Assembly (NCBI GenBank): GCA_903813345.2
Contig: CAIIXF020000011.1
Coordinates: 8,022,571 to 8,086,570, forward strand
DNA length: 64,000 bases
Reading direction: 5' to 3'
DNA from: Owenia fusiformis
Taxonomy: Eukaryota > Annelida > Polychaeta > Sabellida > Oweniidae
Translations under genes and position numbers: made by a program
Notes under the pieces: model-generated
What the model was told of the DNA's origin: nothing
Seen by the model: the letters and a program-made list of their open reading frames with translations, nothing else
Database searches by the model: none
Shown here: one piece after another, positions 1 through 64,000 of the stretch
Position numbering within the stretch: the stretch's first letter is position 1
Layout: the number at the start of each line of letters is the position of its first letter

Positions 1-371
1 GACAACACACAGTTGACATGGTAACATGGTAATTGTATGATAGCACAATGGTGGCATGGTAACTACCATCTATACAGGGTGTTCCATATGTTTCAGGAAT
101 GATGCTGTGTTTTATTGGTTTTCTTTTCAATCTAACTGAATTTTTGGCACAATGTGTCTACACATGTTTTGAACAAGTTAGGAAAGTTTCATATCGTGAA
201 GTTCAGTAGTCTTAATTATATGGTTGCTATAGTAACCTAGGGGTAGGGTAGGTGGAGCAGGTGTAACAACGCGCAAAGTATATGAAATATTTGTAAAAAT
301 AGGTTTTTTTGTACGAAGTGTGACTAAGTATTAGGTTGTCAGAGTTGGATCAAACTTGTCAGTAATTAAAC

Positions 372-749
372 TACCCTGCGTGCAGAGTCTAGTTAAACTA
401 CACTCTGCCTAGTAGAGACCATATTACAGTTTAGTAGCCACGCCCCCACGACGGGTACCGGTGACAGTTTGGGTAATAAATCACTTCTGACCTACGCGCT
501 GACCTTTCTTCCACCGATCAGCGAGCTTGAAGAAACATACGCTAAATGCGTTCTAATTAAATATGCGCATGTCATTGGTCAATTCCGGGCTCAACGATGA
601 CGTCAGAAGGAATGACCATATATAGAACGTCGGTCAAATTTGGCCGACGAACACTGATTGGCGCGGTGAGTTCACAGGTTTATTTTAGTTTGAAAGAGTG
701 AAGACGAAGCTCTCTTTTAAGAAGTGAAGTCAAACGAATGCAAAGGGTA
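372..749 (+). mobile_element. MULE-like MITE (378 bp) nested in the mariner-like element
   Basis: The ends TACCCTGCGTGC and AATGCAAAGGGTA form a short imperfect inverted repeat. The 9-bp sequence TAATTAAAC flanks both sides (363-371 and 750-758), the duplication length typical of Mutator-like elements. Two shorter copies at 34755-34832 and 35869-35952 also have 9-bp duplications. The longer interior here carries a CCAAT-type motif (574-583), a CRE palindrome TGACGTCA (598-605) and a TATA-like motif (617-625), which the short copies lack. Confidence 0.8.
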
Positions 750-984
750 TAATTAAACAAGAATGATTGTGGATTCCAAGAAAGTAAAAAATGTCATCAC
801 CCTTGATCACATCACAATTTAAACACCTGTCATGTCATGAGTCACAAAGGAGAATAAACACAGGTCATTTTGGACGAGCGGCCATCTTGAAAAGTGAAAA
901 AGTCATTAGCAAAGGAAAACTTTCGACTGAGGCAACACACAACAATCTGTGACAAGACATGACATGTGTGAATAACAGTTTTCT

Positions 985-1251
985 GCAGCAGACATAATTA
1001 AACTCCTGACGAATGCACATGGGGAGTCAATGATGGTAACCTCTAGAGTGTATGAGTGGTACAAGCAGTTCAAATCTGGAAGGGAAACTGAGACCGATTA
1101 TCCAAAATGTGGATTTCTGAGAACAGTGAGAGCGCTAACTAATGCGGAAGGGATAGATGCTGAAATAATGATGATGGCTAATAAAGGGTGTGATAACATT
1201 TTTAATTTCCAGGAATCCACCTTTATTCTTTTTAATTTCCAACAAGTTTGA
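985..1251 (+). pseudogene. mariner transposase N-terminal HTH remnant
   Basis: The plus strand between the inverted repeats reads TSRVYEWYKQFKSGRE preceded by a LLTNAHGES-like stretch. This matches the second helix-turn-helix region of mariner-type transposases (consensus like SRVFEWHKRFKEGRES). No DDE/D catalytic domain follows before the right inverted repeat, so this is a non-functional fragment. Confidence 0.65.
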
Positions 1252-1641
1252 TGCGACTATGACAAATTAATACTTTGAACACTTTATACAAAACCTACTT
1301 TTTTTACAAAAATGTCATGTTTTGCGTGTTGTTACACCTGCTCCCTCTACCCTACCCCGAGGTTACTATAGCAACCATATTGTTCAGTCTACTGAGCTTC
1401 ATGATATGAAATTTTTCCAACTTATTCACAACATATTTGGACACATTTTGTTAAAATATCAGCTAGATTGAAAAGAAAACCAATAAAATACAGCATCATT
1501 CCTGAAACATATGGAACACCCTGTACATGGTACTTGATGTTAATGTGTAATGGCATGACAACACATGGGTTGCATAGTAACTCCAGTCAACAAACATTCT
1601 TGGTGTTAATATGTTATTGTATGACAACACGTGATTGGCAT

Positions 1642-2070
1642 TAGGGGTACCACGATACGAGAAATTGAATATCGATACGTATCTACGATACTTACCTCAC
1701 GATACGAATGATACGATACATCGTAAATTGAAGTAAAACTGAACTTTATTTAATTTTTCAAACTTGTAAAGCCGGAAGTACTTCAGCCGGATTATGTTTA
1801 TTTCACATCACGACAAAGAAAGGTGTAAAATATGCTAACATCGATTAAAACATCTTAACGACGTGTGGTATTCGGGAACTAGAGGGGCAAACGAAGGTGG
1901 CAAGCAAGATATGTAATACTATGACTGTCTGTCATCGCTAAGCGCCAAGTTTTTCCCTTCAAGAAGGGACTTCCGGTCAAAAAACGATACGACCGATATT
2001 CATTTTATGTATCGATACAGCTCGTATCGGAGGTGAATTGCTCGGTGCTCGAGCGCTCGTGGTACCCCTA
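1642..2070. mobile_element. hAT-type MITE with 8-bp target duplication
   Basis: The ends TAGGGGTACCACGA and its inverse TCGTGGTACCCCTA are flanked by the perfect 8-bp duplication ATTGGCAT (1634-1641 and 2071-2078). The interior is rich in ATCGATAC-like motifs and has no transposase. The 8-bp duplication and TAGGGGT-type end are diagnostic of the hAT superfamily. It sits in the same minisatellite as the mariner-like element. Confidence 0.9.
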
Positions 2071-2156
2071 ATTGGCATGGTAACTCCTGTCAACATACCT
2101 GGCGTTAATGTATAACGGTATGACAACACTCTGGTGGCATGGTAACCTCTGTCTAC

Positions 2157-4343
2157 CAGTAGGTCATCAAGGACAAGCTTCAATCCACTGATCTTTTCAG
2201 TTTTCTCCTCATGGTCAATCCTGTAGACATCCAGCCGCATGTCAACTAAAGTTGGGTGTTTCTCTTGGTACCTAAACATAACATAAGATAAGATGTGTCC
2301 TTCAGACCATTCTAATATAAAGCGCCAATATATGAAAGAAATCAAAAATCCAGGAAGTTCATGTATGGCAATTTTTCATGCCAAGAATTGCTTATTTACA
2401 ACATCGCATATGTTTACAATAATGACATGAATTGTTATCGAAGAGCTTGCAGTAAAGGTGGCTAAATGAAATGATAATCTAAATAAAAATTTTGTTTAAA
2501 TGAAATACCTTTCCAGTGCTAGAATATTCTGGACCAGTTGAAGCACCACTGGTGTCTTACACTTTCCTTTAACTTCAAACTTAAACATTGGTGTCTCAGA
2601 CTTAGTATTTTCTCTTCCTTTCCATTCCCCATGAATCTGCACCTCGTGCTTCATCAGTGTTGAGAACAAGGTTTGAGCAATAGGTGGCGCTATGCTACAG
2701 ATATAAAGTTTGTCAAATAGATCTAGGAAATTCTCCAGTGGCAGCCAAAATTCACGTTTATGGCGGTTTCGTGGTAGAAGTTCTTGTAGGATTGAAGATG
2801 GTATCTCAAGGTCACCGACCATGTGAGGATATGTGGTCTGTGTGAGGCTGAGGATGTTCAGAACGCTGAATTGTTTCAGCGAAGCAGGGCTCCATAGCTG
2901 GATAACATGGAATTCTGAGCTGGCCATCTGGACTGAGGCTATTCCAGTAACTGTGAAGTATAGTTGCTGATGGTTGTTATTAGACTCTGGGTCATCAGAT
3001 AAAAGGTTGCTATGGGCAACAACTAGAGCCCCAGAGTTCAGCGCAGGTTTCATGTAATCAATTACTGGAATTTTGGATGTTGCCATGATGGGTATACACT
3101 CTGTGACACCCCCAGTCAGAGCCAGGAAAGCCATTGCAGGGCTAGCCGCCTCAATAGAACCGTATGATCCACAGACCTTACTATAGGCTTTTTCCAAGAG
3201 AGGTAGCCACATTTCCCCAGGTGTTGAGGTTTTAGCTCCCCATACACTTGAATGGCTGCAGGGTAAGCAATCATCTACATAGACCCGTGTGAGCTCTCCT
3301 TCCACCCACATATTGCAGTAAAATTGTCCATTGTATAGTTTTGTATTTACAGGATAGGCATCCTTTGGGACAATTGCTTTGTACATGGCTTTATGTTCAA
3401 TGATTGATACAAGAACAGATAAAAATGCACTGTCTTTTAACTTGCCTTGCTTGATATCTAGTGCTATTGGAAAATCACCTTTAGTATATAAGCAAACAGG
3501 TTTCTTGATGTTGAAGCCCTCCCAGCTACGTTGCCATTTGATGAACTGTGGATGTGGGTGTACATCTCCCATACTCTCCCAATACTGGTATTCCTGATCC
3601 AACCAAAGGGCACCTTGGTAACTTATCCACACATTTGATAAACGATTTAAAATCTTTCGAGCATCCGGGTTATACTTCTGTATCTCCTTAGCAACAGGAC
3701 TGGGGAGCAGCCTTTTAGTTTCCTTCCGACAGATATTGATATTCTGTTCCCAGAAGCTCTCCTGGCTGGTATGGTTTGAACCAATGCGGATTATGGATGG
3801 CGTGTTATTATTTGAATTATTTCTAGCAACTGTGTGGTTTTGATTCCATCTTGGTTTTACATGTACAGGATGGTCGCCATTACTCAATCCTATAGATGTC
3901 TTTGTGAAGGTCTTAGAGGCATTATGGACAGGCTTAGCGTCATCTTTTACAATAGACTCATGACTACTACTGTGATGTGAATTTGCCAGCTTTGATTTCA
4001 TTGACCGAGAAAGCTTGATTTCTTTTTCAGATGAGACCTCTTTTACTTTTCTTCTACTGTTTTCATGTTTTGAGAGAACTCTGGCATTGTTCTGGTTTTT
4101 ATCTTTGGTGTAACTGGATCCTATTTGAGTTGATTGCCTTGATTCTGTGGTTGGTATTACTTCGAGTTTGGATCCCACCAGTGCTAGGTTCACCAGGTGT
4201 TTGGGTTTTTCAATGAGGTAGCCACTTTGAAACAGAACCATGCCTTCTCTTTGGAAGATGTATTCAATCCTGATTGGGTTTTCCCCAGCATCTTTTCTAT
4301 TGCTATTATGTTCTTTCTTCAAGCTGCTATTATTACACCCCAT
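2157..4343 (-). CDS. calpain-like protein, probably inactive; 5' part, runs off left edge
   Basis: Two exons are visible on the minus strand: 4343-2509 (ATG at 4343) and 2271-2157, joined in phase 2. The second exon ends at a GT donor with no stop, so the C-terminus lies beyond the window. The N-terminus MGCNNSS fits an N-myristoylation signal with an adjacent Cys for palmitoylation, suggesting membrane association. Residues ~25-60 form a small hydrophobic block, followed by a polar linker to ~210. A calpain (CysPc) fold spans ~240-490: VDDCLP (~356-361), a WLPLLEKAYSK block (~379-389) and LTGG (~409-412) are recognisable. The catalytic residues are lost: the DCWF position reads DSAF (~304), the HAYSVTG position reads LYFTVTG (~461) and the NPWG position reads SPAS. 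I infer a non-proteolytic scaffold or regulator. It could belong to an androglobin-like or other divergent calpain group. The gene is divergent from SENP6. Confidence 0.8.
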
Positions 4344-4829
4344 AATTATCTAATCTGTTTGCTTAAGTTTTGTTTGTTATGTTTCTTGTTCCATTTTGTC
4401 ATTTTTATTTGTTTGTGTTTTTCACCATGGGAGCTGTTTCGAAATATATGTAATACTATGACATCACAGAATAATCAGAACTGTAAAAATAGTATTCATA
4501 GCAACTGTTTTTTTTATCCTATTGTGATGTCATAAATCTTTGAAAATAGCTTTCATGGAAATGAGAAATCATTGGAGATTTGTAAAAGTCATTATGATGT
4601 CATCACAATTAATCTGTATCATCACCATGACAACACTTTGTTATATTGTGTACCATAAGTAAACAGTTTTGATTGAAATAATATTTTGTTGCCTGTTTTA
4701 CGTGCTGTACCTGTGTATAACATACCTTAGTATCACATGAATCTTGGTTTAAGTCTGATGTAAACAATGAATATACTGTATAAAGTCTTCACATTTTAAT
4801 GGTGATCTTTTACATTTATTTTAAAGACC
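4344..4829. promoter_or_regulatory. region between two divergent gene starts
   Basis: This AT-rich stretch of about 490 bp separates the minus-strand ATG of the calpain-like gene from the first plus-strand coding sequence I can assign to SENP6. It may hold a shared promoter. That is uncertain because the first recognised SENP6 exon also has a good acceptor (TTTACAG) at 4882-4888, so true 5' exons of SENP6 may lie further upstream. I see no clear TATA box or CpG island. Confidence 0.3.
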
Positions 4830-4946
4830 ATGAATCAGTACACAACTGTGTGTAACTGTTTTCATAAGAATAATTGTTTTATTTACAGGAACTTTGGTGG
4901 AGGAGACTCTACTGGAAGTTCAAGGGTAGAAACAAGTCAACAAGAG
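4830..4946 (+). CDS. SENP6: SENP6 exon 1 or an internal 5' exon
   Basis: The phase-certain part is 4889-4946, encoding [19 protein letters not shown] and ending at a GTGAGT donor. An ATG at 4830 is in frame with it without a stop. However, a good polypyrimidine/TTTACAG acceptor ends at 4888, so an exon starting at 4889 that joins unseen upstream exons is equally possible. Confidence 0.5.
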
Positions 4947-7900
4947 GTGAGTAGATGAAATAAAAGGAACAGAGTGCTTTGATAGAATGCACCATACTAG
5001 CAGACCCTAAGATTCAGAATAATTGGTACAAGTCCTTTGGACTTGTAAGTGAAAATTTTTCAAGTCCATCCAAAAAAATACAAGCCAAATAAGGACTTGT
5101 AAATTTTAAAGTTACAAGTCCAAAAAATCAGCCAACTGAACTCTGTGAACGCATTCTTTTTGATGTTCACACTATTTGGGGCAAATTTGGACACTTTCTC
5201 GCAAGTAATGCAAAACATTTTATCGCCTCTGTGAGCTAACCATGGTCTTCCAAATTCCCATTTGGGTAGATACTTCCGCTTTTTGGTCTTTTCCATATCA
5301 TATATGAGTGGTTTCCGAAAAAATTGAGAGAAATATGAATATTTCAAATATATCAAAAGTAAAATTTCGAAAAAAACACTGACAAAGGTACAAGAGAGGC
5401 GAATTCTGATTAGTTATTGCCACCGTAAGTAAGACAGATATGTAAATTTAAGCCAATGAGATCGCGGTTTACTTACGTGTTTTGGCTCGATGTCCATCCC
5501 ACAATTTAGTAGGCGAGAGAGACGGTTTTTGATTGGTTATTGCGAGCGGAAGTATTGCATATTTTTAAATTTAAACCAATTGGAATGCGGCTTACTTACA
5601 TATGTTTGGATCTGCATCCACGGAAAAGAAATCAAAACAAAGTTAGTTTCAAACTTTTTATTCATGATATTGCCGCGACCAATATTGATGATTACAGTCA
5701 ACAGCTGACAGTCTATCAGGGTAAGCTTGTGGGAATCTTAGGGTCTGCATACTAGTAGTCTGTATACTTGAGTAGGGAAATACATGTATTCTGTGGGGAA
5801 GGCCAGGGAATTTATGAGCACATATTAATTTGAAGTCTAATATTATATTTATATAAAAATTTTCTTTATCCTGTATTTACTCGATTTGTTTCTATTTTAG
5901 GCCTTACATAGCCACAATTATGCAAGACAGAAGTCATTGCAAGGTCAAGGGCAGTATCAAAACACCCAAGGTCAGACTCAAAAGCCCCAAAGCCAGCCAG
6001 GAGTAACCCCACAGGAAAGTAATGCATATGATATGGTGAAGAAACATTATGGGGAGAAAGTGATAAATCGTCGCCCCCAGACAGTGATCTTGACCCCCCA
6101 GGAAGAAGAGCAACAACAGCAATTAATGCAGCAACGACAGCAGAGCATGTCCAAGATGTACCGTGACCAAGTCATAGATCTGCCTGATAAGGATCTGTCA
6201 AGAAAACAAACCCCAAACCAACAACAGCAATTATTGCGACAACAGCAACAACAACATCAGCAATTGAAACAAATGCGCCCAGTTACTCCAGGCACTCAGC
6301 TTGTGAGAGGTCCCCATCAGATGGGAATGCCACCACGACCTCAAATGAACCCAGCCCTTGGACCAAGAGCACAGCGACCTCAGCATATGGGTCAGATGAT
6401 TAATCCACAGCAGCAGAGCCCACAAATGGGCCAGCCTCCAAGGCCCCAGTTCCAAGCAGCAGACTCCAGTATGCAAATGGTAGGCTCTCAGGAGCAGGGG
6501 GAACCTGGTGGTAAACCTAAGAAAGCCCCCAGAAAGCCTGCCAAGCCTAGAGTCCCCAAACCTCCTGGTCCACCAAGACCAAAACTTCCAACAAAGAAGA
6601 AAGTAACAAAGAAATTAATAGCAATTCTTGCAACTCAAGGGTACACTGAGGAACAAGTGAATAAATTGAGCCAAGAAGGACGTCTTCGACAGGGCTTTGA
6701 TTTGCCTCTTACGAATCGTCAAATGGCTGATTTCAATATTGGGGGTAGGGGACATCAGGGATCAGGGATACCTCATGGATCAGGTACACAAACAGCTGAA
6801 GGACAGTCACCCCATGACCAAATGCCTCAGAGCTCCATGCCTCCAAATACCATACCTCAAAGCTCAATGCCTCAAAGTTCAGTTCATCAAGGTCATACTC
6901 CGCAAACATCAATGAACCAGGCACAGATGTCCCAAAGTCCTGCCTTGCAAGGCCAAGCATCCCAAGGACAAATGTCTCAAAATGAAGTTACACAAAACAA
7001 GTTATCTCATTTACAAATACATCAACAGCCCAACTTGCAAGAAGACATGGCATTGGCTAAGATACCTATAGCTCAGAGACCTGTAATGCCCCAGGGCCAG
7101 GTGCAGCATGAACATCACATGCCTCAGAAACAGGGCACATCTGACATGCAGCAAGGTCAAGGTCAAGTACCTGAGGTATCCATGTGTATTAAAGAAGAGC
7201 CTGAAGATCCTGACGACCAGGAAAGTCGCGACAGTTTACAATCTCACGGGAGCTCTACCATGCAATCCCTACCCCCCTCTAGCCAGTCTCACCCCAGAGG
7301 TAGCCATGAGAGCACCCCAGAAGGATCCTTTTCACACAATAACCCAAAGTTAGCCAATGAGCTTGCCCAAAATCCTCAAATACCTGCATCAGGACCTATG
7401 CAGATTCAATATCTAAATAAGGCCAACCATGGCCAACAAGGACAGAAACAACAGCATATGATCCATCTGGGCCAGGGAGCACAGTACACAATGGCACAGC
7501 ACACAGTGGCTCAGCATACAGCCACACAGCACACTGCAGCACAGCCACATCCTGGTCTTCTCACACCAGGGAGCCAGCAGTTTGTTGTACGTAATAACAT
7601 TCCTCTGCACCAGAGGGCACCAGGGACTCAGTCTCCTAAGAAAATGTCTAAGACACAAGAATTACTGGCGCATGGAGACAATCGCAATGTGGCTGTTGTC
7701 CAACCCTCTCACCACCCCCCACAGCAACAAAAACCCAACTTTACCATTGGGCAGATACGTGGAGCACACCCTAGCTTAAGGGTGGTTAGACCCTCTCATC
7801 CAAATGTTGTAATACGACAGGCTGGTGTTGGGAATAGTTTACGCATCATGACGCCAGATAGGACTGTTTCGTATTTGAGTCCTCAACAACAGCAGTATTT

Positions 7901-10900
7901 CCTTCAGCAGCAGGCATTATCTCATGGTCAGGGGACAAAACAACATGTTGTGTTACATTTACAGAATCAAACATCTGGGATTGCAGTACGTTCTCCTTCA
8001 CCATCTCCAATTGCCTCACCTAACACCAGTACCCCAACCACTCATCCTAGCCAGGTACGTACGATTATGGCGCCACCTATCAGCCCAGTCCCTGACCCGG
8101 AAACTGGCAGCGAAGCTAGTAGTAGTTGCAGCTCCCCCATAACCACTCCTCCATTGCACCCCAATAGTCTTCTGGCAAAGCAAAATCAGATCCCTGGGGT
8201 ACAGCCAAACCCCAACCACCAGGTTCACAAAGTACAACAGCAGCGACCTGTGCTAAACCCAAATCATCAGGTTGCACAGCAGCAGCAGGCAAAGTCTCAA
8301 GCCAACATGGTGTCTGAGATCCAGGGTATCCCTGTTGTGACTCTTCCTGTGGACAAAATGAACCTGTGTAAGGGCAAGCAGTACTTCATCTACAGCAGGA
8401 ACCAGTCCTACATGATGGCCACCTGGGATGGCAATAACTTCTCTGTCGCAAACAAAGGAACATGTAAGTGTACAAGAGACAATTTTGAAGTGCATACTTA
8501 ATAAGTGCACAATTTTCAAGGAATGGATGTTGACATTGTTATATTCTCTAACCTTTTTGTGGATTTCAGTGGGCAGCGTTTAGAATCTATAACAAATGGC
8601 AGGTGATGACATTTTCCATGTTAATGCCTTGTTAAAATTGAATTGAAAAATGGCGCAGATTAAGAGCTGATTAATTTTTTGTGTTAATCAAGAACAGAGT
8701 GTATGTATCTGGTGATATTTTTATCCTATTTCATTGTTACCAAGTTTTACAAAATCTTAAAATGATGAGAATACTCATAAAAATAACCCAAAACAGATAT
8801 TTCTTTATCTTTAAATTGTTAAGTTCCCTTAGACTGCTTTTCATGTTATTCAATTCAAATGATATTTGAAATAGTGATGGAACATGTGACGTTTCATGAT
8901 ATATACCCTCGAGAAAGCAGAGTAGTTGGGGGTGGACCAACCAAGAGGTTAAACAAAAGAAAACTCAGAGGGAATGCTACAGGACTTTGTTAGTTCAGAA
9001 AGTATTCTTCAGTTCAAGGAAAATTGATTTTTGTTTATTTAACATTTTATTTATTGTTATATGGTTGTGAGTTTTGCATGTGCACATTGTTATGTCACCA
9101 TCACATGTGGTGACATATTGTGTTATGTCACCATCACAAGTGGTGACATATGTTAGTCTCCAACTTTTTTGTGTTTGACAATTTTTGTTTGATGGTTGTT
9201 GTTTGGCATTCAGTGTCTAACAAATGGTGGTGGTGACATTTTGCATGTGAATTCTTTCTTTTTTCATGTTTTTTCATTGATTGTTCCTTTGAAATTGTGT
9301 ATTCCAAATAAGTAGCTGCTATTGGTATTTTATGTTATTTTTGTTAGACTTAGGGAATAAAGATGTTATGCATTGCTTAATTTTCCTGAAAAATATATCT
9401 GCCAGATACAGTTTTATTTTGTTTATCCCCAGATGCATTAATGCCATATGATAAAATACCCTTTGTGGTTTCCAGTAATGAATTCAGCGAGTACCAGCAA
9501 AGGTCCAGCTGGAGTTGGGGGTCAGGCTCAGAGTCCTGTTATAGGAGGTGGGCGTGGCAGAGGTCGGGGTGCAGCCGATGGGTACGTTTGAGTCAGTAGA
9601 TTTGTTCATAGTCTTGCATTAAGTCTACTCTGATTGGTTACATATGGGCTTGATGCAAGACTGATTTCTCTGCTCTCTTTATAATGGTCAATGGTCATCA
9701 TATTATACATAATTTCTCTCTAGATCTGTACTGTTGTGCTGTAAATTTCACTCTTATTCAACATGGAGAAACCATGTGACATTTGAATCTTTTGAATTGT
9801 ATTACCCTGTATGTAGTTTGAGAGAGTTTATACAAATAGAGTGGTATGCAATGATGACATATACAAACTATTGTTGTAATAATATGAAAAATGTAAAACT
9901 ACAGTACTAAATTTGTGTAGCAGACACAAGAAAATGAGAACCTATATTGAGAAAAAGTTTGAAAATGCATTATGTGCTAGTTTTATAAAGTGCACTTTAA
10001 ATGTGTAGAGAATATTTATACATGCAATACATTACAAATGGGATACTAATGCTAGATATTGATAACTTAAGCTTAATATGAAAAAATACCAATGGGGTAA
10101 TGTAACTGATGAGGTTGGACTCATTCATATCAAAATTTAATCCAGAGCCTTCAAAAAGGCTAAAAGAGGCTATCCCACGTGTTGTTTCTCATTTTCTAGT
10201 TCTCAGTCGAAACCAGGGAATAACTGGGTTTACAAAGATGCAGTTGGTGGCACTTTGACAAGGTCAGTTTCAAATTAGTGTAGATGTGAACTTTTTGGGA
10301 AATGGCAACATTTTTAATTCATCATGCTGTTACATGTCTTAGCAATCAGTATTTTCAGATGGAAGAGTACAGGCCAAATAAGTTACAATATTGGTTAAAC
10401 ATTGCCTTGTAGATAGCAATTCAATTGATTGTTATATTCAAAAACGCATTAATATGGGGCAGAAGGAATCCAATGTATCGCATAGTGGGATTGGTTGTAT
10501 AGTTTATCACATAGAAAGGTATTCTTTAACACTGGTTAGTTTCATGTTTGGCTTTCTGGAGGATTTGTATTCTTATTCATATCGTTTGTCTAATCTACTT
10601 GCAGACGGCCCTTACATGCACCAGCGACACCTGGTGTAGAAGGAGATGAAGATTCCCAGGAGAAACAGGCGGCTAATGCCCCAGCAGCAAACAGAGAACC
10701 ACCCAAGAAACGGCGAGATTGGAAATTCCCAGTAAGTAGAAACCAATATGAAAAATATGTTTTGTAAATGACATTGGTATGCTAGCATATGTGTGAAAGC
10801 TTCAATTTAATAGTTAGGGGTCAATTTTCAAATATAGTTTGCCAAATCTGTTATAACCATTGGAATCTTGATGCCAGAAATATAATGTTCCACTCACCAA

Positions 10901-13900
10901 TGTTCTTATAGAAAGACTGGGGCATCAAAATGCACACACGAACTAAATGTAAAAAATATTATTACATGTATTTATGTTATGATAATTAACTTTCAGGATG
11001 ATGAGGAAGGCACCATTCGGTATGCTATATGTAAGAACTGTGGCAATACATCCAGAGACTTTGATTACTGTGATGGATGCAAAAAATGGATTCCAGATGA
11101 AAGAAAGTGGCGCGTTATCAAAAGTACACCTGGCACCAGTACAACTAAGGACAGTAAAGCTGATCCAGTTGTTGATAAACAGGCATTTTATGGCAAAGCA
11201 AAGGACTCCTCAGAGATGTATGAACATTGTGGTATTAAATACAAAGTGAATACAAAGCCAGCTGCCAAGCAGTATATTATTGTAACACCCTCCAGGGGTC
11301 GGGGAAGGGGCCGTGGACGAGGCAGGAAAGCACAGAAAGCACCAGAGATCGGTATGTTGGCTTTACTTAATCATTTAATTTTATTTATTTATTAATGAAT
11401 TAATGCTAATTTCCTAAGAACAATGTCAGTTCTATAACATAGGTTGAAACTTTTTAGGAAGCTCATGAATAACCAGTTGCGACTTAAATATTTTAGAAAT
11501 TCAAATTCCTTTATTTAATATGAATATGACAGGGAGATACAAATGACAATATGTCAAAAAGTGATCTTGAGAATGAGATACTAAAAAATACAAAAGTAAA
11601 AAGATATACATGTAGTATAGAAGTGGTTTTTCCTCTTTTTGTGTTAATCTTTCAGTCACTTGTAAGCACTTTAGAGGGAGAAATGAGATATTCTAAGCTA
11701 GATATCCCAAGAAATAATCTCATCTTTCTAGGATAGGTTCAAATGCCAAAAACAGCTGTTCCATGGATCACATTTTAAATCAGTTTGGACTAAAAGTCAT
11801 GCCAAAAAGTCAAAACTGAATAAAACATCTTAAATTAGCCCATCGAACAAAGTTTGTAGCGTTATGGAGAAGCCATCCATCCATTCATCCATCCATTCAT
11901 TTGTTTGTTCATTTGTGTGTCCTTAAGATTACTCAAATACCAGTTGACAGATTTGTTTCAAATATAGGCTTATATCTCAGGAGAAGTGAGTACCTCCCAC
12001 AATTCTTTCATATTCTATCGTATTCGGGGATTCCCCATTATATGACGTCCAATCAAATTGTAGAATGTGATCATGTGAACAATCAGGAGCACGTGCTCAT
12101 TCAGTGCTGCCCATGCGTAAAGTAAAATTTGAAATCGTGGAAATGGCGTTTATTTCAGTTTAACATCATTTCAACATCATCATTTCAAAACTGCGGTAAT
12201 ACTATTGAAGTTACTCGATCCAAACTTGTAGAGAATTACTCATAAAACAACAGCGAACATTGTGAAATCCATTTCAATGGCAAATGAGGCCTGTTTATAA
12301 AATTGTTCACCGAACGTGCCGAATACTACAGGTCATCTTTGGGAAATCTCCCCCCCCCTGCTTTTATCTTATGAGTGTAGGATATGATTGAGAAGAAATT
12401 TTCAATATGGCCACCCAATTTGAAATGACCGCCATTTTTTGTAAAAAATGTAACCTTTGATAACTGATATATCATTTGACGGATTTGGTTCAAATTTTAT
12501 ATGCTGATGCTTAGGGTCATTGGAGTTTTTTTCCAAAAGAAATTTTCAAGATGGCCTTTGATTTTTAGAAATGTAATCTTTGAGAACTCAAATACCAGTT
12601 GATGGATTTGGTTCAAATTTTATAGTGTGTAGGACCTCTGCTCGAGAAAGAATTTTTAATTTGGCCTCTCAATTCAAAATTCGAAAAATACCAGTTGATG
12701 GATTTGGTTCAAATTTTATATGCTGATACCTTCCCAGGAAGAATTTTCTAAGATTACTTCCAAAAACTTTCCATCCTTGTTATTTCCTCCCCCCCCCCCA
12801 AAGTATTTGTGTCAGTTTTAATTCTAGTTAGATAGACATAACCAGGAGATATGATCAAGAAATCATTATCAGTCTTTTTTGCTTTTTAAATCATTCCATG
12901 GCCCTTCCATGTCAAAAGTCATAGCCTCACTTTGATTCAAGGATAGTGTAACTGAAGCAAATTCAGTAAAGCTTTTAAAGAATTTGAGAAATGAACACTA
13001 TTTGATCATTTTCCACATTATTTTGATAATTTTTATTTATTTATTTTTTTAAAAATCTTGGGAATCATCAAATCAAGAGCTTATTGAATACCTGGGGCTT
13101 AAGCTGTGTACCAAACAAAATGAAATGACACAACATCCAGTGCTTTGTATGATCTTCATTAGACAATGGTGTATAAGGGATCAGTTGATTTTATACGAAC
13201 AGAATATACAGGGAAATGTAATTTAAGTGGCAATTGTGTTCTCTGCTTCTGGGCACTTTACAAGTGATTTTGGCCATTTTTAGGCCAAAGTTGTCAAAAA
13301 GGGAACAACAAAAAACTTTGGAATTTTTTTAAAAACTGAACCCCCCTTGGCAAATCCTGGCTACGGGCCTGCCTAGTCTAGTTTAGTCAGAGTTTCCAGT
13401 CTATTTCTATAAAGGAATGTTGTTATTAACATATTGGCAGACAGAATCAATAGGCTACAGTGCCCTGATCATACCATGTGCTGTTAAAGCTCCCTGTTTA
13501 ATCAGGTCATTAATAATATATTGCTGATGCATGGTAATATCCAAGGTTATTCTCCAAGCCTTTCAGGCAGACAATACAAATCTATTCTCTACATTTATTA
13601 CTGCACATTATGCATAGATGAGTAATTGATTTGACCACACTTTTATACTTTAGTTTGAGAAGTACAATTAGTATAAAAAGTAAAGTAAAGTAAACATAGA
13701 ATTTCCAGTGTGATGATTGTTCAGGTAAATGTCTTGTTACAATTGGCCCTTTCCAATATAAATATATGTGAGTACCTTCTTTAGCACAGTATTTTGATAG
13801 GGACATATTAAACATTTTCCCAAGCACAATGTTGAAGGCAGACTGATCTTGTCTGTGGACATACGTATCAACATTATATATCAGACGGTAAAATGTTTGC

Positions 13901-16900
13901 AACCATATGGAGTCCCACATCACTGCACCTGTGGGGTTGATACATTGTAAATCAAGGGCACATCGTACTAAAGGTCTTATAAACTGTGTCTGGATCCTTG
14001 CACTGTTAATAATCAACAATTTGCCACCTTCTATCGAGATCTGTTTATTGTACCTGTCTGGGGTGACATTGAAATATTTAAACATCCCTGGGTGTGTGTA
14101 GCTGTTACTTAACAACCCATTTATACTTGGTGCTAGCACCCCTGAAGATTTCACCTGATCAACTATTGGCTTCAAGTTCTTAGTTGTAAACCGTATTGAA
14201 GTATCAGCCCAGAGTACTTGTTGAAATTCCAGCAGGGTCTCATTTATGATTAAAATCTTGAATGCAAATGTTAGTAAATTTTTTACATGAGGTGGATATT
14301 TCTGGAAGTGGAAATCTCTTATCTTGCAACCATCGCAACGTTTTTGAATTTCACTGACTTCTGTAGTTGTTAGTCCAAGGTTGTAAACTATGAGTGGATT
14401 ATCTGGTTGATAGTGTTGCTTATTCTCAAGAAAGACATGAAATTCATTCACATGGTTTGAGCTTAATCCTGTTATGATTGTAAAATTGTTAAAATGTAGT
14501 TCCTGTGCGACTGCATTACTCTCCTCTTGAGCCGCCATCACCTCACATATCATTAACATAAATCTTGACATATAAACCAGTAGTAGTTTGGCCATGGTTT
14601 ATTATATTCATGGTCATGTTGTAGTCAGAACAAATAGATGATAGTGTTATAGATGTATACAGTCCTTGTGTTAAGAATGACGTTCTAGGCTGGTTGGTTT
14701 TGTTGAGTGTGTTTTATAGGAACTGGTTAATTTTATTGATTTTCACCTATCTAGTTTAGGGGCCGGGTCAAGATTTCAATATCCATCAAAAAATATAATG
14801 AATTTAGTTTGGTCTTAAACACTCCTCCCTCCTTCATGCAAAGTATAAACAAAATGTTAATTTGCATTCAATATCACATACCTGTTGTTGCATATTTAAT
14901 GATCATACCATTGCAGAAGATAAATCTCTGGGAAATTTAAAATGGATGTCCCTCACCTAATTAAATAGGGCTTTACCTCGGAATACCTCCTCTCCCTAGC
15001 GTCATTAATTCCATTTTTGACTGACATTGAAACAGTGATCCAGCCCCTTAACCTCACAATTTAACTTTCATAAGCAGCTTTGGCAATTCATAGTTTGTAA
15101 TAAACTGGGAGTTGTATGCCTATGGTTCAATCATAGTTGTTCAGTAAAACAAATTCCTAAATGTTAAAGGCAGAATCAGATCTATAGGGGTGAAAAAATT
15201 ACAAGCAATGTGTAAAATTGACCTTCCAATCTATTCCTTACAATCTCATATACAATATCTCCCAAAAGATTCACGCTATGTTATAAATTGGTGAAGTTAT
15301 AATAGATTCAAAGTTTAAAAATGAGTGAAAATGTTTAAATTCTCCCAAATAATAAGAATGGTAACCATTCTTATAGAAAAATAATATGTTATTGTAAATA
15401 TCTTTAGTTTTCCTGAAATAAAGTATGCACTTGAGTGATTTTAAGAAAATAGACATGAAAAGGAATGACACGAGGCAGAAATATTTTAAAATTGAAACAA
15501 TTTTTTATTTGGCTGCTCGCTAGATCTGATTCTCTCTTTAATTTCCTAGATTTTTATTTCTTTTTTCCTTTCTATATCAGGTTGTATTTTTTGTTCATAT
15601 ATTTTATGATTTTAACCTTGACTGACTTTTCTTCTGGAAATGATGTTTTAGCCTTTAATAGGAAGAATGAATGTCATTGAGTTTTAGGAATTTTTTGTAT
15701 GTTATGAGGAGGGGCCTAAGGCTCCTAAGGATAAATACATTTTTACAGTGTACATGTTTCTTTCATTAAACTCAAGTGATCTGACTCATATCTGTCAAAG
15801 TAACACTTAACTGCTTAGCTTAGAAATGAATATAAATCATTCTAAAATTAGTCAATTTCGATATCATGTGTTATTTTGGCAAAAACAGACACAGCAGAAA
15901 ATAGATTTTATACTTTTTGGGGATGGGAATCTAAGGAATACTAAATGTCTTCAATTATAATTGACATTGATAATACTTTACAATGACCCATTACAATCAG
16001 CTCATCATATATCATCATCTTTCACTAACATCATAAATACATCTACTTGCTAAATCTGGTGGCTGGCAGTCTGCCCACTGCAGCCACACTCCTTTGGTAT
16101 AAATTATATCAACATGTATACTTTTCAGACCAGAGGGGGCCAATAATGCTTAAAGCCTCACTCTCCACAAGCATGTACAGATTTATATATATGCAAATAA
16201 AAACAATTTACCTAAAAAAAGTAAAACTTAAACCACTCTGACTTTTTCCTCTCATGCCACTGAATTATATGTTTACCGTAATCACCATATTTAGCGCCCA
16301 CCCCCTAATAAGTGCTCACCCCACTTTACAAAATTCAAGTTATAGTACTTCCACTAAAACAGTATACACATGTTCTAATTATTTCACACAATTCTTAACT
16401 AAATATTATCCCAAAGTTCAAACAGTATTGAGAAATGACCAAGTATGAGTGAACATATGAGAAAAAATCTAAATTTTGAGAAATCAAATTTCTCCTTATT
16501 CTCACAATTTTTACATGAAATATGGTGATCTATCATTAAACAATTATCTTGAAATATGACATTAGATCAATATCCAACAGTCTCTCATGGAAATAATAAC
16601 GATAGTCAGGGAAAATATATCCTTTAATTTGTTGGGCTCCACTGGGGATTTCTGCAATATTGTCTGGTTGATTCATGGTTTATTTAGTGATCTTAACTGT
16701 AACAATTTGCAATACAAGCTATACCATGGGATTTTATACTACTCTTATATAGGGGTGCTCATTAGATAGTGCTACGGCCAAGGCCATTTGTGTCCAAAAC
16801 ACCTAGATTCAATTTGACTTTAGATTCTTGTAGGGGACCCCAAGGCATGTAAAAAAAAGTTTGTGAACCCTTGCAAAGCAGGCTCAAAAGTGCTGAGTCA

Positions 16901-19900
16901 GCAGCTTTTATTATTTTTGAGTCGGAATTTGACCATATGCTTGAAAAAATTTAATATCTCATTTCAGGATGTTGCAATTATAATGAAACATTGTCAATAT
17001 ATCAATAAGGCATGTATGAAGAATTCCTGAAAGTTTGGGTCTTATCCAACAAAATTTGGTAGAGATATGGGAAAATTTGTCCCTAAAAGTACATAATTTC
17101 TCTTCAAAATTTCTTAATCAGTCGATAGTTAATCAGTCATTTAAAAAACAGTAAGGGCCTATGGTGTATAAAACCTGATTAAAAACTTCACTGATGATGT
17201 TAGCAAATATTTCTTGCAAAAGTTTCAATAAAAAGTGCATCCATCTATTTTTTCTGATTTTTCTCTTTACCTTCCCCTAAAAATTCAAGAAAGGGGGCGT
17301 GGCACCTTACACTTCAGTTGTGGAACTTGTTGCTAGGGTCAAATAGAAAATGTGTATCATTATAGCAGAATTTGTTATTCTAAGTAAATCTAAACACTAT
17401 ACGTGACATCATAATATGCTTAACATTTTCATTATCTACCATTTTATATTTTTTACAGCTTATCATTGCCATACCCCATAAAACTGTTTAGGGTATGTGT
17501 GGTCAGCAATAGGAAATACATGTATGTGTACTAATAACATTTTCAAAATTGTATTTCAGGTGTCATTCTTTCCTAATGTTGTTCATGTAGTTATGGTTTA
17601 TGTTTATGAATGATAACACTTCCCATCATAAGTTTGGCAACTCGAACCCCTTTGAATTGTTACACGGAATATGGCATACATTCCTGGTTGCGTGGTATTT
17701 GTGATACGGGTAAATATTCCATACTGACCTGTGGTATGTGGCATATTCCACAGGTGAGTAAGCCATATTCCGCAGTAAATATGCAATATATCGATTTCAG
17801 TGAATACCCTATACTCACCTGCGGAATATGTCATACTCACTTTCGGAATATGCCATATACCGCAGGTGAATATGACATATACCACAGGTGAAAACGTGAT
17901 ACAGAAAGCCTTGATTTGATTGGTTGTGAGAATCGACTCTAAATGTTAAACTACGCTGGAAATCAATAAAGTTAGTGCGTCAAGTAGTAATATATGAATC
18001 CTGGATTGATTGAGTAAGTTTATTACGTGAGACTGGTAAGTGATACTTCTGCATAAGTTTATATATTCGATACACTGTACTGTTGATTCTGTAATCATTA
18101 TATAATAATTATTTATAAAGTTTTACTTGTTTGTTCAGTAGATGCAATTGACAATTGCCTACTTCTGTATCACATTCTCATTGGTTAGTGTGTATGCCAT
18201 ATACCGCAGGTGAATCTGTCATACACCGCAAGTGAATATGCCATATTCATTTCGGGATATGGCATATATTTGTATCGTGTTTATCGCGTAACATGAATCA
18301 CTTATTAAAGCCTTTCTATTTTTGGCATATGAAATCGAAGTATCTGAAATATGGTAATAAGGAACATAATCAAGGTTTAAAAATTGACAGACTTCATATG
18401 CTATCATATAATAACTTCCAGTTGCCAAACTTATGGAGGGGGTGTGCATGGTTTATAGTAGAGGGTCCATGTAAACTGCAACAAGACTCCTGTTGTTGCT
18501 GCAAATAATTAGCTATATAATAACAAATTGTAACAACAAATGATTAAGAGCCAGAGTTACTCCGAGCCTGATTGCAGTTTGCACACTTCGTATTGTATAT
18601 ATGTCATAAATTGTTTATTTGTTGTCTGTAGAACAGATGACGTATGTTTTGTTTATGTCAAAATAATAGACCTTGTCCATAGGCGTAGCCTGGGATGGGA
18701 TTGCTCCCCCCCCTATAACCAATAAAAATATAACCATGAGATAGAAGAAAAGACAATGGTCTAGTAGTTACACATATCCTAATATGAGGTTGTTTTGGTT
18801 CGTTTTCCTCAAAGATCGCCTTCTTCTTGGGACCTTCTTCAGTTTGAATAAATAGGTTTTTCCCAGAAAATATTCTACTTTGGACCAGTCATGGCATTGG
18901 TCCTATATTCTGACATTTGGTATGGCATTGGTATGGCTTTTAGGCACTATTTCAGTTGGTATGGGAACACATCCAAATTTGACATTTTGGTATGGGAATA
19001 TATTGATATCTGAGGGTTCAACCTAGGACCCCGCCAAATTTTGTACACAGTGAACCCCCCAGGATTGAAGCAGACAAGTAGCAGACAAGTGAAATCAGTC
19101 CAAATAATCACGCTCTTACAAAGTTTTGACAATTTTTTCTTTTTGACGTTTTGATGAATGTAAACAAAGGAAGTTACTTAGCTAAAGTCTGACATACACC
19201 AATACGACATGGTGGGACCTCCATTGATTTAACATTGGGTGGGACCTCATGGAAATTCTTGGACTTCATTGAGATTTGCCCGATGGAACTCCTTGGGATT
19301 CCTTTGGACTTTGCCCCATGAAGCCCCATTGAGTCCCATGAGATTCGATGAGGTATCATTTGGCAAAGTCCCACGAAGCCCCATTGAGAATGAACCTGTT
19401 CATCTTCTTTCCATTTGGGCATCGTGGGACTTTTGATCATGGGATGTGTCAGCTAACTTGGGATCAAAATGACTGAGACAAAACCTTCTAAACTAAATTA
19501 CATAATTTCCGTGGGATTCAATGGGATATGGAGGGACTCGATGAGACTCCATGGGACAAAGTTAACATGGTCCCATGGGACATTGTGGGACTCAATATGG
19601 CATGGTGGGACTTGAAGGGGCGAGTGGGATTCTGCGTCATTGGAATATGTTGGCCTTGGACCAAACTCGCTTAATGTCACATATCATATAAGTAATATCA
19701 ACAAACCCAGTGCCACGGAATTGATCACTTGGAGAGAATGTAAAGCATTATTATTTCCTTTGGCTTTAGGTTTCTACAATTTATGACACATATTACAAAG
19801 CATATAAATAAGGTTGGCAACTGCAAGTTTTCATATGATGACATATCAACGTCTGTCAATGTTGGAACCTCGATTTTGTTCCTTATTGCTTTATTTCAAA

Positions 19901-22900
19901 AGCTTGATGTCTTGTTTAAAATTGCCAAACAGCATGACAAGCTTTGATAAGTGATTCAAAGGGGGAATTCCAGTTACAAAACTTATGATGGGCAGTGTAA
20001 TTTAACAATTCATTCTTAACATACCATAACTACATAAACAACATTAGGATAGAATGGCATCTGAAATACAATTTTGAACTTGAATGTTATTAGTACACAT
20101 ACATGTATTTCCTATTGCTGACCACACATACCCTAAACGGTTCTATGGGGTATGGCAATGACAAGTTGTAAAAAATATAAGATGTTAGATAATGAATATA
20201 TTTAGCATTTTATGATGTCACATATAGTGTTAAGATTTATTTAGAATAAGAAATTTTGCTATAACGATACATATTTTCTATTTGACCCTACCAACAAGTT
20301 CAATGACTGAAGCGTAATGTGCCACGCCCCCTTTCTTGAATTTTTAGGGGAAGGTAAAGAGAAAAATCAGAAAAATAGATGCTTGTACTTTTTATTGAAA
20401 CTTATGCAAGAAATATTTGCTAACATCATCAGTGAAGTTTTTAATCAGGTTTAATACACCATAGGCCCTTACTGTTTTTTAAATGACTGATTAACTATCG
20501 ACTGAATAAGAAATTTTGAAGAGAAATTTTGTACTTTTAGGGACAAATTATCCTATATCTCTACCAAATTCTGTTGGATAAGACCCAAACTTTCAGGAAT
20601 TCTTCATACATGCCTTACTGATATATTAACAATGTTTCATTATAATTGCAACAACCTCAAATGAGATATTAAACAGTTTCAAGCATATGGTCAAACTCCA
20701 ACTCGAAAATGATAAAATTTGCTGACTCAGCACTTTTGAGCCTGCTTTGCAAGGGTTCACAAACTTCTTTTTACATGCCTTGGGGTCCCCTACAAGAATC
20801 TAAAGTCAAATTGAATCTAGGTGTTTTGGACACAAATGGCCTTGGCCGTAGCACTAAGAGTAGAAGGCAGTATTTAAAATTTTCTAAATACCATTGGTGC
20901 TAATTACAGAGAATATGGAATGTGAATTCTTTTGACAAGTTAAAGAATAGTCCAATACAACTTTTGTTATTTATATATGGTAAGGTTCATACAGGGTAAC
21001 CTTAAAAGACACACCAAGAAACAGGTATAGTTTGCAAGTCATGTGTTTGAACATGAGTATTCCCTCGAATGAATGCAACATTTTCCATTAAAGCAATATG
21101 TTTAATTCTTAGTAAGGTCCATGGGATAAAAGATCTATCGCTCCAACTCTTCGAAAACTTTAGATAAGGACCCCACCTTGACCAGTTTTTCAAAATGATT
21201 TTCTAAAAAGGATCTTTAGTATCATTTTTAACATTTCAAAAGTTCCTTCTAGTGTAATACTATATCATACCAATGCAATGTTGAAATGTGATTATGTTAA
21301 AACCGCATATCCCTTGTTATCTTCCAATGATGATAGAGGCTGTCATGCTGTCCATTGTGTTTATCTTAATTTTGGTCATTAAAATGAGACCTCAGCGTCA
21401 TTCTTCCTTTGATAGATCTATTGTTTAATATATTCATGCAACAGAAATGAGAAAAAGATATTATTTTAAGAAAATAATTCCAATTTTATTTTTGTAGAAA
21501 CTGTAACAACTCTTATTTCACAAATGGTGACAACAATATTTTATTTTAGAAACTCTTGCAGAATTTATTTCAGCAACTGTAACAACTCTTATATCAGAAA
21601 CTATAACAACCATGATTTCAGAAACGGTGACAACTCTTATTTCAGAAACTGTAACAGCTCTTATTTCAGAAATGGTGACAACTTTTATTTTAGAAACTCT
21701 GACAGAAATTAGTTCAGAAAGTGCTCTTACAACTGTTACAAGTTTTCATTTTTTCAGAATTTGTAACAACTCTAATTTCAGAAACTGTAACAATCTCATC
21801 ATCAGAAGATGAGCTTGAGGAGGACTACATGGACGAGGAAATGTATGATGAGGAGCAGTTTGAAGATGAGGAGTTCAATGAAGAGGAGGAGGACTTTGAC
21901 GAGGAAATGATGGGGGATGAAGAGGAAGAGATGGAAGGGCAGGAGGAGACTGGATTCCCGCAGGTCGGGGATTCCCCAAGCAACTCGCCAAGGAGACCCC
22001 GACGACGGGAACTAATGCAGGACCAGGTACATGCACTTTCCTTGAGGGAGAGTTTCACTTCAATGGCAGAATTGATATAATTACAGCAAGTTCCTAAAAA
22101 ATTTTCTAAAGAGATCAACAAGTGCTTACTCCTAAAGGAGGTTTTATCTGGAAGGGCATATCAAATGACACAATACACAAACTTCATAAGTTATAAACAT
22201 ATAAAGGGATTTGTAAATGCCAGGTAAATTAGTTAGGAAATCTCTCAAATCTCTGCTTTAGATGACGATTCTATTGTTTTGACTACTGAAAATAATGGTG
22301 TACAATGTTATACTCTTATTCCAGACGGGAAAACCTTTGGGACGTGTTGTTGCTCAGCCTCGTAAAGGTGCCAATAGAGGGCAGCAGCACCAGCCAAGTC
22401 CAAGCCAATCAGATGCCTCTGAGGATGAGAGCAGTGTCGATCTGAATGTACGAACCACTAGGATTGGTTCATATGAGAGCAAACCCCTGAATGTCAACAT
22501 ATCATATGATCAAATAACAATAGATCTCAATGGTAAGCTTCTTATGAATCAGGACTTGGACCTTACAACTTAACACCAGCCCATACATACATACAGCCTC
22601 TTATGAATCAGGACTTGGACCTTACAACTTAACACCAGCCCATACATACATACAGCCTCTTATGAATCAGGACTTGGACCTTACAACTTAACACCAGCCC
22701 ATACATACATACAGCCTCTTATGAATCAGGACTTGGACCTTACAACTTAACACCAGCCCATACATACATACAGCCTCTTATGAATGAGGACTTAGACCTT
22801 ACAACTTAACACCAGCCCATACATACATACAGCCTCTTATGAATCAGGACTTGGACCTTACAACTTAACACCAGCCCATACATACATACAGCCTCTTATG

Positions 22901-25900
22901 AATGAGGACTTAGACCTTACAACTTAACACCAGCCCATACATACATAGAGCCTCACATGTGGCCATGTGAATAGGTTATTCAGATAATGTTCGCATATTG
23001 TTTAACTATATAGCTTGTGTTCCTGCTACATACTGTAGTTGTTTCACTTCTTTTCTATGACATCGATTAAACATCTAAAGGATTGCCTATTAGTGTTGGT
23101 TGCAATTAAAGTATACATATCAATGTTGTCAACTACTGATCTGAATTTGATTGTGGGCTTGTCATGTTATATTACATATACATGTTCATTCATACAGATA
23201 AGATAACAACTTGCTCCTTGCCTCTATGCTGGTCCTTTCTGATTCTGATCACATTATAATAATTGTTTTACAGTGCAGAACAAGATCCTGAAGCTCCCTA
23301 TCTTCAAGCAAGACATAGAGAAGGTCCAGGCTTACTTTGGGGAGGACATGCCTGTCTTGTTTATTGTTACTAATCCTGCCTGTGCCCTCAAAATCAGATC
23401 ATGCTGCAGGATGAAACGTAGTGAAGGCACTTTCTATGACCCTGGCAGTACAGGTAAGTTACTTTTTAATATACTGCTTGACAGAAAGATATAATATTTT
23501 AAGCGATGTGCTTTTTTGCTGAGTTTTTAAGATGGTCAGATTTTAGGTATGATATTGTTCGTACTGTGTCTTCTTTTATATGATTGTTTATCATATTTTG
23601 ATATGTCATATGATGTCATATGTTAAAGTGTCTTTAAAAGTGTTAGGAGTCAGCAACGCCTTTCAGGTTATTATTTACAGGGAATACACCACTGTAGTTT
23701 TAATGAGACTTCCTTTTGTAAGATAAATAAACGTGAAAATCATTTCAATCAAAAGAAAAGTAAACTTTTAAATCATAACTAATCCAGTCAATTTTTGAGG
23801 TCACTGTTTATGATATTATTGTTTGAAACATTGGATTAAGATGTGAAGTTATGAGCATGTTGTTTGATTGATGTTGCCCTACCTGTTAAGAGGCCCATTG
23901 GGAGATAATCCCCAATGGGAGACATCTGAGGAGGTGTCATTGTGTATGATCTTATTGTTTGAAACATTGGATTAAGATGTGAAGTTATGAGCATGTTGTT
24001 TGATTGATGTTGCCCTACCTGTTAAGAGGCCCATTGGGAGATAATCCCCAATGGGAGACATCTGAGGAGATAGATGTCATTGTTTATGATCTTATTGTTT
24101 GAAAAATGGGATTAAGATGTGAAGTAATGAGCATGTTGTTTGATTGATGTTGCCCTACCTGTAGAGAGACCCATTTGGAGATAATCCAATTACAGAATCA
24201 TGAACAAATGTTGAGAAACAGTATTTTCTCTATCAAAAAGAATATCTTGAGTAGCATCAAAACAAACAACAATTTCGTATGTCTACATCTTCAATCAAAT
24301 GATGTTGTTAGCATATGTGAGTTTTCTAATTTTAAATCAACAATTGCCCAAAGTTTCAATTGCACAAATGTGTCTTGTCAAATTAAAAACAGCCTCCCTT
24401 TCAATGTTTTCTAGTGACATAGATTCAATAGATATTTTTTATTCCATCATCATTTTAATTAACATTTAATTTAACATTGGTAGGGAGGTTCCTCGCTCAT
24501 AGCCCAGTTAACTTTTGGGACTTAAATTGATATGTTGACTGAGTCACTAGACTTGCATGTTTTTTTGGTTTTTTTAAATAAAATTTATTTCAGTTAAACA
24601 TAGTTATTTACATGTATGGTACAAAGATGAGGTTTCAAATTCATAAAGAGTATTTAATGGCCTAGTCACATAGCCCGGCCGATGAGGTTCCGATGAGCCA
24701 GCGATGCAATTTTCACCGAACTCGGCGGAACACCGGCCGGACATCCGTGGCGTTTGTTGCTTAAAACCGCATCGGTGGCAGCTCGGTGAAATTTTAACTT
24801 CGGAGTTAAATTTCACCGGGCTCTCACCGAGCTCCCTCATCGCAGCCCCATCGTAACCACATCAGAACACACGTCGGCCGGTGCACGGCCGAGTATCGGT
24901 CGGTGTCCCGTGTATCTGAGACAACCAGAGGACGAGGTTTTTTTAACGGACACCGGCCGAGCTCCGACCGAGCTCCGGCCGATGTGGGACAGAGCCTTGG
25001 AAAGTATAGTACCTGAAGATGTCCGGACGGAGTCCGTTCACGTCACCGAGCTCTGCTTCCGATGAGGAGAGCTCGGTGGCACCAATAAAATCCACCGAGC
25101 TCTACCGATGCCGGACATCGGCCGGGCTATGTGACTAGGCCATAAGTTACTCACACATTTTTCAATATACCATTTGTGAATAGATAACTTTGCTATCAGT
25201 ATATTTTTGAAATTCTTTACTTTACCTATATTCCATATATTTGATTGGCAGTTATATTTGGGAAATGTTTAGTCTAAAATTCAGCAACTGCTTTGCATTT
25301 AACAAAATGATGCTCTAAATTATCTATTTCATCACAGCTTAAACATTTGCTTGAATTTAAAATACCATATCTATGCAGTAAAAGATTACATGGATATATT
25401 GAATGTAAAATCTTCCAGTGTAGTATAATTAGGTCTGTTGCTGTAGTACAATTTCTTGCATTAAGTCAGGTTTTTCCTGTTAACACTTCATTTTTGAATG
25501 CAATCTTACAAACCTGTTTTTCTATTAAAATTTTCCTAAAATCTTGAACATTTAAGTACTGCACATCTGTAGACCTGCATGTATAAATTGCCAACATTGT
25601 TTAGATTTCTGGTGCCAGTTTTGACTAAATTGAACTAAAATTGCAGTATTAATATGGTATGTGTTTTGCGGCTATTGTTGTTTAAAGGATTATTTCTGAT
25701 TATTTACATCACTGTAGTGTTTTGAGACTTCCTTTAATTAAGCAATCACTTTATGTAATCAGACATAAAACATGTTTATTTATGAACTTTTGTAAGATAA
25801 ATAAACATAAAAATAAAATCATTTTAATCAAAAGAACAGTCAACAATTAAATCATAACTAATCCAGTCAATTTTTGAGGGCATTGTTTTTAATTGTTTAA

Positions 25901-28900
25901 AACATGGGATTAAGATGTGAAGTTATGAGTATGTTGTTTGATTGATGTTGCCCTACCTGTAGAGAGACCCATGATGAGATAATCCCCAATGGGAGACATC
26001 TGAGGAGGTTTTAATCCAATAATACACACATGAGGAAGTGTTGACAGACATCTGAGTAAATTGTTTTTTACCTGATGATTTGGGATTATATGAGATTAAC
26101 TACCTGTTGGTATAAATACTGAGGAGTTGCCATGGTCACCTCACTTGTCTCCTAGAGCTCAAAGTATTATCAACACATCATCAGCACTACCAACAGCAAC
26201 AACATAACACAGCAGAGAAACACTTGAAGAATAACTTCAGCAAATCTTAAGACGATGTATCACAGAAGCAAGCTAACAATTGACACCTCAGGGAGCTCCA
26301 CCAGGGATGTGATCCCAACTGCAGGCTGCGACAAGGAAGCAGCAGCCAGCACTGATGGGGGCCTTACAAGTCTCCTGATTGATGAGATTCCTGGGTACCT
26401 TACCCCGCCACCTACCCCAGTGACACCTGGCCTGCCATTGACCATCACAGCAATCCTAGAGGATGACTTTAAGCCAAACATCCAGGATGTTCACCAAGGA
26501 GATGCTCAACATGAAGACAGAGTTGCTGATCTTGGTACCACAGGCTGGGACGGTGATGCTGCTACTGCCTTGGGACTTGCTGCTGTCGTGTCTTCATCTA
26601 CAAATGATGCATCTGCTATTAATTTGGATAACCCCGCCTCTACTGATATTCCCCCACTTGCTGTTTCAACTGCTGCATCAGCTTCCCCTGCTGTGACACA
26701 AGTGACAAGTCGGCCCCTTGCTAGGGGGCATCGAAGAGGACACCTGACTGCAACAGTGAAGCAAGAACTAGAACGTGCTTACAGGTTCAGCCCTTACCCT
26801 AGTCCTGCCATCAGACAGAAGCTGAGCAGCATTACCAAGATGACAGACAATAGCATACAGGTATGTAGAATTATAGCAGTAAAATAAGTCATAGTGCTGT
26901 TCTTACTATTCATGCATTGATCATTGATTTAAAGGACTTTTGAAAGGAAATTATCCATATGTATTTAGCTCTAAAGTGCTAAATAATTGTGTTATAAAAT
27001 TGAAATAATGTTCAACATTGCCACCTTTGTAAAATGGTCTTGTTGCTTATTACAGCTATCTACAGATGTAAATGTATTTTAAATCATCTGATATTTGTAT
27101 TTTCAGAAATGGTTCTCACGACGTAGACAGACCTCGACACAACAGCGCAACCAGATTCTCCTAGATAACCTGCCAATAGTTCTCTCTCCATCGGAGAGGA
27201 ATGCCATCTATACTAGCGAGTGGAGTTCAACTGAAACAACGATAGCTGACACTTTGAATGGTCCTGAACTGAGCTCCAACCATCACTCAACGTCACAGCT
27301 TAGACACTTGTAATAATTAGTTCGCTGTAATGGAATCACACCACATGAAATTGTAAATATTACATTAGGAATTGTAAATATTGATCAACATCGCATCGTT
27401 GTTCAACTATAAGGACATTATCAAATTACTTATGAAGTCACTTCTTATCGCACCAACATGAACTTGAAGATAGGATCACATGTTCACTCATATGGCAGGC
27501 TAAATTCAACTGAACACTTGTTCTCCTTGGGGACTCATGCCAGCATCTTTGAATATGTGCCACATTTGGTTGAATGATTTAAATGCCGCAGTTGGACTAT
27601 TTGATTAGTGTATCCTACTCCAATGTGACATGATGATTATGCTGTCACATTTGGATTCTATTATTTATTGGTCATCAGCCATTTTGATCACTTTTTGAAT
27701 GAATGATTGGTTTAAAACATGTGTACACATGTGATTGTGTATAATTCATTGATCTCATTGTAAATACACCTTCCATCTTAACTACATAAACAATTTGTAA
27801 ATATTGTACATGTTAATTGGACATAGATGTAAATAAAATCTTAAAATGAATGTGAGGTATTATATTATTATTTAACATTAAGTTTGTGGCTAATAAGATT
27901 ATACTTATTTGCACTTCCCCTCCCCCAACTAATTCTATTCTATTCTCCCATATTATTCAAATTGTTAATGTTTTCCCATTAAATGCCATTCAGCATTTTT
28001 CTCCATGTAAATGTATTTCAGGCCATCCTACTGTCTAACAATTTGAACTTACATAGCAAATGAAGTTTGTATAGGAATATTATATAAAGAGAATGTTTTC
28101 ATTCTGAACAATACTTCAGATGTTGGGTTAGATGTGCAGAATGACTGCAATTTTTCAGATACATTTTCATATATCTAGTTGAAGTTGACACAAATTGAGG
28201 AGCAAAGCATGAATCTGTCAATTCTTTTGGAAGTGAAGCAGCATTAATTTATGTTTCATATATAGATCTGGCTACGTCCTTGTTGGTACTCCTACCTACT
28301 AATACAGTGCAGTGTGTTTTAGTTGATGGCCGCTATATGGGATACCTTAATATGCATTTAGCCCTTTATATGTCACACTCGCTTGTAGACATAATGATAT
28401 ATACCCAAATCTTAAAACTCATTTATCATAGGATATCCTCCATTTATGTGTTTCAGTTGAGAATGAGAAGAGGATCACAATCCTCCTTGAAGGCATCAGT
28501 GGAGAGGACCAAGACAAACTACATGAGATATTTGATGAAATCACCAAGTCTAATGGGAAAGAGGAGCCAATACTTCAGGAGATTGAGATCTCTGCAGCTA
28601 ATGACACTCTTCTCAAGTGTGCACCCCCTCATGCCAGGAAACAGGTATGATTGGCTATGAATAGTCACATGACTTGGATGACTCTCAATCTGATTTGGGA
28701 GTGGAGATTGTATAGCTAATTCTGTTATCATTTCGGTATATATTTCCGGGGAAATCCATTCATTGTTTAGGATAGTATTATCAAAGGGAAATGAATGGTG
28801 ACCCACAAGAAGACTTCCACTCTTATTTATGTTCAAGTGTAATTTATAATCATCATTTTTATGTTTTAACAGTTATACTGTATAAATGAAATATGTGTAA

Positions 28901-31900
28901 CATTAATTTTTCCAAAATTAATTTATGGTATAAGGTCGTAATTCAACTGTCATTTACTGCAATCCCTCTGGAAATATTGATATCTTCTTTGTGATATTCC
29001 ATATATCCAATCCCTCTGGCTGAATAGCTACTTTATGCATATTAGAGTCACTGCATGCCTGTTTCTTTATATTATTACCACCTTGCCAGGCCAGTTCTAG
29101 GGGTTTTAGTGCTAGTTTAGAGGGTGTTCATTTTACTATATCGACCTGAGCAATATGTGATGTCAAAGTGGTGGTCAAGAATGCATTTCAGACCTATCGA
29201 GAATGAATTTAACGACCGGCAATTTTCCCCGAGAAACTAGATATCGTTCAGTGCGTAAGATTTTCTTGCTGTTTCAGTCCTGGTCGTTAACGGTGGTAAT
29301 AATACTAATAACATCATTCCAATATTTCACTATATTGCCCGCAGAAATGATGTTATTGTACTATTATTGTTTATTTCTTTTCAGGTTGAGAATCTGAGTA
29401 AGAGTCAATGTGGAGATGATGAAGATGAGGAAGAAGAGGATGAGGACATGGATGAAGACATGGAGGAGGGAGAGATTCCTCCTAAAGCTGTATTCAAAGG
29501 TCCTGTAGAAAAGTAAGATATCAATACTTATGACTACAAGTTTTAGCATGTTGAGCCAAACTTCGAATCTTAGATACTGCTATTCAAAAACTAGTTCCTT
29601 CTTATACCCCAGTTGCTCCAAAATGGCAGAAATTATCCAAAGTGACTAAATATTTTGCATGTTTATTGGACTAGCAATGTTTCTCCTCTATTTACTTTAC
29701 TTTTTGTGTTTATTTCAGGATGTGTACTTACCCCCCACCTCCAACTGTGGGTGGCATCACAGTGACCAATGAGGATCTGTTTTGTCTCGGGGATGGAGAA
29801 TTCCTCAATGATGTCATCATCGACTTTTATCTCAAGTAGGTTAATTCTCTTTCAAATTCATAAACTAGTACAAAACTATTATTACATTGTATGAGATTAT
29901 CAAACATGCTATGCATCTTTTGGCCATATTGTTTACTTTCATTTACTAGGTCAGATAATAATACCATATAGCCTTGAAATGCCATGTGAAACTTCCAATC
30001 AGAACTAAATAATATGTAGTTTCCTTTGATTTAAAATGTAATACAATAAATTCAATAAAATTTGATTTACCATGTAAATGATGTTTTCCCTGCTATAGGT
30101 GGTTGTTCTTTGAGAAGTTAACGGAAGAGGACAGGAAGAGAACGCACATCTTCAGCTCATTCTTCTACAGACGACTTATGCAGAAACTTCACACATCACA
30201 GGAGGAGAAAGATATAAACCTCACGTACGTATGATGTGTAGTTCATGCTTAAATGTATTCATGAGCCTCTATTTTTAATCTTAAAACCACTTTGAAATGG
30301 ATTTTTCAGTATCATCTGTGGATATCGAATTCATCGGTCAGTTCCTTGTTTAGATTTTAAAGATCTTGAAAAGTCTATTTTACCACACTGGAATCCTTTG
30401 AGATGTTGCAAAAATGCAAGTTCTCACAAGATTCATTGATACAAAAATAGAAACTGACTTGTAGTAAAGTAACAGATCTAAAGGACACTAGTCTAGACAT
30501 TACAAAAAAGTAAGGGAAAAAAATAAGTACATCATGGTTATACTAGTAGAAGCGTTGAAAACATACATTCAGTGTAACAGGAAATATGAAGCGTGACACT
30601 ATTTTAAAGTATATGAATATATTGTGCTTTTTTGTATATGTTTCATTATATTCCAGGCCTCTGCAGAAGCGTCACGCCCGTGTAAAAAAGTGGACCAGAA
30701 ATGTGGACCTCTTTTCTAAAGACTTCATCATCATTCCTATTAATGAAAGGTACATTTAAAGCCCCTTATGTGTTTTAAGCTCACAGAATAATGTTAAAAC
30801 CATGTCTCCTTTGTATATTTACAAAATACACTAAAACTCCCAATGTTCTTTATATACCACCTTCAACCAGTTAATGTTATATACTTTCATATTAAGATTA
30901 GATTCAAGACTAGAAAGTTTGAAAGTTTTGAACTCAGAATCTATGTGAAATGATACATGAACTTACGAAATGAAACAACAAATAATAAAAAGACCAGGAC
31001 AGGTGGAGGCTCAAAGTTTAGGCATAAATGTTCTACACCACAGAAATATTGGACGCTGCTCAATTTCATTCAACCATTATATTGTGCCTAGTAATACCAG
31101 TTAAATGTTGGGATTATGATTTGTATAAAATTCTTATATTCCAGTGCCCATTGGTACTTGGCCGTTGTTTGTTTCATTGGAATGAAGACGCCCAAGACAG
31201 AAACAACAATTATTCCATCTCATAAAGTGTCATCGTACTTAGCTACACTCCCATCTAGTGTCAAGATTATGATACCAGCCAAACCAAAGATGACCCTAAA
31301 GCAGAAGGAGAAACAGGTGGATGGGGCAGATAACAAATCAAATGTCACTAATGCCAAATCTAATGCACCTGACATCAAAGCTAGTGTCTCAGAGAGCAAG
31401 TCTGAAGCCTCAGATACTAAACCTAAAAGTTCCAATTCTGACACTGGGGATGATAAATCTGAGAAAACGGGTGGATCTTTAAATAATAAACAGAATGCTG
31501 CCAGTATTAATAAAAATGAGAAATCTCAAAGCAAAGACAATAAAATGAGTCCTGCTGCTGAAAATGAGTCAACTCCTGAAACTAGAACTAATTCTGAGAA
31601 AAAAGACAATAAAATAAAAACTGAATCAAAGGATAAAAACTCTGTTGGAGATAATCAAACAAGAAATGAAGATTCGGAAAGTGAGTCTAAGAAAGTTGAC
31701 AGTAAAGAACAAACTGATGGTTCAAATAAAACAGCTGGAGCCAGTAAAGCTGCTGAAGCATCAAATGAAACAAACTCTCGTGAGAAAGCTGCTATGGAGG
31801 CAGACCTCTCAGAATCACAAGATACAGATGATGATAAGTTAGATGCAGATTCCCTCGACTCAACATTGGAAAAACTTGCCACAGATTATGCCAGTGATAG

Positions 31901-34900
31901 TGAGGAATCCAAACAAAGCAGTAAATCTCGGGAATCCCCACAGGAGGAACAGCAAATGTTGGAATTCCAGGTAAAGTGAACATATCGTCTCATTGCATGC
32001 ATATCCTCTGCTAGTTTTGAACAAAATCTAATTGAAAATTTACTATGTTGAAATAATTATGTGAAGCGTTAAGAAAGAACCTGCCAAAGATGACAAAATT
32101 GTTAGCATTTATTTACTATCAACCAATGTATAACTAGCTATTGTACAAAAACCTCTCACTATCCATCTTTCCTTTATATATCACTTAGAATGTTTTTACT
32201 GCATTGCAGGTGACTGTCAATGACACGAAGGATGACGATTCCAATGATTCATCTACATCTAATGATAAACAGGTATGTAATGACAACTTTGCTTCTTGCA
32301 AATTGATAATGTAATATAAATTGTATTTAAGATCAGGTTGCTCTGACTTGTGGCTTTTCACATCCATATTAGGATATTATACTGGATTTGTATGATTTAT
32401 AGGTTTATCGGCTCACATGATAAATAAATGGAATCAGTGACATATCTGTTTGTTCATCTGTTCAATGTTCATCCATTCAGGATATAACTCAAATAGGGGT
32501 TGATGGAATTCGATCAAACTTTATAGGCTAAATATATTATATAATGAAATAATCATTAGATATGAATTTGCATACATTATTTTAACGTATTGTGAAGTAA
32601 GTGATGCTTTTTATGTGCTAGTTTACCTGATGGCATTTTTCAAAATCAGGCATTTATTCAAAATAGCTGTTCTATAAGGAATTTCAGTTCTAATATGTGG
32701 AAAGGTAATAGTACCAAGGGAAAGGTCACACTCATATTAGATGAGCTCATATTAAAATGGCAGTACATGCAATAACTACAAAATTGGAAGATTGTGAATG
32801 ATACTATTGGGAGGTTTATTTCAGAATTATATTGCCAATCTCTACAGTAACACCACATCACATTTCATCAAAAACTTTATGAATTATGAATGAAAATATC
32901 ACATTTGTGACAAGGGTCGATTCAAAATTCGAAACATAGGTGTTTGCATCTTAAATGTGCCTTAGGAATAGATCACTTAACTCACTGAAAGGTTTGATGT
33001 AAGGGTAATATTGTAATTTTTGTAGTATTTTAAACAATGTTTGCTATTTTTATGCTTTTATATGCTTTTATTGATTACTTTTGGGGACAAAGACCTATTT
33101 TACCTCATATTTATATTAGACTATAAATATTCTTATTTGCTAAAAGATTTCTGTTGATCATGGTAAAATTCCTGTTCTTTATTTATTTTGCTAATTTTTT
33201 ATAATATCATTTTAATACATAAAATTTTTCTCATCAAATGTATGAAAAGGTAATTAAGTTTTTCCCCAAAATTTAGCAGGAGGCGCTTCATCATTCTAGC
33301 TTATAAGCAACAAATTAATTCTAAATTTCTACCTGTATGGCCACATTTGTTCTTCAAAATCTTAGAACTGACTACAGAGGCAACCAAAATTTTCAGAAAG
33401 GTCAGAAAGGCCTCAGTAAGAATCCCTATTTGAACCAATTAGAATTGAAAATATATATCCAGTAACATTATTTAATTGGTTGAGACTCAGTCAACCAATG
33501 TCCTTCTGAGATAATGAAGATTTCATGAAATCCCCATGATGATAGCATGGGGATATGATGATACCCCATGTTAAGTCAATGGTAATCATCATGTGGATAT
33601 CATGAAATCCTCATTTTCTCAGAAGCAGAGTGGTTGATTAAGCCTCAACCAGTAGAAATATGTTACTGATCATCTTTTATATCAACCCCAGTTGGTTAGA
33701 GAATAGGGGTTCTTAAACAGGAGATTTTACTTTTGATTTCCAAGCTTTTGGTTACCTCTGCCACACACAAGTCTAACAGAACCCTCAACATCTAGTTTTA
33801 GCCTCTCTGTTTTGACATTTTCCTGTAGAAACTTGGTGCACATTTGTTCTCTGGTGTTTTTGGATTCGGTTTCAATCCTCTCATCTTCTTTTTGTCTTCA
33901 CAGATGTAAGTGATTTCTTTCTTTGTCTGGTCGGTTTCTGTCAGCAATCCACGTAGGCTTGATGTGTTACATTGTGGGTATTTTGCCACTCTAGTTTTGA
34001 ATACCACAAGACAAAATCGTATGGAATAATTTGCGATAAGCTAGTTATTAAGCTTGTTATTATGGTCTTACTAGTGGTTATTATTGAGTAATGGTACAGG
34101 TATTCGATATGGTATTGCAGCTTACACTTAAGTAATGGTACACGTATCCTTGGATTTTAGGCCCGAATACCGAGGTTTATTTTTTTAATTATCGTGTATT
34201 ATTATTTTGTGTTAATATTAGTTAACCATATAACTATTGGCATGATATGATAACCTTGTTATATTAATATAGCGCATAGGCGTAGCCAGGGGGATGCGAT
34301 GTGTGCGATCGCACCCCCCCCCCTCCATAACCAATGAAAATAGAACCATTAGATAGAAGAAAAAAGTCTTAAAATGCTTTTTATTTGAAGCTTCTAGCTC
34401 GATTTTGAACGAAGTTGCACCAATTTTTGTAAAATTCAAAACAAATCTTCAAAAACATTTTTTATACCACGATCGCACCCCCCCCCCCTCCCCCCGACTG
34501 AAAGCTGGCTACGCCACTGTAACGTGTAATCAATACGCTACATTTTGTATGTTCAATTTGTATACTAAAAACTGTTATTAATCCACAAATTTAGATGAAG
34601 ACAAGATAAAAATTTGAATCAAGAATGAAAAGGTGTCTAAGTATATGATTCTTAAGGGTAATGCATATTTGAATTAAACAGAGGCGGGTTAATTTATATT
34701 GTGCTATGAATTACGCTATTATTCAAAATTGCAGCTAAGATGCCTGTTTTACGATACCCTGCGTGCAGAGTCTAGTTAAACTACACTAAGACGAAGCTCT
34801 CTTTTAGTGAAGTCAAACGAATGCAAAGGGTAGTTTTATGAAAAATATCACGGAAGATGTATTCTAGATATCAGTAGTATTCTCAGAAATTTATTATCCG

Positions 34901-37900
34901 AAACGGATAACATCTGGCCACTCAGACAAACAATCGCAGACATAGGCTAAGCTTGTTTATTTAACAGTTAGATTTGTTGACTTACCGATCCGTATTTCAA
35001 TCTCCGGGAAGACGTTCTTTTCACTTTGTATTTGCGTGCAGTGTAATATAAGTTGATACTTTTGTTCAAAAATGTACTTTTAATGGCCATTTTATGCCTT
35101 TTATTTTCAAATTATGTTTTGTTTGGATGTCAGTGTGAAAAGTCAAGAAACGTCAACCCCGACTTTAAATTGTTTTAAAATGTTGGTTAATCACTTATGG
35201 CAAATCACAAGGTTGATGATGTCAACGGACCATGATCGTGGAAGGCTATCAATATCAGGTGTATATCGCATAGAAAATAAATATAGCTAATTTTTCGCAC
35301 TGATATGATGATGACTATTCTGGCGAATCGGGTAGATATTTCTCAGTTTTTTCCGGTAATAAAACTATTCATTTCTATCAATTTTACAAACGGGGTCCTT
35401 TGAATGCACATTAAAACTATAAAAGTATTTATTGGGTGTACATACTCGTTCTGTCATGTTACTTACATTTCATTTGCAAGTTGTCCACATATTAATCCGG
35501 CGTTTTGTTTAATCAAATTTCCCGCCCCTTGAGGTTTCCGACTGTAAAACTTAATATTTAATACTAACCAATGCATCAGTTAATATTTTCAGAATACAAA
35601 TTTTCCATTTTTATTTCTCTGATAGATAAAGTCTCATTTTGAATCTGTTCGTGTATTAAAGAGTATGCTTTTATAATGCCGTGGTCACATTTGCTCAGAT
35701 TTTCAGCACCGGCGCCCGGCCGTTGAGTATTTTGTTCAAAATTGTATTCAATTCTGAACAAAATACTCAATCGGCCGGGCGCCGTAATGAAAATCGGAAC
35801 AAATGTTACCAAGTCATAACTGATGAAAAATCAAATGAGAACATGAACATGGATAATAGGGGAACTATTACGCTGCGTGCAGAGTCTAATTATAAACTAC
35901 GAGAAGACGAAACTCTCATTAGAGAAGTGAAGTCGAACGAATGCAAAGGGTACGGTACTATAGAAGGGGATCATATAAAAGCACGATCTATTTCACAACG
36001 CCTTTAACTTTTGTTCTTCAACTGTTGCCCTCTGTGCATTTCAAAAATAAAATATCTTAATCTGATTTGTTCCACCTTTCTTTTCGCTCAGTTCTGCACT
36101 ATTATTTCCATATGTTGTTTATGATTATGTCATTTGCGAAATAGCTGTAAGACATTATGAGAATGAATATGGGAGTTTCCACGATAATGTTGTTCACATG
36201 ATTTTATACACATACCTGCATAACAATCGGAGACAGAAGTCTTAATATTGTCCAATAAAAAATGAGAATCTAACATTTAATGATAACAAAAGGATTAATT
36301 GCTTAGTTCTCTTTGTTTTAGTTTTTGTTTTCTTAAATGCGGAAGTGTACCAACATCACCTAGATTACATAAGAGATCATCTAACAGTCTAAAATTGCTT
36401 TCAATTGCAAGTTAATGCATTCCGACCAAAATTTGTATACCTGTAATTGGGGGGGGGGGGGGGCGATGTTACATCACATAACTACAACGTTCATATAGAA
36501 ATATACAATAAGCATGTCCGTATAAAAGCTAAAATTATAAAAACTCATTTCAAAGTCATTCTGTTCATGGAAGCGTCAAGTTATGAAAAACAATGCTAAA
36601 CACTCAAACAAATCGACTTGATTACCTTTGAAAACTTCTTGAGAGGAAATGGACAAATGTATTTTTCTAACTCATTAGAACGTCTGTCTGATTGAAATAC
36701 TATTTTTAAATACAAACATAAATGATTTAATCTTGGTCAGAAGTCTGAACATTGTCCAACAAAATAATAAGAATCTAACATTTAATGATTACAAAAGGAT
36801 TAATTGCTATATAGTCTTTGTCTTAGTCTTTGTTTTTCTAACGGCGGAAGTGTACCAACATCACCTTGATTACAGAAGAGATCATCTAACAGTCTAAAAT
36901 TGCTTTTAATTCCCGGGTTTTGATTACATTTTATGTATAGACTTTTTTGCCTCTATTCTCATTTTTAAACCTGTTTCTGTTTGCTTATTATCCCATCGAA
37001 CGAAGTTCGGAGGGATATAGGGAACGCCTCCGTCCGTCCGTCCGTACGTACGTCCGTCCGTACGTACGTCCGTCCGTACGTACGTCCGTACGTACGTACG
37101 TCCGTCCGTCCGTCTGTCCGTCCGTCCGTCCGGGCAATAACTCAAATTCCGTTGACCCGATTTTGTTCATATTTTGTACACATATACCTTATGGGAGTAG
37201 AAGTTCTGCTTGAAAGCCGATTTTCAAAATGGACGCTCATTTCAAAAATGGCGGCCATTTTAGTGCCGATTTTACAGTAATTTAGGTGCAATATGTAAAA
37301 CTGTTATATCAATATGTTTTAAATGTAAAAAAATTATAAAGGACATAAATAATGCTACAAATGTAGATATTAAAGAAGCACATGGCAGCCATCTTGAAAA
37401 ATGGCGGCCTTTACTCGTCATTTTACGATTTTTGCTATAACTCAAAAAATAGTGGAGCGATTTTGTTCATATTTGGTATGTGAATACTATAAGCATTGTA
37501 CACTGTCTAAAGACACTTTTGGTAGAAGGCGGCCATTTTGAAATTTTTTTTGAAAAATGGCCGCCATTTTAACATGTTTTACTATAACTCGAAAAGTAGT
37601 GGAGCGATTTTGTTCATATTTGGTATGTGAATACTATAAGCATGGCACACTGTCCTATGACACTTTTGTTAGAAGGCGGCCATTTTGAAAATGTTTTTGA
37701 AAAATGGCCGCCATTTTAACGTATTTTACTATAACTCGAAAAGTAGTGGAGCAATTTTGTTCATATTTGATATGTGAATACTCTAAGCATGGCACATTGT
37801 CCAATAAAACTTTGGGGAGTAGTCGGCCATTTTGAAAAATGGCCACCATTTTTATGTGTGTTATTTTACAAGTACGTGTGCGATTTTTCAAAAATTTTAG

Positions 37901-40900
37901 AGGTGGCTACTGAAACGCATATTATTTCTTCTGATGACAACTTGGCTAGTGAGCAACCATTTTGAAAATGGTGGCCTTTCTGGTGTGTTGTTTTATGATA
38001 TTTGCTATTTGTTTGTAAAAATGCCAGCCATTTCTGTTCGATGGGATTCGCTACGCTTTGGCGTTGCCGTTGTTCTTGTTTAACAATTGTGATAAATTAT
38101 TCAGTTAGAGTCGAAACCAAAACAATTTTCTACATTATAGTCCCCTCCTCTTGCACTGACTAAATATTAAAATAAGCTAGTCTGATTGCGAATTTACAAA
38201 TCCTGTAAAAGTAGCTTCAAACCGCCTTTTAATCAGAGAAAACAATAAGTTAATTCATCTGATTGCGAAAATACGAATCAATCTGATTATCTGATCTCCA
38301 TGCTATTTGATTCGTGCATTATCTACAAGTCAGTCGGGCAAGGGTGAAATTATTTCATTTGAAAACAGAAATAAATATCAGAACCCCTCTAGCATAACTA
38401 TTCGGAAGAAATTCATACAAAAAATAAGGTACACAACTGATGAAGGGTCGCACACAATGCACGCACCCCTCTCCTCCTCCTCCGTGTTTGCCCACACACG
38501 ACCATATTTGACAATTTTTCTAAAAGCGTTTTCCCCGGGAATATAGGTGTAGCGGTTGCCAGAAGTCGCACAGCTTGGGAGTCAGGGTATCCTGATCCAT
38601 GCCTCAACGCCTGACGGGTCTGATATTTAGAGGGGGCGCAAGAATTATTAGGGGGCGGGGTAAACGTGAAAGTTGCCAAAATATCCATAGGCGTAGCCAG
38701 GAGGGGGGGGGGGGTGCGATGGGTGCGATAACAAAAGGCTTTATATATGCTTTAATGTTTTATTTATCATGATGCTTTTATGTAGGCTATTAATTACAGT
38801 TCTTTTTGCAATATAAAACTGGTATGTTTATGCAAATTCCGATTGGACTAATATAAAGGGATATTGTTTCATTATGTGGACTTGAGAAAGTCCGACATAC
38901 TCATTGCTTTCAACCCAAAACTTAAAATAGGAAGTTATCAAGATCCCAAGAACACGATCGCTACTTAAACAATACGTTTGTAAAATCCCGGCGATCGAAA
39001 TGCAATCAAACTTTCGCAATCAGGTGCCTAATTAGTCTTTTGATCTCTAAAGTTTTACGACTGAACGTTTCAATGAACTCGTGAGAAGCAAACGCATTAG
39101 GGTTGTGCTTATTTTTGTTTTATTTATATAAATGTTATAAAATGTGTAAGACACTTTAATGAATTATTTTTAGGGTTACAATGCATATTTGACTTTTCCC
39201 TCTAAACGTTTAAAATTCATCTTTTCTTAGTTTGCTTCAATAAAATTAACATTGGATCCCAGACAGTTATCAAATTCTCAGACATTTGATTAATATAGAT
39301 ATTTGTACTTCCTTTGACCAGTGGTGCTGGTGTGACTGAGATTCGAATCTAATCTGTTTCATTTTTATGTAAATTGAGAGGAATAAAGTTTTATTTTCAG
39401 CATTTTAACAATCTTAACGTTTGGCGTGCAGCTCAACTTAATACACAATCAAAGGTCAGAATACAGAAATAAGAACATGCCTTTTATTTGTTATTCAAGC
39501 TCGAAACGAACATTCTAAATGCGCATTTAGAGAGTTTTGGTCCGTTTAAAAATCTGTAAAAAATTGGGGTACTTAAAAGCATCGGGAGGCATCATATATT
39601 TCAAATTAGACACGAGGAAGTCAATATTGAGCAAGTTATGGCTGTTTTAAATTCAAATAAAACCGTTAACCCGTACCGGTCCAGCTTTTGACCCGTACCG
39701 GTCAATTTTCGTTAGCTGCGTATACCAAGGGTGGTATAGATAGTATTAGGAAAAATCCTAACTCAAAGTTTCTGTTCTCTCGCAATCCAGAGCAAACCAC
39801 TCGCCGGGCAAGCATTCTTTAAAAACGTGAAGTTTTTACCATGTTGAGCAGTTTTGAAAATTGTCCAATTTGAACCATCGCCTTGTATATTTCTGTAACT
39901 GCCCCCCCCCCCTTGACACTCGAGTGTAAAAATCCTTTCCACACTGTCAATGGTTTACCAAAATAGTTCATGTCAGGAAGGGGGATGGGTGAGTGTGGAG
40001 AACAATCACTGACTGCGATTTATATGATTGAACATTATACACTTATCATAGATTCGTAAAGAATAGTTTTAAAATAAACAGCTTGTTTAATGATTGGAGT
40101 GATGTATGCATAGAAGAATGACACTGGTTTTGAAATATCTTAATTATCCCATTGAATGAAGCCATCCGTCCCTCTGTCCACTCTTAACTCATACTAGTGG
40201 ACTGATTTGATTTAAAGGAGAAGTCTCGGTGTAGAACGTGTACACACTAATGGGAACGAATTTTACTCATTTCTATTTAGGATTCGTTCATATACTAGCG
40301 GGGCTTTAGAGCATTTACAAACGCACGAATTGTATTGTTTTAAGGCAACTTTTATGAAATATAATGTATTTAAAGCTGATTAATTTTAGATTATATTCGG
40401 TTCAATTTTACAAATAATGAATAGTATTACAGTATATCGAAAAATATACAATGATTTACATTAAATTGCGCAGACTGCAAACAATGTACATGGTTGGCGA
40501 ATTTGCATGCGCGTTCTTGATAATAAGAATTAAAGGTTGAGCTTAAAAATCAAACATTTTCTTTTTTAAACATAATAAATCTTTAAATCAAGAAAATAAA
40601 AATAAGATTGATGATTGAGCTTTTCATAGTCAACTGCGACTGTGTAGACGCATGTTTATTTACTTAGCTAATTAGATATGTAAAATTGTTAATGGCCGCA
40701 AAGGATAATACGTACATGTAAGCTGTTCGGATAAGACATTTCTATATGATTAATAACAAATCCCGGGCAGAATGTTATTCAACAGTAACTGATCTTATTG
40801 GTTATTATTCAATTTGGATAATTAATCTATTATCTATTGATGTTTATTATATAGTGTTTCTCGTTGTGTACATCTTCACAATCAATCTCTCCTTTGTTCC

Positions 40901-43900
40901 AGTTTCTGTTTGTTATGCAAACAGCATTCACCTTGGTTGAGTTAGCTCTGAAATAAAATTTAATGGTATTCTGTGTAACCACACTTAATCAAAATGACTG
41001 CTTTTTTCTTAAAAATGTAATCTTTGATAACTTAAATACTTTAAAGATGGCTGCTAAATTTAAAAAGGCCACAATATCCATGAAAAAATACTATTTTTGA
41101 TAACCTTGATACCAGTCATAGAATTTGGTCGAAATGTTATTGCTTAATGTCTTATAACCAAAGGACTCGTGCTCAAGAAACCATTTTTAATTCGGCCACT
41201 AATTTCAAAATGGCCACCATTTTTGTAAAAAATGAAATTTCAAATACCAGTTGATGGATTTGTTTTTATTTTATATGCTGATGCCTCAGGGACACACAAA
41301 GAAGGATTTTTCAAGATGGCTGCTCAATTAAAATGGCCAACATTATTAATGAAAAAATGTAATTTTGCAGATGAGAGGCAACCATTAAGAATTTTGGCTG
41401 CAACACTAGAAATATTTGTATGGAATGAATGGGAGCTTAATTTCTGTAGTTTCAGTTGAAAATGTTAGACACTCACATTAAAGTACCACCTTCCAGAAAT
41501 GTCATAGGATTAGTAAGGTAGCAGCAATTTGCATGGACATCATTGAAACATTGTCCTGTCTTTCCTTTTCTTCGTGGGCAGCCAGCTTCCAGTTTGACTT
41601 TACATGTGTTTGCTTCCTTATGTTTTTCTAAATCTTCTAAGGCAGTTGCACTCAATTCATTGCTTCCATCCCTTAATTCAAGTCCAAAAATATCTGAGTC
41701 CAATGAACCCATAAGTTCAGCTAGACTCACCATTGAGGGTATATCTTGGGACATGACACTAGCTGACATACATGCCAGAAGCAGCAAAATATTCAATTTC
41801 ATTTTGATGTTGTCTTCTTATATAGGACGATGCACCTAAAACAATGTAAGCATATTATCTACAATGGGCAGAAAACATAACGAATATTATTCTAACTAAT
41901 TAAAATCCAACACCAGGGAAGAATTACATTCAATTTCAAATGAGGGGTTCATGTGGGGTTGGGGGCAAAATACACCTGGATTTGACTAATTAATGGGTGC
42001 ACTCATCATGGTGGATCTACTTTTAAATTTTTTATTAATTTTAATAATTGTACAAAATGTAAAAATTTGAAAGAAAAATAATCAAAAGTACTCAAGATTT
42101 TAATAATCTGTAATACAGCCATAGTTTTATTATGGAGTTGCCATTGTTTGGTAAATTCAACTTCAATTTTGATTTGGAGATAATATAACAAAAATTAGCT
42201 TAGTTAACATAGCATCAAAGAGTAGTCATCAATACAAATGGTAAATTGCATTATTGCTTGAACTAAAACTGATACAAGGATATTCAATATTATAATTCTC
42301 CAAGCCATCTGACAAATAGCAGATCTGAAGCAAACTACATTTTGTTCACTTTTGTTTATTTGAAGATTTTAGTTCATGAAGCGGTGCTCTCCCCACATTG
42401 AAATCTCTGAGGTGCAGCACCCCATGTATTTTATAAAACCAAAATGCTCCTCAATGCAATTAGATGTGCTTCCTAAAATGTTACAATAAAAGATCAGGAA
42501 ATTTTATAATGGCGCACAAAAATATTAATGAATCTTAAAATGTTGCACAAAAAATTAAAAAATCAAAAAATGTTTCACAAAAAGTTAAAAAATTCTAAAA
42601 TATTGCACTAAAAATAACAAAATCCTTTGGGGAGAGTACTGCAGAAGATATAATAGAAATTCCAAACTTACCTAATGCACTTGGAGTAAAGATGTACCAA
42701 TTTACTTGTACAAATGCTTATAATATATCAGGTCACGTGGTGGACAGAGGTCTAGATATAATTGATTCACAATTACTTGATATAAAAACAGATAACATTT
42801 TACGAGTTTCATTTGGATGAAATATTGAAATATACATGTATCTAACTTGGTATACGAAAATCCATTCATTGCAATATTAATAGCTAGGCATTTATGATAG
42901 GGCAACCTCAAAATGATGATATTACTCTAATTTATTAGATATCTTTACTGTCAAAGGTCATTCTAGCTATATGGGGGGGGGGGGGGGTGCAATACCCCAT
43001 GTTCCACAAGGTCTTGTATTTCATTTCCATGGAAATCACAATTAAGTATAGGATATCATATGATTTTGAGTGATATCATTATCCCATCGAACAAATGTGG
43101 CAACTTAAAAGCATATTACTTCTTCTGATGACAACTTAGCTAGTTAGCAACCATTTTGAAAATGATAGCCTTTCTTATGTGTGTTATTTTATGATATTTG
43201 CTATATATTTGTAAAAATGCCAGCCATTTCTGTTCGATGGGATTTGCTACGCTTTGGCGTTGCCGTTGATCTGGTTTTTATCCACAAGGTGATATCAATA
43301 TGTGCGTTTGCAAAATATCATAAATATATTTACATGTTATCCTACTGATTTGACCTCAACTATGGTATGAGACAATATATTTAATTTGAGAATGTTGATT
43401 GTCATGAAAATCAATGTTTTAGTCATTTGCACCTGTAAAACACAACATGATTTCAATTTTAGTCAATTCTTCATGTTTGCCCTGTAAAGCATTTCACTTC
43501 CTTGTAGATATGCGTTGCTTAGTTAGTCTATGGAAAACATACTTTGATTTTAATTAATTATTATTAAAGAAGGTTATTAAAGACCATTTTAGTGCTTTAT
43601 ATGATATTGTTCAACACATATTCGTGTAGTTCACATGTTTCATTTAAATTGACATTTGAAAAAATTAATGTTCAATTCAATCAACAAGCTCTTCACTAAA
43701 AGTGTTTAAAACAAAATTTATTGGTGAATTTAGATTACCAATGATAAGCCTTCTAATTAATATTAAATCATTGCAATCTACAATACAAGCCATAAAATAG
43801 AAGTATCCTACTCGCTATGTTCGATTTTATGTTGCTATCAAACAAAGTTTAAATAGGGATATGGAGAACTTGCCCACCTGTCAGTTTGTCTGTCCAGCAA

Positions 43901-46900
43901 GGAGGATTGGCTCCCAGGATTGAAACTCGATATTTTCCAACAATGAAACCGTTGAAATGTCGTTATTTTCTGAAATTATAACCGACTATAAATTAAACAG
44001 TCCAAAAGATCCAAACCAATATCTCGATCATTTCTTGTGATTCAAATGTTGAAGTGAACAAAATGGCAGCTGTTTGAATTTGAATTTTGATATCATGACA
44101 TCCGCATATATGGCAAAAATATCTATGTTGCATTCTGGGAGCCAATCCTTCTTGTCTGTCCAGGTAATAATTCATAAAAATGGTTGATGGATTTGGTGAA
44201 ATATTTATAGATTGATACCTCAGTTTTTCAACTTGTTGGTCAGTGTTGAAGTGCAATTTGGAATTATTTCTCTGTTGAAATGCAATATAAATATTTCCTT
44301 TTCTGAAATGCAATATCAAATATCACCTCTGTTGTAGTGCAATGTCAAATAATTTCTCTGTTGAAGTGCAATATCAAATATTTTTCTGTTTTGATGCAAA
44401 ATCAAATGTTTCATTTGTCATAGTGTAATATCAAACATTTCATTTGTCATAGTTGTAATATCAAATATTTCCTCTGTCATTGTGAAATACAAAATATTTC
44501 CTCTGTTGTAGTGTAATATCAAATGTATCCTCTGTAATAATGTGTTATCAAATATTTCCTCTGTTGTAGTGCAATAAGGAGGAAGAGGAGAAGGTAGATG
44601 TTAGTGTACCTCTAGCTCTCAGACCGACCAGCCAACCTTTGACCGTCATAGACACCAAACAGTAAGTACAAATACTTGAGGAATTTCAGATAGGTCATAT
44701 TCTGAAATGTGAAGGAGACTGGTAAAAAGGAATAAAGTTAGGCTACAGACATACATTTAAGATGCTAAGACAGAAATACCAAAATTAGGCAGTTCAATCT
44801 TAAGAGGGTTGAGTAGAAATGAATGCACGTCTCCACAAAGCTACAGTACATGTATTATTATTATGTTGCGTTAATGTTCCCATAATCAAATGGATTTGAC
44901 ACAAATTCTAGAATAGTAACACAAATGAATCAATGATAAAACAATAACCAAAACACTTATAGATAAAAGTTTACTGGAGTTTTAATTGCACGTCGTAACT
45001 CAATGGTTATAGCTTAACCGTAACATGTTAATAAGTTTATATTGCATTTGAATAATTCTTGGATTCAGTATTTATTCCTTGTTTGTAGGGCATGTATCCT
45101 GATCTTTGACTCCTTAGCTGGTCCCTCCAGGTCTACAGTCATACGCACACTCAGAGAGTAAGTAAAGCTGACCCATCTGGGAGTCATAAATTCAGGGTAT
45201 TACAATACTATGGGTGATATATATATAGGGTATTACAATACTATGAGTGATATATAGGGGATTACATACTATGGGTGATAGGGGATTACATACTATGGGT
45301 GATATATAGGTGATTACATACTATGGGTGATATATATAGGGGTTATGTACTGGGAGGTTTTGGATACAGGGAATATCCCGAGGGATATACAATATATTTT
45401 CCCGAGGGACCGAAGGGACCGAGGGAAGATGTATTGTGTATCCCAAAGGATATTCCATGTATCCAAACCGACCATGCATAACTGGTGTATCTCATGCTTG
45501 AGTGGGTTTAGGGTAGCTATAACCTTTTCCACCTTTTTCAAATGACAAGATATTTATATTTAAATTTTCGTAATATTTTTTTTGTTCAATACAATGAAAC
45601 TGTAACATTTAAACTTAAAAAATTTAAATTTCTAAAATTAAAAAATTAAAACTTTCGATATTTAAACTTTTTTAAAATTTTGAAAAATTCCCGGGAGCGG
45701 GATGGATATATTATATCTGCCCGCATTTGGCCTGGAGCGGGACATATACAATATATCCTGCCCGCTCCTCAGATTCGATATATATTCCCGGGTGATATCT
45801 ACCCCAAACCCACTCAAGTATGAGATACAGGGGATTACATACTATGAGTGATATATAGGGGATTACATACTATGGGTGATATATAGGGGATTACATACTA
45901 TGGGTGATATATATAGGGGCTTACATAATATGGGTGATATATATATACATGGTATTACATACTATGGGTGATATATATAGGGGATTACATACTAAGGGGA
46001 CCACAATTACATACTTTATTTAACGTTTGGTCACTTATATCCATTTCCAATTTATTAGTTTTCACTATTATCCCATGGACTCAATTTAATAAAAATGAAT
46101 TGATTTCCAACATACAATGTTTCCCATGTAATAATATAAAAATATGAACTTCATAATATTTAAGAAATGTCAAGAAGTGTGATTAAAAAGTTCCTTCTTT
46201 CAGGTACTTGAGTTGTGAGTGGGACATCCGCAAGAAGGATAAGGAGGGTGCCAGGGTGTTTGACAAGGATACCATCAAGGGTTCCACCCCCAAGGTTCCC
46301 CAGCAGAGCAACTTCAGTGACTGTGGAGTTTATTTACTGCAATATGTGGAACAGCTGTTCAAGGTAAGACAATGACTAATCATTTTCATAGCACTTCATT
46401 AAGAGTTACAGGCTCATATGACCAGGGTAAATAAGTCTAATGTATGGTACAGATTTAGCACAGCAATGGGTTGATTGATTGAGTCCTGCCATCTGATTAG
46501 GCAGGGTTATTCCAGGTCAATCTTTAAATCATTAAATCAACAGACCAAACTCATAAACACCATTGGTATGTTGTTTTTGTAATAAAAGTTAAGTACAATG
46601 TACATATGTTTAGATTTAATAACTTTATTACAGTATATACCAAGTGTATATACCAAAGCAAAATTGAAAACACTATACAAACACACAATATTTCATGAAA
46701 AATATTAATAAAAGATAACTATAATATTGCAGACTCCACCCAGGACATACCCACCTCCAGGTGCCCTGCTGAAGAACTGGTTTCAGGAAGAGACTGTCAA
46801 CAGGAAGAGGAAGGAGATTATTGAATTGGTAGAGACTTTAAAACAACAACAAACAGCATTAAAGGAACAATCTAAGAAAACTAGGCCTGATACCCCTGTT

Positions 46901-46936
46901 AGAGGGACCCCTAGTAAACGTGTAAAGACCAGCTGA
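4830..46936 (+). CDS. SENP6: SUMO-specific protease, SENP6/SENP7 class (20-exon model)
   Basis: Cysteine peptidase of the Ulp2/SENP6-SENP7 branch, which in other animals removes SUMO, chiefly trimming poly-SUMO chains in the nucleus. I assembled it by matching GT/AG sites and codon phase: 4830-4946, 5901-8463, 9476-9581, 10200-10262, 10605-10731, 10997-11351, 21782-22026, 22325-22532, 23274-23453, 28457-28644, 29385-29512, 29719-29835, 30099-30224, 30657-30749, 31145-31970, 32210-32272, 44570-44661, 45089-45157, 46204-46363 and 46733-46936. These total 6,030 nt including the stop. The catalytic domain has [22 protein letters not shown], the His of [11 protein letters not shown], the Asp of [12 protein letters not shown], the Gln of PQQSNFSDC and the nucleophile Cys of [10 protein letters not shown]. 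As in vertebrate SENP6, a long polar insert separates the His and Asp blocks. The gene could equally be called SENP7, since one invertebrate gene is likely ancestral to both. The start is the least certain part. Confidence 0.93.
5001..5747 (-). mobile_element. hAT-type element with zinc-finger coding remnant, in SENP6 intron 1
   Basis: The ends CAGACCCTAAGATTC and GAATCTTAGGGTCTG are perfect inverses, flanked by the 8-bp duplication CATACTAG (4993-5000 and 5748-5755). On the minus strand around 5150-5300 the reading frame includes [19 protein letters not shown] followed by a second Cys three residues on. This resembles the W-rich, CxxC zinc-finger start of hAT-derived (ZNF862/KIAA1586-like) proteins. 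The dimerisation and catalytic parts are missing, so this is a deletion derivative. Confidence 0.88.
5901..8463 (+). CDS. SENP6: SENP6 large Gln/Pro-rich exon
   Basis: Exon of 2,563 nt between a TCTATTTTAG acceptor and a GTAAGT donor, ending in phase 1. It encodes a low-complexity region rich in Gln, Met, Pro and His (5937-6480), a Lys/Pro basic segment (about 6510-6620) and a short ordered stretch around [21 protein letters not shown] charged motif near 7185-7217 reads [10 protein letters not shown], which fits a psi-K-x-E sumoylation consensus with an acidic tail. A Ser/Pro region follows, and a conserved-looking C-terminal block near 8310-8460 contains [20 protein letters not shown]. These regions are probably regulatory or targeting; no catalytic residues lie here. 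Confidence 0.9.
8464..9475 (+). other. SENP6 intron 2; short palindromic repeat
   Basis: No gene is seen. The only structure is two direct copies of a self-complementary segment at about 9088-9150, TGTCACC-ATCACAWG-TGGTGACA, each able to fold into a small hairpin. Confidence 0.6.
9476..9581 (+). CDS. SENP6: SENP6 exon 3 (RG-rich)
   Basis: Acceptor TTTCCAG and donor GTACGT. The exon joins phase 1 to phase 2 and encodes a Gly/Ser/Gln stretch ending in a [13 protein letters not shown]-type RG box, a common nucleic-acid-binding or arginine-methylation signature. Confidence 0.85.
9582..10199 (+). other. SENP6 intron 3, no other feature seen
   Basis: AT-rich intronic sequence with no recognisable repeat, RNA gene or open frame of note. 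Confidence 0.6.
10200..10262 (+). CDS. SENP6: SENP6 exon 4
   Basis: Short 63-nt exon, acceptor TTTTCTAG, donor GTCAGT, encoding [20 protein letters not shown] in the frame set by exon 3. Phase 2 at both ends. Confidence 0.8.
10605..10731 (+). CDS. SENP6: SENP6 exon 5 (basic, NLS-like end)
   Basis: Acceptor CTTGCAG and donor GTAAGT. It encodes an acidic/Ala-rich segment ending in [13 protein letters not shown], whose KKRR cluster is a plausible nuclear localisation signal. Confidence 0.85.
10997..11351 (+). CDS. SENP6: SENP6 exon 6 with CxxC-x8-CxxC cluster
   Basis: Acceptor AACTTTCAG, donor GTATGT, phase 0 to 1. Right after the start it encodes [20 protein letters not shown]: four cysteines spaced C-x2-C-x8-C-x2-C, consistent with a small zinc ribbon. 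The exon ends with an [16 protein letters not shown]-like RG/basic tail. I do not recall this zinc-binding segment in the vertebrate paralogues, so it may be lineage-specific. Confidence 0.88.
11838..12760. repeat. degenerate rolling-circle-like element with tandem core
   Basis: Starts with CCCATCGAACAAAGTTTG and a CATCCATTCATC microsatellite, like the 5' end of the family at 36991 and 58918. It continues with three or four diverged units around ACCAGTTGATGGATTTGGTTCAAATTTTATATGCTGATGC. A related array lies at 40980-41340. I see no clear 3' end. Confidence 0.55.
12761..13580 (+). other. SENP6 intron 6, plain stretch
   Basis: Nothing recognisable apart from short C- and T-runs near 12790 and 13030 and a short fragment around 13340-13370 resembling the end of the GGCGTAGCC-type MITE. 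Confidence 0.5.
13582..14595 (-). CDS. DUF1647-like probable glycosyltransferase, intronless, nested in SENP6 intron 6
   Basis: Uninterrupted 337-residue frame on the strand opposite SENP6, starting ATGGCCAAA. An N-terminal hydrophobic segment (about residues 3-22) could be a signal peptide or anchor. The core resembles the DUF1647 family, whose members look like nucleotide-sugar transferases: [13 protein letters not shown] (~68-80), the [16 protein letters not shown] block (~92-107), and [10 protein letters not shown] (~127-136), where Asp-Thr-Ser occupies the place of a metal-binding DxD/DxS motif. A hydrophobic stretch at ~299-316 followed by basic residues could be a C-terminal membrane anchor, an unusual topology for a Golgi transferase. 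AATAAA overlaps the last codons at 13592-13597. Lack of introns suggests retroposition or an ancient single-exon gene. Substrate unknown. Confidence 0.75.
   Translation of the reverse strand: MAKLLLVYMSRFMLMICEVMAAQEESNAVAQELHFNNFTIITGLSSNHVNEFHVFLENKQHYQPDNPLIVYNLGLTTTEVSEIQKRCDGCKIRDFHFQKYPPHVKNLLTFAFKILIINETLLEFQQVLWADTSIRFTTKNLKPIVDQVKSSGVLAPSINGLLSNSYTHPGMFKYFNVTPDRYNKQISIEGGKLLIINSARIQTQFIRPLVRCALDLQCINPTGAVMWDSIWLQTFYRLIYNVDTYVHRQDQSAFNIVLGKMFNMSLSKYCAKEGTHIYLYWKGPIVTRHLPEQSSHWKFYVYFTLLFILIVLLKLKYKSVVKSITHLCIMCSNKCRE
14640..16767 (+). other. SENP6 intron 6, no gene seen
   Basis: AT-rich sequence with no supported coding region. A phrase near 16275-16330 (ACCATATTTAGCGCCCACCC) looks transposon-derived but I could not find its partner end. 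Confidence 0.5.
17660..18440. repeat. palindromic CATATTCCGCAGGTG array inside the foldback
   Basis: Variants of ATATGNCATATTCCGCAGGTGA occur in both orientations at 17660-17900 and again at 18186-18275. The block is bracketed by ATAAGTTTGGCAAC (17627) and its inverse GTTGCCAAACTTAT (18420). The open frames on both strands here are by-products of this symmetry, not genes. Confidence 0.7.
18677..18760. mobile_element. fragment of the GGCGTAGCC MITE
   Basis: CATAGGCGTAGCCTGGGATG, then a C-run and ATAACCAATAAAAATA, matches the left half of the element at 34277-34517. Truncated copy inside the foldback element. Confidence 0.6.
19190..19640. repeat. degenerate GTGGGACT/AGTCCCAC inverted-repeat cluster
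   Basis: Many short copies of CATGGTGGGAC, CATTGAGTCCCATG and CGATGAGACTCC occur in both directions. They give mirror-image open frames on the two strands. This is part of the centre of the foldback element. Confidence 0.6.
20856..21489 (+). other. SENP6 intron 6, right end, no feature seen
   Basis: AT-rich intronic sequence between the foldback element and the splice-site minisatellite. Confidence 0.5.
21490..21781 (+). repeat. 24-bp minisatellite made of 3' splice-site copies
   Basis: About ten diverged copies of TTATTTCAGAAACTGTAACA plus ACTC (24 nt). Each carries a TTTCAG acceptor and the first codons of the next SENP6 exon. The last copy supplies the acceptor I chose (ending 21781). 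The copy ending 21757 (TTTTTTCAG) is also phase-correct and would add eight residues. Confidence 0.85.
21782..22026 (+). CDS. SENP6: SENP6 exon 7 (acidic, SIM-like)
   Basis: Phase 1 to 0, donor GTACAT. It opens with [16 protein letters not shown], a hydrophobic TVTI followed by phospho-Ser/acidic residues as in SUMO-interacting motifs. A long Glu/Asp/Met tract and a basic [12 protein letters not shown] tail follow. An alternative start at 21758 would add EFVTTLIS. Confidence 0.85.
22325..22532 (+). CDS. SENP6: SENP6 exon 8
   Basis: Acceptor ATTCCAG, donor GTAAGC, phase 0 to 1. It encodes [20 protein letters not shown], a Ser/Asp/Glu-rich segment, then [20 protein letters not shown]. The RIGSYESKP part aligns in position with the RVGTLFRLL-type strand that precedes the catalytic domain in vertebrate SENP6. 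Confidence 0.88.
22537..22955 (+). repeat. 59-bp minisatellite just downstream of a splice donor
   Basis: About seven copies of a 59-bp unit containing CTCTTATGAATCAGGACTTG, CTTACAACTTAACACCAGCC and CATACATACATACAG begin within five bases after the exon 8 donor. Two variants (AATCAGGACTTGG and AATGAGGACTTAG) are interspersed, with the second in the fifth and last copies. Confidence 0.92.
22956..23273 (+). other. remainder of SENP6 intron 8
   Basis: Plain intronic sequence ending in a good TTGTTTTACAG acceptor. Confidence 0.5.
23274..23453 (+). CDS. SENP6: SENP6 exon 9
   Basis: Acceptor TTTTACAG, donor GTAAGT, phase 1 to 1. It encodes [20 protein letters not shown] and then [20 protein letters not shown], ending FYDPGST. 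This matches the VVFIY-P--A-R-R and FDP motif region that precedes the protease domain in SENP6/7. Confidence 0.9.
23690..24180. repeat. three tandem ~138-bp units with GGATTA and CCAAT motifs
   Basis: Each unit contains a GGATTAAGATGTGAAGT segment, TGTTTGATTGATGTTGCCC and, in the first two units, the perfect inverted repeat CCCATTGGG-AGATAATC-CCCAATGGG. The block including about 120 bp upstream (AATCATAACTAATCCAGTCA) recurs once at 25717-26010, next to the homeobox promoter. Confidence 0.82.
24181..24657 (+). other. SENP6 intron 9 between repeats
   Basis: No gene or repeat recognised; AT-rich. Confidence 0.5.
24658..25142. mobile_element. GC-rich Harbinger-like MITE
   Basis: The ends TGGCCTAGTCACATAGCCCG and CGGGCTATGTGACTAGGCCA are perfect inverses, flanked by TAA on both sides (24655-24657 and 25143-25145). 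A TWA 3-bp duplication fits PIF/Harbinger. The interior is far more GC-rich than its surroundings, with many ACCGAGCTC/GAGCTCGGT and CGGCCGAT palindromes, and has no coding capacity. Confidence 0.85.
25143..25716 (+). other. SENP6 intron 9, plain stretch
   Basis: AT-rich, no feature recognised. Confidence 0.5.
25717..26010 (+). promoter_or_regulatory. single copy of the GGATTA/CCAAT repeat upstream of the homeobox gene
   Basis: Matches the block at 23690-24180. It carries GGGATTAAGATG, AATCATAACTAATCC and AGATAATCCCCAATGGGAGA, that is, GGATTA/TAATCC cores and a CCAAT-type core about 100-230 bp before the TATA box of the nested homeobox gene. A regulatory role is inferred from position and motif content only. 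Confidence 0.4.
26111..26118 (+). promoter_or_regulatory. TATA box of the nested homeobox gene
   Basis: TATAAATA lies 144 bases before the homeobox ATG. A start site around 26140-26150 would give a ~110-nt A/C-rich leader without an upstream ATG. Confidence 0.65.
26255..27313 (+). CDS. divergent homeobox transcription factor (PRD-like), nested in SENP6 intron 9
   Basis: Two exons, 26255-26860 and 27107-27313, joined in phase 0, give a 270-residue protein. The N-terminal part is low-complexity; LPLTITAIL (~60-68) resembles an eh1 Groucho-binding motif. The homeodomain spans about residues 157-216: R5, L16, Y20 (for F), Y25, R31, L34, I45, W48, F49 and R53 are in place, but helix 3 reads KWFSRRR, so position 50 is Ser and the nearly invariant Asn51 is Arg. 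The intron falls between homeodomain codons 46 and 47, a position common in PRD-class homeoboxes, and Ser50 is the Pax-type residue. I therefore infer a fast-evolving PRD-derived gene with altered or lost specific DNA binding. Same strand as its host gene, with its own TATA box and poly(A) signal. The subfamily is not recognisable. Confidence 0.87.
27314..27860 (+). promoter_or_regulatory. homeobox 3' UTR with five Pumilio-type sites and poly(A) signal
   Basis: TGTAAATA occurs at 27352, 27373, 27759, 27796 and 27828. The last overlaps AATAAA at 27832-27837. UGUAAAUA is the consensus target of Pumilio/PUF proteins, which repress translation or destabilise mRNA. Confidence 0.65.
27861..28456 (+). 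other. end of SENP6 intron 9
   Basis: No feature recognised between the homeobox 3' end and SENP6 exon 10. Confidence 0.5.
28457..28644 (+). CDS. SENP6: SENP6 exon 10
   Basis: Acceptor GTGTTTCAG, donor GTATGA, phase 1 to 0. It encodes [20 protein letters not shown] and continues to HARKQ. It continues the FDP-to-RITLL motif of the region just before the protease domain. Confidence 0.9.
28645..29384 (+). other. SENP6 intron 10, no other feature seen
   Basis: Plain AT-rich intron. Confidence 0.5.
29385..29512 (+). CDS. SENP6: SENP6 exon 11 (acidic)
   Basis: Acceptor TTTTCAG, donor GTAAGA, phase 0 to 2. It encodes a Glu/Asp tract followed by [20 protein letters not shown] also immediately precedes the protease domain in vertebrate SENP6. 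Confidence 0.92.
29719..29835 (+). CDS. SENP6: SENP6 exon 12, start of catalytic domain
   Basis: Acceptor TATTTCAG, donor GTAGGT, phase 2 to 2. It encodes [20 protein letters not shown] and then [14 protein letters not shown], the hallmark first helix of Ulp1-family proteases. Confidence 0.95.
30099..30224 (+). CDS. SENP6: SENP6 exon 13, catalytic domain
   Basis: Acceptor TGCTATAG, donor GTACGT, phase 2 to 2. It encodes [20 protein letters not shown] and [10 protein letters not shown], conserved structural elements of the protease. Confidence 0.94.
30225..30656 (+). other. SENP6 intron 13
   Basis: Plain intron, nothing further recognised. Confidence 0.5.
30657..30749 (+). CDS. SENP6: SENP6 exon 14, catalytic domain
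   Basis: Acceptor TTCCAG, donor GTACAT, phase 2 to 2. It encodes [20 protein letters not shown] and IIIPINE, the strand leading to the catalytic His. Confidence 0.94.
31145..31970 (+). CDS. SENP6: SENP6 exon 15: catalytic His plus long polar insert
   Basis: Acceptor TATTCCAG, donor GTAAAG, phase 2 to 0. It opens with [13 protein letters not shown], whose His is the catalytic base. Then come ~240 residues rich in Lys, Ser, Asp, Glu and Asn that interrupt the protease domain before the Asp block. Vertebrate SENP6 and SENP7 also carry insertions within this domain, which supports the assignment. Confidence 0.94.
32210..32272 (+). CDS. SENP6: SENP6 exon 16 (insert)
   Basis: 63-nt exon, acceptor CATTGCAG, donor GTATGT, phase 0 at both ends, encoding [20 protein letters not shown] plus Gln. 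Because it is in-frame and 21 residues long it could be skipped without frameshift. Confidence 0.75.
32273..34276 (+). other. SENP6 intron 16, left part
   Basis: First 2 kb of a 12.3-kb intron. An inverted pair is visible near 33460-33680 (TTGGTTGAGACTCAGTCAAC against GTTGATTAAGCCTCAACCAG, with AGATTTCATGAAATCCCCAT against ATATCATGAAATCCTCATTT), probably an old MITE. No gene. Confidence 0.45.
34277..34517. mobile_element. MITE with GGCGTAGCCAG ends
   Basis: Left end TAGGCGTAGCCAGGGGG and right end GCTGGCTACGCCA are inverse. Next to each end lie GATCGCACCCC blocks with long C-runs. Truncated relatives are at 18677 and 38687. Confidence 0.72.
34755..34832 (+). mobile_element. MULE-like MITE, 78-bp copy
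   Basis: TACCCTGCGTGCAGAGTCTA to ATGCAAAGGGTA, flanked by GTTTTACGA (34746-34754) and GTTTTATGA (34833-34841), a 9-bp duplication with one change. Internally deleted relative to the copy at 372-749. Confidence 0.82.
35687..35816. mobile_element. 130-bp near-perfect palindrome (hairpin MITE)
   Basis: Left arm TGGTCACATTTGCTCAGATT..., right arm ...AATCGGAACAAATGTTACCA. Inner parts CCGGCGCCCGGCCGTTGAGT and ACTCAATCGGCCGGGCGCC also pair. The centre is near 35750. Mirror-image open frames here have no coding meaning. Confidence 0.8.
35869..35952 (+). mobile_element. MULE-like MITE, 84-bp copy
   Basis: TACGCTGCGTGCAGAGTCTA to ATGCAAAGGGTA, flanked by GGGAACTAT (35860-35868) and CGGTACTAT (35953-35961), a 9-bp duplication with two changes. 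Confidence 0.75.
36238..36916 (+). repeat. direct duplication of a ~175-bp segment
   Basis: 36238-36412 and 36742-36916 share GAATCTAACATTTAATGATA, GGAAGTGTACCAACATCACC and GAGATCATCTAACAGTCTAA with scattered changes, about 504 bp apart. A run of 16 G follows the first copy near 36449. Confidence 0.8.
36991..38078 (+). mobile_element. rolling-circle-type (Helitron/Helentron-like) non-autonomous element, copy 1
   Basis: 5' end TCCCATCGAACGAAGTTCGG, then a CCGT/ACGT microsatellite, then ~110-130-bp tandem units with AAAATGGCCGCCATTTT palindromes and ACTCGAAAAGTAGTGGAGCG. The 3' end has GTTCGATGGGAT (inverse of the 5' subterminal ATCCCATCGAAC), the hairpin GCTACGC-TTTG-GCGTTGC, and CTTG 11 nt beyond the stem. 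No Rep/helicase coding capacity. Confidence 0.78.
38687..38760. mobile_element. truncated GGCGTAGCC MITE
   Basis: CATAGGCGTAGCCAGGAGGG followed by a G-run and GTGCGATGGGTGCGAT; only the left half is recognisable. Confidence 0.55.
38761..40146 (+). other. SENP6 intron 16, middle
   Basis: No gene. A short doublet of GACCCGTACCGGTC near 39670-39705 is the only visible structure. Confidence 0.45.
40147..41340. repeat. degenerate rolling-circle-like remnants
   Basis: TCCCATTGAATGAAGCCATC and CCGTCCCTCTGTCC at 40147-40185 match the 5' end of the copy at 36991. From 40980 to 41340, diverged units with TTTTTAAAATGTAATCTTTG-like and AAATGGCCACCATTTTT segments and CCAGTTGATGGATTTG resemble 11838-12760. 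The sequence between the two is plain. Confidence 0.5.
41490..41802 (-). CDS. secreted Cys-rich peptide, first coding exon, nested in SENP6 intron 16
   Basis: ATG at 41802 opens [20 protein letters not shown], a typical signal peptide with likely cleavage after VMS. A short acidic/Leu-rich propeptide follows, then a basic Cys-rich segment with spacing C-x7-C-x9-C-x7-CC. Without splicing the frame stops at 41473, but GAAG|GTGGTA at 41490 is a plausible donor and the odd Cys count suggests at least one more exon. An acceptor-like TTGTTTTAG lies just upstream of a TATATAA-containing leader (~41814-41838), so a 5' UTR intron is possible. The family is not recognised: it could be a host-defence or signalling peptide. 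Confidence 0.62.
41840..43081 (+). other. SENP6 intron 16, repeat-poor stretch
   Basis: Includes a possible small MITE at about 42383-42643 (GTGCTCTCCCCACA against TGGGGAGAGTAC) with AAAATGTTGCACAAAAA-type tandem repeats inside, and a 16-G run near 42974. No gene. Confidence 0.45.
43082..43274 (+). mobile_element. rolling-circle-type element, internally deleted copy
   Basis: 5' TCCCATCGAACAAATG is joined directly to the terminal unit and the full 3' end: GTTCGATGGGAT, hairpin GCTACGCTTTGGCGTTGC, then CTGG at 43271-43274. It shows that the 5' and 3' ends move together without the core. Confidence 0.78.
43275..44229 (+). other. SENP6 intron 16, right part
   Basis: No gene. Fragments near 43840-43930 and 44160-44215 (GTTTGTCTGTCCAGC, TGGTTGATGGATTTGGTGAA) look like further rolling-circle remnants. 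Confidence 0.4.
44230..44578 (+). repeat. 29-bp minisatellite carrying the 3' splice site of SENP6 exon 17
   Basis: About 11-12 diverged copies of TATCAAATATTTCCTCTGTT plus GTAGTGCAA. The final copy supplies the acceptor CTGTTGTAG at 44569 and the first bases of exon 17. Confidence 0.85.
44570..44661 (+). CDS. SENP6: SENP6 exon 17
   Basis: Phase 0 to 2, donor GTAAGT, encoding [20 protein letters not shown] and then [11 protein letters not shown] second AG at 44577-44578 would give the same frame minus the first three residues. Confidence 0.86.
45089..45157 (+). CDS. SENP6: SENP6 exon 18, catalytic Asp
   Basis: Acceptor TTTGTAG, donor GTAAGT, phase 2 to 2. It encodes [20 protein letters not shown] and LRE; the Asp of IFDSL is the catalytic acid. 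Confidence 0.95.
45190..46000 (+). repeat. ~28-bp ATTACATACTATGGGTGATATA minisatellite, split by palindromic insertions
   Basis: About five to six units lie at 45195-45345 and six more at 45830-46000. The middle 485 bp is a different sequence made of two palindromic blocks. Confidence 0.85.
45343..45828. mobile_element. palindromic insertions within the minisatellite
   Basis: Block 1 (45343-45483) is a 141-bp palindrome: GGTTTTGGATACAGGGAATA against TATTCCATGTATCCAAACC. Block 2 (45486-45828) has 27-bp ends, GTATCTCATGCTTGAGTGGG against CCCACTCAAGTATGAGATAC, with inner GAGCGGGA/TCCCGCTC-like pairs. Possibly one composite element. Confidence 0.7.
46204..46363 (+). CDS. SENP6: SENP6 exon 19, catalytic Gln and Cys
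   Basis: Acceptor TTTCAG, donor GTAAGA, phase 2 to 0. It encodes [20 protein letters not shown], then [20 protein letters not shown]: the Gln of PQQ forms the oxyanion hole and the Cys of SDCG is the nucleophile. Confidence 0.96.
46733..46936 (+). CDS. SENP6: SENP6 terminal exon
   Basis: Acceptor ATATTGCAG, phase 0. It encodes [20 protein letters not shown], a Lys/Gln-rich helix and SKRVKTS before TGA. The NWF motif and basic tail match the end of vertebrate SENP6. Confidence 0.95.
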   Translation, partial: TPPRTYPPPGALLKNWFQEETVNRKRKEIIELVETLKQQQTALKEQSKKTRPDTPVRGTPSKRVKTS

Positions 46937-48329
46937 TGAAGCAAACTAGCTCAAATTGAGCAAATATTAATACATTAATATGGGTCAAGTTCAGTATCTA
47001 GGGATGATAATAGGAAGAAACCTATTAACCCACTTCGACCCAATAATGAATAATTCTAATTTACAATATATGGGATTTGTTTGAGAAACTATTAAAGAGC
47101 ACACATTACTCAGACTAATTGTTTGCAAAATATTAATGTGAATTCTTATTAATTTGAAAATTATGTATTTTTATCATCAGTCCCATTTTTAAAATGGCAT
47201 TTCAGTCATTGTAATAAATATCTCAAAATAGAAAAGCTGAGTTCCTTTTTATGTACATGTGGATTGAAGAAACCCGGAATGATTCTTATTAAAATTGATG
47301 CATTAAATTATCATTGGATGAAATACTGATCTGATCTCATGATTTTTGATTAGATATTGTCTATTAAACCATAGCCAGTTTGGCATTATACTCTAGGTAT
47401 TATATACTCAGTTATTCTCAGTCTGATGAATTTCCATATAAAAGTTTCCATTTGGAGGCATTTGGGTATTACAATGTGCCATGATTTTTTATAGTCTGTG
47501 CGAAAGACTGGACTTTTATTCCAATATGGAGATTTTGGCTGAAATGTGAACAATAATGATGGTTATAATATAATTGTTCAAGTTATTTATTACATTACAA
47601 TTGTAGCATCAACTTTAATAGAAGAGATAATAGATGATGAGGCCATAATGTGTAAAACATCGGCCATATAAATCTTGTACACTGTTAGACATTGCCAATT
47701 ATTTTCAGATTCTCACATTGCATTCATTTTACAGTTTTACCATTTTTTAGTCATGCGCTTGACAACATCTAATTTGACATGTTTGTGCAGAATTCTTAAC
47801 ACAATGAGTTAGATCACAGGCTTTCAATATTTTGAATGCCCATGGTTAGATACAGAATAGACTAGATACAAAGGTTTTGCTCACATTTTGAAAGACAACA
47901 TCCATCTACAATCTGACATTTTAGTTCTAAAAACTGCCATTTGATTTCGCAAATGTTAAAAATGTTTGCCATGCTTACCGTCCAAAGTATCGATTTTTGG
48001 CTACATGTTTACTTTGGTCACTTATTTTACAGCTTTCCACAAGCTGCTTGACACAATGCTTCATTTATTTACATGTAACTTTCTGCAATAGACTTAATAC
48101 ACATCTTCAAGAAAGTTACACATGCTTGTAAATGAATAAAACATTACTATATTAGGAGGTATTTCTTGAGATTGTACATGTGACTGTATTCACATTGAAC
48201 CTTACCTTATAAGGGCTTCAGTTGGTAAATAATAAACAAGAATGATGGAAATATTAGAGATCTCTGTAAAACTGTTTCTCATTAAATACATCACTGTGTA
48301 TGTTTAAGAAATGCTTTATGTTGTTGATG
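46937..48329 (+). other. SENP6 3' UTR and flank
   Basis: AT-rich non-coding sequence after the stop. AATAAA occurs at 47213-47218 and 48135-48140; either could end the transcript. Confidence 0.55.
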
Positions 48330-48490
48330 TTGTAATGGCACCACACCTTTGTTGTAATGTCACCACAACTTTGTTGTAATGTCAGCACAACTTTGTTGTA
48401 ATGTCACCACAACTTTGTTGTAATGTCAGCACAACTTTGTTGTAATGTCACCACAACTTTGTTGTAATGTCACTACAATTTTGTTGTAAA
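48330..48490 (+). repeat. 22-bp minisatellite
   Basis: About seven copies of TTTGTTGTAATGTCACCACAAC, alternating CACC and CAGC variants. Confidence 0.9.
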
Positions 48491-49125
48491 TGACATTCTG
48501 CAGGTGGCACTTGGCTTATTGACCAATTCAAATTATCTACATTTTCAGAAGTTCAAATCTATTAGGCCTACTCCAAAAGTCAGCTTAATCACAAAATACC
48601 TATTTAGGTCTTAAAAGGTAAATTTTCAAGGTTATGAGTGCCAACACTTTTCTGGAATCTGTTACCGTGACAACATATTTAATTTATTTAGATTTGACCT
48701 TTGAAAGGTCAAAAGAGTTGATTTTTCAAATTAATTTCAAGGCAGCTTTATCACAAAATATCTACGTAGGTCTGAAAGAGTAATATTTTCAAGGTCAAAG
48801 GTCAATATTTATTAAACTACAAGTAGATCACAAACAGTGTTCAGCAACATTGAAGGTCAAAAGGCTTGACCAAAACTTTTTCAAAATCATCTACCAGTTC
48901 TCAGAAGTTCAAATCTGTCTTTAGATTTGACCTTCAAAAGGTGGTGACATTTTGTCATGCTAGTGCATTCTTACTCCATGTCAGGACTAGTTTCTAAAAG
49001 TGTTGTCAGTTCTTACAGACTATTTGACATTTTGTCTAATAGCACTCAATTTGGCAAACAACACATAACTTCTGATCAAAAAGGGCTTAATTCATTGTGA
49101 TAAGCTAAATTGTTGAAAAGAAATA
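48491..49125 (+). other. intergenic, weak repeats
   Basis: Diverged copies of TTTGACCTTTGAAAGGTCAAA-like and CACAAAATAYCTANNTAGGTC segments, also seen at 60480-60660. No gene. Confidence 0.5.
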
Positions 49126-49625
49126 CAGTAGAACCTGTATATCTGAACACCTGGCTAATCCGAACACCTCCCAATCTGAACACTTTTTTTCGGTCCAATT
49201 TTTTCCTCCCATTGACTCCCATGTTAAAAAAACCTTGAAATGTGAACACCTCCCAATTTGAACAGTGAACAGTCTTATTTGAAAAATTCACCTGTCTAAT
49301 CTGATCACTTTTCATAAAATTTCTGATGTTTCATACAAAAAGCTCAAATTTTGTCATGATATCAAAACTTTGGGAAATAATCTTGAATGGTCTCATTCAT
49401 AATGGGGCTTTCCAGCATGATTAGATTCATTTGAATCAAATTTTCAAATTTCTGGAATGCCATAAGCTATGTGGTCAAAAGAACTATAAATATTTACCGA
49501 GAATGTGTTCTAATTTCTTCAGAATCCGGATTATTGCGGATGCAAAAACCTCGAAATGTGAACACCTCCTAATCTGAACGCTTTTATCCGGTCCCAATGG
49601 CGTTCGGATTAGACAGGTTTTACTG
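49126..49625. mobile_element. pogo/mariner-like MITE
   Basis: Left CAGTAGAACCTGTATATCTG and right ACAGGTTTTACTG are imperfect inverses with TA on both sides (49124-49125, 49626-49627). Internal CCAATCTGAACAC/GTGAACACCTCC motifs recur. No intact transposase frame. Confidence 0.8.
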
Positions 49626-50392
49626 TACTTATTATCATCTTGTACATCTATAGTGACCAAAAGGAACTTATACCATGCATCTCATGTACACAAAGTGTGA
49701 CAAATATGAGCTCAAGCTCGGTTGCAAGAAAACAGATCTAATAACTGAATAATAAACAAAAAGTGACTAATGGGAGGCCTGTGGTTAGCAATATAAAGAT
49801 AACAATACTTCAAATTAAAATGGGTCTATTTCAAATCTCAATGTTCAAAACACAACAAGAAGCTACTGAGCCAACACCCAAAACTCATGTTCATAATCAA
49901 AAGTGAGTGAATGTCCTCTTATATAGAAATGAAAAGGAAAGACTGTATGAGGAATCACAGCTGGAATAATGTAACAACATGTTTAGTGAATGAAAATACA
50001 ATGTATAATGTACATATTTGAAATCTACATGTAAAATTACATCTAGAAATGTGGTTTTAAAAAGTGTTTATCAACTTTGAAAAATTAATTTTCTTTGAAA
50101 ATGTGACTTCTAGCTCGGGGAGATCCCGATCCCCATAGACCCCATGCTATAAAATCACAAAAAATGAAATATCCTTTCTTTTAGTGGACAGATAATATTT
50201 TGCTTTACTGGACATATTTTCATTTGTATAAGTATCAGGCACATAAGGGTTATATGAAAATTGAGCCACTTAAATTGATAATATTCAAGAGTAAGGGAAC
50301 TTTCTTATATACCTGCCATGTTAATTGACCCGAATCAGCCACCTGGTGGTGAAACTGGTAACTACCTACTCGCATTTGGGTAATTAGTCAGA
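49626..50392 (+). other. intergenic, nothing recognised
   Basis: AT-rich, no supported feature. Confidence 0.5.
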
Positions 50393-51450
50393 AATTTTGA
50401 CTTTGAGACAGGGAAGATGCAAACAACCCACCCACATGTTTTATCTGAAATGTTTTCCTGATTTTCAAACCCTTCCACTCCCCCACTCCCCTTTTTATTA
50501 TTAGCTCACATGGTGAGCTTTTGCAATCACTCATGTGTCCGTCTGTCTGTCCGTGCGTCCGTCCGTCAACAATAGTGGCACGTTTTAAAACCTCTGTCCA
50601 TAGGATTCCTATTTCTGTTCAACATCAATACAGAAAACTCCCCTATGACTCCTGGTCCAAAAGCTTGCCTATTTTCAAAATGGTCGCCATTTTTGTCTAG
50701 CGAAATTCACTTTTGGCCCATTTCCTAGCTTTACAAATAATTTCAGGAGTCCTACATCGTGAAAAGCCATGTCACTGTAAAGATTAGTTGTATGAAATAA
50801 TTTTGTTACAAATAATTGGCAAAAAATTATATCTGTTTTTATTTTCAGCCATACACTTTTACTTAAAACATTTTTGCAATCACTCATGTGTCCGTCTGTC
50901 TGTCCGTGCGTCCGTCCGTCAACAATAGTGGCACGTTTTAAAACCTCTGTCCATAGGATTCCTATTTCTGTTCAACATCAATACAGAAAACTCCCCTATT
51001 ACTCCTGGTCCAAAAGCTTGCCTATTTTCAAAATGGCCGCCGTTTTTGTCTCGCGAAATTCACTTTTGGCCCATTTCCTAGCTTTACAAATAATTTCAGG
51101 TGTCCTGCATTGTAAAAAGCCATGTCTTTGTAAAGAGTAGTTGTATGAAATAATTTTGTTTCAAAAAATCGGCAAAAAATTATATCCGTTTTTTTATTTT
51201 CTGTCATTTTAGCCATCATTCACTTTTGAGCAACACCATGTGAGCCCAGTACCCACGGTACTATTTTTTTAATTTTCCTTACATCAATATGTTGTGTTTT
51301 GACACACAGTTAAAGGAATAAGTGATTCCTTTTAGATGAAGTGGAATAAAAATTAAAAAAGCAGGGATGGAAGGGGTTGAAATCAGGAAAACATTTCAGA
51401 AAAAACATGTGGGTGGTTGTTTGCATCTTCCCTGTCTCAAAGTCGAAATA
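50393..51450. repeat. ~90-bp inverted repeats flanking a Helentron-like insertion
   Basis: 50393-50485 (TTTGACTTTGAGACAGGGAA, AACAACCCACCCACATGTTT) pairs with 51362-51450 (AACATGTGGGTGGTTGTT, TTCCCTGTCTCAAAGTCGAA). The loop is almost entirely the repeat element at 50501-51263, which appears to have inserted into an older inverted-repeat element. Confidence 0.75.
50501..51263 (+). mobile_element. Helentron-like non-autonomous element, family 2, two-unit copy
   Basis: 5' TTAGCTCACATGGTGAGC, a GTCCGTCTGTCTGTCC microsatellite, then two ~358-bp units (GTGGCACGTTTTAAAACCTC, CAAAATGGTCGCCATTTTTG). The 3' end has CACCATGTGAGC, the exact inverse of 5' GCTCACATGGTG, then the perfect hairpin AGTACC-CAC-GGTACT against a T-rich flank. 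Confidence 0.8.
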
Positions 51451-52935
51451 ATTTTATCATCTCTAGGAGTGCTTTTTCTGGAGGTAATGCATTGGTCTAA
51501 CATAAGCACCTCTTTAAATCCCCAGAAAATAGCCCAAATCCAACATATGACTGTCCGATATTTGTTACGATACTTTCCCTCTTCCTTTTTAAAAATCGCT
51601 TATTGGGTACATTTTAAGAAAGACAGATTTTCTTAACGGAAATGGGACATCTCTTTATTTCCAAGTAATGTATAACCATGCCAATCTCCTTTCCATTGAA
51701 CACTCGAACTATACATAAAAAGCAGGAAGATTACTTAATTTTTGAGAAAATTCCAAAATTAGTGGGTGGTAATTTTGTGTCAACCTGAATTTCATGAAGA
51801 TTCCATTTTCTTCAAACTGGCCGCTAGCCTCTTCACAATATGGACTAAACCTCTAAACAATAAAACCAAATAAAATCGTGGAGCAATAGAACCTTATATA
51901 GTTTTCCTCAATCATAACAATCAGCCTTTCTCATGTATCACAATGGTTCCCTGGGGAGTATGGTCCTCTTTCTTAAAGGCCCTTATTGGCCCTGACTGTG
52001 GATACGATAATAAGGGAAAGAGTTGTATTTAGGTCACCATATAAATCAATGGAAAGTAGGACCATAATTTGACCCCTACCCTTTTACACCGTATATATTT
52101 TTGTTCTCAGAATCTATCGGTGAATTAAAATCTTTCAGGATTACTACCCCTGCTACCTAAAACTTTGTACGCTTGTTTTCAATAACACCCGTGCAAGGTT
52201 AAAGATTGTAAATCCCAAGCTGTATAATTAAGCAATATACCAGAAAACCTCCAGTTCAAGCCCTGTTTTTCAGACTGCATGATTTTCATTCGTTAATATG
52301 AGGATATAATGGATTAAATAAGAAGACGAGACAGTCAAAATATATTTTATGTAACTGAATACTTGTCTTGGGATGTCCATCAATTTAAAACGATGTGCAT
52401 CCTCTATGGGTATACCTGAAAATCATATATTTGAGACGTTGCTGAAGGAATGAATTTTTACAACTAGTTGGCTGATTGTTGCATGTCAAAAAAGGACAGT
52501 TTACCCTGAAGATTACAAGCTTATAGAACTAAACAGAATCACAATTTTTTTATAAATAAATTAAAACAATATGTTTTCTTTCGAGTGAATGATAAGATGA
52601 TGATAAAATTATCAGTCAAACAAAAATTATGAATAGGGACCCCATGTCAACATTTTTTTCAAAATGTTGAGCCTATCTACTCAAAAGAGGATCTTCTTTT
52701 TCTGATTTTTATTGCATGAAAAGATTATTCAACCACGCGTGTCAACAGGGAGTTTAAAACTTCTTCAAAAATAGAATGTTAATTGAAAGTCTAGTTTTGA
52801 AGACATCAATTTTCGATGATCAAAATTATTCTGAAAACAATGGATAGCATGAGTTTTCCATATGGGAAAATAACATGGGATATGTGGCTTTTAACCTTAT
52901 CGCATTTCAATACCCATCCCCTTTTCAGAATTTAT
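51451..52935 (+). other. intergenic, nothing recognised
   Basis: No gene, RNA or repeat I can support. Confidence 0.45.
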
Positions 52936-54390
52936 TAATTATGGGGCCTTGACATTTACCCAGGATACCGAAAAACTAATCAGTTCGAAAATTTTATACT
53001 AAGAATCATTCCTAAAAAATAAAAATTGATCCCTCAAACGGTTCACCTGAAAATGCGTAGACAAGACTTTACAGACAAGATTTTAGGACGGATAATCCAA
53101 TATAGCAGGCTTAACATTTAGCCAAAATGCCAAAAACTAATTGATTTTCATACTAAGAACCATCCCTGAAAATATTTAATTGATTCGTCAGTTAACCTGA
53201 AAACGCGTAGACAGACAAGATTTTGAGACGGGTTAGTTCAAAACATGGCACAAATTTTTGCAGATTTATATGGCTCATACAAGTACAGGTTTTTCTCAAA
53301 AGACCTTTTCAAAATGGCCACAAGTTTCAAAATGGTTGCCATTTTATTATTAATTTAACTGTATTTTAGGCACAACATCTTTGCCATAGGGTACACCATG
53401 CCATGTGTTGTACAAAACTGTGCGGTTAGCACAAAACATGGCAACATGCCATGGCATATCGCGTGTCATAGCTAACCCTATGGCACCGTGCCATGGCCTA
53501 CCCATGGCATCCCCTTTGCCACAGGCAGGACATACTTTGGAGTCAAATTCTTGCAGATTTATGCGCCTAGTGTGAGATCAAGTCCTCCACAAAAGCCGAT
53601 TTCAAAAATGACTGCCGGTGTAAAAGGGTAGGAGGTCCTCTCAAATTATGGTCCTACTCTCCATTGATTTCAAAATGGTAACCATTTTAGTGTCAATTTT
53701 CCTTTCTTCAGGCACAACAACATATAAAACTGCAATATTAACATGGTTTAGATGCAAAATATTATATAGGAAATTCAATTAAAAATCTAACTTTTTAAAA
53801 ATCATATTGCAGCCATTTTGAAAAATGCTGGCCACGCTATTTTACGATTTTTGCAGTATCTGGAAAATCAGGATTTTTTCACAGTCTATATGCAGTTATG
53901 ATTAGTCTATCCAAATTTGACTAGCGAGCGGCAATTTTAAAAAATGCCTGTCGTTTTATTACTTCTTATGGCATAGCCTATGGTACCTCCTGTGCCATAG
54001 GCCCTAGGACACTATTTCGAGTCAAAATCTTACTGATTTTAGGCCTCGTGAGAGTACAAGTTCTGACAAAAAGCGGAAATCTGCGTTTTGAGAACTTGAA
54101 CTCACGTAAGGCATATGAATCTGCAAGAATTGGCAGAACGGGTGCCATAGCTTATGCCATAACATGCATTAAAATGGTGGACATTTTTCAAAATGGCCAC
54201 TCACTAGCCAAATTGTCATTAGAAAGTGAATCAATTATGCTTATGAGTAAACTAAACACGCGTATCAAATCAACATATCAACAAAATAGCTCCACTACTT
54301 TTACAGATACAGTAAAAATCGCAACCACCATTTTTCAAGACTTAGAAAACAATAAAAATGAGCTTTTGAAGAATATCATCAATTAGATTC
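52936..54390. repeat. degenerate tandem and palindromic repeats
   Basis: Two ~140-bp units at 52940-53080 and 53100-53240 share CTGAAAAYGCGTAGACA and ACAGACAAGATTTT. From 53290 to 54350, diverged AAAATGGCC-type units alternate with GCCATGGCATA/TATGGCACCGTGCCATGG palindromes, resembling an old rolling-circle core. Confidence 0.55.
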
Positions 54391-54534
54391 CCTTTCATCA
54401 GTTAAATGCAATAAATACACTTTCGTTTTCTAATAAAATGTGAAACTGCTATAAAAATGAAAATGAATGTATTTATTACATATGAAATTAACACTGATTT
54501 GGTATAATAAGCGTTCTATCACATTGCAAAACAG

Positions 54535-54583
54535 TACCCTTTGCATTCATTTGACTTCACTTCTTAAAAGAGAGCTTACCGTT
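54535..54583 (-). mobile_element. truncated MULE-like MITE
   Basis: TACCCTTTGCATTCATTTGA to AAAAGAGAGCTT is the inverse of the right 49 bp of the element at 372-749. The other end is not found downstream. Confidence 0.6.
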
Positions 54584-54910
54584 AAATATTTTCAAGACGG
54601 AAAAACTTTCTGAAACGGTCAGCTTAATAAAGTTTATGTTCATGTTATATTAATGTTTATTTTATGTGTTTGAAACGTTGTGTAAATAGAACGCAATATT
54701 CACACTAGCATGCAAAATGAACACGATTAGAAAACCACTTGGGAGATGAAATATATTTGGACCGATACCTGGCGCTTAAAACTGACACTTATTAGCGGTC
54801 GATTACAGCAATTACTCGGTGGTGTTCATTGGTCAGTCTCAACAGACCACCTTACGTCTGATCACGTGGTTAGACCCCCATGAGAACAAAGGAATTTCGG
54901 AAGTTGAAAA

Positions 54911-55434
54911 ATGCCGATACATAAAAACGAAAATAACACAATATATCATAAAAATGCTGTTATTTGCCGTTGTTCTAGACAAAATGAATACGCAGAGCAG
55001 TGGCAGTGGTTCCAGACACAGAAAACCAAAGAAGTAAACTCCGTAAACGACAAAAATACGAATGGCGGTGTCATGCAGCACAACGACAACGGTATGGATA
55101 TTTTTCTATAGTATGTATGGGTATTAGAGAGCTTTCGATAAAAGTTATTTCGAATACGTATACGCAAACTTGTACTTGAAGTTGATTTTTTAGTCAATTA
55201 TAAGTCTCAGAGGAATTGAACATGGAAACCTTGAATCTTGAAATTGACATGGAAAAATGCTCAAAAAGGGGTCTTTTGGGGCAGTTCATAGGTATCGAGA
55301 AGTATATTGGGGAAGGAACTCTGGAAGCGAAGATAAGTTGTTTGCATCCTTCAGATCAAATTACAGTAAAATTTCATGTTTTGAACTACAGTCAAAACAG
55401 TAATGTTTGTGAGTACTTTGAATTTAAAAAATAA
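54911..55434 (+). CDS. possible two-exon hypothetical gene
   Basis: An open frame from 54911 could splice at a GTATGG donor after 55090 (phase 1) to an acceptor TAAGTCTCAG at about 55211, continuing in frame to a stop at 55434 (about 134 residues). The second part (LLGQFIGIEKYIGEGTLEAK, SDQITVKFHVLNYSQNSN) looks beta-strand-rich but matches no family I know. Upstream motifs ATTGGTCAG (54828) and TCACGTGG (54860) fit a promoter. A competing reading is a start at 54983 (MNTQSSGSGSRHRKPKK) with a GTAAAC donor at about 55035. Part of the 3' end belongs to an inverted repeat, which lowers confidence. Confidence 0.3.
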
Positions 55435-56080
55435 GCATTCGAATGACCATATTGAAACAGTTTATGTAAAAATAGAAACATTTATATTTATCCTAACTTT
55501 TGTTTATCTTAGTTTGTTTTCTAGTTTAGCTATCATATCTGTGTCCTAGACTATATCCTCTAGTCTGAAATTTTTGAAATTTGGATATAGACTAATCTGT
55601 GTCCTCCTATATTTTGATACTTCTCTGCTATGTTATTTTCAGAAAAATTAGCATGGCTGAAACTCCCTAAATAACAAAAGGCCACAGCTTTGCTGCACAT
55701 CATACATTACTATATGAAATAAACAAAAGTTAGGATAAATATAAATGTTTCTATTTTTACATAAACTGTTTCAATATATGGTCATTTGATTGCTTATTTT
55801 TTAAATTCAAAGTACTCACAAACATTACTGTTTTGCCTATACTTTGAATCTAAAAAAGCAATCCGAAAGGACCATATTGAAACAGTAAATGTATGTAAAA
55901 AGATGTATATTTTAGTTTGTTTTGTAGTTTGGATATATGTGTGGCCTTTTATAGTTTGATGTTTCCTACCATGTAATTTTCGAAAAAATTAACATAAACT
56001 CCCGAAATTACAAAAAGCCATCAAAAGATGCAGTAAAATTTTAAATGTTTGGAACTACTTCAATTTAAAAAAAAGAAGCA
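55389..56080. repeat. ~115-bp inverted repeat plus further copies
   Basis: The left arm 55389-55505 (TTTGTGAGTACTTTGAATTT, ATATTGAAACAGTTTATGTA, TTTATCCTAACTTTTGTTTA) is matched almost perfectly in inverse at 55723-55840. Diverged direct copies follow at 55843-55960 and about 56030-56090. The loop is about 215 bp. Confidence 0.85.
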
Positions 56081-56090
56081 ATCAAATATA

Positions 56091-58039
56091 CAAGTCCTAA
56101 CAGATACACATCCCTTAAGTTTTGTATATATTTTTTTTATTTTGTAAACTCTCATCCACTGATGTATAGCCTCTTGAAAATTATCTTCTTTCTGATGGGA
56201 AATCCTCACTTCAGCAAATCCGCCAGACTGGCCTGTCATTTATATTTATGGTGAGCACTGTATCTTTCTATTTTCCATATACTCTTGCAATATAGTCAAC
56301 AGTATATACAGAATACAGTATGCACGAGTCTTTAGCCAAATCACTTCGAAGAATATGCGTGACATGTCATTTGAAGTCCATGGTTACACATACACTACAG
56401 TATCCGCGTGAAAAGTCCGAACGAAATACGTTCGGTTTTTTCGGCGTTCGATATTTTGCTGTATCCACTTTGAACAGTTTTTCTATAGAAATATTTTTGC
56501 TTGCCAATAATCAGGTAAAATGCGTATTTAATTTGCAGGACATATTCTGTCATGCAAAAAGTTTTTGGGTAAGTCTTAGGCAATCACTCCACAATCGGAG
56601 GGGGACTACCAGTACTATTCAAGATCTAAATTTATTTCTCAAGTCACATTTTTTATTTAGGCTAGACTAAATTAGGCCTAGATCTACATGTACATGTAGA
56701 TCTAGCTAGTCTAGTCTAGTTGGAGTAAATTGAGTAAGGGGGGGGGGGGGTCTTTTTGATTTTGGCGGGTTTGCTTAATTCAAGTTTTTGAATCACTCCA
56801 GTTAATCTTTGGGGGTGTGGCAAACAACCAGACATCAGCCAACCCGACATCTAACTGACAAACCAATGACCAATAGGCTAAATCTAACGAACCCACTTAC
56901 TATTAACTAACCCAATTTGCCTTTTAATTGCCGAGCCGTCTTATTTTTATTGATGTAAACATAATAAACTCACCTTCATTGATCTTTACACGCAGTCCTA
57001 TTTCATAAATTGGTCTACTTCGCAGGATATTTATTCACAAAAGAAAAAAAGGAAATTTTTACAACAAGCGGCCATCTTGACTAAATCGCTATAGCGGAAA
57101 AAAGGCATGCTTTCAAAACGGAGAACGAGACAACGTCTATTTTAAATGAAAACGTTCAATATCTCATCGACAAGCCATTACCATTTCAATTCATGAATTA
57201 TTAACAACGATTTTTAGAATATTACATAAATTTATTGAACGACTGCTTAAGATTTTACAATAGTTCACGTTTGTTCCAGACTGAATCACTTCTAGCCAAG
57301 AATTTGCTAGAGACTCAAGTAAACGATGTAGATGAAGGATCTTGTGCTAATTTCCATTTTACAGATTTTATGATGAATTCTGGGGCTTAGTTTTTTTACA
57401 GGTACTCAAAATGGCCAAAACTCTCTAGGTAATAACTTGGCTAGTAATATTGTTGTCGGATATGGTTCTATGTAGTATTAGTTAAGCCTATGGTTCATAC
57501 CTTTTCAGGCCTAATTTCGAGGCTCCTTGAAAATAGTGGTTTTAAGGTCAGGTTGCACTTTGATGAAATTTCTTGACCATGTGCAATTTCAGATAAACAT
57601 AACTCATACCACGCATCATCTACATCTTTCATTCTTGCACAAAAGATGCATTAGTGTACCTAAACTATTAATTGAGGGTTGACAATTCTTCAGAATGTTT
57701 GAATAACTAGAATATTCAGTGGTTTACTTTTCAAAATTGTAAAATAATTCCAACATGCACCCTGGCCTTAATGGTGAATTAATGCATTCAGTAGAAATAT
57801 TGTATTGTATTGTAATCAGTTACATAGTTAACTATATACAGGTTTTACTGCATTTGTAAGAAAATATGCAATAATTTGAGGATTTCATTTGATGTTTTCA
57901 TCAACCAATACTCACCAATAATTCAATTTTAAAATTTACCTTTACTAACTACTCCAGATCTAAATCGTGGGCTTAGTTTTGGGGTTTTCTTTCTTTTCAA
58001 CTGAGTCATTGCTGATTTTTTCCTTAAATGTATTTTCAG
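56091..58039 (+). other. no supported gene
   Basis: Plain sequence, with a TAGATCTACATGTACATGTAGATCTA palindromic stretch near 56678-56704 and a G-run near 56739. Confidence 0.45.
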
Positions 58040-58144
58040 GTGCATTCGTCTTACCTTGGAGAGAACAAAAAGAAAACCACAGAGGATCTACAATTTGAGC
58101 TATCTGTTTGCAAGCATTCATATCTACATACCATCTTGTTGAAG
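58040..58144 (+). CDS. isolated exon-like segment
   Basis: 105 nt between TGTATTTTCAG and GTAACG, open in phase 0 to 0, encoding VHSSYLGENKKKTTEDLQFE and LSVCKHSYLHTILLK. Splice-site quality and charged composition suggest a real exon, but I cannot connect it to neighbours or a family. Confidence 0.35.
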
Positions 58145-58289
58145 GTAACGCATAATCAGTTCTATCATTTTATGATTTTGCTCTCTGGTTCAGTACGATT
58201 ATTCAATAACGCCATATTTTTTATCGTACCTAAAATGGTACGACATTGTCGCCAGCTTGACAGGTGGGCGGGCAGCAGGCAGCGTCTCA

Positions 58290-58660
58290 CTTTCTTGTCA
58301 TCGTGAATCCATGAAATTGAAAACCACTGAATGGATTTACTTCACATTTTTACAATTGTTACATCGTAAGAAGTTCTAGAGCTGATTAACTTTTCAGTGT
58401 CCATCTTGCATTCTTGCGGCCATCTTGGAAGTTTTTAGATAAATTTTGTCATCGCGATTCCAGGAAAACCACTTAGGCCTAACGGATTTGCTTTAATTTT
58501 CACACATGTTACATGGTAAGAAGTTTTAGAGCTGATTAACTTCTCGGTGGCCATCTTACATTCTGGCGGCCATCTCGGAAAATTTTAGATAAATTTTGTC
58601 ATTACAATTCCAGGAAAACCACTTAATGAATTTGCTTTAAATTTTCACACATGTTACAGA
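58290..58660. repeat. ~140-bp tandem units with GGCGGCCATCTTGG
   Basis: About 2.5 units of CCAGGAAAACCACTTAAYGG, TTTTCACACATGTTACATGG, TAAGAAGTTCTAGAGCTGAT, GGCGGCCATCTTGGAAG. The same family forms about five units at 62440-63030. Confidence 0.85.
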
Positions 58661-58825
58661 AATAATTAAGTCAAACAAACTTGGAGATATTTAAACCTGC
58701 ACATCGCTCCAAAACACAATATGTTGACATATATTGTTTTTACATTTTCAAGCCCTAATATAAAGTTTATGTAAATAAAAAAAAATTTGCGTAATATCAA
58801 AGAACAATCATTTAGTTAAAAAAAA

Positions 58826-58896
58826 AGTGGAGCAGGATTCGAACCCGGGCCTCCTGCGTGCTGAGCGAGCACTCTACCGCAAGGCCACAGAGTTAT
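58826..58896 (-). tRNA. tRNA-Ala-like pseudogene or SINE head
   Basis: The minus strand has a D-arm with GCGGTAGAGTGC, an anticodon region CTCAGCAC aligned with Ala (AGC), GCAGGAGGCC, and a perfect B-box GGGTTCGAATCC. The anticodon stem has a mismatch and the acceptor stem does not pair well, so function as a tRNA is doubtful. A run of nine T on the minus strand right after the gene would be a Pol III terminator. Confidence 0.5.
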
Positions 58897-58917
58897 TATG
58901 AATGTTAGAATTAATTA

Positions 58918-60104
58918 TCCCATCGAACGAAGTTCGGAGGGATATAGGGAACGCCTCCGTCCGTCCGTCCGTCCGTCCGTCCGTACGTACGTCCGTCCGT
59001 CCGTACGTACGTCCGTCCGTCTGTCCGTCCGGGCAATAACTCAAATACCGTTGGCCCGATTTTGTTCATATTTTGTACACATATACCCTATGAGGGTAGA
59101 AATTCTGCTCGAAAGCCGATTTTCAAAATGGCCGCTCATTTCAAAATGGCGGCCATTTTAGTGCCGATTTTACAGTAATTTAGGTGTAATATGTAAAACT
59201 GTAATAGCAATATGTTTTAAATGTAAAAAAATTATAAAGGACATTAATAATGCTACAAATGTAGATATTAAAGAAGCACATGGCAGCCATCTTGAAAAAT
59301 GGCGGCCTTTACTCGTCATTTTACGATTTTTGCTATAACTCAAAAAATAGTGGAGCGATTTTGTTCATATTTGGTATGTGAATACTATAAGCATTGCACA
59401 CTGTCTAAAGACACTTTTGGTAGAAGGCGGCCATTTTGAAAAATGGCCGCCATTTTAACATATTTTACTATAACTCGAAAAGTAGTGGAGCGATTTTGTT
59501 CATATTTGGTATGTGAATACTATAAGCATGGCACACTGTCCTATGACACTTTTGGTAGAAGGCGGCCATTTTGAAAAAAAATTTGAAAAATGGCCGCCAT
59601 TTTAATGTATTTTACTATAACTCGAAAAGTAGTGGAGTGATTTTTTCATATTTGGTATGTGAATACTATAAGCATGGCTAACTGTCTATTTCTAATGACA
59701 CTTTTGGTAGACAGTGGCCATTTTGAAAAATGGCCGCCATTTTAACGTATTTTACTATAACTCGAAAAGTAGTGGAGCGATTTTGTTCATATTTGATATG
59801 TATATACTTTAAGCATGGCACATTGTCTAATAAAACTTTGGGGCGTAGTCGGCCATTTTGAAAAATGGCCACCATTTTTATGTGTGTTATTTTACAAGTA
59901 CGTGTGCGATTTTTCAAAAATTTTAGAGGTGGCTACTTAAAAGCATATTATTTCTTCTGATGACAACTTGGCTAGTGAGCAACCATTTTGAAAATGGTGG
60001 CCTTTCTGGTGTGTTGTTTTATGATATTTGCTATTCGTTTGTAAAAATGCCAGCCATTTCTGTTCGATGGGATTCGCTACGCTTTGGCGTTGCCGTTCTT
60101 CTGG
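58918..60104 (+). mobile_element. rolling-circle-type element, copy 2 (full length)
   Basis: Same structure as 36991-38078: TCCCATCGAACGAAGTTCGG, CCGT/ACGT microsatellite, five to six tandem units with AAAATGGCCGCCATTTT, then GTTCGATGGGAT, hairpin GCTACGC-TTTG-GCGTTGC and CTGG at 60101-60104 followed by T. Very similar to copy 1, so recently active. Confidence 0.8.
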
Positions 60105-60937
60105 TTAAACACTACTTAGGTTGGATGCTATAATTCGAAAGTGACGTCACGTTCTTAATTAAGGAACCTTTCCAAAATCATATCGTCGTCACCAATCGAA
60201 GCAATTCAATGAACAATCTTTAATATGACACATTTATCGTAAGTATTTATACACAAGATTTGCCCCATTTGTTCATCATTCTATAATCTTTCATTAAGCT
60301 CAAAATGATAAAGTTCACCCCCAAAACAACCCAAGATTGTGTGCTGGAGTGATGTGCATGTTTAACTAGCAATCAACCCATCAACACACTTTTTCAAAGA
60401 TGTTGACCCCATTTTCACCAAAAATGCAATCATTTCTTACAATGTTTAATGCATTTACTATTCTTTTTGAAAATCATCTACAAGTTCAAAGCTGACATTA
60501 GTTTTAGCATTTGACCTTTACTTGACCTTCAGTGACCTTCGAAAGTTCAAAAAAGTTGATTTTTCAAATTGACTTTTGGATGTAAATTTTGGTCAGCTTA
60601 ATCACAAAATACCTTACTGAGCTCTGAATAAGTAAAATTTTCAAGGTCAGAGGTCATCAAACTAGGTCACACAACTGTGCTATCTGAGTTTCTCAAAGTT
60701 TGAGACTACAAATACAAATCAATATTTTTGTTTGAAAGTCTGGATATATACTCCTCTGAAGGTTCCAAACTGTGTGAGCAAAGGACAGTGGTTCCTTCAT
60801 TCCCTCTTCAAATTAAACTGGTGGGAAATTCAAAAATTTGATTGAATATGTTTCTAAAATATAATTTTCTTTTTAATTCTTCATGGGTCTTAAGTTATTT
60901 CTTCTTTGTATGTCATACATGTTGCCATTGGCGTTTT
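60105..60937 (+). other. intergenic, nothing recognised
   Basis: A short stretch near 60480-60660 is related to 48600-48800 (TTTGACCTTCAGTGACCTTCG). No gene. Confidence 0.45.
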
Positions 60938-62207
60938 TTAGCTCACATGGGCTTTTGCAATCACTCACTTGTCTGTCTGTCTGTCCGTCTGTCCGTCCGT
61001 CCGTCCTCCATCCATCCGTCCGTCCTTCCGTCTGTCTGTCCGTCAACAATAGTGGCACGTTTTAAAACCTCTGTCGATAGGATTCCTGTTTTAAGTTATT
61101 TCTGTTCAACATCAATACAGAAAACTCCCCTAACACTCCTGGTTCAAAAGCTCTCCTATTTTTAAAATGGCTGCCACTTTTGTTTCGCGAAATTCACTTT
61201 TGACCCATTTCCTAGCTTTACAAATAATTTCGGGTGTCCTACATTGTAAAAATCCATGTCAATGTAAAGGGTATAGATATATGAAATAATTTTGTTACAA
61301 AAAAAAACAGCGAAAAATTATATCCATTTTTTTATTTTCAGCCATTTTAGTTAACATTGATTTGTCTATCTGACTTGCGAAAATCCACTTTCCATCAATA
61401 ACAGTGGCACGTTTTAAAACCTCTGTCGATAGGATTCCTGTCTTAAGTTATTTCAGTTCAACATCAATACAGAAAACTCCCCTATGACTCTTGGTTCAAA
61501 AGCTCGCCTATTTTCAAAATGGTCGCCATTTTTGTCTCGCAAAATTCACTTTTGGCCCATTTCCTAGCTTTACAAATAATTTCAAGTGTCCTGCATTGTA
61601 AAAAGCCATGTCACTGTAAAGAGTAGTTGTATGAAATAATTTTGTTACAAAAAATTGGCAAAATATTATTTCCGTTTTTTTTATTTGCAGCCATTTTAGT
61701 TAACATTGATTCTTCCATCTGTCTCGCGAAATCCTCTTTTGGACCATTTGCTTAAAACCTCTGTCGATAGGATTCCAGTTTCAAGTTATTTTTGTTCAAC
61801 ATCAATACAAAAAAAACCCTATGACTCCTGGTTCAAAAGCTTGCCTGATTTCAAAATGGTTGCCATTTTTGTCTCGCGAAATTCAATTTTGGCCCATTTC
61901 CTAGCCTTACAAATAATTTCAGGTGTCTTGCATTGCAAAAAGCCATGTCACTGTAAAGGGTAGTTGTGTGAAATAATTTTGTTACAAATAATTGGCAAAA
62001 AATTATATCCATTTTTTTTCAGCCATTTTACTTAACACCGATTTGTCCATCTGTCTCTCAGTCAGTCCAAAATAGTGGCAAGTGGCTTGAAATAATTTTG
62101 TTACAAAAAATCAGCAAAAAATTATATCCGTTTTTTTTATTTTCTGTCATTTTAGCCATCATTTACTTTTGAGCAACACCATGTGAGCCCAGTACCCACG
62201 GTACTAA
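60938..62207 (+). mobile_element. Helentron-like element, family 2, multi-unit copy
   Basis: Starts TTAGCTCACATGG after a T-run, with a GTCTGTCCGTCCGTCC microsatellite and about four units of the ~340-bp core (AGTGGCACGTTTTAAAACCT, GAAAACTCCCCTATGACTC). It ends CACCATGTGAGCCC, hairpin AGTACC-CAC-GGTACT, CTAA against a T-run. The 5' GGTG of the subterminal repeat is partly deleted here. Confidence 0.8.
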
Positions 62208-62439
62208 TTTTTTCTTTAATGACTGATTTTTTTTGTTAGGATACTCATTCTGACTCTTAGCAGGGGGTTAATTCTGCATCAAAACTCATGAAAAAGTAAA
62301 TATTCTTATAAAATATAACTAGGACAGTAATAAAAACCATATTTCACAATATGGGACCAAAAGGGCATTAGGTTGGTAAAGCACGTGGCTTTCTCTTTGG
62401 TACAAGGCGGTCATAATCACGATAAGTAAAAGAGACCGT

Positions 62440-63047
62440 CTTGGGCAAGGCTATCACACATGTTACATGGTAAGAAGTTCTTGAGCTGATTAACTTTTCG
62501 GCAGCCATCTCACATTCTAGCGGCCATCTTGGAAGTTTTTAGAGAAATCTTGTCGTCGCAATTCCAGGAAAACAACGGCTTTGATTTAAATTTTCATACA
62601 TGTTACGTGGAGCTGATTAACTTTTTGGATGGCCATCTTGCATTCTGGCGGCCTCCTTGGAACTTTTTAGACAAATCTTGTCATCGCAATTCCAGGAAAA
62701 CCACTTAAGGGATTTGCTTTAAATTTTCACACATGTTACATGGTAAGAAGTTCTAGAGCTCATTAACTTTTCGACAGCCATCTTGCATTCTGGTGGCCAT
62801 CTTGGAAGATTTTAGATAAATCTTCATCGCGATTCCAGGAAAACCACTTTACGATTTACTTCAAATTTTCACACATATTACATGGTAAGAAGTTCTAGAG
62901 CTGATTAACTTTTCGGCGACCATCTTGCATTCTGGTGGCCATCTTAAAGATTTTAGATATATCTTTTCATAGCGATTCCAGGAAAATAACTTTACGGATT
63001 TGCTTTAAATTTTCACACATGTTTCATAGTAAAAGTTCAAGAAATTA
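62440..63047. repeat. ~140-bp tandem units with GGCGGCCATCTTGG (second array)
   Basis: About four to five units of the family seen at 58290-58660, ending directly at the start of another rolling-circle element. Confidence 0.85.
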
Positions 63048-64000
63048 TCCCATCGAACAAAGTTCGGAGGGATATAAGGAACGCCTCTGTCCATCCGTGC
63101 GTCCGTCCATCCGTGCGTCCGTGCGTCCATACGTGCGTCCGTCCGTCCGTACGTGCGTCCGTAAGCGAGTCCGGATGCGCGTCCGTACGCGCGTCCGTTT
63201 GTCCGTCCTCTGGCAATAACTCAAATACCGTTGGCTAGAATTTGTTCATATTTTGTACATATATACCCTATGGGTATGGGTGATTTTCAAAATGGCCGCT
63301 TATTTTAAAATGGCGGCCATTTTAGTGCCTATTTTAAAGTAATTTAGGTGCAATATGTAAAAATGTAATAGCAATACGTTTTAAATGTAAAAAAATTAAA
63401 TTGGACATAATAAAGCTAGAAATGTAGATATTAAAGAAGCACATGGCAGCCATCTTGAAAATTGGCTTCCTTTACTCTTTATTTTTTTTATTTTTGCTGT
63501 AATTAGAAAACTAGTAAAGCGATATTGTTAATATTTGGTATGTGAATACTATAAGCATGGCACACTGTCTAATGACACTTTTGGTAGAAGGCGGCCATTT
63601 TGAAAAATGGCGACCATTTTAACGTATTTTACTATAACTCGAAAAGTAGTGGAGCGATTTTGTTCATATTTGGTATGTGAATACTATAAACATGGCACAC
63701 TGTCTAGAGACACTTTTGTTAGAAGGTGGCCATTTTTCAAAATGGCCGCAATTTTAACGTATTTTACTAAAACTCAAAAAGTAGTGGAGCGACTTTGTTC
63801 ATATTTGGTATGTGAATACTATAGAGTATGGCACACTGTCTATTGTCTAATGACACATTTGGTAGAAGGCGGCTATTTTGAAAAATGGCCGCCATTTTAA
63901 AGTATTTTACTATAACACGAAAAGTAGTGGAGCGATTTTGTTCATATTTAGTATGTGAATACTATAAGCATGGCACACTGTCTAATCACACTTTTGGTAG
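63048..64000 (+). mobile_element. rolling-circle-type element, copy 3, cut by window end
   Basis: TCCCATCGAACAAAGTTCGG, a diverged CGTGCGTCCGT microsatellite, then tandem units with AAAATGGCCGCCATTTT. The 3' end lies beyond the window. Confidence 0.78.

Follow-up and report, generated by a model that had tools for sequence, protein, structure and literature searches.

A nested homeobox gene of Owenia fusiformis with arginine at homeodomain position 51

The window analysed here is the whole 64,000-nucleotide stretch of the Owenia fusiformis genome (contig CAIIXF020000011.1, positions 8,022,571 to 8,086,570), and coordinates refer to it unless they are marked as genomic. On its forward strand lies a homeobox gene of two coding exons with a predicted product of 270 amino acids. 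Coding exon 1 (26255-26860, +) holds codons 1-202, the last of which encodes homeodomain position 46, and coding exon 2 (27107-27313, +) begins with position 47 and holds codons 203-270 and the stop. The sole coding intron (26861-27106, +; 246 bases, GT..AG ends) is in phase 0 and lies between homeodomain positions 46 and 47, as the first-pass annotation of this DNA had stated. A TATA-box-like TATAAA at 26111-26116 (+), 144 bases 5’ of the start codon, is the putative core promoter element, and downstream of it, ahead of the start codon, there is a single ATG (26132), close to the presumed transcription start. A candidate poly(A) signal, AATAAA, is found at 27832-27837 (+).

We scored coding potential by codon log-odds trained on other ORFs from the genome and the window, with the homeobox gene excluded. 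Exons 1 and 2 scored +0.283 and +0.245 in the predicted frame, while the remaining five frames gave -0.094 to 0.052. Among 175 background stretches, each 606 bases long, the highest-scoring of the six frames never exceeded 0.007. The intron and both the 5’ and 3’ flanks were negative in all six frames. The intron has a GC content of 0.269, the exons have 0.51 and 0.47, and an open run of 219 codons in the gene is the fifth longest in the window. The open frame, the splice sites and the coding bias indicate that the gene is intact. A protein search of the genome, run on an assembly with gaps, returned this gene alone, with other homeodomains as the next matches (E at least 0.012), and a family of paralogues was rejected on that result; the narrow pattern W-F-x-R-R-R-Q-T likewise occurred in one place only in the same assembly.

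The homeobox gene lies within a 5003-base intron of a host gene on the same strand (23454-28456, +; GT/AG ends, joining the codon G|TT in phase). The assignment of the host exon to its left (23274-23453, +) draws only on strand, phase and coding bias, and its coding-bias score of 12.2 was exceeded in the same scan by some spurious segments. The exon to the right (28457-28644, +) leads, with later exons, into the catalytic core; an exon region with an Ulp1-type core (Peptidase_C48) was located at 46187-46372 (+) and further catalytic pieces near 29726-29824 and 30112-30222. When the pieces from three downstream + strand ORFs were joined they matched SENP7 (3eay) with E 3.5e-33, with no SENP6 chain among the matches listed, and one of the downstream ORFs matched Peptidase_C48 at 27.7 bits (cut-off 20.7). 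On the strength of these matches the predicted host is SENP6/7-like. The nesting reported earlier stands, with SENP6 and SENP7 not separable here.

Elsewhere in the window we noted a calpain-type open frame at 2499-4349 (-; Peptidase_C2, 127.9 bits), a single-exon DUF1647 open frame at 13585-14598 (-; 47.3 bits), a glutamine-rich open frame of 866 codons at 5901-8498 (+), and, at 10886-11392 (+), a frame that looks like an exon and has a CxxC...CxxC pattern; the last two had no Pfam match.

The proximal upstream region of the homeobox gene (25787-26141, +) contains five GGATTA/TAATCC sites, starting at 25859, 25907, 25980, 26012 and 26083. GGATTA/TAATCC is the site type of Lys50 homeodomains, four of which were found in the genome (L016, L021, L024 and L054) and which we take from their sequences to be of Gsc, Otx and Pitx type. 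Site density is 14 per kb in the 355-base region and 0.59 per kb in the whole window, and five sites per 355 bases were reached in none of 3054 overlapping stretches taken from the rest of the window. Ranked against all 2080 hexamers the motif, which had been spotted by eye before the ranking, came first, with p 1.5e-6, or about 0.003 when corrected. A portion of the region (25787-26010) is present in three further copies about 2 kb upstream (23713-23935, 23954-24069 and 24094-24187, +), 87-93% identical, and every copy contains GGATTA and TAATCC, 73 bases apart. A genome search that skips very common words found no copy outside this locus, and an interspersed repeat was rejected as the source, there being four copies only, all at this locus. 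Some 500 bases of GC-rich sequence (24648-25152), resembling a short transposable element and flanked by inverted repeats (24648-24684 and the reverse complement near 25116-25152), lie between the upstream array and the homeobox gene.

The same sites were counted upstream of genes resembling SPILE, the spiralian TALE expansion. Their upstream stretches hold 14 sites in 9112 bases, or 1.5 per kb with a window background of 0.42, a sum that covers 12 stretches and leaves out a thirteenth (L005, 1 site). The sites are unevenly spread and 4 of the 12 stretches have none, which weakened the idea of co-regulation with these genes; AT-rich control loci were also rich in TATA matches. Single-exon arrays of SPILE-like TALE genes are located at genome C5:39469706-39483441, C1:58459690-58471354 and C4:25513198-25518951, and their members have an N-terminal eh1-like motif (FSIRSLL or FSIKSLL) and Ser, Cys or Ala at position 50.

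The homeodomain of the nested gene occupies residues 157-216, or 60 positions, and exceeds the Pfam Homeodomain cut-off of 22.9 with 40.3 bits (E 2.8e-10). From the Pfam match and position numbering, positions 1-46 (residues 157-202) are encoded at 26723-26860 (+) and positions 47-60 (residues 203-216) at 27107-27148 (+), so that W48, S50 and R51 are residues 204, 206 and 207. Helix 3 reads K47-W48-F49-S50-R51-R52-R53-Q54. The Ser50 (TCA) and Arg51 (CGA; codon 207, 27119-27121, +) reported in the first-pass annotation are thus confirmed, and the observation behind it is real. CGA is three substitutions away from AAT and likewise from AAC. Sequencing error at this codon, named beforehand as grounds for dismissing the observation, is very unlikely because three changes in one codon would be needed and R52 and R53 follow in frame.

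To our knowledge no base-reading residue of homeodomains is more constant than Asn51. A search of the genome gave at least 139 homeodomain matches, with 150 of 218 candidates scored, and among the 111 homeodomains readable at position 51 all have Asn51 except the nested gene. These 111 comprise a tree set of 62 (61 Asn, 1 Arg), a further 40 (34 read by pattern and 6 by eye, all Asn), and additions of 6 and 3. Rows were first chosen by patterns requiring N or R at position 51, and two loci missed in this way, L122 and L123, were later read and have Asn. Nineteen exon-1 loci with no paired exon 2 (L023, L027-L029, L032, L033, L037, L039, L040 and L044-L053) were left out of both the tree and the 111. 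A 22-base repeat, AGATTTGGTTTTTAAGGCGCAG, which would read I-W-F-L-R-R, occurs in 15 places in the genome (e.g., C1:17809097) and looks like part of a repeat family and not like homeodomains.

Homeodomain positions are conventionally assigned to base or to backbone contacts, and the two groups fare differently in this protein. Core positions L8, L16, Y20, Y25, R31, L34, I45, W48 and F49 are kept, as are the usual backbone-contact positions Y25, R31, W48 and R53, while the usual base-reading positions (K47, S50, R51 and Q54) are all unusual. The net charge of the domain is +10, as computed on the domain shifted by one residue, and that of the N-terminal 157 residues is -12. The statement that the rest of the protein is not recognisable held up: Pfam found no domain above cut-off in the 270 residues besides Homeodomain, and when the full-length protein was searched against the genome, nothing beyond the homeodomain gave a match by itself. 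The one addition is a weak eh1-like stretch, LTITAIL, at residues 62-68, of a relaxed pattern that also appears in 129 of 5000 shuffles. An eh1 motif in the strict form was rejected, that pattern being absent from the protein.

The class of the homeodomain was approached by intron position, residue 50, profiles and phylogeny. Of the 30 homeodomains split at 46/47 that were assembled in this genome, 24 are PRD-type, 3 LIM, 2 ANTP and 1 other by class labels that are our own assumption, and Ser50 is found in Pax3/7 and Pax4/6 and also in the TALE genes L066 and L075 (KWFSNKR). Profiles built from the genome gave 32.5 bits for PRD, 30.0 for all TALE, 29.2 for SPILE-like, 27.9 for SIX, 27.7 for LIM, 25.7 for ANTP and 20.7 for POU, so that PRD leads TALE by 2.5 bits only. 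By profile score, exon 1 alone favoured PRD (19.9, with LIM next at 16.5 and SPILE at 12.8), while for exon 2 alone POU, SIX and SPILE were ahead by small margins. The nearest homeodomains in the genome were Lhx3/4-like (E 0.012), TALE (0.017) and Hox (0.023), followed by SIX, and the best PDB chains were DUX4 (3.8e-8, over two domains), Pax3 (9.9e-7) and then Lhx4. The Pfam PAX model found no paired domain in the 270 residues, the TALE-type model Homeobox_KN missed its cut-off of 24 with 23.4 bits, and the TALE three-residue loop between helices 1 and 2 is absent, the domain having 60 positions with W at 48. In a tree of 62 rows by 60 columns, the domain phylogeny that had been proposed as a check, the gene fell on the TALE/SIX side (95/86) on its own branch of length 3.2, and ten AU tests rejected no placement (p from 0.207 for LIM to 0.533 for SIX; PRD-alone control 0.508). 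Two other loci came up in the survey. A divergent homeodomain of no clear class at genome C8:25460920 and 25461397 (L043/L118), reading DYPNKVQKHLIAKRVGISKDQVK and then IWFQNRRRRELIAK, has the 46/47 intron and a normal Asn51; a pattern match at genome C8:18234032 that pointed to another S50 gene having a 46/47 exon proved, when the locus was read, to be a chance match with no homeodomain.

Because the AU tests reject no placement, and the profiles and the tree are mixed, the Arg51 gene is best described, on the sequence comparisons made here, as being without class. The first-pass annotation had drawn a PRD/Pax origin from the intron and Ser50; both observations are true, but neither is exclusive to PRD in this genome, and such an origin is thus not shown. 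That the gene nevertheless derives from a PRD-class gene of the Pax3/7 or Pax4/6 kind, having lost its paired domain and changed Asn51, has in our judgement a chance somewhat short of even. It would account for the 60-residue domain, the 46/47 intron and Ser50, for the top rank of the PRD profile overall and on exon 1, and for the highest pairwise identity in the tree set being to the PRD gene L018 (36%). Yet 6 of the 30 genes with the 46/47 intron are not PRD, Ser50 is shared with TALE genes, and Pax4/6 of this genome lacks the 46/47 split. Known PRD members scored above 109 bits in six leave-one-out tests compared with 32.5 for this gene, and holding it beside Pax3/7 or with all PRD made the tree worse by 7.99 and 3.99 log units, respectively, although neither was rejected (p-AU 0.349 and 0.412). 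An origin from within SPILE, by loss of the three-residue loop and acquisition of an intron, is unlikely. SPILE-like genes share with it K47, in part S50 (RKWFSNKR), and SPYPS, the tree position and the near-threshold Homeobox_KN score point the same way, and the loop appears to be labile, since the SPILE-like copy L073 lacks two of its residues. Against this stand the missing loop and the 46/47 intron, the lack of any similarity beyond the homeodomain region in the genome search, and SPILE profile scores that are below those of PRD for the whole domain and for exon 1. Finally, the gene being the sole exception at position 51 might suggest a decaying pseudogene or an assembly error, but this is very improbable, since the 270-codon frame is open, the splice sites are canonical, both exons show a codon bias specific to the frame, and codon 207 would need three changes.

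The first-pass annotation suggested that specific DNA binding may be lost or changed, and Arg51, along with the unusual positions 47, 50 and 54, supports this: the domain probably reads different DNA or none. Because core and backbone-contact positions are kept, it would be expected still to fold and to bind DNA electrostatically. The A of TAAT would no longer be read via Asn51, and normal TAAT reading is probably gone because N51S abolishes binding in other homeodomains, as described for HOXA9 fusions in the available part of one study (PMC2725295). The same result makes loss of binding, by analogy, as natural a reading as changed specificity. Complete loss, with the protein acting through protein contacts like HOPX, for example by titrating partners or forming dominant-negative dimers with homeodomains, is possible, if rather doubtful. 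HOPX, as far as the available text describes it, keeps the fold without the contact residues and acts through partners (PMC9179269), and the acidic N-terminal part and eh1-like stretch would be compatible with such a role. Against it, Y25, R31, W48, R53 and the strongly positive charge of the domain are retained, the replacement residue is arginine, which can contact bases or phosphates and is not neutral, and the eh1 motif is absent in strict form and, when relaxed, also arises in shuffles. Between changed or relaxed specificity and HOPX-like non-binding, the former is our first choice, with the two judged about even.

Under changed or relaxed specificity, Arg51 together with K47, S50 and Q54 would give a different, probably guanine-containing, preference or a relaxed one. 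Transcription would start from the TATA box under a K50-type homeodomain activator of the Otx, Gsc or Pitx type, acting via the cluster of GGATTA/TAATCC sites and the copies upstream of it. A role in transcription, whether as activator or as repressor, would be compatible with the acidic N-terminal part and the weak eh1-like stretch. Expression might occur in the early embryo, as with other lineage-specific spiralian homeobox genes: in the accessible portions of two reports, over ten unclassified TALE homeobox genes are upregulated in Owenia at 3 hours (PMC12550047), and early expression in the oyster is described for novel PRD2/PRD4 genes and for most of the novel TALE genes (PMC5322547). The link between the Arg51 gene and the early embryo is weak, with 4 of the 12 SPILE-like upstream stretches lacking GGATTA/TAATCC sites. 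Tentatively, then, and with a chance we would place just under even, we propose that this apparently single-copy orphan evolves very fast and encodes a transcription regulator whose DNA recognition is altered, possibly acting in the embryo and under predicted K50-type control. A more specific version, in which Arg51, Lys47, Ser50 and Gln54 form a rebuilt reading head for a new guanine-containing site in place of TAAT, in a lineage-restricted regulator under early K50 control via the duplicated GGATTA/TAATCC promoter array, seems to us improbable as a whole. The interpretation first given to this locus is thus partly supported.

Several known systems offer comparisons. PRD and paired-like genes (Pax3/7, Pax4/6 and lophotrochozoan PRD clades I-VIII) have in common with the Arg51 gene the 60-residue homeodomain, the 46/47 intron and, in Pax, Ser50; the Arg51 gene differs in Arg51, Lys47, the lack of a paired domain, an identity of at most 36% to PRD genes of the same genome, and the lack of a resolved placement. 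With SPILE genes it shares Lys47, the Ser/Cys/Ala50 type of residue, a SPYPS-like loop, TATA-containing upstream regions and an apparent absence of a bilaterian orthologue, but it has no three-residue loop and has a homeobox intron and Arg51, whereas Asn51 is retained in the SPILE-like genes of this genome. A key DNA-contact residue is also missing from HOPX and from other homeodomains that lack the normal contacts to DNA. According to the available parts of PMC9179269 and PMC6997107, however, HOPX is very small and carries one inserted residue between helices 1 and 2; the Arg51 protein is 270 residues long and has no such insertion. Orphan homeobox genes of divergent sequence are described, in the text available, from spiralians (PMC5322547, PMC6118893), including the lophotrochozoan orphan family Lopx (PMC6118893), and from nematodes (PMC4448998). 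The orphans of Caenorhabditis elegans similarly have no assignable class and no known wider orthologue, and one of them, ceh-85, also lies inside an intron of another gene (PMC4448998); this is an unrelated lineage, and the likeness concerns class, orthology and location.

Within the available portions of the open-licence literature we found nothing to the point on Arg51 in homeodomains, and no account of this nested gene in the Owenia papers. New here are an intact homeodomain carrying Arg51, its rewritten recognition helix and a K50-type promoter cluster. As a natural, intact gene that keeps the backbone-contact positions and, by prediction, the fold, it would offer a ready test of whether a non-TAAT code is open to homeodomains or loss of binding is inevitable, and it may be a new player, with a simple, testable promoter, among the lineage-specific homeobox genes of spiralian embryos.
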